This document shows positions 1 through 35,160 of a DNA stretch of 35,160 bases, one piece after another (positions within the stretch are counted from its first letter, which is position 1; each line of letters starts with the position of its first letter). This stretch comes from a virus, in IMG/VR virus record IMGVR_UViG_3300005577_000063, positions 1 to 35,160 of that record, one strand, 5' to 3'. The notes beneath the pieces were generated by a model, which ran no database searches, was not told where the DNA came from, and worked only from the letters and a program-made list of their open reading frames with translations. A program made the position numbers and the translations under genes.

Positions 1-120
1 AGGTCGAGGTATGCATCGGTGCCATCGTTCTCGCTCAGGATAAGGTTGGCGCAGTACGGCTTGACCGTTCGCTCCCGGAAGTCAGCCGCTGCTATATACG
101 CCATCGGATACCTCCGGGGT
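1..120. repeat. Terminal direct repeat, left copy (circular overlap)
   Basis: These 120 bases are identical, same orientation, to 35041-35160. They cover the 3' end of a glycosyltransferase gene and the 5' end of the head-tail connector gene, an unlikely place for a biological terminal repeat but natural for an assembler overlap on a circular or circularly permuted genome. Joining the copies makes the two genes adjacent and gives one unbroken minus-strand operon. A true short direct terminal repeat is not excluded from sequence alone. Confidence 0.95.
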
Positions 121-801
121 CTCTATACCGAACTCTTCACGCTTGCGGTAATACCATTCCTTGTCATCGCGTCGGGCCTTGGGCCGCATGTGACCACGGT
201 GCTCCATCCGTAGGTCGGGCATATCGAGGGCCGGAGTCTGGGTACGTGGCCTTTCGAGATCCGAGATAACGACCTGCTCACCATCCACGAAGCCGGTGAT
301 GATGTGGTGTGCCGGCCCGAAGCTCATGCCGGGGAGTACGCGGTAGAGACGCCTGATGGGCGATTGTTGGGTCTGACCGAACGTTTCCAGGCGCTCCCAT
401 AGCCGCAGGTCAACCGCGTGCCTATCCGTTTGCTCCAGTTGTTCGCGGACATCATCTGGCACCGTCGTCAAGAGCTCATCGGCATCCATCCTGAAATACC
501 AGTCTTCCATCGGTATCCCCGGGGCGATGCGAAGGATCGCATTGAGCTTCTCGACCTCGTTGCCAAGCCAGGGTCCGTCGGGAACGTGGAGCGTGCAACT
601 CATCCCGACCGATAGTGCCGTCTCCACGATAGTCGTCGCTTGGACCGCGCCGCTCACCGGCTGGCGAAGGGCGTTGGGGAACAGGTAGTAGGCCCCGTCT
701 GCTGCAACGATGCCATCACACAGCCTCGAGAGCGAAGCCACCACTGCGGCGAGCCACTCAGGCGGCTCTTCGTACCAATTCAAGAGGGCGTAGATCTTCA
801 T
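82..801 (-). CDS. Glycosyltransferase-like protein, GT-A fold
   Basis: A 239-residue protein starting MKIYALLNWYEE. The chosen ATG overlaps the TGA of the upstream glycosyltransferase in an ATGA; a longer in-frame extension upstream is Arg/Pro-rich shadow sequence. It shows an acidic Asp-Ala-Asp-Glu sugar-nucleotide/metal motif in RMDADELL (about residue 107), after EKLNAI, as in GT-A transferases. The donor and acceptor cannot be read from the sequence. Its stop lies about 23 bases inside the connector gene once the circle is closed, so it is embedded in the head operon. Virion-protein glycosylation is the most natural inference; host surface-glycan modification is the alternative. Confidence 0.7.
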   Translation of the reverse strand: MKIYALLNWYEEPPEWLAAVVASLSRLCDGIVAADGAYYLFPNALRQPVSGAVQATTIVETALSVGMSCTLHVPDGPWLGNEVEKLNAILRIAPGIPMEDWYFRMDADELLTTVPDDVREQLEQTDRHAVDLRLWERLETFGQTQQSPIRRLYRVLPGMSFGPAHHIITGFVDGEQVVISDLERPRTQTPALDMPDLRMEHRGHMRPKARRDDKEWYYRKREEFGIETPEVSDGVYSSG

Positions 802-1463
802 GCCCACTTGCTCGCGTAAAGTGCCTGGTCTTCTAGGCGCAGCGCAGCAACACCTGGACGGTGGCCCATCGTCGTATCGCCCCCGATGGGATGAAACACG
901 GGGACGCCCCCGACCCGGATAGCTCGATGGCCGGCCTGAGAGAGCGCGTTCTGGAACTCGTCGTCCCCGAACCAGACGTGGTACCGCTCGTCTATCGGCT
1001 GCCAGAACTGCGGGCGGATAGCGAAGCACCAGGGAAGGACACCCTGGGACGTTGGGGTCAGCATCACATCCTGGATCGCGGTGGGCCTCAACTCTGTGGC
1101 CCCCGTGTCGGGACTCGCTGCGGCGACGTTGGGCGGGGTGGAGGCTAGAGCGTCAGCCAGGATCCTCAGAGACCCGGGGGGCCAGGTTATGTCGTTGTTG
1201 AGTACGAGCATGATATCGGCTTCGATATCGTTGGCCCAGCGGGCCCCGTCGTTCCACATCGCGTAGAACGACCAGCCCTCAGCATCGACGATATGCAGAT
1301 CCTTGAACCCGCTGAGCATCTCAGCGCCTGTACCAGCGAGGGTTCCCCCGTTGTGCCAGACCCCGATACGGTCTACCTCGTCGTACAGCTTGTTCAGGAA
1401 CCGCACCGTCATATCGACGTGCTCTTCCGTGAAGAACGCGACGGGGACGACTGCGACGATCAA
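798..1463 (-). CDS. Family-2-like glycosyltransferase
   Basis: A 221-residue protein with N-terminal MIVAVVPVAFFTEEH, the first beta strand of a GT-A Rossmann-like domain. LVLNNDITWP (about residues 86-95) is the NxD/DxD-type nucleotide-sugar site, and FGDDEFQNAL near residue 166 followed by AGHRA and a late His matches the ED-containing acceptor-side motif of family 2 enzymes. Length is near the minimum for a single catalytic domain; no membrane segment is seen. Start and stop overlap the neighbours by 4 bases each, so it is translated with the epimerase and the second transferase. Substrate unknown. Confidence 0.75.
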   Translation of the reverse strand: MIVAVVPVAFFTEEHVDMTVRFLNKLYDEVDRIGVWHNGGTLAGTGAEMLSGFKDLHIVDAEGWSFYAMWNDGARWANDIEADIMLVLNNDITWPPGSLRILADALASTPPNVAAASPDTGATELRPTAIQDVMLTPTSQGVLPWCFAIRPQFWQPIDERYHVWFGDDEFQNALSQAGHRAIRVGGVPVFHPIGGDTTMGHRPGVAALRLEDQALYASKWA

Positions 1464-2302
1464 TGGTAGGACGCAATCGTGCGCTTGAGGCCATCCTCGA
1501 GCGGCAGGAAGTCATCGGGGAACCAACCTAAGGGCCGTAGGGTGGTCGGATCACCCAGGACGATGGAGTGCTCTGCCTCGCCCGGACGCATAGGGGCATG
1601 CTCGATGGTTCCCTCACCCATAAGCTCTACGACTGCCTCAGCGAGTTGGTTGACCGTGGTCTTACGGCCCGTGCCAGCATCCATAACCGATTCGTAGACG
1701 CCGTGATCGCGCTCAAGGGCCCTGACGAGGATCTCAGCCACGTCTTCGACCCAGATCATATCCATGATCTGCTCACCGTCGCCGTAGATGACGATGGGTC
1801 GGCCCTCTAGGACGGGGATGATGAGGTTCGGCATGATTTTCTTGACGGGATAGGCCTTCTGCCTGGGCCCGTAGACGTTCAAGCCGCGGATAAGAGCGAT
1901 CTTGGTACCCCATTCCTTGTTCGCCATCAGGGCGAAGCGTTCTGCAGCCTTCTTGGTGATCGAGTAGGGGTTCCACATCCAATGATTCGCTGCGGCGATA
2001 TTCACCGCCGGGACTTCATAGCGGCGGATCGCTTTGAACACGTTCAATCCACCGAGGATATTGGTCTCGATGGCGGGGAGGGGGTCGTCTACCGTCTCCT
2101 GGGTTCCCAGGACACCGGCTAGGTGCATCACAGCATCTGAGGTGCTCACCGCGAGATCGATAGCCGATGCATCTCTGATATCACCGAGGATGTCGCACTC
2201 CCGAGTCACACCGAAGGTGATCGGTTCATGCCCGTGGTCTTGCAATGCCTCGCAGGTGTACTTACCGATGAACCCTGTTCCGCCGGTAACGAGAACCCGC
2301 AC
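1460..2302 (-). CDS. NAD(P)-dependent sugar epimerase/dehydratase (extended SDR)
   Basis: A 280-residue extended short-chain dehydrogenase with the nucleotide-binding GGTGFIG at residues 7-13, HLAG, and Tyr-x3-Lys in PYSITKK. C-terminal RPGEAEHSIVLGD resembles NDP-sugar epimerases, whose usual role is to interconvert activated sugars. Oddly, the catalytic Ser/Thr strand is NIAAAN and the spacing to Tyr is short, so activity may be altered. The start is GTG at 2302, directly after the TGA of the CmcI-like frame, with AAGGAGG 6 bases upstream. It probably supplies or modifies the sugar for the two downstream transferases (inference). Confidence 0.8.
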   Translation of the reverse strand: MRVLVTGGTGFIGKYTCEALQDHGHEPITFGVTRECDILGDIRDASAIDLAVSTSDAVMHLAGVLGTQETVDDPLPAIETNILGGLNVFKAIRRYEVPAVNIAAANHWMWNPYSITKKAAERFALMANKEWGTKIALIRGLNVYGPRQKAYPVKKIMPNLIIPVLEGRPIVIYGDGEQIMDMIWVEDVAEILVRALERDHGVYESVMDAGTGRKTTVNQLAEAVVELMGEGTIEHAPMRPGEAEHSIVLGDPTTLRPLGWFPDDFLPLEDGLKRTIASYH

Positions 2303-2920
2303 TCATATCCTCCTTAGCCATCCGCCGGGATTCATCCCGAGCATGAAGCGTTCATATGTCCGGTCTGGGGAGAAGTGGTTATCGCGTTCTAGGAATCGCT
2401 CCACGGCTACGCCGGGGCCACCATTAGGGTAGAACTCCGAATCGATCCCGTACACATCTACCGCGGTGTCTTCGACCACCAGGTAAGAACTAGGCGTTAC
2501 CAGTGGGGCATACGCCTCTAGTTCGGCCTCCACATGGAGAGCATCGTGGTCCGAATCTAGGGTAACGAGGCAACTCCGGCCCCCGACTAGCTCATACACC
2601 CGAGCAATAACATCCGGGTCTGTGCTCGAGCCAGTGATCCAATGGACCCGCTCGTCCCGCCTCTCTGGCTGTACGGGGTCGATGCTGACTACCTCGCCGT
2701 AGTCCGCGAACCATGCGGCCGAGCCGCCTTCTGCACTGCCCGTCTCTACGATGACTGCGGGCTGAACCCTCTCAAGGAGTTCCTTGTAGGCCCACAGATC
2801 TGTTGGGTACTTGACGATACATCGACCTTCTGAGTCAAAGATCGTCTGCCAGACACGTGATGCATAGAAGGCCCTATTGGCGTCAGGCCACAGACCCTTT
2901 AGCGCGTCTCTTTTGGGGTC
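2303..2920 (-). CDS. CmcI/rhamnosyl O-methyltransferase-family protein, no start codon of its own
   Basis: The open frame encodes about 200 residues that look complete for the cephalosporin hydroxylase/sugar O-methyltransferase family (CmcI, PF04989): KYPTDLWAYKELL, then the SAM-site-like VETGSAEGGSAAW, GSSTD, TLDSDHDALHV, VVEDT and a C-terminal NPGGWLRR. The frame is closed by TGA at 2921-2923 and has no ATG, GTG or TTG before the conserved domain; the first GTG (2599) would lose half of it. The upstream 58-residue gene overlaps in the other frame and carries a C CCA AAA heptamer (2911-2917) whose -1 slip enters exactly this frame. Fusion by programmed frameshift is the simplest reading; a CTG start at 2891-2893 or an assembly indel are alternatives. 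Confidence 0.75.
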   Translation of the reverse strand, partial: DPKRDALKGLWPDANRAFYASRVWQTIFDSEGRCIVKYPTDLWAYKELLERVQPAVIVETGSAEGGSAAWFADYGEVVSIDPVQPERRDERVHWITGSSTDPDVIARVYELVGGRSCLVTLDSDHDALHVEAELEAYAPLVTPSSYLVVEDTAVDVYGIDSEFYPNGGPGVAVERFLERDNHFSPDRTYERFMLGMNPGGWLRRI

Positions 2921-3075
2921 TCAGCCTTCTCGGCCCGCTTGGCCGGCGCGGCTGGCTTCCAGCCCTTCCACTTCAGTTGAGCCCTCACACCGTTCGCGTT
3001 TACCTCGTCCCCCATCGCTTCATACGCTGCGAGCTCCCGCAGCAGCGCCTCGATAATGGTTTCGTCGTCTGGCAT
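2899..3075 (-). CDS. Small head-region protein, 58 aa
   Basis: MPDDETIIEALLRELAAYEA begins a short acidic helix, followed by a basic/aromatic stretch (RAQLKWKGWKP) and an Ala/Pro/Lys-rich tail. Start at ATG 3075 with AAGGAGAG just upstream. It directly follows the major capsid gene and its stable hairpin. Similar small proteins follow capsid genes in actinobacteriophages, but I cannot assign a function. The flexible tail reads like a linker, consistent with its being the N-terminal part of a frameshifted fusion to the CmcI-like domain. Confidence 0.75.
   Translation of the reverse strand: MPDDETIIEALLRELAAYEAMGDEVNANGVRAQLKWKGWKPAAPAKRAEKAETPKETR
2911..2917 (-). other. Candidate -1 ribosomal frameshift site (C CCA AAA)
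   Basis: On the minus strand, codons ACC CCA AAA of the 58-residue gene contain the canonical X_XXY_YYZ heptamer C_CCA_AAA. Slipping back one base gives CCC AAA and then AGA GAC GCG, the frame of the CmcI-like protein. Product: 55 residues of the small protein plus 202 of the CmcI-like domain, about 257 in all. The zero frame stops three codons after the heptamer. I did not identify a convincing downstream pseudoknot. The same genome has a second well-placed -1 heptamer in its tail chaperone genes. Confidence 0.55.
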
Positions 3076-3094
3076 GTCTCTCCTTCCTGGGGCT

Positions 3095-3114
3095 GGGGGG
3101 GCCGAAGCCCCCCC
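3095..3114 (-). promoter_or_regulatory. Very stable TTCG-tetraloop hairpin after the capsid gene
   Basis: On the minus strand, GGGGGGGC-TTCG-GCCCCCCC is an 8-bp all-GC stem capped by the unusually stable C(UUCG)G loop. It lies in the 68-base space between the capsid stop (3144) and the next start (3075). No T-run follows, so rather than a full intrinsic terminator it may protect the 3' end of capsid mRNA or reduce read-through into the downstream genes. Confidence 0.75.
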
Positions 3115-3143
3115 TCCTTGATAGTCCCCAGTTCCTATCCGAC

Positions 3144-4481
3144 CTAGAAGGTCGGAGTCTTGAGGCCAGTACCACCGATGATTGACGTGCCCTTGACGTA
3201 CCGGGCGAACGTGAACGCGAAGTACCCGTAGGCGTAGATCTTCACATTCAAGTTATCCGACAAGGACGACATATCGACGGTAACCGTGGGAGCCCCAACC
3301 TCGAATAGAAGCTGGTCTTCCCTGCGGGTCACGATGATTGTGTCCTGGTCGGTCGACACCCCAAGGTTCACCGGGATGTTCGCGTCGACCACGACGGGGA
3401 GACCCTGGATCAATCCAACCAGGCCCGCCGGGATCGTTGCATCACCAATCGACATCGCGTTCCAGGCACTCTGGGCAGCGGGTGCATCTGGCACAACCAG
3501 CGGACGCCCTGACGTATCAACCGCACCGATCAGGGAACCCCAGCGTCGGGGAGCCATCACGATGAGGCTTGGGGCCGCGAAACGGTTGGTCCAGATTTGC
3601 TGCACAGCATCTGCGATCTTCGGATACAGGGTCGCAGCCGTCGGTGTCGCCTGTGTGTAGGTGACGGAGTTGGTGCCCGACAGGACCGTGATGCCGTTGG
3701 TGGCCTGCGTGAGCAGCTGTGTGTCCAGCTGTTTCGCATAGTCCGCCGCGAGATCCTGGCCGATGACGGTATCCGTAGCGGGGTCAGAACGCTCCAGCAA
3801 CTGCCTGGACACGATCTGCTTACCGGCAACAGTGTTCACCGTGAACGCCAGGTAGTCGGTGACTGCCGAGCCATCCTGGATCGTCGTGGTTTCAGTAGCC
3901 TGTACCGCCGTCACAGTGCCCGTGGTAACTCGGGGCACGTTGAACGTCATACCCGTCTCGGGGAGAGCCCGCGGCCCGAGCGCATCGGCGAAGGGCCGAG
4001 ACGACCGAGCGAACTGCGCGAGCTCGTCGAGGAGGTACTGAGGCGGAACGAGACCGGGACCACCAGTACCGGTGGTAATCGCACCACGCTTCTCAGATGC
4101 GACTTCCCGAGCATGTCGAGCAAGCCGCGTCTCGGCGGCAATGTCACCCATGTGCTTGCGGAAGAGGTCACCGAAGAAGCTCCTGGCGGTTCCATCGGCC
4201 TCTCGAACGCCCTTGGCGTATGTGCGGGGCTCTTCCCCAACCTTGACCTCGGCACGCGGAACATCGTTGAGCGCCTTGTTCATGCGCTCGATCCTGGCGA
4301 TATCGCCGGCCAGTTTCGCTACCTCAGCCTCCTTCTCTGAAAACTTGGATTCCAGGTCGTCCCGCGTCTCCTTGTTCGAGTCCGGCCCGAGGCCCTGGAG
4401 GGCCGCATTGTGCCGCTCGAACGCAAGCTGGGCGTCAGCGAGATCGGCCTGGAGCTCCTCAAGCGTCTTGATTCCGCTCAT
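3144..4481 (-). CDS. Major capsid protein, HK97 fold
   Basis: A 445-residue HK97-type capsid subunit. Residues 1-75 are heptad-like and charged (LEELQADLADAQ...), as for the N-terminal scaffolding (delta) domain. A linker at about 128-141 (ASEKRGAITTGTGG) is a likely maturation-protease cleavage zone. The rest has the mixed beta content typical of the family, including the TVTAVQATE/TTTIQDGSAV region and the C-terminal AYGYFAFTFARYVKG. It follows the prohead protease with a 23-base overlap, the normal portal-protease-capsid order. The start ATG at 4481 has AGGGA upstream. Confidence 0.95.
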   Translation of the reverse strand: MSGIKTLEELQADLADAQLAFERHNAALQGLGPDSNKETRDDLESKFSEKEAEVAKLAGDIARIERMNKALNDVPRAEVKVGEEPRTYAKGVREADGTARSFFGDLFRKHMGDIAAETRLARHAREVASEKRGAITTGTGGPGLVPPQYLLDELAQFARSSRPFADALGPRALPETGMTFNVPRVTTGTVTAVQATETTTIQDGSAVTDYLAFTVNTVAGKQIVSRQLLERSDPATDTVIGQDLAADYAKQLDTQLLTQATNGITVLSGTNSVTYTQATPTAATLYPKIADAVQQIWTNRFAAPSLIVMAPRRWGSLIGAVDTSGRPLVVPDAPAAQSAWNAMSIGDATIPAGLVGLIQGLPVVVDANIPVNLGVSTDQDTIIVTRREDQLLFEVGAPTVTVDMSSLSDNLNVKIYAYGYFAFTFARYVKGTSIIGGTGLKTPTF

Positions 4482-5202
4482 GGAGTTTCCCTAACCTTTC
4501 TTCCACCTTGGCGAGGGAGGCGCGATATGCAGCGGTCTTCTTCTCCATAGCCGCGTGCCACATAGCGAACTCCTCGTCATCTTCTACGGAGCGTGGCTCC
4601 GCTTCGTCTCCCTGGCCCTCTTGCGGAGCGACCAGCGCGGCCTCCACCTCTTCAGGTGGACGACCTGTGACCTTGGCTAGCGAGCGAACCGCAGCCAAGC
4701 TCGTTTGGGGATACGCACCCTGCGCCGTAACAGTCACGTCGTAGAGCCCCCCAATGTTGTTAATAGTTCGCATCACGTTGCCATCGTCGTCTGCGGCGAA
4801 CTCATCCCCGCCTTCGGCAACGTTGAATGCGAACGATCCCTGGTTGATATCGCCCCGCTCGAGGGCGGTGCGAAGGTCTTTGGCCCACGTGTAGTTGCCT
4901 ACCTGGGCGTCGATCAGCAGCCCGGTGTCGTCTGATGACAGATGAAGGGTGTTGTTCTTCGTCCTAGCGGCCACATATCGCGTGTCATGGTCCCAGGTCA
5001 GGTGGACATCGGGATCGGTGGTGAGCACCTCATCGAAGGCGCCTGGGGCGATCTGCTCGCGGAATCCGCCTAGATCGTGAGAAGTCTGGTTGTAGACGGC
5101 CGCATAACCCCGGAGGGTGAATCCCTCGTTGGGCCGGCCGGAATGGCGGATTTCGAGTCCCTCAAGGCCCAGGACGCGAATCTCGCGGTCTTGGTCACTC
5201 AT
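4459..5202 (-). CDS. Prohead maturation protease (S78-like)
   Basis: A 247-residue protein with the features of HK97-type prohead proteases: GFTLRGYAAVYNQTSHDLGGFREQIAPGAF near the N-terminus, the catalytic-His region LTWDHDTRYV, and the catalytic-Ser region GDINQGSFAF. It would cleave the capsid delta domain and then itself. The start at ATG 5202 is chosen because AGGGAG lies 6 bases upstream and it overlaps the portal stop by only 8 bases; the long in-frame upstream extension is portal shadow sequence. The C-terminal tail is Glu/Lys-rich, possibly scaffolding-interacting. Confidence 0.92.
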   Translation of the reverse strand: MSDQDREIRVLGLEGLEIRHSGRPNEGFTLRGYAAVYNQTSHDLGGFREQIAPGAFDEVLTTDPDVHLTWDHDTRYVAARTKNNTLHLSSDDTGLLIDAQVGNYTWAKDLRTALERGDINQGSFAFNVAEGGDEFAADDDGNVMRTINNIGGLYDVTVTAQGAYPQTSLAAVRSLAKVTGRPPEEVEAALVAPQEGQGDEAEPRSVEDDEEFAMWHAAMEKKTAAYRASLAKVEERLGKLHERNQDA

Positions 5203-6427
5203 TCGCATCTCCCTGTGCTGTGACGAGGTTCGGTGCCCCGCCAACCGGTGTCTGCTGTAGCTCGTCGCCGCCCTCCTTGGGGGGCAGGTTTTCCTTCTCT
5301 CGAGCCTCGTTCTGCGTGTAAACGCCGGCCTGGATAGCATCGACGTAGGCCGACATCCGAACCGTGAAACTCGGACGAAGGACTGCGGCGGTCATGAACT
5401 CGGGGAACAGATTGCCTCCCGATGGGAACAGATCGGCGTCGTTCATCAATGCCATCTCTATCCGGCGGATCCGTGGGCCTAGATCGGCCTGCAAGAACCT
5501 ATCGAAGTCATTCTCCGGGCTCGTAATCTGACCGGAGTTACCGGGGACAATCCCCAACATCCCGGGTGTGACCCGCATGATGCGGGCAATCTCCTCAGCA
5601 GAGAAGCGCTGGGTTTCGATGTATTGCGCATCGCGCTGCGACATACCCGTAGAGATCCAGCCAGCGCCATTCCCGAGCATCCCGGGCCTGTGGGCATTGC
5701 TTAGGCCCCCGTGACGCTGCTGCCATTCGGCTGCGAATCGGTCGAGGTCTTCCTGATTGGCGGGTCCGGGGATCGTGATAAACCCCGGCACGCTCGTCCC
5801 GTTCGAGTAGAACTGCGATGAGTAGTCCCTAGCGGCGAGAGCGGCTCCGATGGTCTCCCGATACAGCGTGATCAGTGAGACGCCTAGGTCGGCCCCGGGG
5901 GTGATCGCCCAACCCCGGATATGCAAGATCTGGCTCGCTGAGACTCGCTCAGACTGGCCCCGGCGGCGGAGTTCGTAGTATTTCCGGCCCTGGTCGTCAC
6001 GCTTGAGGAACACGTCTGCCGGATTGATCACGAACAATTGGAGGTCGCCTTCATCCTGGACTGGTCGGCGGGCAAAGGCCTTCCAGATGTAGGCATTGCC
6101 ATCGGTCTCTATCGAGGTGGCAACGTCCTGCCAGAAGGTATAGGCCGATTGGTCCTCATTCGGTGTCTCATTCAGGCGGAACCACTGCCATGCGCTCCGC
6201 GCTTCGACCACTTCCGGCTTCTCGCCGCGGTAGACCTTCAGCGGCATCATGCCGATGGTCTCCGTTACCAGCTTGAGCGCCGCTCCAGCGGTTGATAGAC
6301 CAACCGTGTTCGCGGTGTCCACATAGGGACCGGCGGTGCTCCAATAAGGCGTTCGTTGGGGAATCTCCCACCCCGAAAGCCAATCCCGCTGCTCGATTTC
6401 CTTCTTTTTACGCCTAAACAGGCCCAT
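5195..6427 (-). CDS. Portal protein
   Basis: A 410-residue HK97/SPP1-type portal beginning MGLFRRKKKEIEQRDWLSGW. Characteristic features are the GLSTAGAALKLVTETIGMMPLKVY start of the core, NGTSVPGFITIPG, and the crown/wing region with RIMRVTPGMLGI. It forms the dodecameric DNA channel at the capsid vertex. The ATG at 6427 overlaps the terminase stop as TGATG, so translation is coupled; the longer upstream extension overlaps terminase and is rejected. The C-terminus ends in a Pro/Gly-rich, probably disordered tail. Confidence 0.93.
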   Translation of the reverse strand: MGLFRRKKKEIEQRDWLSGWEIPQRTPYWSTAGPYVDTANTVGLSTAGAALKLVTETIGMMPLKVYRGEKPEVVEARSAWQWFRLNETPNEDQSAYTFWQDVATSIETDGNAYIWKAFARRPVQDEGDLQLFVINPADVFLKRDDQGRKYYELRRRGQSERVSASQILHIRGWAITPGADLGVSLITLYRETIGAALAARDYSSQFYSNGTSVPGFITIPGPANQEDLDRFAAEWQQRHGGLSNAHRPGMLGNGAGWISTGMSQRDAQYIETQRFSAEEIARIMRVTPGMLGIVPGNSGQITSPENDFDRFLQADLGPRIRRIEMALMNDADLFPSGGNLFPEFMTAAVLRPSFTVRMSAYVDAIQAGVYTQNEAREKENLPPKEGGDELQQTPVGGAPNLVTAQGDANE

Positions 6428-7890
6428 CAGAGCGCCCAATAACTCGTGGGCTCTAACTGAGCGCTGGCCTGATGGACCGCGAGCGCTAGGGCGATGAGTG
6501 CTCTTGTCTGTTCGGTAGCCACCAAGCGCCACCCCTGTTCTGTCTCTTTGGTCTGGCCGGCGAGCACTTCACGCCTCAGGGCTTCATCACCGTCATGGAC
6601 GATCAAACCCGCCGAAATGAGCCTCCAGAGCGTTGCGGTGGCCTCTGCGTACCGAATCGGGGTCTGTGGGGCCTCCATCATCGGGATTCCGGCCTGTTGG
6701 AGGATCTCGGCCGACCGCATGAAGTATTTGGGGTCGTAGAGCACAGACTCGACCTTGTACCGCTCAGTAAGCCGACGGATCGACCACTCGAGCCCCTCGA
6801 ACGACAATCGGCCCTGTTCGGGAGCGGGGATGATCTCAGCCCCTACCGCGATCCTGCCGTCATCTCGAGGTGATGCGATGCCGATTCCGGCCCCAGCACC
6901 CACCCGAATGGCCAAATAGACCCTATCTCCGTCCCTTAGACCCCCAACATCGGCCCTCAGGCCGTCCCAGGTCTCGGCCTCAAGCCATGATTCGAGCGAG
7001 GCGGGCATCCCACAGACGAACCGCCGCCAGTGGCCCGGTGTCATCGCTGGGGACGATTTCTTCCGTTTCAGGGTCTCGATAGTGATGGCTTTGAGCGGAT
7101 TTGCGGCCTTGACTTCCTTCAGATTGTCCGGATTGCCGCTCTCAGGCACCGCGTATTCATGGAGCACCGAGTTGGGGCCAAGCGCTCTGAGGAACGACCC
7201 CTTGCGGGTTACGGTCCCCGTGTCCCGCATGGTCCGTCTCAGGGCCTCGAACTCCCCATCGGGCTCACCGGCCGTCGAAATGGAGATCAGCTGCCCTCCG
7301 CGCTTCTCTAACTTGCCCCGCCAGGTCCGATAGAGGTTCAGATTCCGGTGTCTGTGGAGCTCCTCGAGGATGGCGAGGGTGGGGATAACGCCGTCACCGG
7401 TTCTGTCATCAGCAGCGAAGATTTGGGCCCTAGAACCGGATTTCTCGCACTTGATCCGGCGATATCCCTCCTGGCACTTGAACTGCTTGAGCTCAGAACG
7501 GTCCACGAACCCAGCTGCGGCCTGATAGAGCCATTCCGCCTGGTCCCTCGAGGAAGCTGCCACGACCACTCTGGCGTATTCCATGAACTCGAGGTGGTAG
7601 AGGAGCAGTCCCCCGACGAAAGTGGTCTTGGCGTTCCCTTCGGGGATGACCAAGAGGGATTCTGAGATCCCGGAGAACACGTCAGCGAGGAATCGGGCCT
7701 GGAATGTCTCGATTTCCCAGGGTTCGCCGTTATCCAGGAACAGCCCCTTGGCCCAGACCCTGAAATGCGGAACCGTGAAGGGCTGATGGGTTTTTCTCGC
7801 CGCGCCGGCTGGGCTTGGTCTTGCTGAGTGATCGTGCCCCTCGACCACCCCCCCTTGATCCAAAATATTCTTTTCGATTGTCTTAGCCAC
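6427..7890 (-). CDS. Terminase large subunit
   Basis: The DNA-packaging ATPase/nuclease, 487 residues from GTG 7890 (a GTG at 7971 is possible but would overlap the HNH gene by 89 bases). The P-loop is IPEGNAKTT (about residues 82-90), an atypical Walker A common in phage terminases; Walker B is AILEELHRH (about 173-181), Glu-Glu rather than Asp-Glu. The C-terminal nuclease domain keeps VLYDPKYF, but the usual first-strand Asp position reads VYLAIRVGAG and the late Asp before ALALAV reads EQTRALIALAL. No separate small terminase was recognised; the adjacent HNH gene may assist packaging. Confidence 0.93.
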   Translation of the reverse strand: MAKTIEKNILDQGGVVEGHDHSARPSPAGAARKTHQPFTVPHFRVWAKGLFLDNGEPWEIETFQARFLADVFSGISESLLVIPEGNAKTTFVGGLLLYHLEFMEYARVVVAASSRDQAEWLYQAAAGFVDRSELKQFKCQEGYRRIKCEKSGSRAQIFAADDRTGDGVIPTLAILEELHRHRNLNLYRTWRGKLEKRGGQLISISTAGEPDGEFEALRRTMRDTGTVTRKGSFLRALGPNSVLHEYAVPESGNPDNLKEVKAANPLKAITIETLKRKKSSPAMTPGHWRRFVCGMPASLESWLEAETWDGLRADVGGLRDGDRVYLAIRVGAGAGIGIASPRDDGRIAVGAEIIPAPEQGRLSFEGLEWSIRRLTERYKVESVLYDPKYFMRSAEILQQAGIPMMEAPQTPIRYAEATATLWRLISAGLIVHDGDEALRREVLAGQTKETEQGWRLVATEQTRALIALALAVHQASAQLEPTSYWAL

Positions 7891-8245
7891 GTCTAACTCT
7901 GTTGCGTCCACCCTTGGCGATGTTGTGTCTCTCACAGAGGACTTGTGCGTTCTCATCTGTTGCTCGACCACCTAGTGAGAGTGGGTGTATGTAGTCCACC
8001 TGTAGTGGGCCATGGCACCCACCCATGTGGGCATAGACGCACCTCGAGGTGGGAGTGACCATGCGGTGCCTCCTCTGCTGGTGTGCATAACCATGCTGAT
8101 CCTTGTAGTGGGCACGGGCAGGGGTAGTGGGGTGCCTACCCCTAGGGCAGTGAGGGGCATGAGGCATGGTGGGTATGGGCCTACCGCATGTGATGCATGC
8201 CCTGGGCATGAGGGTGGGGGCATAGGGGCTACGCTGCGATGTCAT
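7883..8245 (-). CDS. HNH endonuclease-like protein beside terminase
   Basis: A 120-residue protein with a CITCGRPI zinc knuckle near residue 18 and an HNH block, VDYIHPLSLGG...NAQVLCERHN. HNH proteins immediately upstream of terminase are known in HK97-like phages, where they stimulate terminase cleavage. The position usually held by the first catalytic His (DH) is Tyr here, with a His two residues on, so nuclease activity is uncertain. The ATG at 8245 has GGTAAGGGTGAAGG upstream and overlaps the preceding gene by 17 bases. The middle section is His/Arg/Pro-rich and of low complexity. Confidence 0.8.
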   Translation of the reverse strand: MTSQRSPYAPTLMPRACITCGRPIPTMPHAPHCPRGRHPTTPARAHYKDQHGYAHQQRRHRMVTPTSRCVYAHMGGCHGPLQVDYIHPLSLGGRATDENAQVLCERHNIAKGGRNRVRRG

Positions 8246-8585
8246 CCTTCACCCTTACCTTCTGCCAGTCTGAGTTAGGGAATGTTTCTATTGCCCCACC
8301 ACCGAAGGTGACCTGCCACTCCACTAGGTAATCCCCTGGTGTATCGGTATGGGTACTGGTGGGGGTGAACGAGACCTTCCCAGTAGGGGCATCGGTGATC
8401 GTGGCAGCAGCGTTCACCTTGACCGCTGCGTCTCCTGGTCCCCACATCATGAACTTGACTGAGGCACCAGCAAGGTTGACCGCTGCACCTAGGCCATCGA
8501 AGAGCTGCTCTGCGATGGCAGGGGCTGTGTCACCTTGTTTCCAGTAGAAGTCTGGGCTCTTACGCTGCCAGCGGGTACGGCTCAC
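8229..8585 (-). CDS. BppU-like N-terminal domain virion protein
   Basis: A 118-residue protein with the beta-sandwich pattern of the baseplate upper protein N-terminal domain: QGDTAPAIAEQLFDGLG, VNLAGASVKFMMW, DAPTGKVSFTPT, TDTPGDYLVEWQVTF and a final TFPNSDWQKVRVKD. Such domains sit in tail-tip or fibre adaptor proteins. It ends next to the packaging HNH gene and overlaps the upstream repeat-protein gene by 4 bases. A virion role is inferred from domain type and from the neighbouring fibre-like genes. Confidence 0.7.
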   Translation of the reverse strand: MSRTRWQRKSPDFYWKQGDTAPAIAEQLFDGLGAAVNLAGASVKFMMWGPGDAAVKVNAAATITDAPTGKVSFTPTSTHTDTPGDYLVEWQVTFGGGAIETFPNSDWQKVRVKDDIAA

Positions 8586-9475
8586 ACTTCCTCCATGCTG
8601 TTATTCCCTGCTCCGATAGGTACTGCTTGAGGTGCGCCGGCTAGTTCTTCGCTATCCGATCCTGAGCCCACTAGGCTGGGCACACGGGTTGGGCCTGCCA
8701 GTTCGGACGATGTGACCCCTACCCCGACCAATGACCTCTTGTGGGTTGGGCCTCTTACTGGGGTGGCCTGTCCACCGATGAGCGCGGTTATGGTTTGGCC
8801 AGACCAGGTGATTTGCCCTTGGGTGGTTACGGAAACGACAACACCGCTTGAGATGGTTACGGTGATGTTCGTTGCCCCAGCCCAAGTGATTTGCCCTTGG
8901 GTGGGGGTAATCTTGGTGGCGATTGGGGCAGATTGCCCAGCCCATGTGACTGCACCTGCGGTAGTACCTATCGTGAACTTGAGCGGAAGGCTTTGTCCTG
9001 CCCAGGTGATTGCCCCTGCTGTAACGGGGAACCCGAACTGAACCGCGATGCTCGAGCCAGTCCAGGTGATCTGCCCTTGGGTGGTGACGCTGAATACCAC
9101 CGGCAGGCTGACAGGGAGGTCTTGACCTTGCCATGTGATCGCCCCAGCTGTTGGGGTGATCGTGTATTTCAGTACGAGGGCAGAGCCGGTCCAAGTGATG
9201 GCACCGGCCGTTGGGATGATGTTTGTAGCTATGGTGACCGCTGAGCCAGTCCACGTTATGGCCCCAGCGGTAGGGACGATCTTTGTAGCGACTGGTTCGT
9301 CTTGCCCGGTCCATGTAACGGCACCCGCAATAATCGGGATACCGAACGCTACAACTACACTTGAGCCCGTCCAGGTGATCTGCCCTGGCGTACTGACGGT
9401 GATAACAACATTGCCGCCAGTCGGTTCCTGAAAGGCGTCTTGTTGGAAGGCGTCTTGTTGGAAGGCGTTTGCCAT
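8582..9475 (-). CDS. Tandem-repeat fibre-like virion protein
   Basis: A 297-residue protein built of repeats. The N-terminus has three AFQ(Q/E) units (AFQQDAFQQDAFQEP), a type of start seen in phage structural proteins. It is followed by about ten units of 19-22 residues carrying Gly-(Ala/Gln)-(Ile/Val)-Thr-Trp-x-Gly, then three 19-residue units of the form GPTxxxSLVGxGxxSxELA. The hydrophobic alternation suggests repeated beta strands, as in a fibre or beta-solenoid. DNA repeats accompany the protein repeats, so copy number could vary. It lies in a run of virion-like genes; no enzymatic motif is visible. Confidence 0.8.
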   Translation of the reverse strand: MANAFQQDAFQQDAFQEPTGGNVVITVSTPGQITWTGSSVVVAFGIPIIAGAVTWTGQDEPVATKIVPTAGAITWTGSAVTIATNIIPTAGAITWTGSALVLKYTITPTAGAITWQGQDLPVSLPVVFSVTTQGQITWTGSSIAVQFGFPVTAGAITWAGQSLPLKFTIGTTAGAVTWAGQSAPIATKITPTQGQITWAGATNITVTISSGVVVSVTTQGQITWSGQTITALIGGQATPVRGPTHKRSLVGVGVTSSELAGPTRVPSLVGSGSDSEELAGAPQAVPIGAGNNSMEEV

Positions 9476-9490
9476 TCCGCCTCCCAGCTA

Positions 9491-9964
9491 TTAGGTAACG
9501 GTGCCGGTAAACAACCCCGATGCGCCAGTGGTGATGGTAAGCGTGTTCCCAGCGGTGACGGTCGTATTGCCTGCCCCCGTGCAGTCGATGTACCCGATAA
9601 GCGGCGAGGTGGAGGCCGTGCCAGTGTCTTTCCTCAGCACGGCATAGCGGAACGTGATCCCGGCACCCGATGCCGTCCAGATGACCGTGGTGTCGTCCAT
9701 ATCGAAGGTGTTGATATTGCCGCCAGCCGTATAGACCACCGTTTTACCGGCAATGGTGATACCGCCGGCCGTGTAGCCGTTGGCCGTGGTGAGCTCGTTA
9801 GTCGCGTCATCGAAGAAGTCGTGCACGTCGATGTCGGGCACATAGGTCGTGTTATGCAGAGAGAACTTGATCGTGTCCGTCAAGTAGTCGATCGGTGTAC
9901 CGCCGCCGGCTGTACCACCCGCGATGTTCGCCCCAAAGAGGCCGTATAGCTGAAGTGTGGACAT
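9491..9964 (-). CDS. Putative virion appendage protein
   Basis: A 157-residue, Gly/Thr-rich, beta-predicted protein (MSTLQLYGLFGANIAGG...). It has the composition of a phage tail or fibre protein, with FSLHNTTYVPDIDVHDFFDDATNEL followed by AGGITIAGKTVVYTAG. Repeated TAGG/TTG turns suggest a beta-sandwich. No catalytic motif or signal peptide. It sits between two other appendage candidates in the same operon. Related proteins seem widespread in environmental phages, but the exact role is unknown. Confidence 0.7.
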   Translation of the reverse strand: MSTLQLYGLFGANIAGGTAGGGTPIDYLTDTIKFSLHNTTYVPDIDVHDFFDDATNELTTANGYTAGGITIAGKTVVYTAGGNINTFDMDDTTVIWTASGAGITFRYAVLRKDTGTASTSPLIGYIDCTGAGNTTVTAGNTLTITTGASGLFTGTVT

Positions 9965-9972
9965 CTAGCCTC

Positions 9973-10581
9973 CTAAGCCTGTAGCCAGGATGTTACATAG
10001 TCGATTGTGTAGGACGCTGAGGTACCACCGTTCAGCGAGAGGCTCACATATTGGCCGGCTACCGCTGTGTTGTCCCATGTTGCCGAGACGATGCGATCAC
10101 CGTCACCCATCTGAGTGCCGGTGAAGCCCATCGCACCGATGAGCACACCTGAGGCCGAGACGGTACGGACCATCGCCCGGACGAACAGGATATTGGCCGA
10201 GGCAGTCGCGGCCTGGGCCACGGTCTGCGCCAACGCACACCGGGAGGCATCAGCCGTGGTACGGGCTGAACCGACGCGAACCGTAGCGGCGAACAAGGCC
10301 GTACCGGCGGCGGTCTTCTCAATACCGACTTCCCAACAGTAGACCTGTCCGGCCTTCATCCCGTAGGAGGGGATGATGATATCGGAACTCGTAAGCCATG
10401 TGTCGGCAGCAAAGCCGGTTTGCTGCACCACCGAGGAGTTGCTGGAGATGGCACCACCTCTGGGCGTACCACCGTCATCGATGACTGCCAACCTCTTGGC
10501 GGTGGAGTCAACGAACAGCACGGATTTGCCCGCCGCTGGTGTAGTAGGCCCAGCTTGGTTATCAATCAGGATATCTGCCAT
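9973..10581 (-). CDS. Putative tail-fibre/appendage protein
   Basis: A 202-residue protein. The N-terminus MADILIDNQAGPTTPAAGKSV...AVIDDGG resembles the attachment segment of many phage fibre proteins. The C-terminal two thirds alternates hydrophobic and polar residues (beta-sandwich), ending SASYTIDYVTSWLQA. The ATG overlaps the stop of the upstream gene by one base. It is likely a virion-exposed protein by context; a receptor or glycan ligand cannot be predicted. Confidence 0.7.
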   Translation of the reverse strand: MADILIDNQAGPTTPAAGKSVLFVDSTAKRLAVIDDGGTPRGGAISSNSSVVQQTGFAADTWLTSSDIIIPSYGMKAGQVYCWEVGIEKTAAGTALFAATVRVGSARTTADASRCALAQTVAQAATASANILFVRAMVRTVSASGVLIGAMGFTGTQMGDGDRIVSATWDNTAVAGQYVSLSLNGGTSASYTIDYVTSWLQA

Positions 10582-11000
10582 CAGCCTCTCCCTGTAAGGA
10601 CTATTCGAGAGCCCACGAAATCGTCGCGGATCATCAGTCGTGCAGACTGTTCCAAGATTCCCCGGCCCTGAGCCTCGAGGGTCAGGCGGTCTAGAACGTT
10701 AAAGAAGAACCCCGCAGGCATACGGAACGGCGTGGTGAATGAGAATGGATGGCCGACGATGTTTGGAACCCGCGTATCAGTCCAGCCGAAGACGTACATC
10801 CGGGCTGTGCCGGCCAGGGTGAGTCGATCTGTACCGTCGAGTGGTACGCGAACAAGGTTGATCCACTCAGCATCGGTGACAACGACTGTCCCTGTGGGAT
10901 ATGCGATGGCGTGCTGGTCGTTCCAGGCCGAGGGTCTTACGAGGGTGGCGTCCCCACCATCAGCTATCCCAGATACGAACTTGTGGGTTACGACACCCAT
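10581..11000 (-). CDS. Putative tail-fibre N-terminal-type protein
   Basis: A 139-residue protein beginning MGVVTHKFVSGIADGGDATL and then VRPSAWNDQHAI, a start pattern common in phage fibre or appendage proteins. The remainder contains a strand-rich jelly-roll-like segment (FSFTTPFRMPAGFFFNVLDRLTLEAQGRG). It directly follows the secreted-protein genes of the export module, and nothing separates it from them except the start codon, so module and fibres can be co-transcribed. Confidence 0.7.
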   Translation of the reverse strand: MGVVTHKFVSGIADGGDATLVRPSAWNDQHAIAYPTGTVVVTDAEWINLVRVPLDGTDRLTLAGTARMYVFGWTDTRVPNIVGHPFSFTTPFRMPAGFFFNVLDRLTLEAQGRGILEQSARLMIRDDFVGSRIVLTGRG

Positions 11001-11360
11001 CTAGGGGGCCTGGAAGAAGCCGGTGTCATCTAACACAATCTCCCCCGGTGTGCTCTCGTCCCTGAAGATCAAGAAGGCGCGGCATGTACCTTCGGCCACG
11101 GTGCCAAACCACAGCACCCATACCGTGTCGTCCATGACATAGAAGCCGTTGCGCTCGATCTCCTCGCCGTAGTACGTCGGGTTGCCTTGTGCATCCCAAC
11201 ACCGTGTGGAGACCCAGACATGATCCCGTCTACCGATGTGGCTTGTTGTGGCTGTGAAGGTGACTGGGGTGGTGCTTGTCAGCGTCAGGTCGCCCTGTGG
11301 CTGGGGAGCGGCTGCGAGGAGCAACGGGACGATCAGCAAGAGAGCCAGGGACCGCCGCAT
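11001..11360 (-). CDS. Secreted protein with Sec-type signal peptide
   Basis: A 119-residue protein. MRRSLALLLIVPLLLAAAPQ is a clear signal peptide: two Arg, a 14-residue Leu/Ala core, and an AAA-type cleavage site near residue 18. The mature part (about 100 residues) is beta-rich with two Cys (STRCWDAQG and EGTCRAF) that could form a disulfide outside the cytoplasm. The ATG at 11360 overlaps the upstream stop as TGATG; longer in-frame extension upstream is shadow of the neighbouring gene. Third cargo-like gene of the tatA operon. Function unknown; host-envelope modification or superinfection exclusion are conceivable. Confidence 0.8.
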   Translation of the reverse strand: MRRSLALLLIVPLLLAAAPQPQGDLTLTSTTPVTFTATTSHIGRRDHVWVSTRCWDAQGNPTYYGEEIERNGFYVMDDTVWVLWFGTVAEGTCRAFLIFRDESTPGEIVLDDTGFFQAP

Positions 11361-11791
11361 CACTCGCCAACCACGCCTTGGCATTTCGCGTTGCCGGTTC
11401 CGATGTCCGGTTTGTAGACCTGGACCGTGAATGAGCCCGGGGTGGCGACATAGCCGCTGATCGGGTCGAACGGATCCCAGAACTCGTAGTAGCCGGGGAG
11501 CATTCCATCCGATGCCCACCAGCGCGGCAGCGTTGTGACCCCATGACCAGTCGCGTCTAGTGGGCCAATCCCAGCATTCGGGTGAGCCCCATTCGACGGG
11601 TCTCCAACCCAGTTGACCTTCACCCAGTATGTTGCGCCCGGAACGCCGTTGAACACCTCGAAACTCCACGTCCCACCCGCATTCAACGCGGCAGCAGAGA
11701 TAGGCTGATTGACCTGGCAAGAAGTATTGGCGGCATGCGCCGAGGGCATTAGGGACAGGGCAAACAGAAATGCGGCGATTGCTGATTTCAG
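11360..11791 (-). CDS. Secreted protein, probable CTG start
   Basis: From CTG at 11791 the protein has 143 residues and a good signal peptide: Lys-Ser, then a hydrophobic AIAAFLFALSLMP core, and SAHA before the mature AANTSC. The first ATG (11749) falls inside that signal peptide and has no ribosome site, whereas the CTG has AAGGAG six bases upstream. The mature domain (about 123 residues) is beta-rich with a Trp-rich centre and two Cys near its ends, suggesting a disulfide-closed Ig-like fold. It overlaps the next secreted-protein gene by one base. Confidence 0.78.
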   Translation of the reverse strand: MKSAIAAFLFALSLMPSAHAANTSCQVNQPISAAALNAGGTWSFEVFNGVPGATYWVKVNWVGDPSNGAHPNAGIGPLDATGHGVTTLPRWWASDGMLPGYYEFWDPFDPISGYVATPGSFTVQVYKPDIGTGNAKCQGVVGE

Positions 11792-11801
11792 ACCGATCTC
11801 C

Positions 11802-12011
11802 TTAGAACAGCAGCAGGAGCCGCCTTGTGGCTGGGCTCTCAGTGGGCGGGGGTGGTGTCGGTGTGGGTGTAGGCGTAGGGCTAGGGCACCAGTTGGGATT
11901 GTTCGGGTTGAGCTCCCAACAGGGCTTAGGGGCGGCAGCCAGGAGTGGCAAGGATGCTGCTATGGCCCCGATACCGAAGAACTGGCGGCGGGTGTATCTA
12001 CTCGCTGTCAT
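11802..12011 (-). CDS. Small protein with twin-arginine (Tat) signal peptide
   Basis: A 69-residue protein beginning MTASRYTRRQFFGIGAIAAS. TRRQFFG matches the twin-arginine consensus (S/T-R-R-x-F), followed by a hydrophobic core and an AAA site near residue 27. The mature part is only about 42 residues: a Cys-x10-Cys segment (CWELNPNNPNWC), a Pro/Thr repeat tail, and a C-terminal RRLLLLF. Its ATG lies 14 bases inside the tatA gene, so it is translationally coupled to TatA. This pairing makes it the obvious intended cargo. Such a small Tat substrate is unusual; function unknown. Confidence 0.78.
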   Translation of the reverse strand: MTASRYTRRQFFGIGAIAASLPLLAAAPKPCWELNPNNPNWCPSPTPTPTPTPPPPTESPATRRLLLLF

Positions 12012-12135
12012 CCTCGAGACCGCGCTTAAACTCAGCCCTTGAACGGCCTACCCCACGGGCTAGTTCTGGGAGCTTCTTAGCCCCGAAGACCAGGACTAGA
12101 AACGCGATGATGCCGACGATGATCCACTCGTTCAT
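11998..12135 (-). CDS. tatA: TatA-family protein, twin-arginine translocase subunit homologue
   Basis: A 45-residue protein with the complete TatA signature: short periplasmic N-terminus (MNEW), one membrane helix (IIVGIIAFLVLVFG), the conserved Phe-Gly hinge at residues 17-18, then the amphipathic helix GAKKLPELARGVGRSRAEF and a charged tail. TatA oligomers form the translocation element of the Tat system with TatBC, which must come from the host because neither is encoded here. The ATG at 12135 has GGAG eight bases upstream; a longer upstream extension lacks sense. It is shorter than bacterial TatA (usually 60-90). A host-derived, pared-down copy is the likely origin (inference). Confidence 0.9.
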   Translation of the reverse strand: MNEWIIVGIIAFLVLVFGAKKLPELARGVGRSRAEFKRGLEDDSE

Positions 12136-12181
12136 GGGGTTCACTCCGGGATTTGAGACAAAGCGGCTACCCGCCGGGGCC

Positions 12182-12210
12182 ATCGTACATACGTTCGAGT
12201 AACCTGTCAA
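12182..12210 (-). promoter_or_regulatory. Near-consensus promoter of the tatA operon
   Basis: On the minus strand, TTGACA (12210-12205, six of six consensus bases), a 17-base spacer and TACGAT (12187-12182, fits TANNNT). The -35 overlaps the TGA of the upstream gene. Expected start of transcription is near 12175, giving a roughly 40-base leader before the tatA ribosome site. No other minus-strand gap in the genome shows a perfect -35, so this module is probably expressed independently of the rest of the operon. Confidence 0.75.
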
Positions 12211-12404
12211 GCCCCTGCGGGGGTGTCCCCCTTGGCCTCGGCGAGGGTGGCGCGGGCACTCTCAACAGCCTCGTCCCAGTCATGCTCCAATGCATCCGCT
12301 ATCCGGGTAAGCACCTGCATCAGTCGTTCAAAATCGGCCTGGATATGGTCGTAGCGCACGACCACACTGAGATCCTCGTCTTGGGTGAACCACGGTTCAG
12401 CCAT
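12207..12404 (-). CDS. Hypothetical acidic protein, 65 aa
   Basis: MAEPWFTQDEDLSVVVRYDH begins an acidic, helical 65-residue protein with no Cys, signal peptide or known motif. It overlaps the upstream gene by 8 bases, and its stop coincides with the -35 of the tatA promoter. Not recognised; a small adaptor or regulatory protein is possible. Confidence 0.7.
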   Translation of the reverse strand: MAEPWFTQDEDLSVVVRYDHIQADFERLMQVLTRIADALEHDWDEAVESARATLAEAKGDTPAGA

Positions 12405-12822
12405 GTGCCTCCCCCAACTCAGTCTGGCCCGCTATCTCTTTCTCTAGCTGCCTCAGCCGGCGTAGCTTCTCTTGGAATTCCGGATCTTGTTCTGCCCAGG
12501 CTTCTACGATGATGTCACTGGCTTGTTCGAGAGGAGGGCCTACTCTTCGAAGAGAACGGGCGGCGAGTCGAAGCCGCCAGCGCATCCGTTTGTGCATACC
12601 TGACGTAGCCACATCACCAGTGGGGTCTCCGAGGGGTGCTCCGGGTCGATTGATACCCAGGCCGTCACCCCCGGATGTCTTACGAAAAGCGGCATCGTAT
12701 AGGTCGGCATAGGCATCTCCTACATGTTGGGCTAGATCAGCTAGTTCATTGGCGGTCCTTACGATCCTGGTCATCTCAGCTGCTATGGCCTCAGGAACGG
12801 GCATTGCGGGCCTACGGGTCAT
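12397..12822 (-). CDS. Hypothetical protein, 141 aa
   Basis: The start is taken at ATG 12822, which overlaps the upstream stop as TGATG; a longer extension lacks support. The protein has a helical N-terminal part (IAAEMTRIVRTANELADLAQHVGDAYADLYDAA), a Gly/Pro-rich loop, a very basic patch (MHKRMRWRLRLAARSLRRVG) and a helical C-terminus (EFQEKLRRLRQLEKEIAG). The basic patch could bind nucleic acid. No family recognised. Confidence 0.7.
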   Translation of the reverse strand: MTRRPAMPVPEAIAAEMTRIVRTANELADLAQHVGDAYADLYDAAFRKTSGGDGLGINRPGAPLGDPTGDVATSGMHKRMRWRLRLAARSLRRVGPPLEQASDIIVEAWAEQDPEFQEKLRRLRQLEKEIAGQTELGEAHG

Positions 12823-13142
12823 CAGAGGTCTTCTCCCTGGGCACGCTCCCACATATCGAGCTTGGCCTCACGGGCTTCAACCTCGGACGCAGGCATCCCG
12901 GCGTACATTTCCAACTGCGCCCGCAGCCGCTCGACCTCTGCCTGCAACTCACTGCTAACTGCTTCCTCGGCGCGTAATGCACCGACGAGCCAATCAGACT
13001 TCTTCTTGAGTCTCTTAGCCTCATTCTTAGCGGCGTTCCAGTCGGCCCAGCACTCGTCATACCTGTCCCGCAGCCGCTCGACCTCGGCTACCAGCGCATC
13101 AAACTCTGGTTTCGGTACCACGACGGTCTCAACTCGCGCCAC
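12822..13142 (-). CDS. Hypothetical coiled-coil protein
   Basis: 106 residues from GTG 13142, chosen because GAGGG lies 7 bases upstream; an ATG at 13160 has no ribosome site and overlaps the HNH gene more. Most of the protein is heptad-like (LVAEVERLRDRYDECWADWNAAKNEAKRLKKK, ELQAEVERLRAQLEMYA), predicting a long coiled coil. No enzymatic motif. It is probably an oligomerising accessory protein; function unknown. Confidence 0.7.
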   Translation of the reverse strand: MARVETVVVPKPEFDALVAEVERLRDRYDECWADWNAAKNEAKRLKKKSDWLVGALRAEEAVSSELQAEVERLRAQLEMYAGMPASEVEAREAKLDMWERAQGEDL

Positions 13143-13446
13143 TGCGATCCCTCTTTTCATGAGCCCGGGCTGCTAGGGCATCGAACCTCTCGTCACCGAT
13201 CTCCGACCGCCAGAAGGCCTCTTTCTCCCAAGGATGGGAGTCTAGGAATTGGTGGCAGCCATAACATAGGGCTAGGGCGTTGTCAGGATCGAATCTCGTT
13301 GCCCCGGTGCGTCTGGTGAAGTGATGAGCGGAGTGGAGCCCCCCGGGCTTGGGTTCGGAATGACACCGCTTGCATCTGTAACCGTCGCGCTTCCTAATCT
13401 GGTCTGAGAATCGAGCATCGGCGGCGGTGCGCTTGATGCCACTCAT
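13129..13446 (-). CDS. HNH-type zinc nuclease-like protein
   Basis: A 105-residue protein with CKRCHSEP (zinc), then LHSAHHFTRRTG, FDPDNALALCYGCHQFLDSHP: the His-His, Asn and Cys-x2-Cys-His layout of beta-beta-alpha metal nucleases used in phage recombination and DNA processing (NinG-like or free-standing HNH). ATG at 13446 overlaps the stop of the cytosine methyltransferase by 4 bases, so the two are coupled. Homing, recombination or junction processing are all possible. Confidence 0.78.
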   Translation of the reverse strand: MSGIKRTAADARFSDQIRKRDGYRCKRCHSEPKPGGLHSAHHFTRRTGATRFDPDNALALCYGCHQFLDSHPWEKEAFWRSEIGDERFDALAARAHEKRDRSGAS

Positions 13447-14081
13447 GCCACCCTCGCTAGGTGTTCTAGCAACTGCTCTCCGACAAACTGGCTATAGGCG
13501 GGGGGAATCGCTTCGGCGATCTCATCGCCCGTCATCCAGTCGATGCCCATGGCTGCTTTCCACCTTGGATCTGTCATCCCGGTAATCCCATCGCGCCGCT
13601 TGCTCTTAGTGTTGTATGGATTCAGCGGATGGGGCACCAGATCGTGGCGGCAGGGCGGGGACATGATCAGGGGCACGGTCTCGAAATAGCGGTGCCGCCA
13701 TATCGGCAGACCGAATGAGGAACCACACAGCATCCCCCCCGTGAGGGGGGCGCCCTTCACGTTCTCGATCACATAGGGCAGGCCCGTTGCCTTGAGCAGG
13801 GCGCGAATCGGTTCTATCAACCTGTCCGATGGGCGAGCTCGATGCCTGAGATGTGGGCTGTACGCCTGGCACGGCGGTGAGGCGTGGATGGCGTCGTATC
13901 GACCATCCCTCCAACGCAACCTCATCAACTCCAGCGCATCTGCCATCACGAACTCGAATGGGTAGTGAGGCTGCGGCTTGATATCCACGCCGACCACATC
14001 GAACCCTGCTCGGTGATAGCCCATAGCTGCACCGCCGGCACCGCAGAACAGATCAAGCAGGAGCGGCCTAACGGCCGTCAT
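13443..14081 (-). CDS. DNA (cytosine-5) methyltransferase
   Basis: 212 residues from ATG 14081, which overlaps the preceding microprotein stop as ATGA and has GGAAGG upstream. Motif I is DLFCGAGGAAMGYHRAGF, the catalytic motif IV is SPPCQAYS, motif VI is ENVKGAP, and a late IPPAYSQFVGEQL resembles motif X. It transfers methyl from SAM to C5 of cytosine. It is small, with little target-recognition domain, as common in phage enzymes. No partner restriction enzyme is seen, so protection against host restriction or epigenetic control is likelier than a restriction system. Confidence 0.9.
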   Translation of the reverse strand: MTAVRPLLLDLFCGAGGAAMGYHRAGFDVVGVDIKPQPHYPFEFVMADALELMRLRWRDGRYDAIHASPPCQAYSPHLRHRARPSDRLIEPIRALLKATGLPYVIENVKGAPLTGGMLCGSSFGLPIWRHRYFETVPLIMSPPCRHDLVPHPLNPYNTKSKRRDGITGMTDPRWKAAMGIDWMTGDEIAEAIPPAYSQFVGEQLLEHLARVA

Positions 14082-14170
14082 CGTAGGGCCTTCCGTCTGC
14101 GCCGCCGTGCTAAGACATTGTGTGGCCTCCAGCGCCAGTTCAGCCACCACGTGTACCAGGTCTGGGTCAC
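14078..14170 (-). CDS. Tryptophan/arginine-rich microprotein, 30 aa
   Basis: From GTG 14170 to TGA at 14078: a 30-residue peptide with a WYTWWLNWRWRPHN core and a run of five Arg near the C-terminus. It fits exactly between its neighbours, overlapping the upstream stop as GTGA and the methyltransferase start as ATGA, the signature of a translated link in this operon. Five Trp and about nine basic residues give a cationic amphipathic peptide that could bind membranes or nucleic acids. No family known to me. Confidence 0.6.
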   Translation of the reverse strand: MTQTWYTWWLNWRWRPHNVLARRRRRKALR

Positions 14171-14478
14171 CTTACGTCCACCGGGGTAGGCACTACAGCC
14201 TCGAGCTTCTGATATCTATTCTCGAACTCACGGCCACGTAGCTGGGTGCTCTTGAGATTGATATCAAGTGGGTCATCACGCACGATCTCCAACCATCGTT
14301 CGACCCGGGCTCGTTCCCATTCGATGGGGTGATTGTGTTTGAGCTTGCCCGTGATGCTCCCCCCTCGTTCTTCAGCCATTCGGGCGCATGCCCTGCACCA
14401 TCCGTTGTTGGGTACGCGGCCTACCTCTTCGGTGTCGTGGCCTCGCTTGCAGATGCGTTCCCTTGGGCGTCCAGTCAT
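14167..14478 (-). CDS. Hypothetical zinc-knuckle protein
   Basis: 103 residues from ATG 14478 (4-base overlap with the upstream stop). The N-terminus has RICKRGHDTEE...WCRACARM, the C-x2-GH...C-x2-C knuckle often found at the start of phage HNH proteins, but no HNH block follows; instead there is a basic/helical stretch (KLKHNHPIEWERARVERWLEIVR). Probably nucleic-acid binding. It may be a degenerated HNH protein. Confidence 0.7.
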   Translation of the reverse strand: MTGRPRERICKRGHDTEEVGRVPNNGWCRACARMAEERGGSITGKLKHNHPIEWERARVERWLEIVRDDPLDINLKSTQLRGREFENRYQKLEAVVPTPVDVR

Positions 14479-14900
14479 GCGCAACTCCACGCCGACCAGC
14501 TGCCCGAGTAGTGAACCATCCTAGCCGTCGTCACGATTTGAGAACGACTGTTCGTCCATCTCCGCCACGGGCCTACCTTCCAGGCGTCCGGTACCTGATG
14601 TGTCACCCGTTCCGGCCAGTACATCGCCGAGTGTTGAAACAGGCCAAGGTACTGCCCGTCGTTGTCTGCGAACCGATACCAGTTGCTCTCGCACGCAGCG
14701 ACCGCAGAGAACTCCTCGATCCCACCAGGAACCGACCACTTCTGCACCACACACCTGGCAGTTCGTCGTTCTTCTCGGTCGGTCCAGACCTGATGGTCGA
14801 GGCTCTGGAATCGGCATTGGTTCTCCTGTCGTTCAGTCAGAGCTTGGGATGGTGTCGGGATTAGGGTCATACACATGGCTATGAGTAGGTACCTCAGCAT
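14475..14900 (-). CDS. Secreted lytic transglycosylase/lysozyme-like protein
   Basis: 141 residues from ATG 14900 (GTG at 14906 also possible). MLRYLLIAMCMTLIPTPSQA is a signal peptide; the mature domain has FSAVAACESNWYRFADNDGQYLGLFQHS, matching the catalytic Glu (CES) and Gly-Leu-Phe-Gln of lysozyme-like/SLT folds, which cut the glycan strand of peptidoglycan. It lies with early accessory genes, far from the holin, so a role in host wall modification during infection is as likely as lysis. Its start overlaps the upstream gene by about 68 bases, unusually long here. Confidence 0.78.
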   Translation of the reverse strand: MLRYLLIAMCMTLIPTPSQALTERQENQCRFQSLDHQVWTDREERRTARCVVQKWSVPGGIEEFSAVAACESNWYRFADNDGQYLGLFQHSAMYWPERVTHQVPDAWKVGPWRRWTNSRSQIVTTARMVHYSGSWSAWSCA

Positions 14901-15051
14901 TCCCACCTGACCTTTCTCGGACTAGAACGCGACCACACTCATGTATGAACGCACGGCCCTCTCGAGCAGCCTTCGCTGCCTCAACACCGTCAAAGGGCTT
15001 GGCGCATGTACCGCACACCGGCCTGGGTGTCGGTACTTTCTTCTTTGCCAT
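14833..15051 (-). CDS. Zinc-ribbon-like small protein
   Basis: 72 residues from ATG 15051 with GGGAGG six bases upstream (a GTG two codons earlier is less likely). MAKKKVPTPRPVCGTCAKPF carries Cys-x2-Cys, followed by FIHECGRVLV with His and Cys that could complete a zinc site. The C-terminal 25 residues are His/Pro/Asp-rich and overlap the next gene's signal peptide region. Function unknown. Confidence 0.7.
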   Translation of the reverse strand: MAKKKVPTPRPVCGTCAKPFDGVEAAKAAREGRAFIHECGRVLVRERSGGNAEVPTHSHVYDPNPDTIPSSD

Positions 15052-15062
15052 AGTCACCCTCC

Positions 15063-15090
15063 CTATGGGCAGGAGAGACTTTGCCCATAG
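15063..15090. promoter_or_regulatory. Hairpin in an intergenic leader
   Basis: Perfect 9-bp inverted repeat CTATGGGCA (15063-15071) / TGCCCATAG (15082-15090) with a 10-base loop, just upstream of the ribosome site of the minus-strand gene starting at 15051. It could be an operator, an RNA hairpin affecting translation, or a weak terminator; no T-run follows on either strand. Confidence 0.5.
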
Positions 15091-15142
15091 CTTCTTGAGG
15101 TGGATATGTGTCCGTATCGGGGTAAAACGCGGAAGGCCCCAC

Positions 15143-15301
15143 TCATTCTCCGAAGCGGGTATCCCATCTTCTGAGTCCCAAAGTCCCTCGGTCCAAGCCT
15201 GGAGTTATCCTGCCGTTTGCTTGCCCCCGCCCCCGGTTGATGCCCGATACGGATTGACCTCCCTGCCGCCTACTCCTGCGAATAGACGACAGGCAAATCA
15301 C
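15143..15301 (-). CDS. Hypothetical basic protein, 52 aa
   Basis: A GTG at 15301 overlaps the stop of the upstream gene as GTGA and opens a 52-residue frame ending TGA at 15143. The protein is Arg/Gly-rich (SVSGINRGRGQANGR, LDRGTLGLRRWDTRFGE) with no hydrophobic segment; possibly nucleic-acid binding. Evidence is the coupled start and sensible composition only. Without it, this stretch would be a 246-base gap. Below it (15052-15142) only very short overlapping frames and a hairpin are seen. Confidence 0.45.
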   Translation of the reverse strand: MICLSSIRRSRRQGGQSVSGINRGRGQANGRITPGLDRGTLGLRRWDTRFGE

Positions 15302-15801
15302 GCGGACCTAAGCTGTGCTGCTAGGGATTGCACCGCCGTTGAATTGCGACCAGTAACCGTTCCGCGTACTGGCTTGCGCCTCTGATTCTTTTTGCTACCC
15401 TGCTGTCGGCCTGTCCGGGCACGCATGTAGGTGGTCGGTGGTCGCAGTTTCACCACCTCGCCAACTACATTCATGGTACGGTCCTGCTTGTCCGGCAGGC
15501 CATTGACGATGAAGCGGTAGGCGGTCTGCTTGCCACTCGGCTGTCGCCAGGCGATGATTGCCCTGCTGGCCGACATCGCTAGGAAAAGGTCTCCAACGAT
15601 GTTCTTGCCCGCAAGGATCGCCCGCAGTTTCCGCCTTAGGCATCGACTCCCAGAACAGTTTTCCTGGTCACCGATGATTGCTCCCTTCATGTCTTGCAGG
15701 GTCACCGTTCCCTCGACAACCCCAATACGGAGGGGGGCATCCACTACTTGGCTAGGGTCAAACCCTGCATTACGCATGAGCGTCTTCCAATGGGCTCCCA
15801 T
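15298..15801 (-). CDS. Hypothetical protein with basic C-terminus
   Basis: 167 residues; ATG 15801 with GAGGGGG seven bases upstream. The first 110 residues look globular (VVDAPLRIGVVEGTVTLQDMKGAIIGDQ, AWRQPSGKQTAYRFIVNG), and the last 45 are strongly basic (RTGRQQGSKKNQRRKPVRG). The two parts suggest a small domain with a nucleic-acid-binding tail. Not recognised. It overlaps the upstream HTH-like gene by about 32 bases. Confidence 0.7.
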   Translation of the reverse strand: MGAHWKTLMRNAGFDPSQVVDAPLRIGVVEGTVTLQDMKGAIIGDQENCSGSRCLRRKLRAILAGKNIVGDLFLAMSASRAIIAWRQPSGKQTAYRFIVNGLPDKQDRTMNVVGEVVKLRPPTTYMRARTGRQQGSKKNQRRKPVRGTVTGRNSTAVQSLAAQLRSA

Positions 15802-16147
15802 GATTCACCCCCTCTCCATGGACTGGGCATCCCGGATCAGGGATGCAAGAACACTCGGACGTTTGTGCACCATGTGCACTTTCGTCCTCGTCGCCATCGT
15901 CCTCATTCCGGGGTCGTCCATTCACCCAGTAGAGGAATGTGCGCTTGTTGATACCCATCTCGCGAGCGAACCAGGATGCCGTAACGAACACGCGGCCCCG
16001 GGCATCAGTCAGGGGCTCGCCTTCTTCGCTGATGACTTGCGCGCCCTCAACCTCATGGAATAGCTTCACGAAGCCGTCTCGGTAGCGTTCAGCCCTAGCA
16101 TGTAGTTGGCTGACCTTGACCGGCTTGACCTTGCGGATGGTTGTCAT
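15770..16147 (-). CDS. Putative helix-turn-helix protein
   Basis: 125 residues, ATG 16147 overlapping the upstream stop by 4 bases. VTASWFAREMGINKRTFLYWVNG (about residues 55-77) fits a helix-turn-helix recognition unit. N-terminus basic (TTIRKVKPVKVSQLHARAERYR); C-terminus Asp/Glu-rich with CSCIPDPGCPVHG, possibly zinc-binding. A regulatory role is an inference from the HTH. Confidence 0.65.
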   Translation of the reverse strand: MTTIRKVKPVKVSQLHARAERYRDGFVKLFHEVEGAQVISEEGEPLTDARGRVFVTASWFAREMGINKRTFLYWVNGRPRNEDDGDEDESAHGAQTSECSCIPDPGCPVHGEGVNHGSPLEDAHA

Positions 16148-16833
16148 AGTGCTTCCCTATCCCTCATCTCGCCGCAGCCCTCACACTTCAACTTGCCGTG
16201 AAGGCCGGTCGGCTGCCAATCGTGAGTATGCGAGGGAGAGGCCGGTTCCTTCCCCTTGGATTCGACCCCTCCCCCACGATCCTCGGACGCACCTGCTGGA
16301 GTGACGGACGGGGAGTCTGTCGATGGATATGCGCTTGATGCGTCCGAAGTCTTGCGTAGCCAGGCATACATCTGCTCGGCTAGTGGCTCCCACGCGAACT
16401 CAGGCAGATTGACCGCCTGCATCAGTGCGGTCCTTCGGTCCATCCGTTCCTGGATGAACTGGTCATGTTCAGGGGAACGGGCCGTCCGTACAACGCCGGC
16501 GCTGGGCCCTCTCGGCTCGGCACCGCCCCCCTGAACGCCTGGGGCGGTGTATGTAGCTGCACCACCCGGAGTTCCAAATCCTAGGATCTTCCAGGCCGGC
16601 TTACCGCTCTTGGTCGGGGCCTTGGGTTCCAGGGTGAAGTCGAGCTCCTGCCCGATGGCCTCTTGGAGTAGCCCCTGAACCTCGAGGGCAGCGTCCATGT
16701 CCTTCCGGCCAGCCGATCCAACCTCACCATCGGTGAAGAACGCGGTGACGTAGTAGACGAACTCGCCTTCTCGGTGGGGGTTCTTCCATTCGTTGATGTC
16801 GTCGATGACGCTGGCTACTTCCTTGAGAGTCAC
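16144..16833 (-). CDS. Hypothetical protein, possible ssDNA-binding/OB-fold
   Basis: 229 residues from GTG 16833, GGAGG seven bases upstream and a GTGA overlap with the gene before. The N-terminal half (EFVYYVTAFFTDGEVGSAGRKD...DFTLEPKAPTKSGKPAWKILGFG) is strand-rich with Lys and Trp and resembles OB-fold ssDNA-binding proteins of phages. A Gly/Pro/Ser-rich linker leads to a C-terminal HDW...LKCEGCGEMRD zinc-like tip. No standard SSB acidic tail is seen. Assignment tentative. Confidence 0.65.
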   Translation of the reverse strand: MTLKEVASVIDDINEWKNPHREGEFVYYVTAFFTDGEVGSAGRKDMDAALEVQGLLQEAIGQELDFTLEPKAPTKSGKPAWKILGFGTPGGAATYTAPGVQGGGAEPRGPSAGVVRTARSPEHDQFIQERMDRRTALMQAVNLPEFAWEPLAEQMYAWLRKTSDASSAYPSTDSPSVTPAGASEDRGGGVESKGKEPASPSHTHDWQPTGLHGKLKCEGCGEMRDREAL

Positions 16834-16982
16834 TCCGATACCTCCGCTACTGGATCGCCCTCATCGATGAACTTGAGCGTGATAGGGCCAGGGCAACGCA
16901 GGTCGTGGGTGTCGAGTTCCTCGACATACTTGAGGACGGCACCGCAGTCTCGGCACACCTTCTTGATGGCCAGGGGAATCAT
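16830..16982 (-). CDS. Zinc-ribbon microprotein, 50 aa
   Basis: ATG 16982 overlaps the upstream stop as ATGA, and its TGA overlaps the next GTG as GTGA. KVCRDCGAVLKYVEELDTHDLRCPG gives Cys-x2-Cys...Cys (with His nearby), a rubredoxin-like knuckle. 50 residues, acidic C-terminus. It belongs to a series of small zinc proteins in the early region. Function unknown. Confidence 0.65.
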   Translation of the reverse strand: MIPLAIKKVCRDCGAVLKYVEELDTHDLRCPGPITLKFIDEGDPVAEVSE

Positions 16983-17146
16983 TGGGGAGGCACATCCGTC
17001 TCGTCATCGACGATGCCACCGATGCTTGGCTTGATATCTATGCCGTCGCCATTTCCCAGCTTTATGAACTTCCCAAGCAAGACTCCGATGACGATGCTCA
17101 ACAAGAGCCATGCACCGATGATGAGCCAGCCCATAGTGGGACTCAT
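16979..17146 (-). CDS. Single-span membrane protein, 55 aa
   Basis: ATG 17146, three bases after the stop of the lipoprotein gene; TGA overlaps the next ATG by 4 bases. MSPTMGWLIIGAWLLLSIVI begins an N-terminal transmembrane helix that runs to about residue 25, then a basic KFIKLGNG and an acidic cytoplasmic tail (IVDDETDVPPQ). Together with the neighbouring lipoprotein it suggests an envelope-active pair. Function unknown. Confidence 0.65.
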   Translation of the reverse strand: MSPTMGWLIIGAWLLLSIVIGVLLGKFIKLGNGDGIDIKPSIGGIVDDETDVPPQ

Positions 17147-17148
17147 GG

Positions 17149-17445
17149 CTAGCACCGACTCACAAGCTCGTTGAAGGTGTCGATGGCCTGGTCATAGTCC
17201 GGATACTCAGACATGAACCCCTGAACGAAGGCATCCCGACTGGCGTCCACGCCGAGCTCGTCCACGTAGCCACAGAACTCAGCCACGGTGCCGGGGTGCA
17301 GGGCCTCGTAGGTGTCCACGAAGCTCCCTGACTCGCTGCTCCCCCCCACGTTCTCAATCGGGGTGGTGGTCGGTGCATCGGTGGAACTACCGCAGGCCGT
17401 GAGGATCACGGCGACAGCGGCTAGAGCAATCAGTGCCTTCTTCAT
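17149..17445 (-). CDS. Phage-encoded lipoprotein
   Basis: 98 residues. MKKALIALAAVAVILTACGS is a lipoprotein signal peptide with lipobox LTAC (Cys at 18), so the mature protein should be lipid-anchored outside the membrane. The mature domain starts with a Ser/Thr-rich tether, then an acidic helical domain with Cys at FCGYVDE and a C-terminal SRC, probably a disulfide. GGGAGGG upstream. Lipoproteins of several phages block superinfection by binding receptors or injection machinery; that role is an inference here. Confidence 0.85.
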   Translation of the reverse strand: MKKALIALAAVAVILTACGSSTDAPTTTPIENVGGSSESGSFVDTYEALHPGTVAEFCGYVDELGVDASRDAFVQGFMSEYPDYDQAIDTFNELVSRC

Positions 17446-17798
17446 CTCGTCCCTCCCTTTCGAGGTAGAACGCCTACATCCCTGAGCAGCCGTTTCACGG
17501 CGTCGTCACAGGGTTGGCAGTACGGGTCACCGCACGGCCATTGGTGAGGTTCAGGGGGGCGGTGGGCCCTTCGCTCGACAGCGCTTTCCGTTCCGCCCCC
17601 CTGAACGTAGTTGGTCATCCGCTTGCGTAGGTTGATCGCCCACTGGGTTGAGCCGAACAGCCTCGCCTTGAGCAGTTCACCCATCGTCCGTAGGCCACGG
17701 CTGTTCTCAGCGAATAGTTCGGTCTCTACCCGCCGGCCTTGTTCGATGGTGGTGATGAGATCGGCCCGCTCAAGCTGGTACTTCGACAGCCCGCTCAT
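17442..17798 (-). CDS. Hypothetical protein, 118 aa
   Basis: Helical, basic N-terminal region (SKYQLERADLITTIEQGRRVETELFAENSRGLRTMGELLKARLFG), then a segment with HQWPCGDPYCQPCDDAVKRLL, giving Cys residues spaced for zinc binding, and a basic C-terminus. It overlaps both neighbours by 4 bases. Possibly nucleic-acid binding; no family recognised. Confidence 0.68.
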   Translation of the reverse strand: MSGLSKYQLERADLITTIEQGRRVETELFAENSRGLRTMGELLKARLFGSTQWAINLRKRMTNYVQGGGTESAVERRAHRPPEPHQWPCGDPYCQPCDDAVKRLLRDVGVLPRKGGTR

Positions 17799-17992
17799 GG
17801 CCTGCCGTCCATCTCATCGAGCATGGCCACGATCAGTTCCCGGCCTATCTCGCAGAAGTGGTCTTCGGTGTACCGATCTCCGATATGGCAGAAGAAGCAC
17901 TTGAAGAAATGGCGACCGAAGGCTTCGGCGGCGTCCCGCACGGCCCAGTAGGACTGGGGTATCAGAGGTTCGGCGGGGGTTACTTGTTCCAT
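17795..17992 (-). CDS. Hypothetical small cysteine/histidine-rich protein, 65 aa
   Basis: ATG 17992 with GGAGGG upstream. The centre FGRHFFKCFFCHIGDRYTEDHFC carries three Cys and three His compatible with a zinc site. Overlaps the leaderless first gene of the operon by 13 bases and the next by 4. Function unknown. Confidence 0.65.
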   Translation of the reverse strand: MEQVTPAEPLIPQSYWAVRDAAEAFGRHFFKCFFCHIGDRYTEDHFCEIGRELIVAMLDEMDGRP

Positions 17993-18381
17993 CTCGGCCC
18001 TCCGATGAAGTGGACGGTGCAGCCTGCGGTGGTGAATCCCCAGACCTCGCAGGCGCTACGGTTCGTCTTAGCGGGCCAGAACAGGCCCTTCTCCTCGACG
18101 ATGAACGGGCGGACCTTCTCTACGCCATCGATGGCCTCGAGAGCGTTGTGCCGGTAGCAGTAGGTGGTGGAGTACGGCGGGGGGAGGGCTGGATCCTGGG
18201 AGGGAGTGCCCTCGACCCCCGCCGCACGGTGATGCTCCGGGGGGCGGTGGCGGGGCGGTGAGTCCCCGCCAACAGCCCGTTGCTGCTGCGGAACGACCCC
18301 GCTCCCCGGAACGAATCCGACGCTTGGAACTACGTCGGTAGGTTTGGCGAAACGTACATTCTCGGCGCGTCCCGGATCCAT
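17980..18381 (-). CDS. First gene of the leftward operon, probably leaderless
   Basis: 133 residues from ATG 18381. The N-terminal 70 residues are Pro/Arg-rich and low in complexity; the C-terminal half (YSTTYCYRHNALEAIDGVEKVRPFIVEEKGLFWPAKTNRSACEVWGF) looks globular. No ribosome site precedes the ATG, but a TTGACG/TACAAA promoter ends 7 bases before it, so transcription should start at the ATG itself. Leaderless mRNAs are common in Actinobacteria. A start further inside is the alternative, since the Pro-rich part could be untranslated. Function unknown. Confidence 0.6.
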   Translation of the reverse strand: MDPGRAENVRFAKPTDVVPSVGFVPGSGVVPQQQRAVGGDSPPRHRPPEHHRAAGVEGTPSQDPALPPPYSTTYCYRHNALEAIDGVEKVRPFIVEEKGLFWPAKTNRSACEVWGFTTAGCTVHFIGGPRWNK

Positions 18382-18388
18382 GGGAAGG

Positions 18389-18418
18389 TTTGTACTCCCT
18401 AATCCACCCTCGCGTCAA
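18389..18418 (-). promoter_or_regulatory. Leftward early promoter (leaderless)
   Basis: Minus strand TTGACG (18418-18413), 18-base spacer, TACAAA (18394-18389). The A of the first ATG (18381) is 8 bases beyond the -10, the expected transcription start. It would drive the early leftward genes, divergent from the plus-strand regulator. Confidence 0.6.
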
Positions 18419-18572
18419 CCCTATCGGCAAGATTCTGGGAAATCTTTCACCACAACATCTTGTGTCCCCCGAACGCACCACGCGTCCGATCTGGCCCACA
18501 CGGACGCGGTGCGTAGTCCGTCGTGCGTATGGGTTACAGCGTTGTAGTGCAAGGGTTTCACTTCAGGGGGAC

Positions 18573-18601
18573 TTGACGGGAAGGGGTTTTGACGTTCTAA
18601 T
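18573..18601 (+). promoter_or_regulatory. Rightward promoter of the HTH gene
   Basis: TTGACG (18573-18578), 17-base spacer, TCTAAT (18596-18601), five of six consensus bases in each box. A second TTGACG lies at 18589-18594, so the region has a direct repeat that might be an operator. The 5' leader of about 20 bases carries GGGAGGGAGGG before the ATG at 18629. Confidence 0.7.
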
Positions 18602-18628
18602 CTTCCCGTTCAAACCTGGGAGGGAGGG

Positions 18629-18970
18629 ATGGTGAGTCTTCCCCAGATAGAGGCAGAGCTCGTCTCATGGATTCGGGCAGCCAGTCAGGATCGGCGTCTT
18701 TCGACGATGGGTGTCCGGGACGGGATGCGCGATCTCGGGGTTGAAGTCCACCCCAAAACTGTCGAGACGTGGTTCCGGGGTACTGCCATGCCGGGGTACG
18801 CGAACCTTGTCGCGTTAGCCCAGCTGTTCCACGAACTGCCCCCTGTTCTGGCAGAGGTTTGCCCCGAAAGAACCGAATCAGTGGTAGTGGTCGAGGATCA
18901 TTCACCCGACACCTCTGACACTGGATCTGGGGCTCGAGGTCATCCCAGGGACGAGCCTCCTCAAGGCTGA
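18629..18970 (+). CDS. HTH transcriptional regulator, putative phage repressor-like
   Basis: 113 residues. Residues 1-75 read as a five-helix DNA-binding domain: LPQIEAELVSWIRAASQ, STMGVRDGMRDLGVEVHPKTVETWFRGTAMPG (HTH), then NLVALAQLFHELPPVL; similar domains occur in actinobacterial regulators. The rest is an acidic/Gly-rich tail without a recognisable sensor or cleavage domain. Divergent from the leftward operon with promoters of both in the 247-base gap, the usual place for a master switch. With no integrase, a lysogeny role is uncertain. Confidence 0.82.
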   Translation: MVSLPQIEAELVSWIRAASQDRRLSTMGVRDGMRDLGVEVHPKTVETWFRGTAMPGYANLVALAQLFHELPPVLAEVCPERTESVVVVEDHSPDTSDTGSGARGHPRDEPPQG

Positions 18971-19061
18971 TCGAGCCTGGGGGGATGCCACACCAGGATT
19001 CCCTGGTCTCAGAGTCCAGGAAATGCCATTGGGTACCGCCGACCGATCTGAACGCTTCCAT
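18900..19061 (-). pseudogene. Antisense zinc-knuckle ORF overlapping the HTH gene tail
   Basis: From ATG 19061 the minus strand encodes MEAFRSVGGTQWHFLDSETR, then ESWCGIPPGS...DLEPQIQCQRCR: the His...Cys-Gly...Cys-x2-Cys layout of small actinophage zinc proteins. The frame stays open to 18597 but after about 52 residues it only mirrors the HTH gene. Either a short gene with a lost stop, a genuine antisense gene, or chance. No good ribosome site is visible. The remaining 19062-19181 holds no convincing gene. Confidence 0.3.
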
Positions 19062-19181
19062 CTAAGGGGCATCGGCAGTATTCCCTAGTACCTGACCCCA
19101 GGGCAAGGCTAGAAATGGATTAGAATCGCTCTCAGAGGCCCTAGCGGGGCAAATTACAGAGGTGTTCTTTCCCGGAGGGTA

Positions 19182-19210
19182 TTGACGGGAGGATTCGGTA
19201 GGGATAGGTT
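19182..19210 (+). promoter_or_regulatory. Promoter of the 67-aa plus-strand gene
   Basis: TTGACG (19182-19187), 17-base spacer, TAGGTT (19205-19210; fits TANNNT). The -35 block TTGACGGGAGG matches TTGACGGGAAG of the HTH promoter at ten of eleven positions, so both may share a regulator or arise by duplication. Confidence 0.55.
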
Positions 19211-19243
19211 TGCCTCACATACTGAGACCTTGGGAGGGAAGCC

Positions 19244-19447
19244 ATGGAAACCAAGTACGCGCAGGAAGCCGAAGAACGCTTCCACGCCGCTTTCAAAGAG
19301 TTCTACGCAGCGGGCCTCAAGCTTGCCGAGGCATTCGATGACGTTGATTTCAACGCCGATGAGAGATTCCCACTCCCCGACAGGCTGCGCCCGCCGATGA
19401 GCCTTGATGAGTGGATGTACGAACTTTCAGCACACTACGACGCCTAG
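19244..19447 (+). CDS. Hypothetical acidic protein, 67 aa
   Basis: METKYAQEAEERFHAAFKEF begins an acidic, largely helical small protein ending LDEWMYELSAHYDA. GGGAGGGAAGCC precedes the ATG and it has its own promoter. Being one of only two genes in the divergent early unit, it may be an immediate-early host-takeover protein or an antirepressor (inference). No family recognised. Its stop lies within the convergent terminator hairpin. Confidence 0.75.
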   Translation: METKYAQEAEERFHAAFKEFYAAGLKLAEAFDDVDFNADERFPLPDRLRPPMSLDEWMYELSAHYDA

Positions 19448-19466
19448 GGTCTCCACACCCTAGGCG
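19441..19466. terminator. Bidirectional hairpin at the convergent gene junction
   Basis: CGCCTAGGGT / ACCCTAGGCG, a perfect 10-bp stem with a 6-base loop (CTCCAC). The CTAG at 19444-19447 supplies the stop codons of both converging genes. On the plus side GTTT follows; on the minus side no T-run. It separates the two ends of the circular operon and probably terminates both. Confidence 0.75.
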
Positions 19467-20013
19467 GTTTGAGCCAGTCGCGTTTCAATAATTCCCGCCT
19501 CAGGGCGATATGCTGTTTCACGTCCCCAACTACACGTCTCTTTGTCTTATCGATCCCCTCAGGGGTCAGGCGGTTGGCCTCCCGCCAGTCAGCCTGGCCC
19601 ATCCCGACCTTGCGGACCCGGACCCCCAGCATCTTTGCTAGGTTCTCCTGGGAGCCCGATACACCACCCTTGCGCTTCAGATCGGTATACGTATCGCAAG
19701 TCAATTTGGGAGGCAGGGGGGATAGGCCTTGTTCTAGCAAAGCTCCGTTCAGGATGCGTAGGTCATGCTTCACGATATTGTGGCCCGTAATCAGATCGGC
19801 CTGGACGTAGGCGGCGACGAAGCCGAGGAGCATGGTGCGTGAGGGCACCTCGCCCAGGCACAGGGCGTGGATAGGTCCGGGCTCTCCGATGAACTTCCAA
19901 GCTATAGCGGTGATCTCGGAAAATGTGAAGTCCTCGCCTACATAGTTGAGAGGGCGGTTCTCTATGTCTAGGTCGAGCATTCGGAGGGCTCTACGTTTTC
20001 GCCAGGTCGCCAC
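19444..20013 (-). CDS. DEDD-type 3'-5' exonuclease
   Basis: 189 residues, GTG 20013 directly after the Dam stop. DLDIENRP (Exo I, Asp-x-Glu), LITGHNIVKHDLRILNGALL (Exo II Asp) and VVGDVKQHIALRREL (Exo III Asp) match the RNase H-like exonuclease fold of the DnaQ/PolB proofreading type, but no polymerase domain is present. It may process phage or host DNA or trim recombination intermediates. Last gene of the leftward transcript. Confidence 0.8.
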   Translation of the reverse strand: MATWRKRRALRMLDLDIENRPLNYVGEDFTFSEITAIAWKFIGEPGPIHALCLGEVPSRTMLLGFVAAYVQADLITGHNIVKHDLRILNGALLEQGLSPLPPKLTCDTYTDLKRKGGVSGSQENLAKMLGVRVRKVGMGQADWREANRLTPEGIDKTKRRVVGDVKQHIALRRELLKRDWLKPPRVWRP

Positions 20014-20664
20014 TCAGCGCCCCGAGCGCTCTATCTCGGCATTGGCGAGCGCAACCAACTCCCGCCCTATGATTCCGTGCACGTTATGAGCTATCGTGCC
20101 CGGGGCACTCTCAAATCCGATATTGATATGAGAGTCACCCGCAATAGGGAACACCTTGAACTTCACGCTTTGGCCGGGTCGCCAGATGACAACGACGCTA
20201 GCGAAGAACCCCGAAGCCCGATAAGGCCCATCCGTAAGGAAGCGCACTCGCCCCCGGATGTATCGAACCTCGGCATGTCCGACAACATCATCGTGCCACC
20301 ATGCGAGGTCGGTAGAAGCGGGCAGCAGACCAACTACTAATGCCCCACGCTCTGCTGATTCACGGGCCTTCCGGGTCCATGCATAAACCTCGCGCCCATA
20401 TGGCGGGTTCATAAACACTCGTTCGTCGTACCAATCCTGTTCGAGGCCGTTATCCTGTTCGGTGTAGTAGTTAGCAACACCGAGCGGGTTATCCGCGGTT
20501 GTACATGGGTCTAGCGTGAACTGGAACTCCTCGTTCAGGGGGTCAAACACCTCGGGTGGAGTGCGCCACTCCCGACCCTTACCGTTGTAGCGCCCGTTGT
20601 TCTTAGCTTTCATGCCACCGAGTACCGCAGGGTTGTCACTCGCCCCTATCGTCCGGCGATTCAC
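20014..20664 (-). CDS. DNA N6-adenine methyltransferase (phage Dam-like)
   Basis: 216 residues matching the phage Dam family (PF05869 type): EWRTPPEVFDPLNEEFQFTLDPCT, the NPPYGR catalytic motif at about residues 87-92, LVVGLLPASTDLAWWHDDV, and VRYIRGRVRF. It methylates adenine N6 with SAM. A sensible role is protection from host restriction. ATG 20664 overlaps the upstream stop by 4 bases. Confidence 0.9.
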   Translation of the reverse strand: MNRRTIGASDNPAVLGGMKAKNNGRYNGKGREWRTPPEVFDPLNEEFQFTLDPCTTADNPLGVANYYTEQDNGLEQDWYDERVFMNPPYGREVYAWTRKARESAERGALVVGLLPASTDLAWWHDDVVGHAEVRYIRGRVRFLTDGPYRASGFFASVVVIWRPGQSVKFKVFPIAGDSHINIGFESAPGTIAHNVHGIIGRELVALANAEIERSGR

Positions 20665-20924
20665 TTCTTCGCCTTGATCGCGGGCCGCAGTTGCCGACTG
20701 AGTAGGTCATCGACCCACCGAGTTGCCTCATCCTCGAGTTCTACGAGGCTACCTGTCTCGATGGCTGCGACGTACTTCTCCCAAGAGGCGGTGAGCATCT
20801 CGTTCAGGAGTTCCTCCCGGAAGTTCTGGATCCTGGTGTCGAGGTCTCGTGTGACCTGACGGCGGATACGGTTCCAGGTCAGGTCGGTCTCATCCTTCTC
20901 GCGATAGCGGGCCGTATCATTCAC
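20661..20924 (-). CDS. Hypothetical charged helical protein, 87 aa
   Basis: Starts at GTG 20924. Almost entirely charged helix: DDTARYREKDETDLTWNR-type N-terminus, LDTRIQNFREELLNEMLTASWEKYVAAIE, ending with a basic RQLRPAIKAKK. No motif. It overlaps both neighbours (8 and 4 bases). Function unknown. Confidence 0.7.
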   Translation of the reverse strand: MNDTARYREKDETDLTWNRIRRQVTRDLDTRIQNFREELLNEMLTASWEKYVAAIETGSLVELEDEATRWVDDLLSRQLRPAIKAKK

Positions 20925-21081
20925 CCCTCTCTTGCACTACGAACCGCAAGGCTGCGGCAACATGAAGTGCCTGGAGCAGTTCCTCCGGTTCTCCAATACG
21001 ACCTACAAGCGCGGCGAGCGCCTCCTCGAGCTGATCTACCAGTTCAAGGGCACCTAACGGCCTACCCACAATCGCTGCCAC
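20917..21081 (-). CDS. Hypothetical protein, 54 aa
   Basis: Start taken at GTG 21081 because AAGGAGGG lies 5 bases upstream; a longer frame upstream is Ser/Arg-rich shadow. The protein is a Leu/Glu-rich helix pair (ALELVDQLEEALAALVGRIGEPEELLQALHVAAALRFV). Overlaps the preceding gene by 20 bases. Unknown function. Confidence 0.65.
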   Translation of the reverse strand: MAAIVGRPLGALELVDQLEEALAALVGRIGEPEELLQALHVAAALRFVVQERGE

Positions 21082-21268
21082 GCGCCCTCCTTCGCTGGAC
21101 TGCCCTGATGCGGCGGGTCTTGAGTTGCTTGAGGTGGTGCTCGCGCCATGTCTGGTTGGCATACCAGCGGCGATAGCGTGCTAGGCCAGCCTCCCTGGTC
21201 TTGGGGCAGATGTTCTCCCACTTGTTCCGATCATGGTTCCCGGTGCATTGGGGGTGATCGCACCTCAT
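21062..21268 (-). CDS. Zinc-knuckle basic protein, 68 aa
   Basis: MRCDHPQCTGNHDRNKWENIC carries four Cys/His pairs able to bind zinc, followed by a strongly basic helix (RRWYANQTWREHHLKQLKTRRIRAVQRRRA). ATG 21268 overlaps the upstream stop by 4 bases. Probably nucleic-acid binding. Confidence 0.72.
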   Translation of the reverse strand: MRCDHPQCTGNHDRNKWENICPKTREAGLARYRRWYANQTWREHHLKQLKTRRIRAVQRRRARGSDCG

Positions 21269-21414
21269 CGGGGCCCCTGCTTCTCGCAGATTAGACAGGC
21301 GTAACCGTCCACGAAATACGAATCCGGGCAGGGCTCGAATGGGTTATCCCAAACAAGGCCCTGCCCGGTTATGTAGTAGTGCCACCAGATGCATTCGTGC
21401 TCTACTTCGACCAA
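21265..21414 (-). CDS. Zinc-ribbon-like small protein, TTG start
   Basis: Best start is TTG 21414 after GAGGGGGG, giving 49 residues; ATG/GTG starts further out overlap the zinc protein upstream more and read as shadow. HECIWWHYYITGQGL ... YACLICEKQG has Cys, His and a terminal Cys-x2-Cys. Function unknown; one of several zinc microproteins here. Confidence 0.55.
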   Translation of the reverse strand: MVEVEHECIWWHYYITGQGLVWDNPFEPCPDSYFVDGYACLICEKQGPR

Positions 21415-21563
21415 GTACCCCCCTCGCGTAGGAACTCCACCGCACCCATATCCCCACACACCCAGCAGAAACCACTGGAGATGGCGTCCTGATCCAGGCT
21501 GGCACCGCACCGCCGGCAGCGGACAATCGGATAGATGGGGCCTTCGGTCCAGGTCACGCTCAC
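21402..21563 (-). CDS. Zinc-ribbon microprotein, 53 aa
   Basis: GTG 21563 overlaps the holin stop as GTGA. The protein has IVRCRRCGASLDQDAI...FCWVCGDMGAVEFL: two Cys-x2-Cys knuckles 16 residues apart, a textbook zinc ribbon. Ends TAG at 21402. Probably a nucleic-acid or protein adaptor. Confidence 0.72.
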   Translation of the reverse strand: MSVTWTEGPIYPIVRCRRCGASLDQDAISSGFCWVCGDMGAVEFLREGGTWSK

Positions 21564-21772
21564 TTCAGAGCCGACCCATCGGCAAGGAGCAGGTTCTTCA
21601 GGGCAGAGATAGCTGCCGCTACACCCGCAACCAGGGCGGCAACCGCTAGTGTCTTAGCAGCCTCGAAGTTAGGGGCCGCAAGGACGCCCGGTGCCAGGAC
21701 AAGCACGGCGGCGAGGAAGGCCTGCCCAGCTGTCCATAACACACGTCGAATGTCAGACTCGTTGATACCCAC
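21560..21772 (-). CDS. Holin (r1t-like)
   Basis: 70 residues from GTG 21772 with AGGAGG five bases upstream; longer frames upstream overlap the HNH gene. RRVLWTAGQAFLAAVLVLAPGVLAAPNF then AAKTLAVAALVAGVAAAISALKNLL are two membrane helices joined by a short turn, the pattern of r1t-type holins in actinophages. Cationic/neutral C-terminus. It would permeabilise the membrane to release the peptidase(s). The lysis gene set is split by an HNH gene. Confidence 0.82.
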   Translation of the reverse strand: MGINESDIRRVLWTAGQAFLAAVLVLAPGVLAAPNFEAAKTLAVAALVAGVAAAISALKNLLLADGSALK

Positions 21773-22193
21773 GTTTCCTCCTGTAGTAGTCACGGGACTG
21801 TGCCCGCTGACATGTCCGGCAATACCGCTTGCCACGCTTATCAACCCATACGTTGTCTCCCCCATATAGATGTCCATGTGGACAGGCGGATCGGTTGGAT
21901 GAATAGTTAGGACCGCGCTCAACGTTGACTTGAGACGAGACCGCCTCGAGATGTTCAGGGCGCACACACTCCCTAACGCGGCAGAGATGATCGATGACAA
22001 GACCCTCGGGGATCGGTCCATTAGCCCACTCATACGCCAGCCGATGAGCGGCGAGAGAGCGCCGCGATGGCGCATCATCTTGGATGAGTCCATATCCCAC
22101 CGATGTCTTTGCCCCGGTCCATAGCCAGCATCCCGGGGTCCGGTTTACCTTCGCCTCGAACCGCTCGCGGAGTGGGCGACGGTGGGCTACCAT
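21753..22193 (-). CDS. HNH endonuclease, homing-type
   Basis: 146 residues, ATG 22193 with AAGGAGG seven bases upstream; overlaps the upstream stop as TGATG. PGCWLWTGAKTSVGYGLI, AHRLAYEW, IDHLCRVRECVRPEHLEAVSSQVNVERG is the HNH_3-type core, followed by a zinc-like ACPHGH...YCRTCQRAQ tail. Free-standing homing endonucleases of this type lie between phage genes and spread by gene conversion; here it separates lysis genes. Confidence 0.85.
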   Translation of the reverse strand: MVAHRRPLRERFEAKVNRTPGCWLWTGAKTSVGYGLIQDDAPSRRSLAAHRLAYEWANGPIPEGLVIDHLCRVRECVRPEHLEAVSSQVNVERGPNYSSNRSACPHGHLYGGDNVWVDKRGKRYCRTCQRAQSRDYYRRKRGYQRV

Positions 22194-22477
22194 CAATCAC
22201 CCTCCTTGGTTACCAGCACGTACACGATGGTTGAAGCCACGGGGCTGTGGCACTCGTAGAGCGTCTCCCCCTGGTTATCGAATCCCCACTCTCGTAAGGC
22301 CCCGGTCTGTAGCAGGTGCCAGAACCCACGCTCGGCCCGCTGGTTGGCCTCATCCCAATCGGCACCGATGTTCTGGACCCAGTGGTCGCGGATGTGTCCG
22401 ACGATCTCAGCGGAAGTCAGGGGGCGTAGGGCCGAGATACCAACACCGAGTGGCGGCGGGGGTGGAAGGTTGGTCAT
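22193..22477 (-). CDS. Hypothetical protein, 94 aa
   Basis: ATG 22477 overlaps the stop of a small upstream gene as ATGA (an ATG at 22495 is in frame). N-terminal Pro run, then SAEIVGHIRDHWVQNIGADWDEANQRAERGFWHLLQTGALREWGF and a strand-rich end. Not recognised. Sits between the membrane coiled-coil gene cluster and the HNH/holin pair. Confidence 0.68.
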   Translation of the reverse strand: MTNLPPPPPLGVGISALRPLTSAEIVGHIRDHWVQNIGADWDEANQRAERGFWHLLQTGALREWGFDNQGETLYECHSPVASTIVYVLVTKEGD

Positions 22478-22611
22478 CCCGGGCCCCAGTCCCATCCATG
22501 GGTTGGACAGTCATCTACGTGCCAACTCCAGCCACAGCGCGAGGAACAATGTCCCCGCCACTGTCGCCAACGAACAATAAGGCGTGTCTGAAATCTCACG
22601 AACTTAGTCAT
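22474..22611 (-). CDS. Small Trp/Cys/His-rich protein, 45 aa
   Basis: ATG 22611 lies 8 bases inside the preceding gene; TGA overlaps the next ATG by 4 bases, filling an otherwise 100-base gap. Basic, Trp-rich N-terminus (TKFVRFQTRLIVRWRQWRGH) and a CSSRCGWSWHVDDCPTHGWDWG motif with Cys/His for zinc. No strong ribosome site, so confidence is moderate. Confidence 0.5.
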   Translation of the reverse strand: MTKFVRFQTRLIVRWRQWRGHCSSRCGWSWHVDDCPTHGWDWGPG

Positions 22612-22822
22612 CTCGCATCAACACATCCACTAGAGATTGCCAGGCTGTGAACCGCTCATCGGCACACTCCTGGCAGAGCCTTGCTTCAACGGCCGGCGGG
22701 GGTTTCTGGGGTGGGTGGCAACCGCAATGACACAGAGCCGACCATGTTGGGTAGTCGGGCTGCACGGTCGGACCCTGTTGGGTGATGCCCAGGCCTCGAC
22801 GAGTCATGGAAGGAACGAACAT
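22604..22822 (-). CDS. Hypothetical zinc-binding protein, 72 aa
   Basis: ATG 22822 (or GTG 22825) overlaps the upstream stop. ALCHCGCHPPQKPPPAVEARLCQECADERF gives a Cys/His cluster and Cys-x2-Cys; remainder is helical (AWQSLVDVLMRDD). Unknown function. Confidence 0.68.
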   Translation of the reverse strand: MFVPSMTRRGLGITQQGPTVQPDYPTWSALCHCGCHPPQKPPPAVEARLCQECADERFTAWQSLVDVLMRDD

Positions 22823-23028
22823 CACGCGTCGGCATCCTCACCCTCGGCCTCAGCCTCGGCACGTTCGGCGTCCTGGACGATCTCCCTAGCCTGGTCGAGT
22901 AAGGCGAGAACCTCCCACCCCTCGAGATCCCCGCAGTTGACCTCGATGGAGTCACCGACCGTCCAGGAGATCGTGACGATGTAGGGCGTGTAGTTCGGGG
23001 CTTGGTCAGCAAAGGGCTGGGTCGTCAT
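22822..23028 (-). CDS. Hypothetical acidic protein, 68 aa
   Basis: MTTQPFADQAPNYTPYIVTI begins a 68-residue protein: a strand-rich half with ISWTVGDSIEVNCGDLEG, then a very acidic helix (ALLDQAREIVQDAERAEAEAEGEDADA). ATG 23028 overlaps the upstream stop by 4 bases. Function unknown. Confidence 0.7.
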   Translation of the reverse strand: MTTQPFADQAPNYTPYIVTISWTVGDSIEVNCGDLEGWEVLALLDQAREIVQDAERAEAEAEGEDADA

Positions 23029-23393
23029 CCGCCGATAGCCTTTACGACGAGTGCTCCCCCGACAGCGGAGAGCAGCGAGACCAGCGCACCGAACCCCAGG
23101 GCCTTACCTCGGAAGTTCTCAAGGGCATCCACCTTGTCCTCAAGGGCCCCGTGCTGGCTCTCATATCGATCCCTGGTAAGGAAGTTCGAGCGGTCCTGGG
23201 TAACCTCTGCCCTCAGTTCGTTCAGCTTCTCTAGCCTGAGTTCGAGGTTCCGGGTAGCGAGTTCGAGCGCGGCTTGCTGAGACCTGAACGCCGCCGTGAG
23301 TGCCTTATCCCTCTCGGCCATGATGGCTTCGATGTATTCCCTGAGGGTGACGGTGGTGCCGTTGCGTTCATGGACGGGGCTCTCCTCGTTCAT
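23025..23393 (-). CDS. Coiled-coil protein with C-terminal membrane anchor
   Basis: 122 residues from ATG 23393 (4-base overlap with the peptidase). LREYIEAIMAERDKALTAAFRSQQAALELATRNLELRLEKLNELRAEV is a long coiled coil; LGFGALVSLLSAVGGALVVKA is a single C-terminal transmembrane helix. This XhlA-like topology occurs beside holins and lysins, so a lysis-accessory role is plausible. Confidence 0.75.
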   Translation of the reverse strand: MNEESPVHERNGTTVTLREYIEAIMAERDKALTAAFRSQQAALELATRNLELRLEKLNELRAEVTQDRSNFLTRDRYESQHGALEDKVDALENFRGKALGFGALVSLLSAVGGALVVKAIGG

Positions 23394-23824
23394 CCACTCA
23401 CCACATACGAGGTGTGCCAAGGCTCGCCCGGGACGGCGTAATGCCAGCCCTCCAAGAGCAGGGCTTTCTTGATGGCGTAACGTCGGGCGGCGCTCTGCCC
23501 CATGTCGATATCGACAGCCAGTCCCCGGCAGTGCTTGGACCCGTCCGGGTTGGCATAGCGCTGGGGGTCGGACTTCCAGAGTTGTCGCTGTAGCTCACAG
23601 TCCCGCCAGCCGATCCCCGTGATGAGGATATGGCGGGTCTTCCCCCTGATCTTCATCCGCTTGGGGGTGATGCGCTGCTCAGCGGCCTTGAACGCACGGA
23701 GCGCCGGCCCCTGGAGCTTGACGATCCGGGAGTCCGTCTGGTGGTAGATGTTGATGTTGTCGTAGTCATCGCAGCATGAACCACCGTCGTGGATGACCCC
23801 GTAATGGGTCTGGATATCGGTCAC
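23390..23824 (-). CDS. M15-type peptidase, probable endolysin
   Basis: 144 residues, GTG 23824 with GGAGG upstream. Catalytic zinc motifs of the D-Ala-D-Ala carboxypeptidase/M15 family: SKHCRGLAVDID (His-x6-Asp) at about residues 96-107 and EPWHTSYV at the end. It would cut peptide cross-links of the wall. It has no signal peptide and no separate wall-binding domain, so it would rely on the holin. It heads a possible lysis transcript with its own promoter. Confidence 0.85.
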   Translation of the reverse strand: MTDIQTHYGVIHDGGSCCDDYDNINIYHQTDSRIVKLQGPALRAFKAAEQRITPKRMKIRGKTRHILITGIGWRDCELQRQLWKSDPQRYANPDGSKHCRGLAVDIDMGQSAARRYAIKKALLLEGWHYAVPGEPWHTSYVVSG

Positions 23825-23841
23825 CAGGCCTCCTCAGGCTG

Positions 23842-23871
23842 AGTCTAGGTGGGTTAGATAGGGAGGGTCAA
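23842..23871 (-). promoter_or_regulatory. Candidate promoter before the lysis genes
   Basis: Minus strand TTGACC (23871-23866), 18-base spacer, TAGACT (23847-23842). Two 10-base direct repeats TAGGGAGGGT on the plus strand (23859-23868 and 23873-23882) surround the -35 and could be an operator. It lies in the only larger gap (58 bases) in this part of the late region. Confidence 0.5.
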
Positions 23872-23882
23872 GTAGGGAGGGT

Positions 23883-24599
23883 TTAGAAGGGCTTCTCGGC
23901 GAACGTCCAGTTATCCCAGATGTTGAGCCGCCGGAAGCTCTCGATGGTCAGCCTGGCCGTGCCGTTCGCTAGCCATCCTGAACCCCAGGAGTTCTCGACC
24001 CGGACGAAGGGTGGAGCCCCGTTATCGGGGGCCATGTCCACGCCGGTCAGAGCGAGATCGTGGTAGCCGACGTGCTCCGAGTCCAGGTTGACCTTGATCC
24101 ACTGATTGCCATAGGCCTTAGAGAGCCGTCCATCGTTGTAGTACATCGAGCCATACCAAGGGACGGCAATCGTGACTGGGCCGTAGGTGAGGAGGCAGGT
24201 GATGATGTCATCAACCTGGAGCACCTTCCAATAGGAGTCGATCAGCCCCCACTCGAGCAGCTTGGCGCAGGCATCGCGGGGATGCATCCCTTGCTTATAG
24301 GTGGTGTCCCCTGACGCCTCGAGGTAGAGCCTACGGGCGAACTGATGGGCTCCCTCCTCGGTCTGGAACTCCGCATAGGTATCGTGTTCGCTGGCCCCGG
24401 CCAGCAGGACGTTCGTAGTCGCGTGACCGACACATGTTCCCTCGTTGCCCTGGTTGATGCGGAAGTCCGGGCCGACCATCGTGTAGAACTTCCGGTCGAT
24501 GGTGGATGCGTTTAGGGCCACCGATAGCGGTGGGGCGAATCGGTAGTCACGCGGGTCGTATCGGTCGGGCTTGGCTCCGAGTGCATAGGGTTGTGGCAT
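23883..24599 (-). CDS. Papain-like (C1) cysteine peptidase, virion-associated?
   Basis: 238 residues. INQGNEGTCVGHATTNVLL contains the Gln and catalytic Cys of the papain family; GYHDLALTGVD supplies the His and VRVENSWGSGWLANG the Asn-Ser-Trp-Gly active-site motif; together a complete C1 triad. No signal peptide. ATG 24599 follows the TAG of the fibre-like gene with GGAGG. Papain-like domains are unusual among phage tail or lysis genes; it may cut peptides in the host envelope or process a virion protein. Confidence 0.85.
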   Translation of the reverse strand: MPQPYALGAKPDRYDPRDYRFAPPLSVALNASTIDRKFYTMVGPDFRINQGNEGTCVGHATTNVLLAGASEHDTYAEFQTEEGAHQFARRLYLEASGDTTYKQGMHPRDACAKLLEWGLIDSYWKVLQVDDIITCLLTYGPVTIAVPWYGSMYYNDGRLSKAYGNQWIKVNLDSEHVGYHDLALTGVDMAPDNGAPPFVRVENSWGSGWLANGTARLTIESFRRLNIWDNWTFAEKPF

Positions 24600-25316
24600 C
24601 TATCCTCCGAAGAAGCCGCTCATGCCGAAGGGGTCCGAGACGCCCCCTCCGCCGCCGGCGCCAGCAACCTTGATCTCGGCCGCGAGCCCACCGTAGGGGG
24701 ATGAGGTCGTCCAGGACATCGTGGGGGTGGTATCGAACGTGCTGGCGTGCCACCCCGGCTTCATCCCCGACGATGGGTTGTTGTGCGTCTGGTTCGTGAG
24801 CGCCGTCCAGCCTCCCTCAACGGTGGATTCCTCGTTGGCTTGGTGGCAGAACAGCGCCATCACACGGTTGTTCGAGTCCCCGGCCGCCGAAAGTGTTCCG
24901 GTCGCACCCGATGTGCCCGACAGATCCGCCCCGGTCGCGGCCGTCTGGACGAAGGTCTGAACGAGGCCGTTTGCCACGTCACTGCCCGTCACCTTGAGGA
25001 TGCCCATCGAGCAGCCAGACATCGTGACGCCGAAGTCGAACAGACAAGTACCCGGTCCGCTACCCGGCCCGCTGTCCCATGCGAATATCCAAAGCTGCCT
25101 GCGGCTCGCCCCGGTCGTGATCCACAGCAGGGTAGCTACCTGGGTTGCGGTGATGCCGCCATGGGTCACGGTCGGGGTCGGGGGGTTCGTTGTATCCCGC
25201 GAAGCCTCGAGACATGCGACATACAAAGTGGCCGGGTCGGTCGTGAGGCTCACCGAGAACGAGGTCGCATCGACCCCGGTCCCGGTTCCGGTAACGCTGG
25301 TGATGGAGATCGCCAT
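24600..25316 (-). CDS. Putative virion protein, Gly-rich C-terminus
   Basis: 238 residues beginning MAISITSVTGTGTGVDATSF, with repeated beta strands, Thr/Ser-rich turns, and a C-terminal GAGGGGGVSDPFGMSGFFGG. Pattern fits a tail-associated beta-sandwich with a flexible tip. Lies between the beta-helix protein and the peptidase. No catalytic motif. Confidence 0.7.
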   Translation of the reverse strand: MAISITSVTGTGTGVDATSFSVSLTTDPATLYVACLEASRDTTNPPTPTVTHGGITATQVATLLWITTGASRRQLWIFAWDSGPGSGPGTCLFDFGVTMSGCSMGILKVTGSDVANGLVQTFVQTAATGADLSGTSGATGTLSAAGDSNNRVMALFCHQANEESTVEGGWTALTNQTHNNPSSGMKPGWHASTFDTTPTMSWTTSSPYGGLAAEIKVAGAGGGGGVSDPFGMSGFFGG

Positions 25317-26597
25317 CTAGATCAGGGTCCTGTCCGTATCGCCGGAATGGAACGCCTGCCATTCGGCCCAGGTCTTCGAGACACCACTTCCGGTTCCGCT
25401 GTCCCACTTCCAGTAGGAGTTGGAGGTCGAGAGCACCTTGTAGTGGTTGCTGAAGAACGAGTTATTGGCCCAGACCGGGAACGAGCCTGTCGCGGTGTCC
25501 TGTCCCCCGACCCGCTGGTTGAAGGAAGTCCTGAGCCAGAACTGGTTGTCGTGAACGTCCCAGTTCTGACACGACCGGGCCACCGTCCCGGTGTGGTCCC
25601 ACAGCATGAACAGCATCCCGAGCTCCGAGTCGGCGCCGCCCAAGGTGTAGTCCAGGAGGTTGAACTCGAAGCTCCCCCGACCGGATACGCAGTTGGAGTC
25701 GGCGATGCGGAACTGCACGCAGTTCTCATGCGTCCTGGTCTGCCCGCCGATGGTCGCGGCCCTGCCGTTGTTCGCGCTGTAGTTGTGCCGGATCACCGAC
25801 AGGTCGTTGGCTTCGTAGAACCCTCCGGCCCGCCAGTTGTCCTCCGAGACGTTCTCCTCGATGAGGTAGTCGCGGCAACCGGTGTCCCACCACATCGAGA
25901 AACCGAGGTTGTCGTGCAGCCAGTTGTGATGGAACCAACCTCCGATGCTCGTCTCGATCTTCCCCGCCCCGCCCTCGTTGCCGGGGTTCACCTGCCGGGT
26001 GTTGTTCCCGTAGACCTCGCAGTACTCGAGGGTGATGTCGTTCCCCGTGGCACCGCCGTACCCGGCCAGGCCGTTGTCGTGCATCACACAGTGGGAGATC
26101 ACACAGCCATTGCCGACCGGGGCTATGCCGGTGTCGTACATCCCCGAGACGACGGCATCCTGGACGGTGGAGTTGTCGCCGGCCATCCGAATGCCGTGGA
26201 TCGTGGAGGCCGTTCCGAAGTTCTGCCACGTCCCACCCTTGAGCGTGGCGTTGATCCCCAAGACGATGGGGAAGAACTGCCCGCCGTTGCCTTCAATCAC
26301 CTGCTGGCCGACAGTCCCGGGAAAGATGATCGTTGGAGCCTTGGTCCCGGTATCGACCTGACTGTTCCAAACGGGATTGTTCGACGAACAGACGAACGTG
26401 GAGCCCGTAGCATTCGCATTGATAGCCGACTGGAGCGAGGCACTCGAGTTGAACGAGATACCCCCACCGGGGTTCGTGACGGTTCTCGCCCCCGCACCTG
26501 AGCGTACCGATGCAGCACCGGCGGTAGGCCCAAATACCGGCCCAGCCCCACCACCGCCCTCAACGTTCCCGCCGCCGCGTCTTATGCGGAGACTCAT
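25317..26597 (-). CDS. Right-handed beta-helix tailspike-like protein
   Basis: 426 residues. Gly-rich N-terminus, then repeated solenoid turns with Asn ladders (TVQDAVVSGMYDTGIAPVGNGCVISHCVMHDN, DITLEYCEVYGNN, WFHHNWLHDN, YLIEENVSEDN, VIRHNYSANNG), the pattern of pectate-lyase-like/tailspike proteins. A polysaccharide-binding or depolymerising receptor protein is likely; catalytic residues cannot be assigned with confidence. ATG overlaps the upstream stop by one base. Confidence 0.82.
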   Translation of the reverse strand: MSLRIRRGGGNVEGGGGAGPVFGPTAGAASVRSGAGARTVTNPGGGISFNSSASLQSAINANATGSTFVCSSNNPVWNSQVDTGTKAPTIIFPGTVGQQVIEGNGGQFFPIVLGINATLKGGTWQNFGTASTIHGIRMAGDNSTVQDAVVSGMYDTGIAPVGNGCVISHCVMHDNGLAGYGGATGNDITLEYCEVYGNNTRQVNPGNEGGAGKIETSIGGWFHHNWLHDNLGFSMWWDTGCRDYLIEENVSEDNWRAGGFYEANDLSVIRHNYSANNGRAATIGGQTRTHENCVQFRIADSNCVSGRGSFEFNLLDYTLGGADSELGMLFMLWDHTGTVARSCQNWDVHDNQFWLRTSFNQRVGGQDTATGSFPVWANNSFFSNHYKVLSTSNSYWKWDSGTGSGVSKTWAEWQAFHSGDTDRTLI

Positions 26598-27595
26598 CAG
26601 AATTCGTAGCCGAACACCGAAATATAGATTGTGATGCCCGCCGAGGTGGTGTAGTGGAGCTCGCGGTCGGCGGTAGTGCAGAAGACCGGATGGGGGAAAT
26701 TGGAGATGACACCGGGGGTCGAGGTAGAGGTAGGGGTCAGCGTCCCTCGGAACAAAACTTGGTCCGTTCCCTGAGTGAATGTGACATCAGCATTGTCGCC
26801 GAACCAGAGCGTAACCAGCGCGGCGGTGGTTCCACCTGTCCCGATCTCATAGCCCGTAACAGCAATGCGCTTGCCGGCGGTCGGGTCCCAGATCGTTGTA
26901 CCGGTCTGAGTGCTTGTTGCCTCAACCTGCTTCCAGACGAACTGCTCGCCGGCGATGTGTCCTACGAGCAGTCGTCCCTGTAGATCGAACTTACTGTCAG
27001 TCCGGTCGCCCGCCGCCACGGCGGTACCGAAGGCGCTCTGAGCCTTCCCGCCGATCTTGACCGGGTTGCCCGAGTCAACGGCGTCGTGCGCCACGTCTAG
27101 CGTCGAGGAGTCCACCGCCACCTTGACACGCCGGTTCTGATCTATGCCGATGATGCCCATATCGTTATCAGTGACTGAAGTGGGAGCGGACTCATACACG
27201 CCGATGATCGGAGTCCCTGCGGTGGATGCCTGGGTGAAGTCGGCATCGTCCGTCGAGGACGTTCCCCCCGAGCCAGCAAAGGACGTCACCTGGTTCCCCG
27301 ACCCATCCACGATGGCCACGTTCAGGGCGTCGTTAGCGGCGAGGTTCCTGACCGTGGCATCTGACGTGCCGTCGGTCAGCTGCACCTTCCCGGCGAATGC
27401 CGTACCAGCAACCAGTGGGGCCATGCGCGTGATATCCACGTCGAGCCCATTGGTGGCATCGCCGGGGATCTTCGCCGTAGAGTCCGCCGTTCCGTCTACC
27501 AGCTTCACGTACTGGTAGTCCACACCACCGATCTCATCGGTAGCGGCGGTGAAGTCAGTCAGTGTTCCGTTGTCGATGGTTTTGTTGTCAGCCAT
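26597..27595 (-). CDS. Putative tail appendage protein
   Basis: 332 residues, MADNKTIDNGTLTDFTAATD start, with strand-rich repeats (KVQLTDGTSDATVRNL, TSVTDNDMGIIGIDQ) and an IYISVFGYEF end. Resembles neck/fibre proteins common in environmental siphophages. Two DGT(A/S)D(S/A)T-type segments may mark a duplication. No enzymatic motif. Confidence 0.72.
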   Translation of the reverse strand: MADNKTIDNGTLTDFTAATDEIGGVDYQYVKLVDGTADSTAKIPGDATNGLDVDITRMAPLVAGTAFAGKVQLTDGTSDATVRNLAANDALNVAIVDGSGNQVTSFAGSGGTSSTDDADFTQASTAGTPIIGVYESAPTSVTDNDMGIIGIDQNRRVKVAVDSSTLDVAHDAVDSGNPVKIGGKAQSAFGTAVAAGDRTDSKFDLQGRLLVGHIAGEQFVWKQVEATSTQTGTTIWDPTAGKRIAVTGYEIGTGGTTAALVTLWFGDNADVTFTQGTDQVLFRGTLTPTSTSTPGVISNFPHPVFCTTADRELHYTTSAGITIYISVFGYEF

Positions 27596-27604
27596 CAGTT
27601 CTCC

Positions 27605-28147
27605 TTATGAAAGTTTCTGAGCGATGAGACACGAACCCGCCTTGACCAAGGTGCTGCCGCTTGTGACACTCTGGGCCCATTGGAATTGAACGGTGCCAGC
27701 AGTACCGGCAACCTGAACAATCCCTTTAACGATGATCCCCCATATTTGGCCCGCTGATAACGACCCAACGGTAGAGGTAGCCGCCGCATCCAATAGAGGA
27801 TTGGTACCACTAGAGGGATCCTGAATCCACAGGCCGCTAGCATTGATTGACAGTGGTCCCCATTTCATCGTTGCGCTCGCCGGAACCGTAAACGTCATCT
27901 TGAAATCCGCCGTGGCATTCGAATCAATCATGAGCGTGCAATCGACAAGCCATTTCTCATTAGCCCCAACGGCGAAGAACAAATCGTCATCATTCTGCAA
28001 CGTAGTGTTGGCGACGGTCTCATCTGCGGCCTTCACCTTCTTGGTAACGGGGCCAAGGGAGTTCAGGTTGTCGCGGATGTGTGGGTTCATGATGGCGGCA
28101 GTAACCAGCTCGCCGTCGGTCCACGTTCGAGGTGCTGTCCATGCCAT
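27605..28147 (-). CDS. Minor tail/fibre protein
   Basis: 180 residues, starting MAWTAPRTWTDGELVTAAIM and then NPHIRDNLNSLG, a start motif frequent in phage minor tail proteins. The C-terminal part is a beta-sandwich (KMTFTVPASATMKWGPLSIN). Spacing of 10 bases from neighbours; part of the tail fibre gene series. Confidence 0.75.
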   Translation of the reverse strand: MAWTAPRTWTDGELVTAAIMNPHIRDNLNSLGPVTKKVKAADETVANTTLQNDDDLFFAVGANEKWLVDCTLMIDSNATADFKMTFTVPASATMKWGPLSINASGLWIQDPSSGTNPLLDAAATSTVGSLSAGQIWGIIVKGIVQVAGTAGTVQFQWAQSVTSGSTLVKAGSCLIAQKLS

Positions 28148-28157
28148 GAGTGCTCCT

Positions 28158-29450
28158 TTAGGTACTTACAAGCGAGGTGGTCACGCCGAGTTCGGAACTA
28201 CCGACCACACCGAGTTGCCACTGGCCCTGTTGGAGGGCCGTGCTAGATAGCCGCCAGGTCAACAGCCAGCGGCCAGAACTGATGTCCCATTCGATACCTT
28301 CGATGAAGCTGGGCTGTTCGATGACATCTCCAACCGGGCGTTTACGAATCAGAACTCGAGCATGGAGATCATGGAGTAACAGACGTTCCCATTGGTCATT
28401 GTTCAGACTGGCATTCTCAACCGCCATCGACTCAATCCGGAAATGTGGTTCGGAGTACGCGCCGAGGAGAAACGTAGCCCGGTCCAACATCTCGGTAGTT
28501 GATGTGAGTAGCGTTGAAACCGTCAGCGTTCGGGGTGAGGTGGCGGGCCCACCGTAGAGACCCTGGCTCGACTCATCTTTGACAACTTGATCGGTAAGAC
28601 CGGGGGCAGTAACGATGACTTCGTTCCACAGGTTCGAGTCATCGTAAGAGGTCGCTACTGAGGCGTAGTGCTTCTCGCCTTCAGCATCCCCCCAGGTGTC
28701 ATCAAGTTCGTCGAGCAGTGATGAGTGAAACCGCTCAAAGAACGTGGCCTTGCCATCATCGGCGATGAAGAATAGGCCACCCTCACTGGCTGCGACTTCC
28801 TGGATATGACTCAGCGCGTTCACATCGGACGCCACAGCCTGCACCGTCGATTCACTGACATCGATGCTGCGAAGGGTGCTAGGCCATCCCAATGCATCCA
28901 GCACACCGTTGATGCGGTCGGTGGTCGTCTCCACGCCACGGGCCAGCGTTACCTGTGCCAGGTTCAGAACCTTGAATGCATCGACGGCGTGCATATCCAC
29001 GTTGTCATCGCCCTGAACGGGAGCACCGCTCCAGGTCGAGGGCCAGGCCTCTACAAACCCGTTGAATAGGTTGTAGGTGATCGTGCTCCATGTGGCCTGA
29101 ACCTTCATCGGAACCATGGGTCGGATGTCGGGCCAATACTGGGAGCCGGTGTTCGTGGGGTTGAAGGCACCATCCTGATTCAGCAAGCGCACCGAGACGG
29201 TGCCAGCCTCAACCCTGTTCAGTTCGTGCTGTCGGCCCCTGCGGATATTGACCGAGCGAACCTTGCTGGTGATGTCATCGAAGGATGCATATCCAAGAAT
29301 CGTGGTGACTCCGAGTTCGGAACTGCCATCCACTCCTAGAAGCCATCCACTCCGCCCGATCTGCACCGACAGCGTGGGAAGGCTTGGCTCTGCCGGTGGG
29401 GGTGGGGGCGCTCCCCCATCGAGCGGTTTCGGGAACGTGATTACTGGCAC
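28158..29450 (-). CDS. Tail-tip/hub-like minor tail protein
   Basis: 430 residues from GTG 29450. The body matches tail-hub/distal tail proteins: FDDITSKVRSVNIRRGRQHELNRVEAGTVSVRLLNQDGAFNP, then IRPMVPMKVQAT, NLFNGFVEAWPSTW, and DDGKATFFERFHSS. It probably forms the tail tip with the M15-like protein. Odd: the motif GSSELGVTT occurs at both ends (about residues 42-50 and 418-426), with matching DNA. Confidence 0.85.
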   Translation of the reverse strand: MPVITFPKPLDGGAPPPPPAEPSLPTLSVQIGRSGWLLGVDGSSELGVTTILGYASFDDITSKVRSVNIRRGRQHELNRVEAGTVSVRLLNQDGAFNPTNTGSQYWPDIRPMVPMKVQATWSTITYNLFNGFVEAWPSTWSGAPVQGDDNVDMHAVDAFKVLNLAQVTLARGVETTTDRINGVLDALGWPSTLRSIDVSESTVQAVASDVNALSHIQEVAASEGGLFFIADDGKATFFERFHSSLLDELDDTWGDAEGEKHYASVATSYDDSNLWNEVIVTAPGLTDQVVKDESSQGLYGGPATSPRTLTVSTLLTSTTEMLDRATFLLGAYSEPHFRIESMAVENASLNNDQWERLLLHDLHARVLIRKRPVGDVIEQPSFIEGIEWDISSGRWLLTWRLSSTALQQGQWQLGVVGSSELGVTTSLVST

Positions 29451-29629
29451 TAGCCGAGCCCAACGTCACCGTTGCGGGCACTTGTACGCAGGAGCTCCTT
29501 ACGGATCCGCTCTGCCAGGTCGCGCTCATACCGTGACGATTGGTCCGGGAGCGCGGATGTCTCTGGCACCTTGATCTCGTAGTGGATGACAACCCGGCGC
29601 ACTTCACTGATGGGGATTTCCTCGGCCAT
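29450..29629 (-). CDS. Hypothetical tail-region protein, 59 aa
   Basis: ATG 29629 with AAGGAG seven bases upstream; longer frames upstream read as shadow. MAEEIPISEVRRVVIHYEIK is followed by a charged helical end (RYERDLAERIRKELLRTSARNG). TAG shares its G with the next GTG. Possibly a small tail-assembly component. Confidence 0.65.
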   Translation of the reverse strand: MAEEIPISEVRRVVIHYEIKVPETSALPDQSSRYERDLAERIRKELLRTSARNGDVGLG

Positions 29630-29640
29630 GAACTGGCTCC

Positions 29641-30087
29641 TTAGATCGGGTGTCCTGGGGGTGTACCGCCCCACTGCGGGTAGAAGTCGCAATGCACATG
29701 CCCGAAGTGATTACCTAGGGGCGACGGGAAATAGGGATCGGCGAGCAGGTGCGCGATATCTAGCCCGCTACGGTTCGCATCTAGGAAGTACGCCAATCTC
29801 CGGTGTAGTTCCCCCGAACACATGAAGTCCACAGCGTTGCCATAGGCGTGCTGGGACCAGGTGGTAGTACCTTCGATGAATCGAACTGCAACCACACCGA
29901 TAGGCAGTTCACCGAAGGCGGCGAAGACCACGCCGATGCAGCGAGCAGCGGCCGGCGTCGCACCACCAACCCGCTTGTATTCGATCTCGACAACGACCTT
30001 GGTGGTTCCACCGTCATAATGCTCAAGGCTCTTGGCGACTTCATCAACGAGCGTGGTGCCCGTCTCTTTGAGAGTTAGGCCTGGCAT
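29641..30087 (-). CDS. M15/VanY-like tail-associated peptidase
   Basis: 148 residues. WSQHAYGNAVDFMC (His-x6-Asp) and HFGHVHCDFYP (His-x-His) are the zinc-binding motifs of M15/hedgehog-like metallopeptidases. Lying directly after the tape measure, it probably sits at the tail tip and opens the wall during DNA injection. Second M15-like enzyme in the genome besides the lysin at 23390. Confidence 0.8.
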   Translation of the reverse strand: MPGLTLKETGTTLVDEVAKSLEHYDGGTTKVVVEIEYKRVGGATPAAARCIGVVFAAFGELPIGVVAVRFIEGTTTWSQHAYGNAVDFMCSGELHRRLAYFLDANRSGLDIAHLLADPYFPSPLGNHFGHVHCDFYPQWGGTPPGHPI

Positions 30088-31656
30088 CTAAATCTGCTGT
30101 CCCGGGTGACCACCAGAACCTACAGGCTGCATCCCCGGCTTGCTGGGGTCGAAGTCCACGTATTTGTAGTGAATCTCAACGGTGTGCCTAGTGGAACCCT
30201 TATCCAGCTTGTCAAGGGCCGTGATCATCTTGTCTTGCGAGGTTCGGGCATTATCTAGCTCGGTTGTGGAATCCTTCCACGCTTGCTGGGCCTTATGTTG
30301 CTGCGTCTCGGTGAGGTTGGCGAACCCAATCAACCATTCGGGACCCTGTTCCGACAGGAAGGCGATGTATTTGGGGTTGACCCAATCCTCCTTGGCAATC
30401 TCTGCCATGGCCTTGGCAAGCTGGCGTGCCTCTCGTTCCATGACATTCGTGGCGTGAAGGAACTCCTGACGAGTGATCTTCGTTTGTTCTGCATTCTCAT
30501 CGAGGCTCAGGGTCAGGTCTGCGAACTCCAGCGTGGTCTTCTTGGCATCCTTGCCCAACCCAGCAACGGCGAGTGAGGCCTGGAACGCCTGGCCCCGGAA
30601 GTTGCCCAGCCCCTTGCCGCCTTGGCCGATCTCCTCGCCAAAAGCATTGAGAGCTTCGCTGCCATCTCCACTGAGATCAACGAAGTGCCCCAGGACCGGG
30701 ATCGTATCGATGAGTCCATCTGCAAACCGGGACAGCCTGCTTCCGGCACCATTGAAATCCTCACCAACCTGAACGATTGGTAGGAACTGCATAGCGAAGG
30801 CAACCTTCTCAAGAAGGGGTACGAGGCCGGCCAGGGTCTCCACCAAGCCCTGCACCGCCGGGAGCAATGCCGTGCCGATCTTCGCAGCAGCATCCTCGAG
30901 TTCGGCCCTCAGAACACGGATCTGGTTCGGGAGCGATTCCCCGACAGTCCTAGCGAAGTCTCCCTGCGCCTTCGCCGTGTCATCCATGATGATGTTGTAG
31001 CGAGCCTGGATCTTCTGAGCATCGGTGAGTTCCTCGCCAACTTTGGCGATGCCCGATCTGTATGCCTCAGCCTCGACTCGAGCGGCAGATAGGAATACCC
31101 CGACCTCGCGTAATGGGCGGGCCTGACCAGCCAAACCGGATTGGAGCTTGTCCAGTGCTTCAGTGGGATCGATGTTGTTGAACGAGGCTAGGTCGGAGGC
31201 TAATGTGACCAGCGATATCGACATCTTCGCTGTGGCACTTTCAGCCAAGCCCGCGGCATCGAGGATCTGGCCGAAGCTACCGGCAGCAGTAAGGGCTGCT
31301 GTCTCAGACACACCCAGGGATTCGGCAGTTGTCTCGGAGAACGCTATGACGGTATCTGCCGAGTCCTCGAACACAACCCTAGTCTTATTGAGTTGCTCAT
31401 TGAGGTCGGATGCCGCACTAATGGATTTGGCGACACCAACCACAACGGCGGCGCCCACCCCCAGCATCGCGGCATTAGCGAAACCCGAGAACTTAGAGAA
31501 GCTGGTCCCCATTGCCCCAGTGCTGGCGGCGGTCTCACCCTGAGCTGCCCGGAGTTCGGCCTGGTACTTCGCTGTTGAGAGTTCCAGGCTGACGATGGCC
31601 TTGCCGATTACCCCACCAACACCGGCCGCACCAAGGAGGGATCCTAAGTCAGCCAT
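30088..31656 (-). CDS. Tape measure protein
   Basis: 522 residues, Ala/Gly-rich and helical with hydrophobic segments (NAAMLGVGAAVVVGVAK; LVPLLEKVAFAMQFLPIV). NLNEQLNKTRVVFEDSAD-type and FGQILDAAGLAESATAKMS motifs are typical of the family. At about 0.15 nm per residue it would set a tail of roughly 80 nm, short for a siphophage. It overlaps the chaperone frame by 8 bases. Confidence 0.92.
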   Translation of the reverse strand: MADLGSLLGAAGVGGVIGKAIVSLELSTAKYQAELRAAQGETAASTGAMGTSFSKFSGFANAAMLGVGAAVVVGVAKSISAASDLNEQLNKTRVVFEDSADTVIAFSETTAESLGVSETAALTAAGSFGQILDAAGLAESATAKMSISLVTLASDLASFNNIDPTEALDKLQSGLAGQARPLREVGVFLSAARVEAEAYRSGIAKVGEELTDAQKIQARYNIIMDDTAKAQGDFARTVGESLPNQIRVLRAELEDAAAKIGTALLPAVQGLVETLAGLVPLLEKVAFAMQFLPIVQVGEDFNGAGSRLSRFADGLIDTIPVLGHFVDLSGDGSEALNAFGEEIGQGGKGLGNFRGQAFQASLAVAGLGKDAKKTTLEFADLTLSLDENAEQTKITRQEFLHATNVMEREARQLAKAMAEIAKEDWVNPKYIAFLSEQGPEWLIGFANLTETQQHKAQQAWKDSTTELDNARTSQDKMITALDKLDKGSTRHTVEIHYKYVDFDPSKPGMQPVGSGGHPGQQI

Positions 31657-31894
31657 TCATGGCCTTCCTGACCTTCTCCCCACCCAGGCGGGCGAGCTCG
31701 CCGGGATCATCGGCCACGGCTTCGTCCTCTCGGTGAAGTGTGATTACGAATGCGGCCCGCAGGTTGTGCGCGAGCACGTCGTCCTCGAGGAAGGCCGCTG
31801 GGTCGCGCCCCCAATGTTGCTCGACACGGGCAAAGGTCTTGCCAGCATCTGAAGATGCAAAGTCGGCGAGCACCTTCATTGAGGGCTCGCCGGT
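31649..31894 (-). CDS. Tail assembly chaperone, downstream (frameshifted) part
   Basis: Reads into MKVLADFASSDAGKTFARVEQHWG from the -1 frame. An ATG at 31879 overlaps the first chaperone's stop (ATGA), but continuity of sense upstream (VNPFTGEPSMKV) shows the frame is entered by slipping at 31894-31900. In siphophages this gives a longer minor chaperone, analogous to lambda gpGT, needed for tape measure assembly. Confidence 0.85.
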   Translation of the reverse strand, partial: TGEPSMKVLADFASSDAGKTFARVEQHWGRDPAAFLEDDVLAHNLRAAFVITLHREDEAVADDPGELARLGGEKVRKAMNG

Positions 31895-32259
31895 AAAGGG
31901 GTTGACCGCTGCCCATACGCCAGGAGCGCGTCATAGTCGTCTTGATCGAGTTCGGACACGGCCTCTCTAGTCATCTCGACCGGTTCGCCATCAATAGCCA
32001 CTAGCGTCTGCCGAACGATCTCGTCATTGACTCGTGCCCCAGCCGCAGCGTCTTCCATCTGCATTTCCGGGCTTAGAACAGGGGGGCTATCTCCATTGCT
32101 CTCGGCAAGTGCCTTCACATGCTCAAGAATCGGCATGGGAACCCGACCGGCAATGACACAATCCCGGATATGAGGAAGCCTGATAGTCACGTTCATGCCC
32201 GAGGGCAGCGTTACATCGAACCGCTTGCGGATGCGCTCGAGGGTTTCCTCGGCGTTCAT
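31876..32259 (-). CDS. Tail assembly chaperone, first part
   Basis: 127 residues, ATG 32259 with GGAAGGAG upstream. TLPSGMNVTIRLPHIRDCVIAGRVPMPILEHV resembles gpG-like tail chaperones. The product is non-structural and binds the tape measure during assembly. A -1 slip near its 3' end extends it. Confidence 0.85.
   Translation of the reverse strand: MNAEETLERIRKRFDVTLPSGMNVTIRLPHIRDCVIAGRVPMPILEHVKALAESNGDSPPVLSPEMQMEDAAAGARVNDEIVRQTLVAIDGEPVEMTREAVSELDQDDYDALLAYGQRSTPLPASPQ
31894..31900 (-). other. Programmed -1 frameshift site (C CCT TTA)
   Basis: Zero-frame codons ACC CCT TTA contain the canonical heptamer C_CCT_TTA. A -1 slip gives CCC TTT then ACC GGC GAG, the frame of the downstream chaperone. 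Product: 122 plus 81 residues, 203 in all. Its position just before the tape measure is that of the conserved G-GT frameshift in siphophages. Confidence 0.88.
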
Positions 32260-32279
32260 GGGGCTCCTTCCTGCCCGAG

Positions 32280-32299
32280 AATGTGACGGGAATCACATT
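32280..32299. promoter_or_regulatory. CRP-type operator palindrome
   Basis: AATGTGA (32280-32286), six bases, TCACATT (32293-32299): a perfect 7-bp inverted repeat that contains TGTGA-N6-TCACA, the binding consensus of CRP/FNR-family regulators including actinobacterial Crp/GlxR. It overlaps the start of the -35 box of the plus-strand gene and is centred about 42-45 bases before the expected transcription start, as at class II CRP-activated promoters. No CRP gene is in the phage, so a host protein would act. Confidence 0.65.
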
Positions 32300-32327
32300 G
32301 CGGTCGAGCGGGGATCGGGAGTAGGGT
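32298..32327 (+). promoter_or_regulatory. Promoter of the antisense membrane-protein gene
   Basis: TTGCGG (32298-32303), 18-base spacer, TAGGGT (32322-32327; TANNNT). The -35 is poor, which suits dependence on an activator at the overlapping palindrome. Expected start near 32331-32334, then a short leader with GGGAGG. Confidence 0.5.
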
Positions 32328-32354
32328 CAGGGCATCAGAAATGGGAGGTCAAAT

Positions 32355-32465
32355 ATGAACCAGATGGACGTAAGGCCCAGCGAGATCATGATCCCGTGGT
32401 GGGCACTTGCCCTGGCCCTGCTAGTCGTGGGCCTTACCGGCCTGGCGCTGGGGCTTAGTAGGTAG
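32355..32465 (+). CDS. Small single-span membrane protein, antisense moron
   Basis: ATG 32355 with GGGAGG six bases upstream; 36 residues ending at TAG 32465. MNQMDVRPSEIMIPWW is followed by a 20-residue hydrophobic helix (ALALALLVVGLTGLALGL) and a short basic end. It lies on the strand opposite to all tail genes, in a 195-base gap, overlaps the tail-tube gene's end by 11 bases, and has its own promoter and CRP-type site: the layout of a moron. It may alter host membrane permissiveness to other phages. Confidence 0.78.
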   Translation: MNQMDVRPSEIMIPWWALALALLVVGLTGLALGLSR

Positions 32466-33462
32466 TCGAGACCGCGTTGATGACTACGGGCTTTACATGG
32501 TCGCCTGAGGCGGGCTTGGTGATGACGCCGTTGATCGTGACGGTTAGCGGGCTCGCGGCGGGGTCAGGCACGGGGGGTTCGGCCATCAGGATCACCGAGT
32601 CCATGGTGAACGAGGCCGAGTGGGTACCGGTAATCGAGTGAACCAGGTTGAACTTCACCGAACCCTTCACCAATGTGCTTGAGGGGGTTGACCCAGCCAC
32701 CGCACCGAAGAAGGTAGCGCGGTAGGCCTCATGGTCATCCATCAGCAGGGTCATCGAGACCGTGGGCTCGATCTTCGACAGAGCCAGGAAGTTGACTGAC
32801 ACCGAGTCGGCCGTTGCCACGGGGGCCACGGGCCTGGGGACCACCAGGGACAAGCTCTGGATGTTCGTCTCGGTTACTGGCGTGCCTGAGTCCACTTCGT
32901 ACTGAAGCACTGCACCCGAGAAGGTGAAATAGCCATCCGTGCCGATCACCTGGGGGGTGGAGTTCGTGTAGGAGGCGATGGTCGGGCGCTTTCCGACGAA
33001 CTTAGCCCCCACCTTCGCGGGGCCGCCGGTACCATCACCCGAGATGGAGAACTCAGACATCAGGCCGGCCTCAAACGTCTCCTCGACTGCACCACCGAGT
33101 AGATCGGTGTTGTAGGTCGTGAACCAGTTGTTCGTGGCACCACCCAGACCGGACATCGTGTGGGTGAATGGGCCTGTACCCGTCTTCGTGTCCGTCGGCC
33201 ATAGGCCCGTCAGGATCCGCGGCAATGGGGCACCGAACGCCGGGACAACAACATCGGCCTCCCAGTGTTCATCCCCCTGCTTGTAGGGGTCGGCACCCAT
33301 GGCCGTGTTGTCGGTGACCTCCACCCGGGTCGTGGTCTGCACCGGCATGGAACGCCCAGAGTAGACAGGCAGACCGTATTCCTCGGTGGTGTTCACCGTC
33401 GCCTCGTTGGTCTGCTTGCTGATGCCCCAGATGAAATTGTTGGACGGGGTTGTAAGGCCCAT
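32455..33462 (-). CDS. Major tail (tube) protein
   Basis: 335 residues. MGLTTPSNNFIWGISKQTNE, IPR-like beta-sandwich with FEAGLMSEFSISGDGTGGPAKVGAKFVGKRP and a C-terminal Ig-like extension (SPLTVTINGVITKPASGDHVKPVVINAVSTTY). Position between tail completion and chaperone genes is that of the tube protein. C-terminal Ig-like domains often decorate the tube surface. Confidence 0.87.
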   Translation of the reverse strand: MGLTTPSNNFIWGISKQTNEATVNTTEEYGLPVYSGRSMPVQTTTRVEVTDNTAMGADPYKQGDEHWEADVVVPAFGAPLPRILTGLWPTDTKTGTGPFTHTMSGLGGATNNWFTTYNTDLLGGAVEETFEAGLMSEFSISGDGTGGPAKVGAKFVGKRPTIASYTNSTPQVIGTDGYFTFSGAVLQYEVDSGTPVTETNIQSLSLVVPRPVAPVATADSVSVNFLALSKIEPTVSMTLLMDDHEAYRATFFGAVAGSTPSSTLVKGSVKFNLVHSITGTHSASFTMDSVILMAEPPVPDPAASPLTVTINGVITKPASGDHVKPVVINAVSTTY

Positions 33463-33648
33463 TTACGTCTCCTTCGGATCGAAGCCGATAGGGTTGGCGG
33501 GGTCTGTTGCCAGTGTGTCGAGGAGCGCGATTTCGTCTGGGTCGGTGGTGGAGTAGGAGCCGGTCTTGAAGGAGATGGGGCCGATCACTTCGCCCTTAGC
33601 ATTGGGGCCCTCGACCTCAACGGTCTTGTTTCGGCTCTTGTAACGCAC
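33463..33648 (-). CDS. Small head-tail region protein, 61 aa
   Basis: GTG 33648 with GGAGG upstream. MRYKSRNKTVEVEGPNAKGE, then FKTGSYSTTDPDEIALLDTLATDP. Small proteins of this type precede the tube gene in siphophages. Stop is directly followed by the tube start. Function not known. Confidence 0.68.
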   Translation of the reverse strand: MRYKSRNKTVEVEGPNAKGEVIGPISFKTGSYSTTDPDEIALLDTLATDPANPIGFDPKET

Positions 33649-33656
33649 GCTGCCTC

Positions 33657-34124
33657 CTAAGCTACGTGAACATGCTGCTGGGCCTGAACACCGATGGCGA
33701 ACCAGCGCACCTGACCAGAGCGCTCAGGGAACGCCGTCCCGATGTAGTGGACTTCATGCGCCCCACCTAGGCGCAGATTGTCTATGTCGTAGAAGCGGTC
33801 CCGGACATCCTCGGCGAGGGTCAGTAGGTCGGCAGCTGCTTCCTCGTCCGATCCCCTCGAGGACTCATCCCCGGCGTCTTCCCAGTAAGTGATCCGGTAG
33901 GTCTCAAGAATCAGGTCTCCACCGGGACCGGTGAGTAGGCGTTCGGCGGTCTGAGCTTGAGCAGCGACGGGGAAGATCGAGAGGTGCCGCTCTCCTACTC
34001 CGGCTACGAGCTCCTCCGGGTCGTATGGGCTGTACCGGTGTTCCCGTACATCTCGCAAGGCCGGCACGTTCGTAGTCAAATCGAGCATCGCGGCGTCGAT
34101 GAATGACTGCCAGCTAGAACCCAC
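33657..34124 (-). CDS. Tail completion/terminator-like protein
   Basis: 155 residues, GTG 34124 with AGGGG upstream. Alpha/beta protein with SWQSFIDAAMLDLTTNVPALRDVREHRYSPYDPEELV and FAIGVQAQQHVHVA end; position after the gp10-like gene and before the tube matches the tail terminator. Assignment is from order and size. Confidence 0.72.
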   Translation of the reverse strand: MGSSWQSFIDAAMLDLTTNVPALRDVREHRYSPYDPEELVAGVGERHLSIFPVAAQAQTAERLLTGPGGDLILETYRITYWEDAGDESSRGSDEEAAADLLTLAEDVRDRFYDIDNLRLGGAHEVHYIGTAFPERSGQVRWFAIGVQAQQHVHVA

Positions 34125-34500
34125 GGATAGCCCCTGAGGCTGCCCTTCGATAGGCCGGTGCCCATAGAGCTAATGCGGGCTGTAGGAATGGCTTAGCAGC
34201 CATACCAGGATGCCTTACAGGGCCAGTCACGAATCCACCATCTGCCATCTTCAGGACTTGTCTCTTGGGTTCGATCTCATGCGGACCCACGCCCTTCTCA
34301 AACAGAATGCCGAGTGGTGAGTTCGATCCGATGGTGAAGTTCGTGGTTGTTCCCGTCATGAAGATAGAACCCGCTACGCGCTTACTCGCCCCCGCTGCCT
34401 TAGCCCTTGCGGCCAGGGTTACCTCGGCTGCTGCGGGGCGTGCTGCGGCGACGAGCTTGGCGTTGAACGCTTCGGGACGCCAGATGACCGTAGCGCTCAT
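34114..34500 (-). CDS. Neck protein, HK97 gp10-like
   Basis: 128 residues; basic, Ala-rich N-terminal helix (LVAAARPAAAEVTLAARAKAAGASKRV), then LGILFEKGVGPHEIEPKRQVLKMADGGFVTGPVRHPGMAAKPFLQPAL, a familiar motif of HK97 gp10-family proteins at the head-tail joint. 4-base overlap with the connector stop. Confidence 0.82.
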   Translation of the reverse strand: MSATVIWRPEAFNAKLVAAARPAAAEVTLAARAKAAGASKRVAGSIFMTGTTTNFTIGSNSPLGILFEKGVGPHEIEPKRQVLKMADGGFVTGPVRHPGMAAKPFLQPALALWAPAYRRAASGAIRGF

Positions 34501-35144
34501 CCGATATAGGCCAATGCCGGTGAGCGGCGGTAGCGGTTCGTGATATCGGTGACCTCCGAAGACGGGCCATAGGTGATCGTGGCATCGAGGGTCTGGCGCT
34601 GGACGACCCTCGAGAGTGGATCCGCATTACCCTTGATCTGGTCATAGGTCTTGAGGGCCACAAGGCGCTTGATATCGGTCGGCACCGCGGCCCAGCCGAA
34701 CTTGCCCGTAAGTTTGACCGTCCCAGCCCCCATCGGCCATATACCGGTGCTGAGTCCCGCCTGGGCATCGAGCCAGTCAGAGGTTGAACCATCGACCATC
34801 GATGTGCCGGCTGCATCCAGTGACTTCTTGATGCGGTACGAGGTGCTGGCTTCGGTTACGTAGGTGGTCAGCCACGACAAGCGCGTCTGAACCGTCGTCA
34901 ATGAACGAACGCGGCGAGGGGCATACAGGCGGGTCGTGCCCCAGCCATCTACGTCGATGGCCTCGTCTGCATCGCCTCCGGGAGGCTCGAAATCATCGGC
35001 TAGATCGAGTTCTACCTGGGTCGTTACCTGTGCGATAACGAGGTCGAGGTATGCATCGGTGCCATCGTTCTCGCTCAGGATAAGGTTGGCGCAGTACGGC
35101 TTGACCGTTCGCTCCCGGAAGTCAGCCGCTGCTATATACGCCAT
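34497..35144 (-). CDS. Head-tail connector protein
   Basis: 215 residues, ATG 35144 with GGAGG seven bases upstream (also at position 104 in the repeated left end). MAYIAAADFRERTVKPYCAN then a helical QVELDLADDFEPPG and strand-rich centre fit the gp6-like connector family that docks below the portal. Follows the glycosyltransferase in the circular genome. Confidence 0.82.
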   Translation of the reverse strand: MAYIAAADFRERTVKPYCANLILSENDGTDAYLDLVIAQVTTQVELDLADDFEPPGGDADEAIDVDGWGTTRLYAPRRVRSLTTVQTRLSWLTTYVTEASTSYRIKKSLDAAGTSMVDGSTSDWLDAQAGLSTGIWPMGAGTVKLTGKFGWAAVPTDIKRLVALKTYDQIKGNADPLSRVVQRQTLDATITYGPSSEVTDITNRYRRSPALAYIG

Positions 35145-35160
35145 CGGATACCTCCGGGGT
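35041..35160. repeat. Terminal direct repeat, right copy
   Basis: Exact 120-base duplicate of 1-120. It contains the start and ribosome site of the connector gene and the last bases of the glycosyltransferase. Merge with the left copy to close the circle. Confidence 0.95.

Follow-up and report, generated by a model that had tools for sequence, protein, structure and literature searches.

Phage morons, superinfection-exclusion genes and lysogenic-conversion genes are accessory, envelope-altering, variable between relatives and served by a private promoter, and the locus described here resembles them in these respects, its effect on the envelope being a predicted one. Unlike them, it combines a translocase component with a matched Tat cargo, has a promoter but no terminator of its own and runs on into virion genes, and exchanges its mature domains while the signal peptides in front of them are conserved. 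Its first gene encodes a protein that, like the TatA of bacterial two-component TatAC-type systems (PF02416), has an acidic residue ahead of a short N-terminal membrane helix, an F-G hinge, an amphipathic helix and an acidic end, and is 64-67% identical to actinobacterial TatA; unlike bacterial TatA, it comes from a phage lacking tatC and its sequence stops at 45 aa, whereas the host proteins with their tail reach ~70-90 aa. With the BhlA/TpeE holins (PMC9527704) it shares its size and the order of its parts, with an amphipathic helix after a short membrane helix, but it has no sequence relation to them and carries the TatA positions instead of their TQG motif. Like phage-encoded auxiliary genes it appears to be a host gene acquired by a phage and kept under constraint, though the cassette would act on protein export and not on metabolism. 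No earlier report of a phage with a general translocase component and matched cargo was found in the phage collection and open-access literature searched.

The locus lies in a virus record of 35,160 bases, analysed over its whole length (the window), which its gene set, including portal, maturation protease, major head protein, large terminase and tape measure genes, identifies as a tailed phage, an uncultured one of soil type. No tyrosine or serine integrase was detected within the window, and one tyrosine integrase was found in the record of its relative L002; all records compared are linear contigs. The four genes listed in the preliminary description, for TatA, a Tat-signal protein and two Sec-type proteins, were found where it had placed them, at 12135-11001 on the minus strand (Table 1). 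Its statement that all four overlap holds for tatA and the Tat gene (14 nt) and for Sec1 and Sec2 (one shared base, TGATG), but not for the Tat gene and Sec1, which lie 10 nt apart with the ribosome site TAAGGAG spanning the Tat gene stop. The Sec2 stop (11001) touches the ATG (11000) of the next virion-region gene, so there is no terminator between cassette and fibre genes, and the described position upstream of fibre genes is supported. A signal-peptide heuristic applied to both strands of the window returned four ORFs in total and none on the plus strand. We read the four genes, with somewhat better than even confidence, as a phage export cassette that would use host TatC and Sec to deliver surface or secreted cargo that can be exchanged; support for the export architecture is good, and the function of the cargo we infer.

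Table 1. Features of the cassette and its surroundings in the window, and Tat-signal ORFs of two other phage contigs
Feature	Position	Strand	Description
Marker gene	12397..12852	-	151 aa, no assigned function; conserved upstream boundary of the slot
Promoter	12182..12210	-	TTGACA-N17-TACGAT; single sigma-70-type match in 8000-13500
LexA/SOS-type box	12183..12198	-	TCGAACGTATGTACGA; overlaps spacer and -10
Leader motif	12155..12167	-	GCCGCTTTGTCTC; between promoter and tatA; one exact copy in the window
tatA	11998..12135	-	45 aa, minimal TatA; Pfam PF02416 TatA_B_E
Tat-signal peptide gene	11802..12011	-	69 aa, SRYTRRQFFGIGAIAASLPLLAAA; TRRQFF, CWELNPNNPNWC loop, Pro/Thr tail
Sec1	11360..11791	-	CTG start (almost certain); Sec signal peptide AHA-A; mature 122-123 aa
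Sec2	11001..11360	-	Sec signal peptide and ~100 aa mature domain
First virion-region gene downstream of Sec2	10581..11000	-	followed by virion-region gene 10581-9973
Lysozyme-like protein	14906-14475	-	signal-peptide heuristic candidate, as are Sec1 and Sec2
Lipoprotein	17445-17149	-	signal-peptide heuristic candidate
L011 Tat-signal ORF			MNRRKFLQLAG..., 198 aa, beside tatA
L012 Tat-signal ORF			MNRRHFLQ..., 127 aa, beside tatA
L012 Tat-signal ORF			MNRRRFLHLL..., 60 aa, beside tatA

The identity of the first gene is supported by a PF02416 score of 48.4 bits (5e-13; cut-off 21) and a PDB TatA match at 5e-8. Aligned with the TatA of E. coli, B. subtilis and actinobacteria, the phage protein keeps the short transmembrane helix with a polar or acidic residue before it, the F-G hinge, the basic amphipathic helix (APH) and the acidic end, and the hinge, APH and acidic end are among the features listed as important for Tat function (PMC9527704). 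It is 93% identical in L010, a 36-kb relative from another sample, where dN/dS, estimated from 11 changes, is only 0.34, which counts against the export reading. The best matches, at the identity given above, came from 296 sampled genomes of the Streptomyces phylum, and none was obtained at E<=1e-9 from 294 genomes of the phylum of the Gemmatimonadales MAG. The closest host proteins begin with MNEWIIVGI as in the phage and have, beyond the acidic end, a tail missing from the phage protein. A small tree placed the phage pair beside these host proteins, with a support of 0.92 for the joint group that is weak given ~45 informative columns. We infer that the phage TatA is host-derived, of actinobacterial type and trimmed to its minimal region; this origin, together with the LexA-type box discussed below, points to an actinobacterial host. 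Matches of the large terminase in the sampled genomes were distant ones alone, in both phyla tried. No tatC was found in eight phage records including the window, L010, L011 and L012, so that TatA function would require the TatC of the host.

The pairing of tatA with Tat-addressed proteins extends beyond this phage group. A TatA alignment scan of viral contigs confirmed four loci, and in the unrelated phage contigs L011 (100.9 kb) and L012 (58 kb) tatA has adjacent Tat-signal ORFs; tatA thus adjoins Tat-signal genes in each phage lineage found, which makes three phage groups. A strict Tat-signal pattern, applied to both strands of 92 viral records (1.27 Mb), retrieved eight ORFs, a count that describes the pattern and is no test of it, since the filter was adjusted after the known cases had been seen. 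Five of the eight, the Tat peptide of the window among them, belong to the four records with tatA, where each is encoded on the tatA strand no more than ~1.2 kb from tatA; the other three lie elsewhere, all antisense to phage genes. Tat-signal ORFs cluster near tatA, far from what chance would give. Against Pfam TAT_signal the window Tat peptide had no match and an L012 Tat protein scored 16.7 bits (cut-off 22.7). The L012 module sits between a terminase-like gene and a terminase C-terminal/portal pair, and has the appearance of an insertion in or next to the terminase gene; at L012:2476-7528 the terminase-like N-terminal and terminase C-terminal ORFs are ~3.4 kb apart, with tatA and the two Tat-signal genes in the gap. 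A search of 50,697 records turned up no annotated phage with tatA. Matches in wastewater 'phage' records of Listeria and Staphylococcus were set aside as unannotated, unverified assembly contigs; OR849886.1 and OR848130.1 hold tatA with tatC-like sequence or a typical Bacillales tatA and are apparently host chromosome, the Staphylococcus record being taken as host DNA because tatC-like sequence adjoins its tatA.

In the Tat-signal peptide of the window, TRRQFF occupies residues 7-12 ahead of a hydrophobic stretch, a motif of the S/T-R-R-x-F-L type. The L010 version is 70% identical and keeps the RR motif, the CWELNPNNPNWC loop and the Pro/Thr tail, with a dN/dS of ~0.24. Its sole A-x-A site has Pro at +1 and the L010 version has no A-x-A site, so the peptide may be uncleaved, and may then be membrane-anchored. 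Counted at 42 residues, it would be an odd Tat cargo, which weighs against the export reading.

Sec1 and Sec2 each have an n-h-c signal peptide and a soluble mature part, the strongest hydrophobic segment being N-terminal, and by inspection the mature parts may be disulfide-type beta domains; that of Sec1 has two Cys near its ends. The Sec1 start at CTG 11791 is almost certain because TAAGGAG-N6-CTGAAATCAGCAATC is conserved in L010. Start and signal peptide of Sec1 are conserved between the two phages, while the mature domains have no BLAST similarity, and the nucleotide alignment of window and L010 breaks at the signal-peptide boundary. L002 encodes an 85% identical Sec2 at this locus; between the two phages dN/dS is ~0.07 for the mature domain and ~0.6-1, near neutral, for the signal peptide, a pattern that fits a cleaved signal in front of a selected exported domain. 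With the clean AHA-A and AYA-A cleavage sites of Sec1, this variable signal and conserved mature domain of Sec2 disfavour an alternative raised at the outset, that the two signal peptides anchor virion proteins in the membrane. PDB sequence searches with Sec1, Sec2 and DUF1996 gave nothing usable, and no Sec2-type homologue was found in genome contigs or in 296 actinobacterial genomes, the latter with a weak search model and hence of little weight. A weak candidate Sec2 relative in L003 (31%, 4e-5 among candidates only) was rejected, as it lies in what by inspection is an unrelated LamG-like ORF.

Comparison of related phages places these genes in a slot whose upstream boundary, the marker gene, is 92% identical in L010, 87% in L014 and 78% in L015, and which ends at the fibre-region genes. 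L001 is a near-identical fragment. L010 has promoter, leader, tatA, Tat peptide and two Sec signal peptides in the same order, so that a synteny search for the four genes succeeded; it keeps the CTG-started Sec1 signal peptide and an MRR-LALLL Sec2 signal peptide, and similarity ends after each, the Sec2 slot being filled by a DUF1996 domain (6e-44). In L014 the slot is occupied by DUF1996 and an M11-like metallopeptidase; L015 has a beta-helix protein there together with a small domain, and L016 has a small domain. In L002, Sec2 occurs without Tat genes, between the lysozyme-like gene and the same virion genes; a 43% homologue of the first virion-region gene follows it directly, and the upstream marker was not detected. 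In more distant relatives the genes near a homologue of the one at 9964-9491 encode a secreted alpha/beta hydrolase, an fn3/beta-helix protein and small domains. On these alignments the slot is best regarded as a hotspot for exported cargo, with the window and L010 representing the version in which tatA and the Tat peptide come first. The exact four-gene form has two independent members only (window/L001 and L010); the Sec2 homologue in L002, its dN/dS of ~0.07 and the four-gene order in L010 argue that the cassette is more than chance. The L014 metallopeptidase (L014:1930-3039) is secreted, contains HEFGHNFGLDH, matches Pfam M11 (gametolysin) and belongs to a cassette beside fibre genes, and the related phage L065 encodes a signal-peptide alpha/beta hydrolase (L065:7702-8490; BD-FAE, 9e-23) near fibre-region genes.

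The same variability could be taken to mean that the locus is an ordinary moron cluster, with unlinked accessory genes in a hypervariable slot and no functional link between tatA or the Tat peptide and the Sec proteins. Each relative's slot does hold different exported proteins, and among 50 related or neighbouring viral records tatA was present only in the two chosen for it. The presence of Sec2 without TatA in L002 also fits, indicating that the Sec cargo is independent of the Tat genes, and qualifies the expected co-occurrence of the four genes in relatives, which L010 displays at all four positions and L002 does not. We nonetheless regard an unlinked cluster as unlikely, since L010 retains the leader, both signal peptides and all four positions and has only its mature domains replaced, as would be expected of genes handled as one unit, and since tatA stands beside Tat-signal genes in all phage lineages found. 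The export operon of the preliminary description therefore survives in its four gene types and is refined: the alignments show a retained export head (promoter, leader, tatA, Tat peptide and two signal peptides) behind which exported domains are swapped between related phages.

The proposed private promoter is the sole sigma-70-type match in the 5.5 kb searched, and since ~1.8 matches are expected in shuffles this match is by itself weak proof; its conservation adds to it, with TTGACA-N17-TCTAAT in L010 and the same position and similar sequence in both L010 and L015. Promoters differ from that of the window in L014, L016 and L002. Overlapping the window promoter, TCGAACGTATGTACGA is the sole full match in the window to TCGAAC-N4-GNNCGA, the LexA consensus of Streptomyces (PMC9380542). 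At the same place L010 has TCGAACGTCTGTTCTA, with one mismatch, and L015 has TCGAACCTCTGTTCGA, a perfect TCGAAC-N4-GTTCGA, so that a LexA-type operator of actinobacterial consensus sits over the core promoter in three phages and LexA control of the cassette is a well-placed prediction. The leader motif recurs as GCCGNTTTGTCT, one copy each in L010, L014 and L015, always just upstream of the first exported gene; as a structured RNA the leader was rejected, its fold being no better than shuffles (not significant). In L014 two promoters (620-760 and 1040-1200), one ahead of a GIY-YIG gene and the other ahead of DUF1996, share a dyad-like -10 region, CGTGTCA(A/G)AGT, unlike the SOS box.

We propose that the LexA-type box would repress the operon until an SOS response, during infection or induction, after which the trimmed, host-derived TatA would insert in the host membrane, pair with host TatC and raise or redirect Tat capacity. 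The Tat peptide would either be exported or stay anchored, its CWELNPNNPNWC loop and Pro/Thr tail facing outwards, and Sec1 and Sec2 would leave via the host Sec pathway. The exported proteins might then act at the envelope or beyond it, by blocking receptors, keeping superinfecting phages off or altering the surroundings, a role suggested only by the adjacency of fibre genes and the rapid swapping of cargo.

The main rival to the export reading is that the phage TatA is a holin-like permeabiliser, which clusters and thins the membrane, perhaps triggered by the RR peptide on host TatC, and so times lysis or depolarises the cell. TatA and the small holin TpeE have been argued to be mechanically alike (PMC9527704), the paired RR peptide is tiny and maybe uncleaved, hence a trigger rather than a cargo, and a secreted lysozyme-like gene (14906-14475) lies 2.3 kb upstream. 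Against this, the hallmarks for Tat function, needless in a holin, are kept, whereas the TQG motif and aromatic transmembrane consensus that serve as BhlA/TpeE holin criteria (PMC9527704) are absent from MNEWIIVGIIAFLVLVFG by inspection; the phage also carries a distinct M15-like endolysin candidate (23824-23390), along with two further small membrane proteins in the neighbourhood. We judge a holin role improbable, slightly more so than an unlinked cluster. That the Tat peptide is an inhibitor jamming host TatC, with TatA as modulator and host Tat export blocked during infection, draws on an RR signal that is short-tailed, may be uncleaved and comes with no enzyme domain, but is very improbable given that an extra functional TatA would counteract jamming and that the L011 and L012 Tat proteins, at 60-198 aa, differ in their mature parts.

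Since unrelated phages also pair TatA with Tat-addressed proteins, the export reading suggests that certain phages bring their own means of placing proteins outside the infected cell. More tentatively, and with rather less than even confidence, we propose that a Tat-hijack module recurs in unrelated phage lineages, in which a minimal, host-derived TatA beside Tat-signal proteins would recruit host TatC as a phage-directed translocon, and that in one group resembling actinophages this module stands at the head of a cassette under SOS control, with Sec-exported surface proteins that are traded at the signal-peptide boundary beside tail fibres. If functional, such a cassette would re-equip infected cells for the export of phage-chosen proteins and give soil phages a route to envelope remodelling, superinfection exclusion and extracellular enzymes (DUF1996, metallopeptidase, esterase, beta-helix). 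The phage protein would then also represent a natural 45-residue minimal TatA.

The Sec-signal protein of the window at 14475-14906 (minus strand) has a lysozyme/transglycosylase-like look (CESNWYRFADNDGQYLGLFQHS), with homologues of 44-52% identity in L002, L010, L015 and L054 and a second copy in L015 (6250-6696). The small lipoprotein at 17149-17445 (minus strand; lipobox LTAC) is near-identical in L010 (139-438) and is probably another envelope protein of this phage group. At 23883-24599 the window encodes an unexplained papain-like C1 peptidase, 73% identical in L041, L042, L043 and L045, phage records that also carry a secreted DUF1996 protein.

Follow-up and report, generated by a model that had tools for sequence, protein, structure and literature searches.

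A near-minimal TatA-type protein paired with a predicted Tat substrate in a phage genome in which TatC was not found

Results

The locus comprises a tatA gene encoding a 45-residue TatA-type protein (positions 11998–12135), an overlapping gene for a 69-residue protein with a twin-arginine signal (P0003; 11802–12011), two further genes for exported proteins (11360–11794 and 11001–11363) and a promoter-like sequence ahead of them (12182–12210), all on the minus strand. These features lie in a window of 35,160 bases, by which we mean the whole stretch of DNA analyzed, an IMG/VR virus record of a soil-type phage whose recognised genes are all on that strand. Because the first and last 120 bases of the window are identical, forming exact 120-bp terminal repeats, it most likely represents a complete phage genome of ~35,040 bp, circularly permuted or terminally redundant. 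Phage genes for terminase, portal, head protease, major capsid and tape-measure proteins were recognised and, together with the terminal repeats, place tatA within the phage rather than in adjoining host sequence. A 12.6-kb IMG/VR contig (L011/L094) was 100% identical to the window across the 8.7 kb compared. As the earlier note on this sequence had proposed, this is a phage gene without a partner TatC: none was found in the complete genome. Searches of the window for a tyrosine or serine integrase found neither. The window also carries two DNA methyltransferases, one C5-type and one Dam-type, at 13443–14150 and 20014–20664 (minus strand), within a single 35-kb phage. Methyltransferase and terminase similarities to Mycobacterium and Streptomyces phages, and the second rank, for the window TatA, of PRK00575, which we take to be an actinobacterial TatA model, hint only weakly that the host may belong to the Actinobacteria. 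Host assignment by tatA homology failed because the sequence is too short, with the nearest bacterial matches spread across phyla.

The tatA translation, MNEWIIVGIIAFLVLVFGAKKLPELARGVGRSRAEFKRGLEDDSE, comprises a transmembrane (TM) helix, an FG hinge, an amphipathic helix, an FK motif and an acidic end. The earlier note had read this frame as TatA-type and had suggested a profile search with a Phe-Gly alignment; both supported the assignment, with a Pfam TatA_B_E (PF02416) score of 48.4 bits (E 5.4e-13; curated cut-off 21 bits) and with F17-G18 aligned to bacterial TatA. Against the NCBIfam tatAE model TIGR01411 the protein scored 52.3 bits, 1.6 under the cut-off of 53.9, and we therefore name it a TatA-type protein within PF02416, not a certified member of the TatA/E subfamily. 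Its designation as TatA rather than TatB follows from the F17-G18 hinge and from this TIGR01411 score, compared with only 18.1 bits for the TatB model TIGR01410. Solved TatA structures were the top sequence matches, the nearest being TatA chain 9e07_F (E 5e-8), and a PHROG search returned weak matches only (E 0.007).

Alignment with bacterial TatA located essential-type residues at F17, G18, K20/K21, G30, F36-K37 and E41-D42-D43, and the segment from the hinge to the FK motif contained no indels. Compared with the list of residues essential for TatA in section 7 of PMC9527704, the window protein has the Phe that closes the TM helix, the hinge Gly, basic residues at the start of the amphipathic helix, a central Gly, an FK motif and an acidic end. 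In the account of Lee et al. 2002 given in PMC13186574 and PMC9527704, the tail of TatA past the acidic patch is dispensable and truncated E. coli TatA is functional; the window TatA terminates just past this patch, where a dispensable tail would begin. Judged by its residues, it is a natural near-minimal TatA that keeps nearly all those reported as essential. The more sweeping claim that every TatA landmark is present held for the FG hinge and the amphipathic helix and was slightly overstated at the N-terminus, where 3 residues precede the helix compared with 8–10 in TatA, and at the hydrophobic helix itself, which spans 14 residues (W4–F17, after E3) compared with 12. The polar residue E3, corresponding to the TatC-contacting position, is shifted by two positions. 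The hydrophobic moment of the amphipathic helix was 0.545, compared with 0.420 for E. coli TatA, and 3.7% of shuffled sequences reached 0.545. With the L-shaped two-helix fold of TatA as the reference, AlphaFold2 predicted a single continuous helix over residues 2–44 (pLDDT 88, pTM 0.41), a model that is uninformative on the hinge in a membrane.

We assign the tatA start to the ATG at 12135, because a GGAG Shine-Dalgarno sequence (12144–12147, minus strand) lies 8 nt upstream and because L012, a diverged sister phage, has a stop 5 codons before the same ATG. The same stop rules out a 70-residue form of TatA beginning at a TTG. The 11998–12210 span originally given for the gene thus takes in the longer TTG-start frame and the promoter, and only 11998–12135 stands as the gene itself. 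The promoter described in the earlier note, TTGACA-N17-TACGAT, is present at 12182–12210 (minus strand), ending 46 nt upstream of the ATG; the consensus scan matched it at 10 of 12 positions, a match not above chance when taken alone (1 found vs 3.3 expected). An equivalent site occupies the same position in L012, where the -35 element is conserved and the -10 reads TCTAAT (TTGACA-N17-TCTAAT), and a similar TTGACT-N17-TACGGT precedes the corresponding cassette in a further relative, L164.

Directly downstream of the promoter lies a conserved leader, CCGCTTTGTCT (12156–12166, minus strand). It is built as a short GC hairpin followed by CCGNTTTGTCT, and it stands ahead of the first, or first exported, cassette gene in four related phages whose cassette genes differ (window 12156–12166, minus strand; L012 ~8037–8048; L163 1105–1113 and 1139–1149; L164 ~6460–6470). 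In three of the four (window, L012 and L164) the cassette is headed by a TTGAC[AT]-N17 promoter-like sequence with CTCGAAC in or beside the spacer. The leader is possibly a regulatory or attenuator element.

Coupling of tatA to a twin-arginine gene, likewise proposed before, was confirmed: the start of the cargo gene overlaps the end of tatA by 14 nt. The cargo protein combines a YTRRQFFGI signal, a Cys pair (APKPCWE.NPN.PNWCPS) and a Pro-Thr linker. Its twin-arginine motif reads T-R-R-Q-F-F (TRRQFFGIG) and is followed by an uncharged hydrophobic stretch (h-region mean hydropathy 2.05) and then by a basic, Sec-avoiding K29, as expected of Tat substrates; on these signal features we predict that the protein is a Tat substrate and is exported. 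A signal peptidase site is hard to place, with a Pro after the Ala run. Being small and mostly Pro-Thr, the protein is an odd Tat substrate, and it may represent the signal and spacer module of a modular secreted protein minus its enzyme part. The cargo was found in the IMG/VR scan only in the window's own sequence (L011/L121) and in L012, and no match was obtained in INPHARED.

The tatA-cargo pair, which the earlier note had suggested looking for in related contigs, recurs in L012, where promoter, tatA and cargo keep the same order and the cargo begins ~12 nt past the tatA stop. The L012 tatA (8073–8207) scores 48.2 bits against Pfam TatA_B_E, and protein identity between the two phages is 93% for TatA and 70% for the cargo. 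In the cargo, the YTRRQFFGI block is identical, the twin-Arg, K29, both Cys (C31 and C42) and the C-terminal LLLLF are invariant, and the Pro-Thr linker is kept. Conservation of the tatA frame, another of the checks proposed earlier, was evident over 42 aligned codons, with 5 synonymous changes in 31.6 sites and 2 non-synonymous changes in 94.4 sites (dN/dS ~0.12). By our own arithmetic, the chance of at most 2 non-synonymous changes among 7 in the absence of selection is ~0.013, and the frame shows a purifying pattern. Synonymous divergence was markedly lower for tatA (dS 0.18) than for the adjacent cargo gene (dS 1.14), which may reflect local exchange or constraint at the DNA level.

The second exported protein of the cassette (11360–11794, minus strand; upstream end approximate) carries a Sec-type signal, KSAIAAFLFALSLMPSAHA, and had no match in Pfam or PHROG. 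We prefer a CTG start for this gene, since AAGGAG-N6-CTG occurs in both the window and L012; the L012 gene also has a similar signal peptide, and its mature part differs. A +1 frameshift from the cargo into gene 2 (window 11720–11805, minus strand; L012 8400–8470) was considered and rejected; both phages keep that frame open, and the CTG start is the simpler solution. The third gene (11001–11363, minus strand; start approximate) was identified as an open reading frame with a MRRSLALLLIVPLLLAAAPQ signal, which reads MRR(S/F)LALLL across the window and L012; at this position L012 encodes a DUF1996 protein (PF09362, 150.9 bits).

The relatives L163 and L164 share with the window an upstream 151-residue gene and have, at the same position, other exported proteins and no tatA. 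The L163 cassette holds a GIY-YIG gene and, after it, genes for a DUF1996 protein and for an M11-like metalloprotease; that of L164 encodes a beta-helix protein. We found no tatA in the other sampled relatives, which had been identified through their terminase and many of whose contigs are fragments. Since a similar promoter and leader precede other exported proteins in the relatives, tatA is an optional lead gene in a variable cassette for secreted proteins that has a promoter of its own, an arrangement the earlier note had missed. The cassette is a moron-like island adjoining tail-like genes. As a separate observation, the L163 metalloprotease (1930–3039) starts, after its signal, with APKCGVPHKPPCPTTTPPP, which resembles APKPCWELNPNNPNWCPSPTPTP of the window cargo (11802–12011).

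To survey other phages, 2.9 million IMG/VR contigs were scanned with the pattern FG[APST]KKLPEL, which covers only FG.KKLPEL variants. Four contigs carried tatA, namely the window's own sequence (L011), L012, and two longer contigs, G011 (78.7 kb) and G029 (100.9 kb); pattern matches in L129, L131 and L132 were not TatA frames. Both longer contigs come from phages unrelated to that of the window: a capsid protein and a prohead protease are encoded by G011, and a terminase, a portal and a capsid protein by G029. TatA is thereby present in three separate phage lineages (window/L012, G011 and G029). Their TatAs score above both the Pfam and the tatAE cut-offs, and no TatC was found in either contig. 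G011 encodes two tandem paralogous Tat-signal proteins of 205 and 189 residues (L136 6997–8220), of no known family, whose twin-arginine signals (ISRRGLLSSGLSMAGVVAAFG and TTRRGALGKFAGLAGIAALASSG) are clear. Inspection of G029 gave no convincing Tat cargo. Hit counts from a simple Tat-motif scan did not separate tatA-positive from tatA-negative contigs, and the counts gave no statistical enrichment of Tat signals in the tatA-positive phages. Because that scan also scores tatA-negative contigs, the association of TatA with cargo, which comes from inspecting a few cases, is suggestive and not statistical.

Among 50,697 INPHARED phage records, we found no genuine phage TatA, and the matches inspected were misfiled bacterial DNA. 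These came from Listeria, Staphylococcus and Salmonella 'phages' and from one fecal scaffold, with tatC adjoining tatA in those opened; the Salmonella matches were annotated as, or resembled, chromosomal TatE. The records OR846728, OR849886 and MT837480 contain bacterial tatA-tatC pairs, that is, host DNA filed as phage. A literature search returned no account of any Tat subunit encoded by a phage, and the matches for TatA and phage that were opened concerned TATA boxes or motifs. The TatA family itself is established; what the literature searched did not contain is a tail-less TatA that is carried by a phage, paired with a Tat cargo and without TatC.

Discussion

We favor a reading, to which we assign a probability of about 0.58, in which the phage carries an accessory TatA that joins the host TatC or TatBC and helps to export phage cargo. 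The 45-residue protein would insert into the host membrane with its N-terminus out and C-terminus in, associate with the host's TatC or TatBC, assuming that the host has TatC, and enlarge the TatA pool at translocation sites upon expression of the cassette. Export of the small cargo with its Cys loop and Pro-Thr segment, and perhaps of further Tat substrates, could then proceed despite a limiting or ill-matched host TatA, and the cassette would probably change the infected host's surface or surroundings in a moron-like manner. Such an export role requires a host TatC because a phage TatA without TatC cannot form a translocase alone, as deduced from the Tat biochemistry reviewed in PMC13186574 and PMC9527704. 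In favor of an accessory subunit are the near-complete set of essential residues, the overlapping cargo kept in L012, the purifying pattern and the missing TatC, as well as G011, with its TatA, two Tat-signal proteins and no TatC, and the relatives, in which the promoter and leader head exported genes. Against it stand the 14-residue helix, the 3-residue N-terminus, the shifted polar residue, the odd cargo and the lack of a convincing cargo in G029. More broadly, and tentatively, since we consider it somewhat doubtful, the minimal tail-less TatAs of several phage lineages could be portable adaptors for any host TatC that favor twin-arginine export of phage proteins.

The case of G029, whose TatA is small, complete and above the NCBIfam cut-off but is accompanied by no visible Tat cargo, would fit a general modulation of the host, in which overall Tat capacity or the integrity of the envelope is raised or restored by phage TatA during infection and the neighboring gene encodes only a co-inherited secreted protein; that every tatA phage is without TatC fits as well. 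We regard this as unlikely, given that the overlapping or adjacent tatA-cargo pair is retained in two diverged sister phages and that G011 has two Tat-signal proteins. Somewhat less probable again is a Tat poison, a variant that enters host TatA/TatBC and blocks or retargets it for host takeover or superinfection exclusion. Poisoning is conceivable because the deviations from bacterial TatA fall exactly in the N-terminal and TM part that touches TatC and governs membrane thinning, but the listed essential residues of the hinge and amphipathic helix are all intact, and a blocker would hurt export of the phage's own neighboring twin-arginine cargo. Both poisoning and lysis are less likely than an accessory subunit.

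A lysis or membrane-thinning factor, that is, a one-helix, holin-like small protein exploiting the hydrophobic mismatch of TatA, had been raised in the earlier note as an alternative and has lost ground to the point of being improbable. It draws on the topology of TatA, which is like that of the small holin TpeE, whose TM segment has 14 residues as in the window TatA (PMC9527704), and on G011, where tatA and a CHAP endolysin-like gene are ~1.2 kb apart. TpeE, however, shares no sequence with TatA, and the window protein keeps TatA-specific residues. The window moreover has a separate lysis-like pair at 23.0–23.8 kb, formed by a probable endolysin, a VanY-like peptidase (23390–23824, minus strand; PF02557 E 0.002, below the cut-off), and an adjoining holin-like protein with one C-terminal TM segment (23025–23420, minus strand; hydropathy scan, no family match). 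With this pair (23025–23824) sitting together, lysis by TatA is unlikely; tatA is 11 kb away, outside the lysis cassette and within the cassette of exported proteins, and is not the sole membrane lysis candidate. We give equally little credence to a passenger, a captured host gene fragment without current function. In the other sampled relatives identified through their terminase, incomplete contigs included, tatA was not found, and its low DNA divergence relative to its neighbor could indicate recent exchange; yet promoter, start, order and protein are conserved, the changes run 5 synonymous to 2 non-synonymous, and TatA occurs in three separate phage lineages.

Returning to an accessory TatA, the phage protein resembles bacterial TatA/TatE (PF02416; TIGR01411) in its N-terminal TM segment, FG hinge, KKLPELAR amphipathic helix, central Gly, FK motif and acidic end, and differs in being 45 residues long and tail-less, in its 3-residue N-terminus and 14-residue helix, and in a genome without TatC. 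In Bacillus subtilis phoD-tatAd-tatCd, Tat subunits are co-transcribed with a substrate. Here too, tatA adjoins the gene of a twin-arginine substrate in one unit, whereas the phage unit is without tatC, so that the host's would be needed, places TatA before the cargo, and has a 69-residue peptide as cargo and not an enzyme. The cassette shares with phage morons, or lysogenic-conversion genes, its own promoter and variable exported proteins beside structural genes; it differs in containing a Tat subunit, and no integrase was found in the window. We are aware of no moron that encodes a Tat subunit, and the literature searched yielded none. Relative to the truncated functional E. coli TatA in the account of Lee et al. 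2002 cited above, the phage protein ends similarly near the start of the dispensable tail but is natural, phage-encoded and altered at its N-terminus. The one-helix holins TpeE and BhlA likewise have a short TM segment (14 residues) followed by an amphipathic helix, but they have no sequence similarity to TatA (PMC9527704), TpeE is without a conserved flexible hinge residue, and the window phage has another lysis-like module.

These data suggest that a phage adjusts the export machine of its host to serve the proteins that the phage itself secretes and, if TatA is functional, that a virus tunes folded-protein export through one exchangeable part. Were the portable-adaptor idea true, a mobile subunit would retune the host's folded-protein exporter. 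A TatA this close to minimal, occurring naturally with a changed N-terminus and helix length and paired with a cargo, would also serve as a probe of the requirements for TatC contact and for a 12-residue helix.

Other predicted exported products are encoded elsewhere in the window. At 17149–17445 (minus strand) lies a predicted phage-encoded lipoprotein (MKKALIALAAVAVILTACGSS) with no family match. The product of 14475–14906 (minus strand), an exported protein with a VAACESNW...GLFQ motif and no match in Pfam or PHROG, is possibly a secreted lysozyme/transglycosylase-like enzyme.

Follow-up and report, generated by a model that had tools for sequence, protein, structure and literature searches.

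Morons in tail operons can encode membrane proteins for superinfection exclusion, as is the case for HK97 gp15, with which TP-J34 Ltp and Tuc2009 Sie2009 may be compared (PMC10883804). HK97 gp15 and similar proteins block the entry of DNA, and phages escape them through changes in the tape-measure gene or the tube gene (PMC10883804). The SAS and ESAS of Cluster K mycobacteriophages (PMC3203893) and of Microbacterium Cluster EF phages (PMC7302621) are sequence motifs present in many copies (PMC3203893, PMC7302621), and in Cluster K a role in translation initiation has been proposed for them (PMC3203893). Here, we report on a 35,160-bp virus record, referred to below as the window. A gap of 195 bp between a putative tail-tube gene and the first tail-chaperone ORF holds both a perfect palindrome and an ORF on the plus strand, while all genes flanking the gap are on the minus strand. 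On balance, the locus would seem to combine an RNA hairpin in the chaperone leader with an antisense moron encoding a microprotein, the two sharing the gap.

Results

The tail genes around the gap

The tail genes that surround the gap are, in the order in which the tail strand is read:

32455-33462, minus strand: putative major tail (tube) protein, next to the gap on its upstream side as the tail strand is read, assigned by gene order and without family match
31876-32259, minus strand: first ORF of the tail-assembly chaperone, assigned by its place between tail tube and tape measure and by a conserved frameshift site, without family match
31649-31879, minus strand: second chaperone ORF, which follows the first
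30088-31656, minus strand: tape measure, with PHROG matches

Relatives of the tail-tube protein were found in IMG/VR at 77-98% identity. Named phages gave no DNA match to the region and no match to the protein sequences of tail tube, first chaperone and microprotein, bacterial genomes held no relative of the tail-tube protein or the microprotein, and no chaperone relatives were found outside the contigs already known. Near its end, the first chaperone ORF contains the slippery sequence C CCT TTA, a canonical site for -1 frameshifting (31876-31910, minus strand). A GGCGAGC/GCTCGCC hairpin follows it in the window and spans the start of the second chaperone ORF. In the relatives the site reads C CCT TTA or C CCA AAA. 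Elsewhere in the window, genes for a glycosyltransferase and a nucleotide-sugar epimerase adjoin the head genes (82-2302), two DNA methyltransferase genes were seen, one cytosine-type and one Dam-type (13443-14150 and 20014-20664), and a papain-family peptidase-like protein is encoded downstream of the tail genes (23883-24599).

The leader of the chaperone gene

Four elements of the leader are needed for the comparison:

32273-32309, minus strand: predicted RNA hairpin of two stems, 5' leader of the chaperone gene
32280-32299, no strand assigned: perfect palindrome AATGTGA-N6-TCACATT, AATGTGACGGGAATCACATT, 0 mismatches, identical to stem P3 of the hairpin and with compensatory changes in relatives
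32264-32272, minus strand: Shine-Dalgarno of the chaperone gene, AGGAAGGAG, directly 3' of the hairpin and invariant in the four AT-type leaders
32310-32321, minus strand: CUCCCGAUCCCC, which can pair with the Shine-Dalgarno as an outer helix (P1) and overlaps the spacer of the plus-strand promoter

Seven leaders that all reach the chaperone start were compared, namely those of the window, L002, L003, L004, L005, L006 and L009, four of which are closely related; L007 is cut off inside the hairpin element and was left out. In the window, P2 is formed by GCUCG and CGGGC (32309-32305 with 32277-32273) next to a 5-nt bulge, and P3 by AAUGUG(A) and (U)CACAUU, which enclose the loop UUCCCG. The 5-bp P2 lies outside the palindrome and recurs in all seven leaders, with a bulge of 3-5 nt on the 5' side. 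The arms of P3 change in sequence from AATGTG/CACATT in the window and L002 to AAGGTG/CACCTT in L005 and L006, GCCGTG/CACGGC in L003, GGCCTG/CAGGCC in L004 and GCGCCG/CGGTGC in L009.

When these leaders were aligned by hand, according to structure, every one of the 77 base-pair cells was paired on the minus strand (72 Watson-Crick, five G.U and no A.C), and sliding the partner by 1-3 columns left 19-31 paired cells of 56-77. Two to four standard pair types occur at nine of the eleven pair positions. The two-stem template, which was fixed post hoc, was matched by 0.25-2% of dinucleotide-shuffled leaders as against 7/7 real ones; with G.U pairs allowed it fitted the minus strand in all seven leaders, and it fitted in four of seven both as a strict DNA dyad and on the plus strand. 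The folding energies of single leaders were only mildly better than those of shuffled sequences (z from -0.06 to -2.4), and in several leaders the plus strand folds equally well. The hairpin is present also in L003 and L004, both without the antisense ORF. A structured cis-regulatory RNA leader is recognised by stems that covary and keep a constant position ahead of a gene, and such stems were found here. From the pattern of paired changes, the palindrome region very probably forms an RNA hairpin, with covariation in its stems, within the chaperone leader.

A known RNA family was discarded, as no Rfam match was obtained with E up to 1 over positions 31500-33000. Model R1 found one strong copy in the window and at most one in each relative, and a repeated element as well as membership in SAS/ESAS were rejected. 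Of 67 stretches matched when DNA was scanned for the pattern of the leader, two are in known relatives (L048 and L079) and the rest were taken as chance.

The hairpin stops one or two bases short of the purine-rich ribosome site and lies 13-17 nt from the chaperone ATG in all seven leaders. In the MFE folds of the window, L002 and L005 the outer helix pairs this ribosome site with CUCCCGAUCC, and in L003 and L009 such a helix is not clear. Pairing of the pyrimidine loop with the purine ribosome site, as seen by eye, is trivial in terms of composition and is not claimed. The hairpin probably exerts translational or mRNA-processing control of the chaperone. In the simplest mechanism, it would occlude the ribosome site or pair with it, so that chaperone and tape measure are translated less, or at another time, than the abundant tail-tube protein; as the main alternative, it would be an mRNA processing site and set the processed end.

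A different role, as the end of the mRNA after the tail-tube gene rather than in control of translation, be it as a weak terminator, an RNase site or a 3' stabiliser, is rather unlikely. The position of the hairpin between a presumably abundant tail tube and a presumably scarce chaperone and tape measure would suit such a role, as would its occurrence wherever the gap is complete, in seven cases of seven. However, the distance that is kept is the one to the chaperone ATG, while that to the stop of the tube gene is widely variable, and there is no T-tract. The terminator scan called no intrinsic terminator at the gap, where the stem is followed by the purine-rich Shine-Dalgarno instead of a T run, and an intrinsic terminator was rejected on these grounds.

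The candidate antisense promoter and the regulator readings of the palindrome

32298-32327, plus strand: candidate promoter consisting of TTGCGG (32298-32303), an 18-bp spacer and TAGGGT (32322-32327), recurring in relatives

The initial annotation had placed a promoter for the antisense ORF at this point. Its weak -35 box, TTGCGG, does overlap the end of the palindrome, and thereby the hairpin, a -10 box is present, and the boxes recur; a generic promoter scan called nothing in this region. By eye, TTGCG[GT]-N18-TANNGT is found upstream of the antisense ORF in the window, L002, L005 and L007, and L006 has the variant TTGCAT-N16-TAGAGT, with the spacing likewise counted by eye. In L002 and L007 the ATG follows six bases after the -10 box, and we infer that their microprotein mRNA would be leaderless. 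In every one of the relatives with an AT-rich stem, the stem supplies part of the -35 box, and because of this overlap a role of the DNA is not fully separable from that of the RNA.

In another reading, the pairing would reflect the two-fold symmetry of a DNA site, the dyad serving as the operator at which a repressor or activator encoded by the phage controls the antisense promoter. A co-evolving dimeric regulator could likewise account for arms that change symmetrically, and the dyad abuts the -35 box in five relatives. Yet L003 and L004, in which the antisense ORF is missing, have it just as far from the chaperone start, the stem sequence varies freely, and restriction of the two-stem template to Watson-Crick pairs reduces the fit from the 7/7 obtained with G.U on the tail strand to 4/7. 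We regard such an operator as improbable.

Less probable still, and in our judgement highly unlikely, is control by host CRP/GlxR, as proposed in the initial annotation. The palindrome would then be a site near position -44 from which the regulator turns on the antisense promoter, and with it the microprotein gene, when cAMP is high. The match to the consensus is exact, and its centre, about 44 bp before the inferred start, is near the position of a class II activator. The palindrome had also been described as unlikely by chance. This is true of a motif fixed beforehand, as about 3e-5 exact matches to the 14 bases would then be expected per window, but the motif was named only once it had been seen, and its rarity is therefore weak support by itself. 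About 0.8 near matches with up to three mismatches are expected in the window, and it contains five perfect 7-N6-7 inverted repeats irrespective of sequence, so that a consensus-like repeat requires comparative support.

The comparison provides none. Half-site matches across the seven leaders are 10, 9, 7, 7, 6, 6 and 5 of 10, the window having 10, L002 nine and both L005 (GGTGC/TCACC) and L006 (GGTGT/TCACC) seven. One half-site base is already lost (TGTGC) in the nearest relative, whose tube protein is 98% identical. The CRP reading is not supported, as matches fall to as low as 5/10 in relatives, and the half-sites are not kept in L002, L005 and L006 though promoter-like boxes and an antisense ORF remain. 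The arms change in pairs, also in phages without the antisense ORF, and the microprotein genes of L111 and L113 are located in another gap with no such motif by eye. Drift of the arms among close relatives with conserved tail genes is, moreover, the outcome that the initial annotation itself had named as speaking against its proposal. The palindrome is best read as the upper stem of the RNA hairpin and not as a host CRP switch.

The antisense microprotein

32355-32465, plus strand: 36-aa microprotein, MNQMDVRPSEIMIPWWALALALLVVGLTGLALGLSR, with one predicted membrane span, supported by five homologues, dN/dS and one hydrophobic span

The ORF is preceded by the Shine-Dalgarno GGGAGG (32343-32348), and its stop runs into the 3' terminus of the tail-tube gene. 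It had been described from the window as a single-span membrane protein of 36 residues opposite the tail genes, and the description was accurate. L002 and L007 have homologues at the identical antisense site. Those of L111 and L113 are again encoded opposite the tail genes, but directly upstream of the gene for the tape measure, and show no evident Shine-Dalgarno before the start. The five sequences share V-R-x-x-E-x-x-I-P-x-W-A-x-x-L-A-L-L-x-V-G-x-x-G-L-x-x-G-L, and all five contain a single 19-residue span with a mean hydropathy above 2, which predicts a membrane protein. Among the homologues, dN/dS was 0.11-0.48 in the nine finite pairs, and most nucleotide differences are at third positions in most pairs. 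On these comparisons the microprotein is almost certainly a genuine gene under purifying selection. Only 36 codons in length and without a match in Pfam or phage records, the ORF might be suspected to be a chance reading frame, but this is hardly credible: dN/dS is below 0.5 in every finite pair of the five homologues, third-position differences dominate in most of the pairs, and the ORF occurs in two lineages whose tail proteins are very different.

The identity to the window copy is 76% for the microprotein of L111 and 67% for that of L113, as opposed to 26% for the tube and 33% (partial) for the tape measure of L113. The gene has thus been transferred from lineage to lineage, or else it is under much stronger constraint than the genes next to it. 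It is absent from L003 and L004. The contigs of L111 and L113 contain tyrosine integrases, and no integrase was found in the window. L005, L006 and L009 have other small hydrophobic proteins, also antisense, in the equivalent gap; those of L006 and L009 are related mutually at 47% and have a weak resemblance to DUF4190, below the Pfam cut-off. Microbacterium phage Eden (L132) has an annotated antisense hypothetical gene between chaperone and tape measure (3471-3704, minus strand), which is not used as support because its 77-aa product has no evident membrane span.

Discussion

The plus-strand ORF resembles a moron in two regards. Its distribution is patchy and apparently horizontally shared, as seen in the identity contrast of L111 and L113 and in the lack of the gene in L003 and L004, and its product is a predicted membrane protein. 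As for an independent unit, the ORF is antisense, promoter-like boxes recur and the content of the gap varies among relatives; no terminator was found. The ORF would be an antisense moron served by a candidate promoter of its own, the -35 box of which lies partly on the hairpin DNA. Its expression would not depend on the tail operon and would probably take place in lysogens. A link to lysogeny may exist: the contigs of the two more distant homologues contain a tyrosine integrase, but none was found in the window. The microprotein would probably act at the cell membrane, where it would most likely serve to exclude superinfecting phages whose tape-measure proteins are similar. This function is suggested tentatively, by analogy to HK97 gp15 and with no claim to membership.

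A more far-reaching view, which we consider quite unlikely, would make the same stretch of DNA a two-strand switch. As RNA it would restrain the translation of chaperone and tape measure, and as DNA it would carry the -35 box of an antisense promoter used in lysogens, the product of which would block phages with related tape measures. Antisense transcription would run on into the tail-tube gene and help to silence it.

If the favoured reading of hairpin and moron is true, a very short and probably unannotated family of phage membrane proteins is encoded antisense in the tail operons of phages represented by metagenomes only, and it constitutes a candidate superinfection-exclusion module that is directly testable. 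A structured RNA would likewise help to explain how very unequal amounts of tail proteins are made from one operon.

The locus resembles three known systems in part. To the operators of CRP/GlxR (TGTGA-N6-TCACA) the window copy is a perfect consensus match, but the relatives have lost this match while their arms still pair. If the hairpin reading is true, the locus shows how an exact regulator consensus can come about within an RNA stem. With the SAS/ESAS of Cluster K it has in common an inverted repeat immediately upstream of the ribosome site, whereas the hairpin is single-copy, conserved in structure and not in sequence, and confined to one gene. Exclusion morons such as HK97 gp15 differ in that the microprotein is encoded opposite the tail strand, has a length of 33-37 aa only and is likened to them by analogy, without known sequence relation. 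What is shared with these morons is a small membrane protein, here a predicted one, encoded in a putatively independent unit beside tail and tape-measure genes, and, for two of the microprotein homologues, a contig bearing an integrase.
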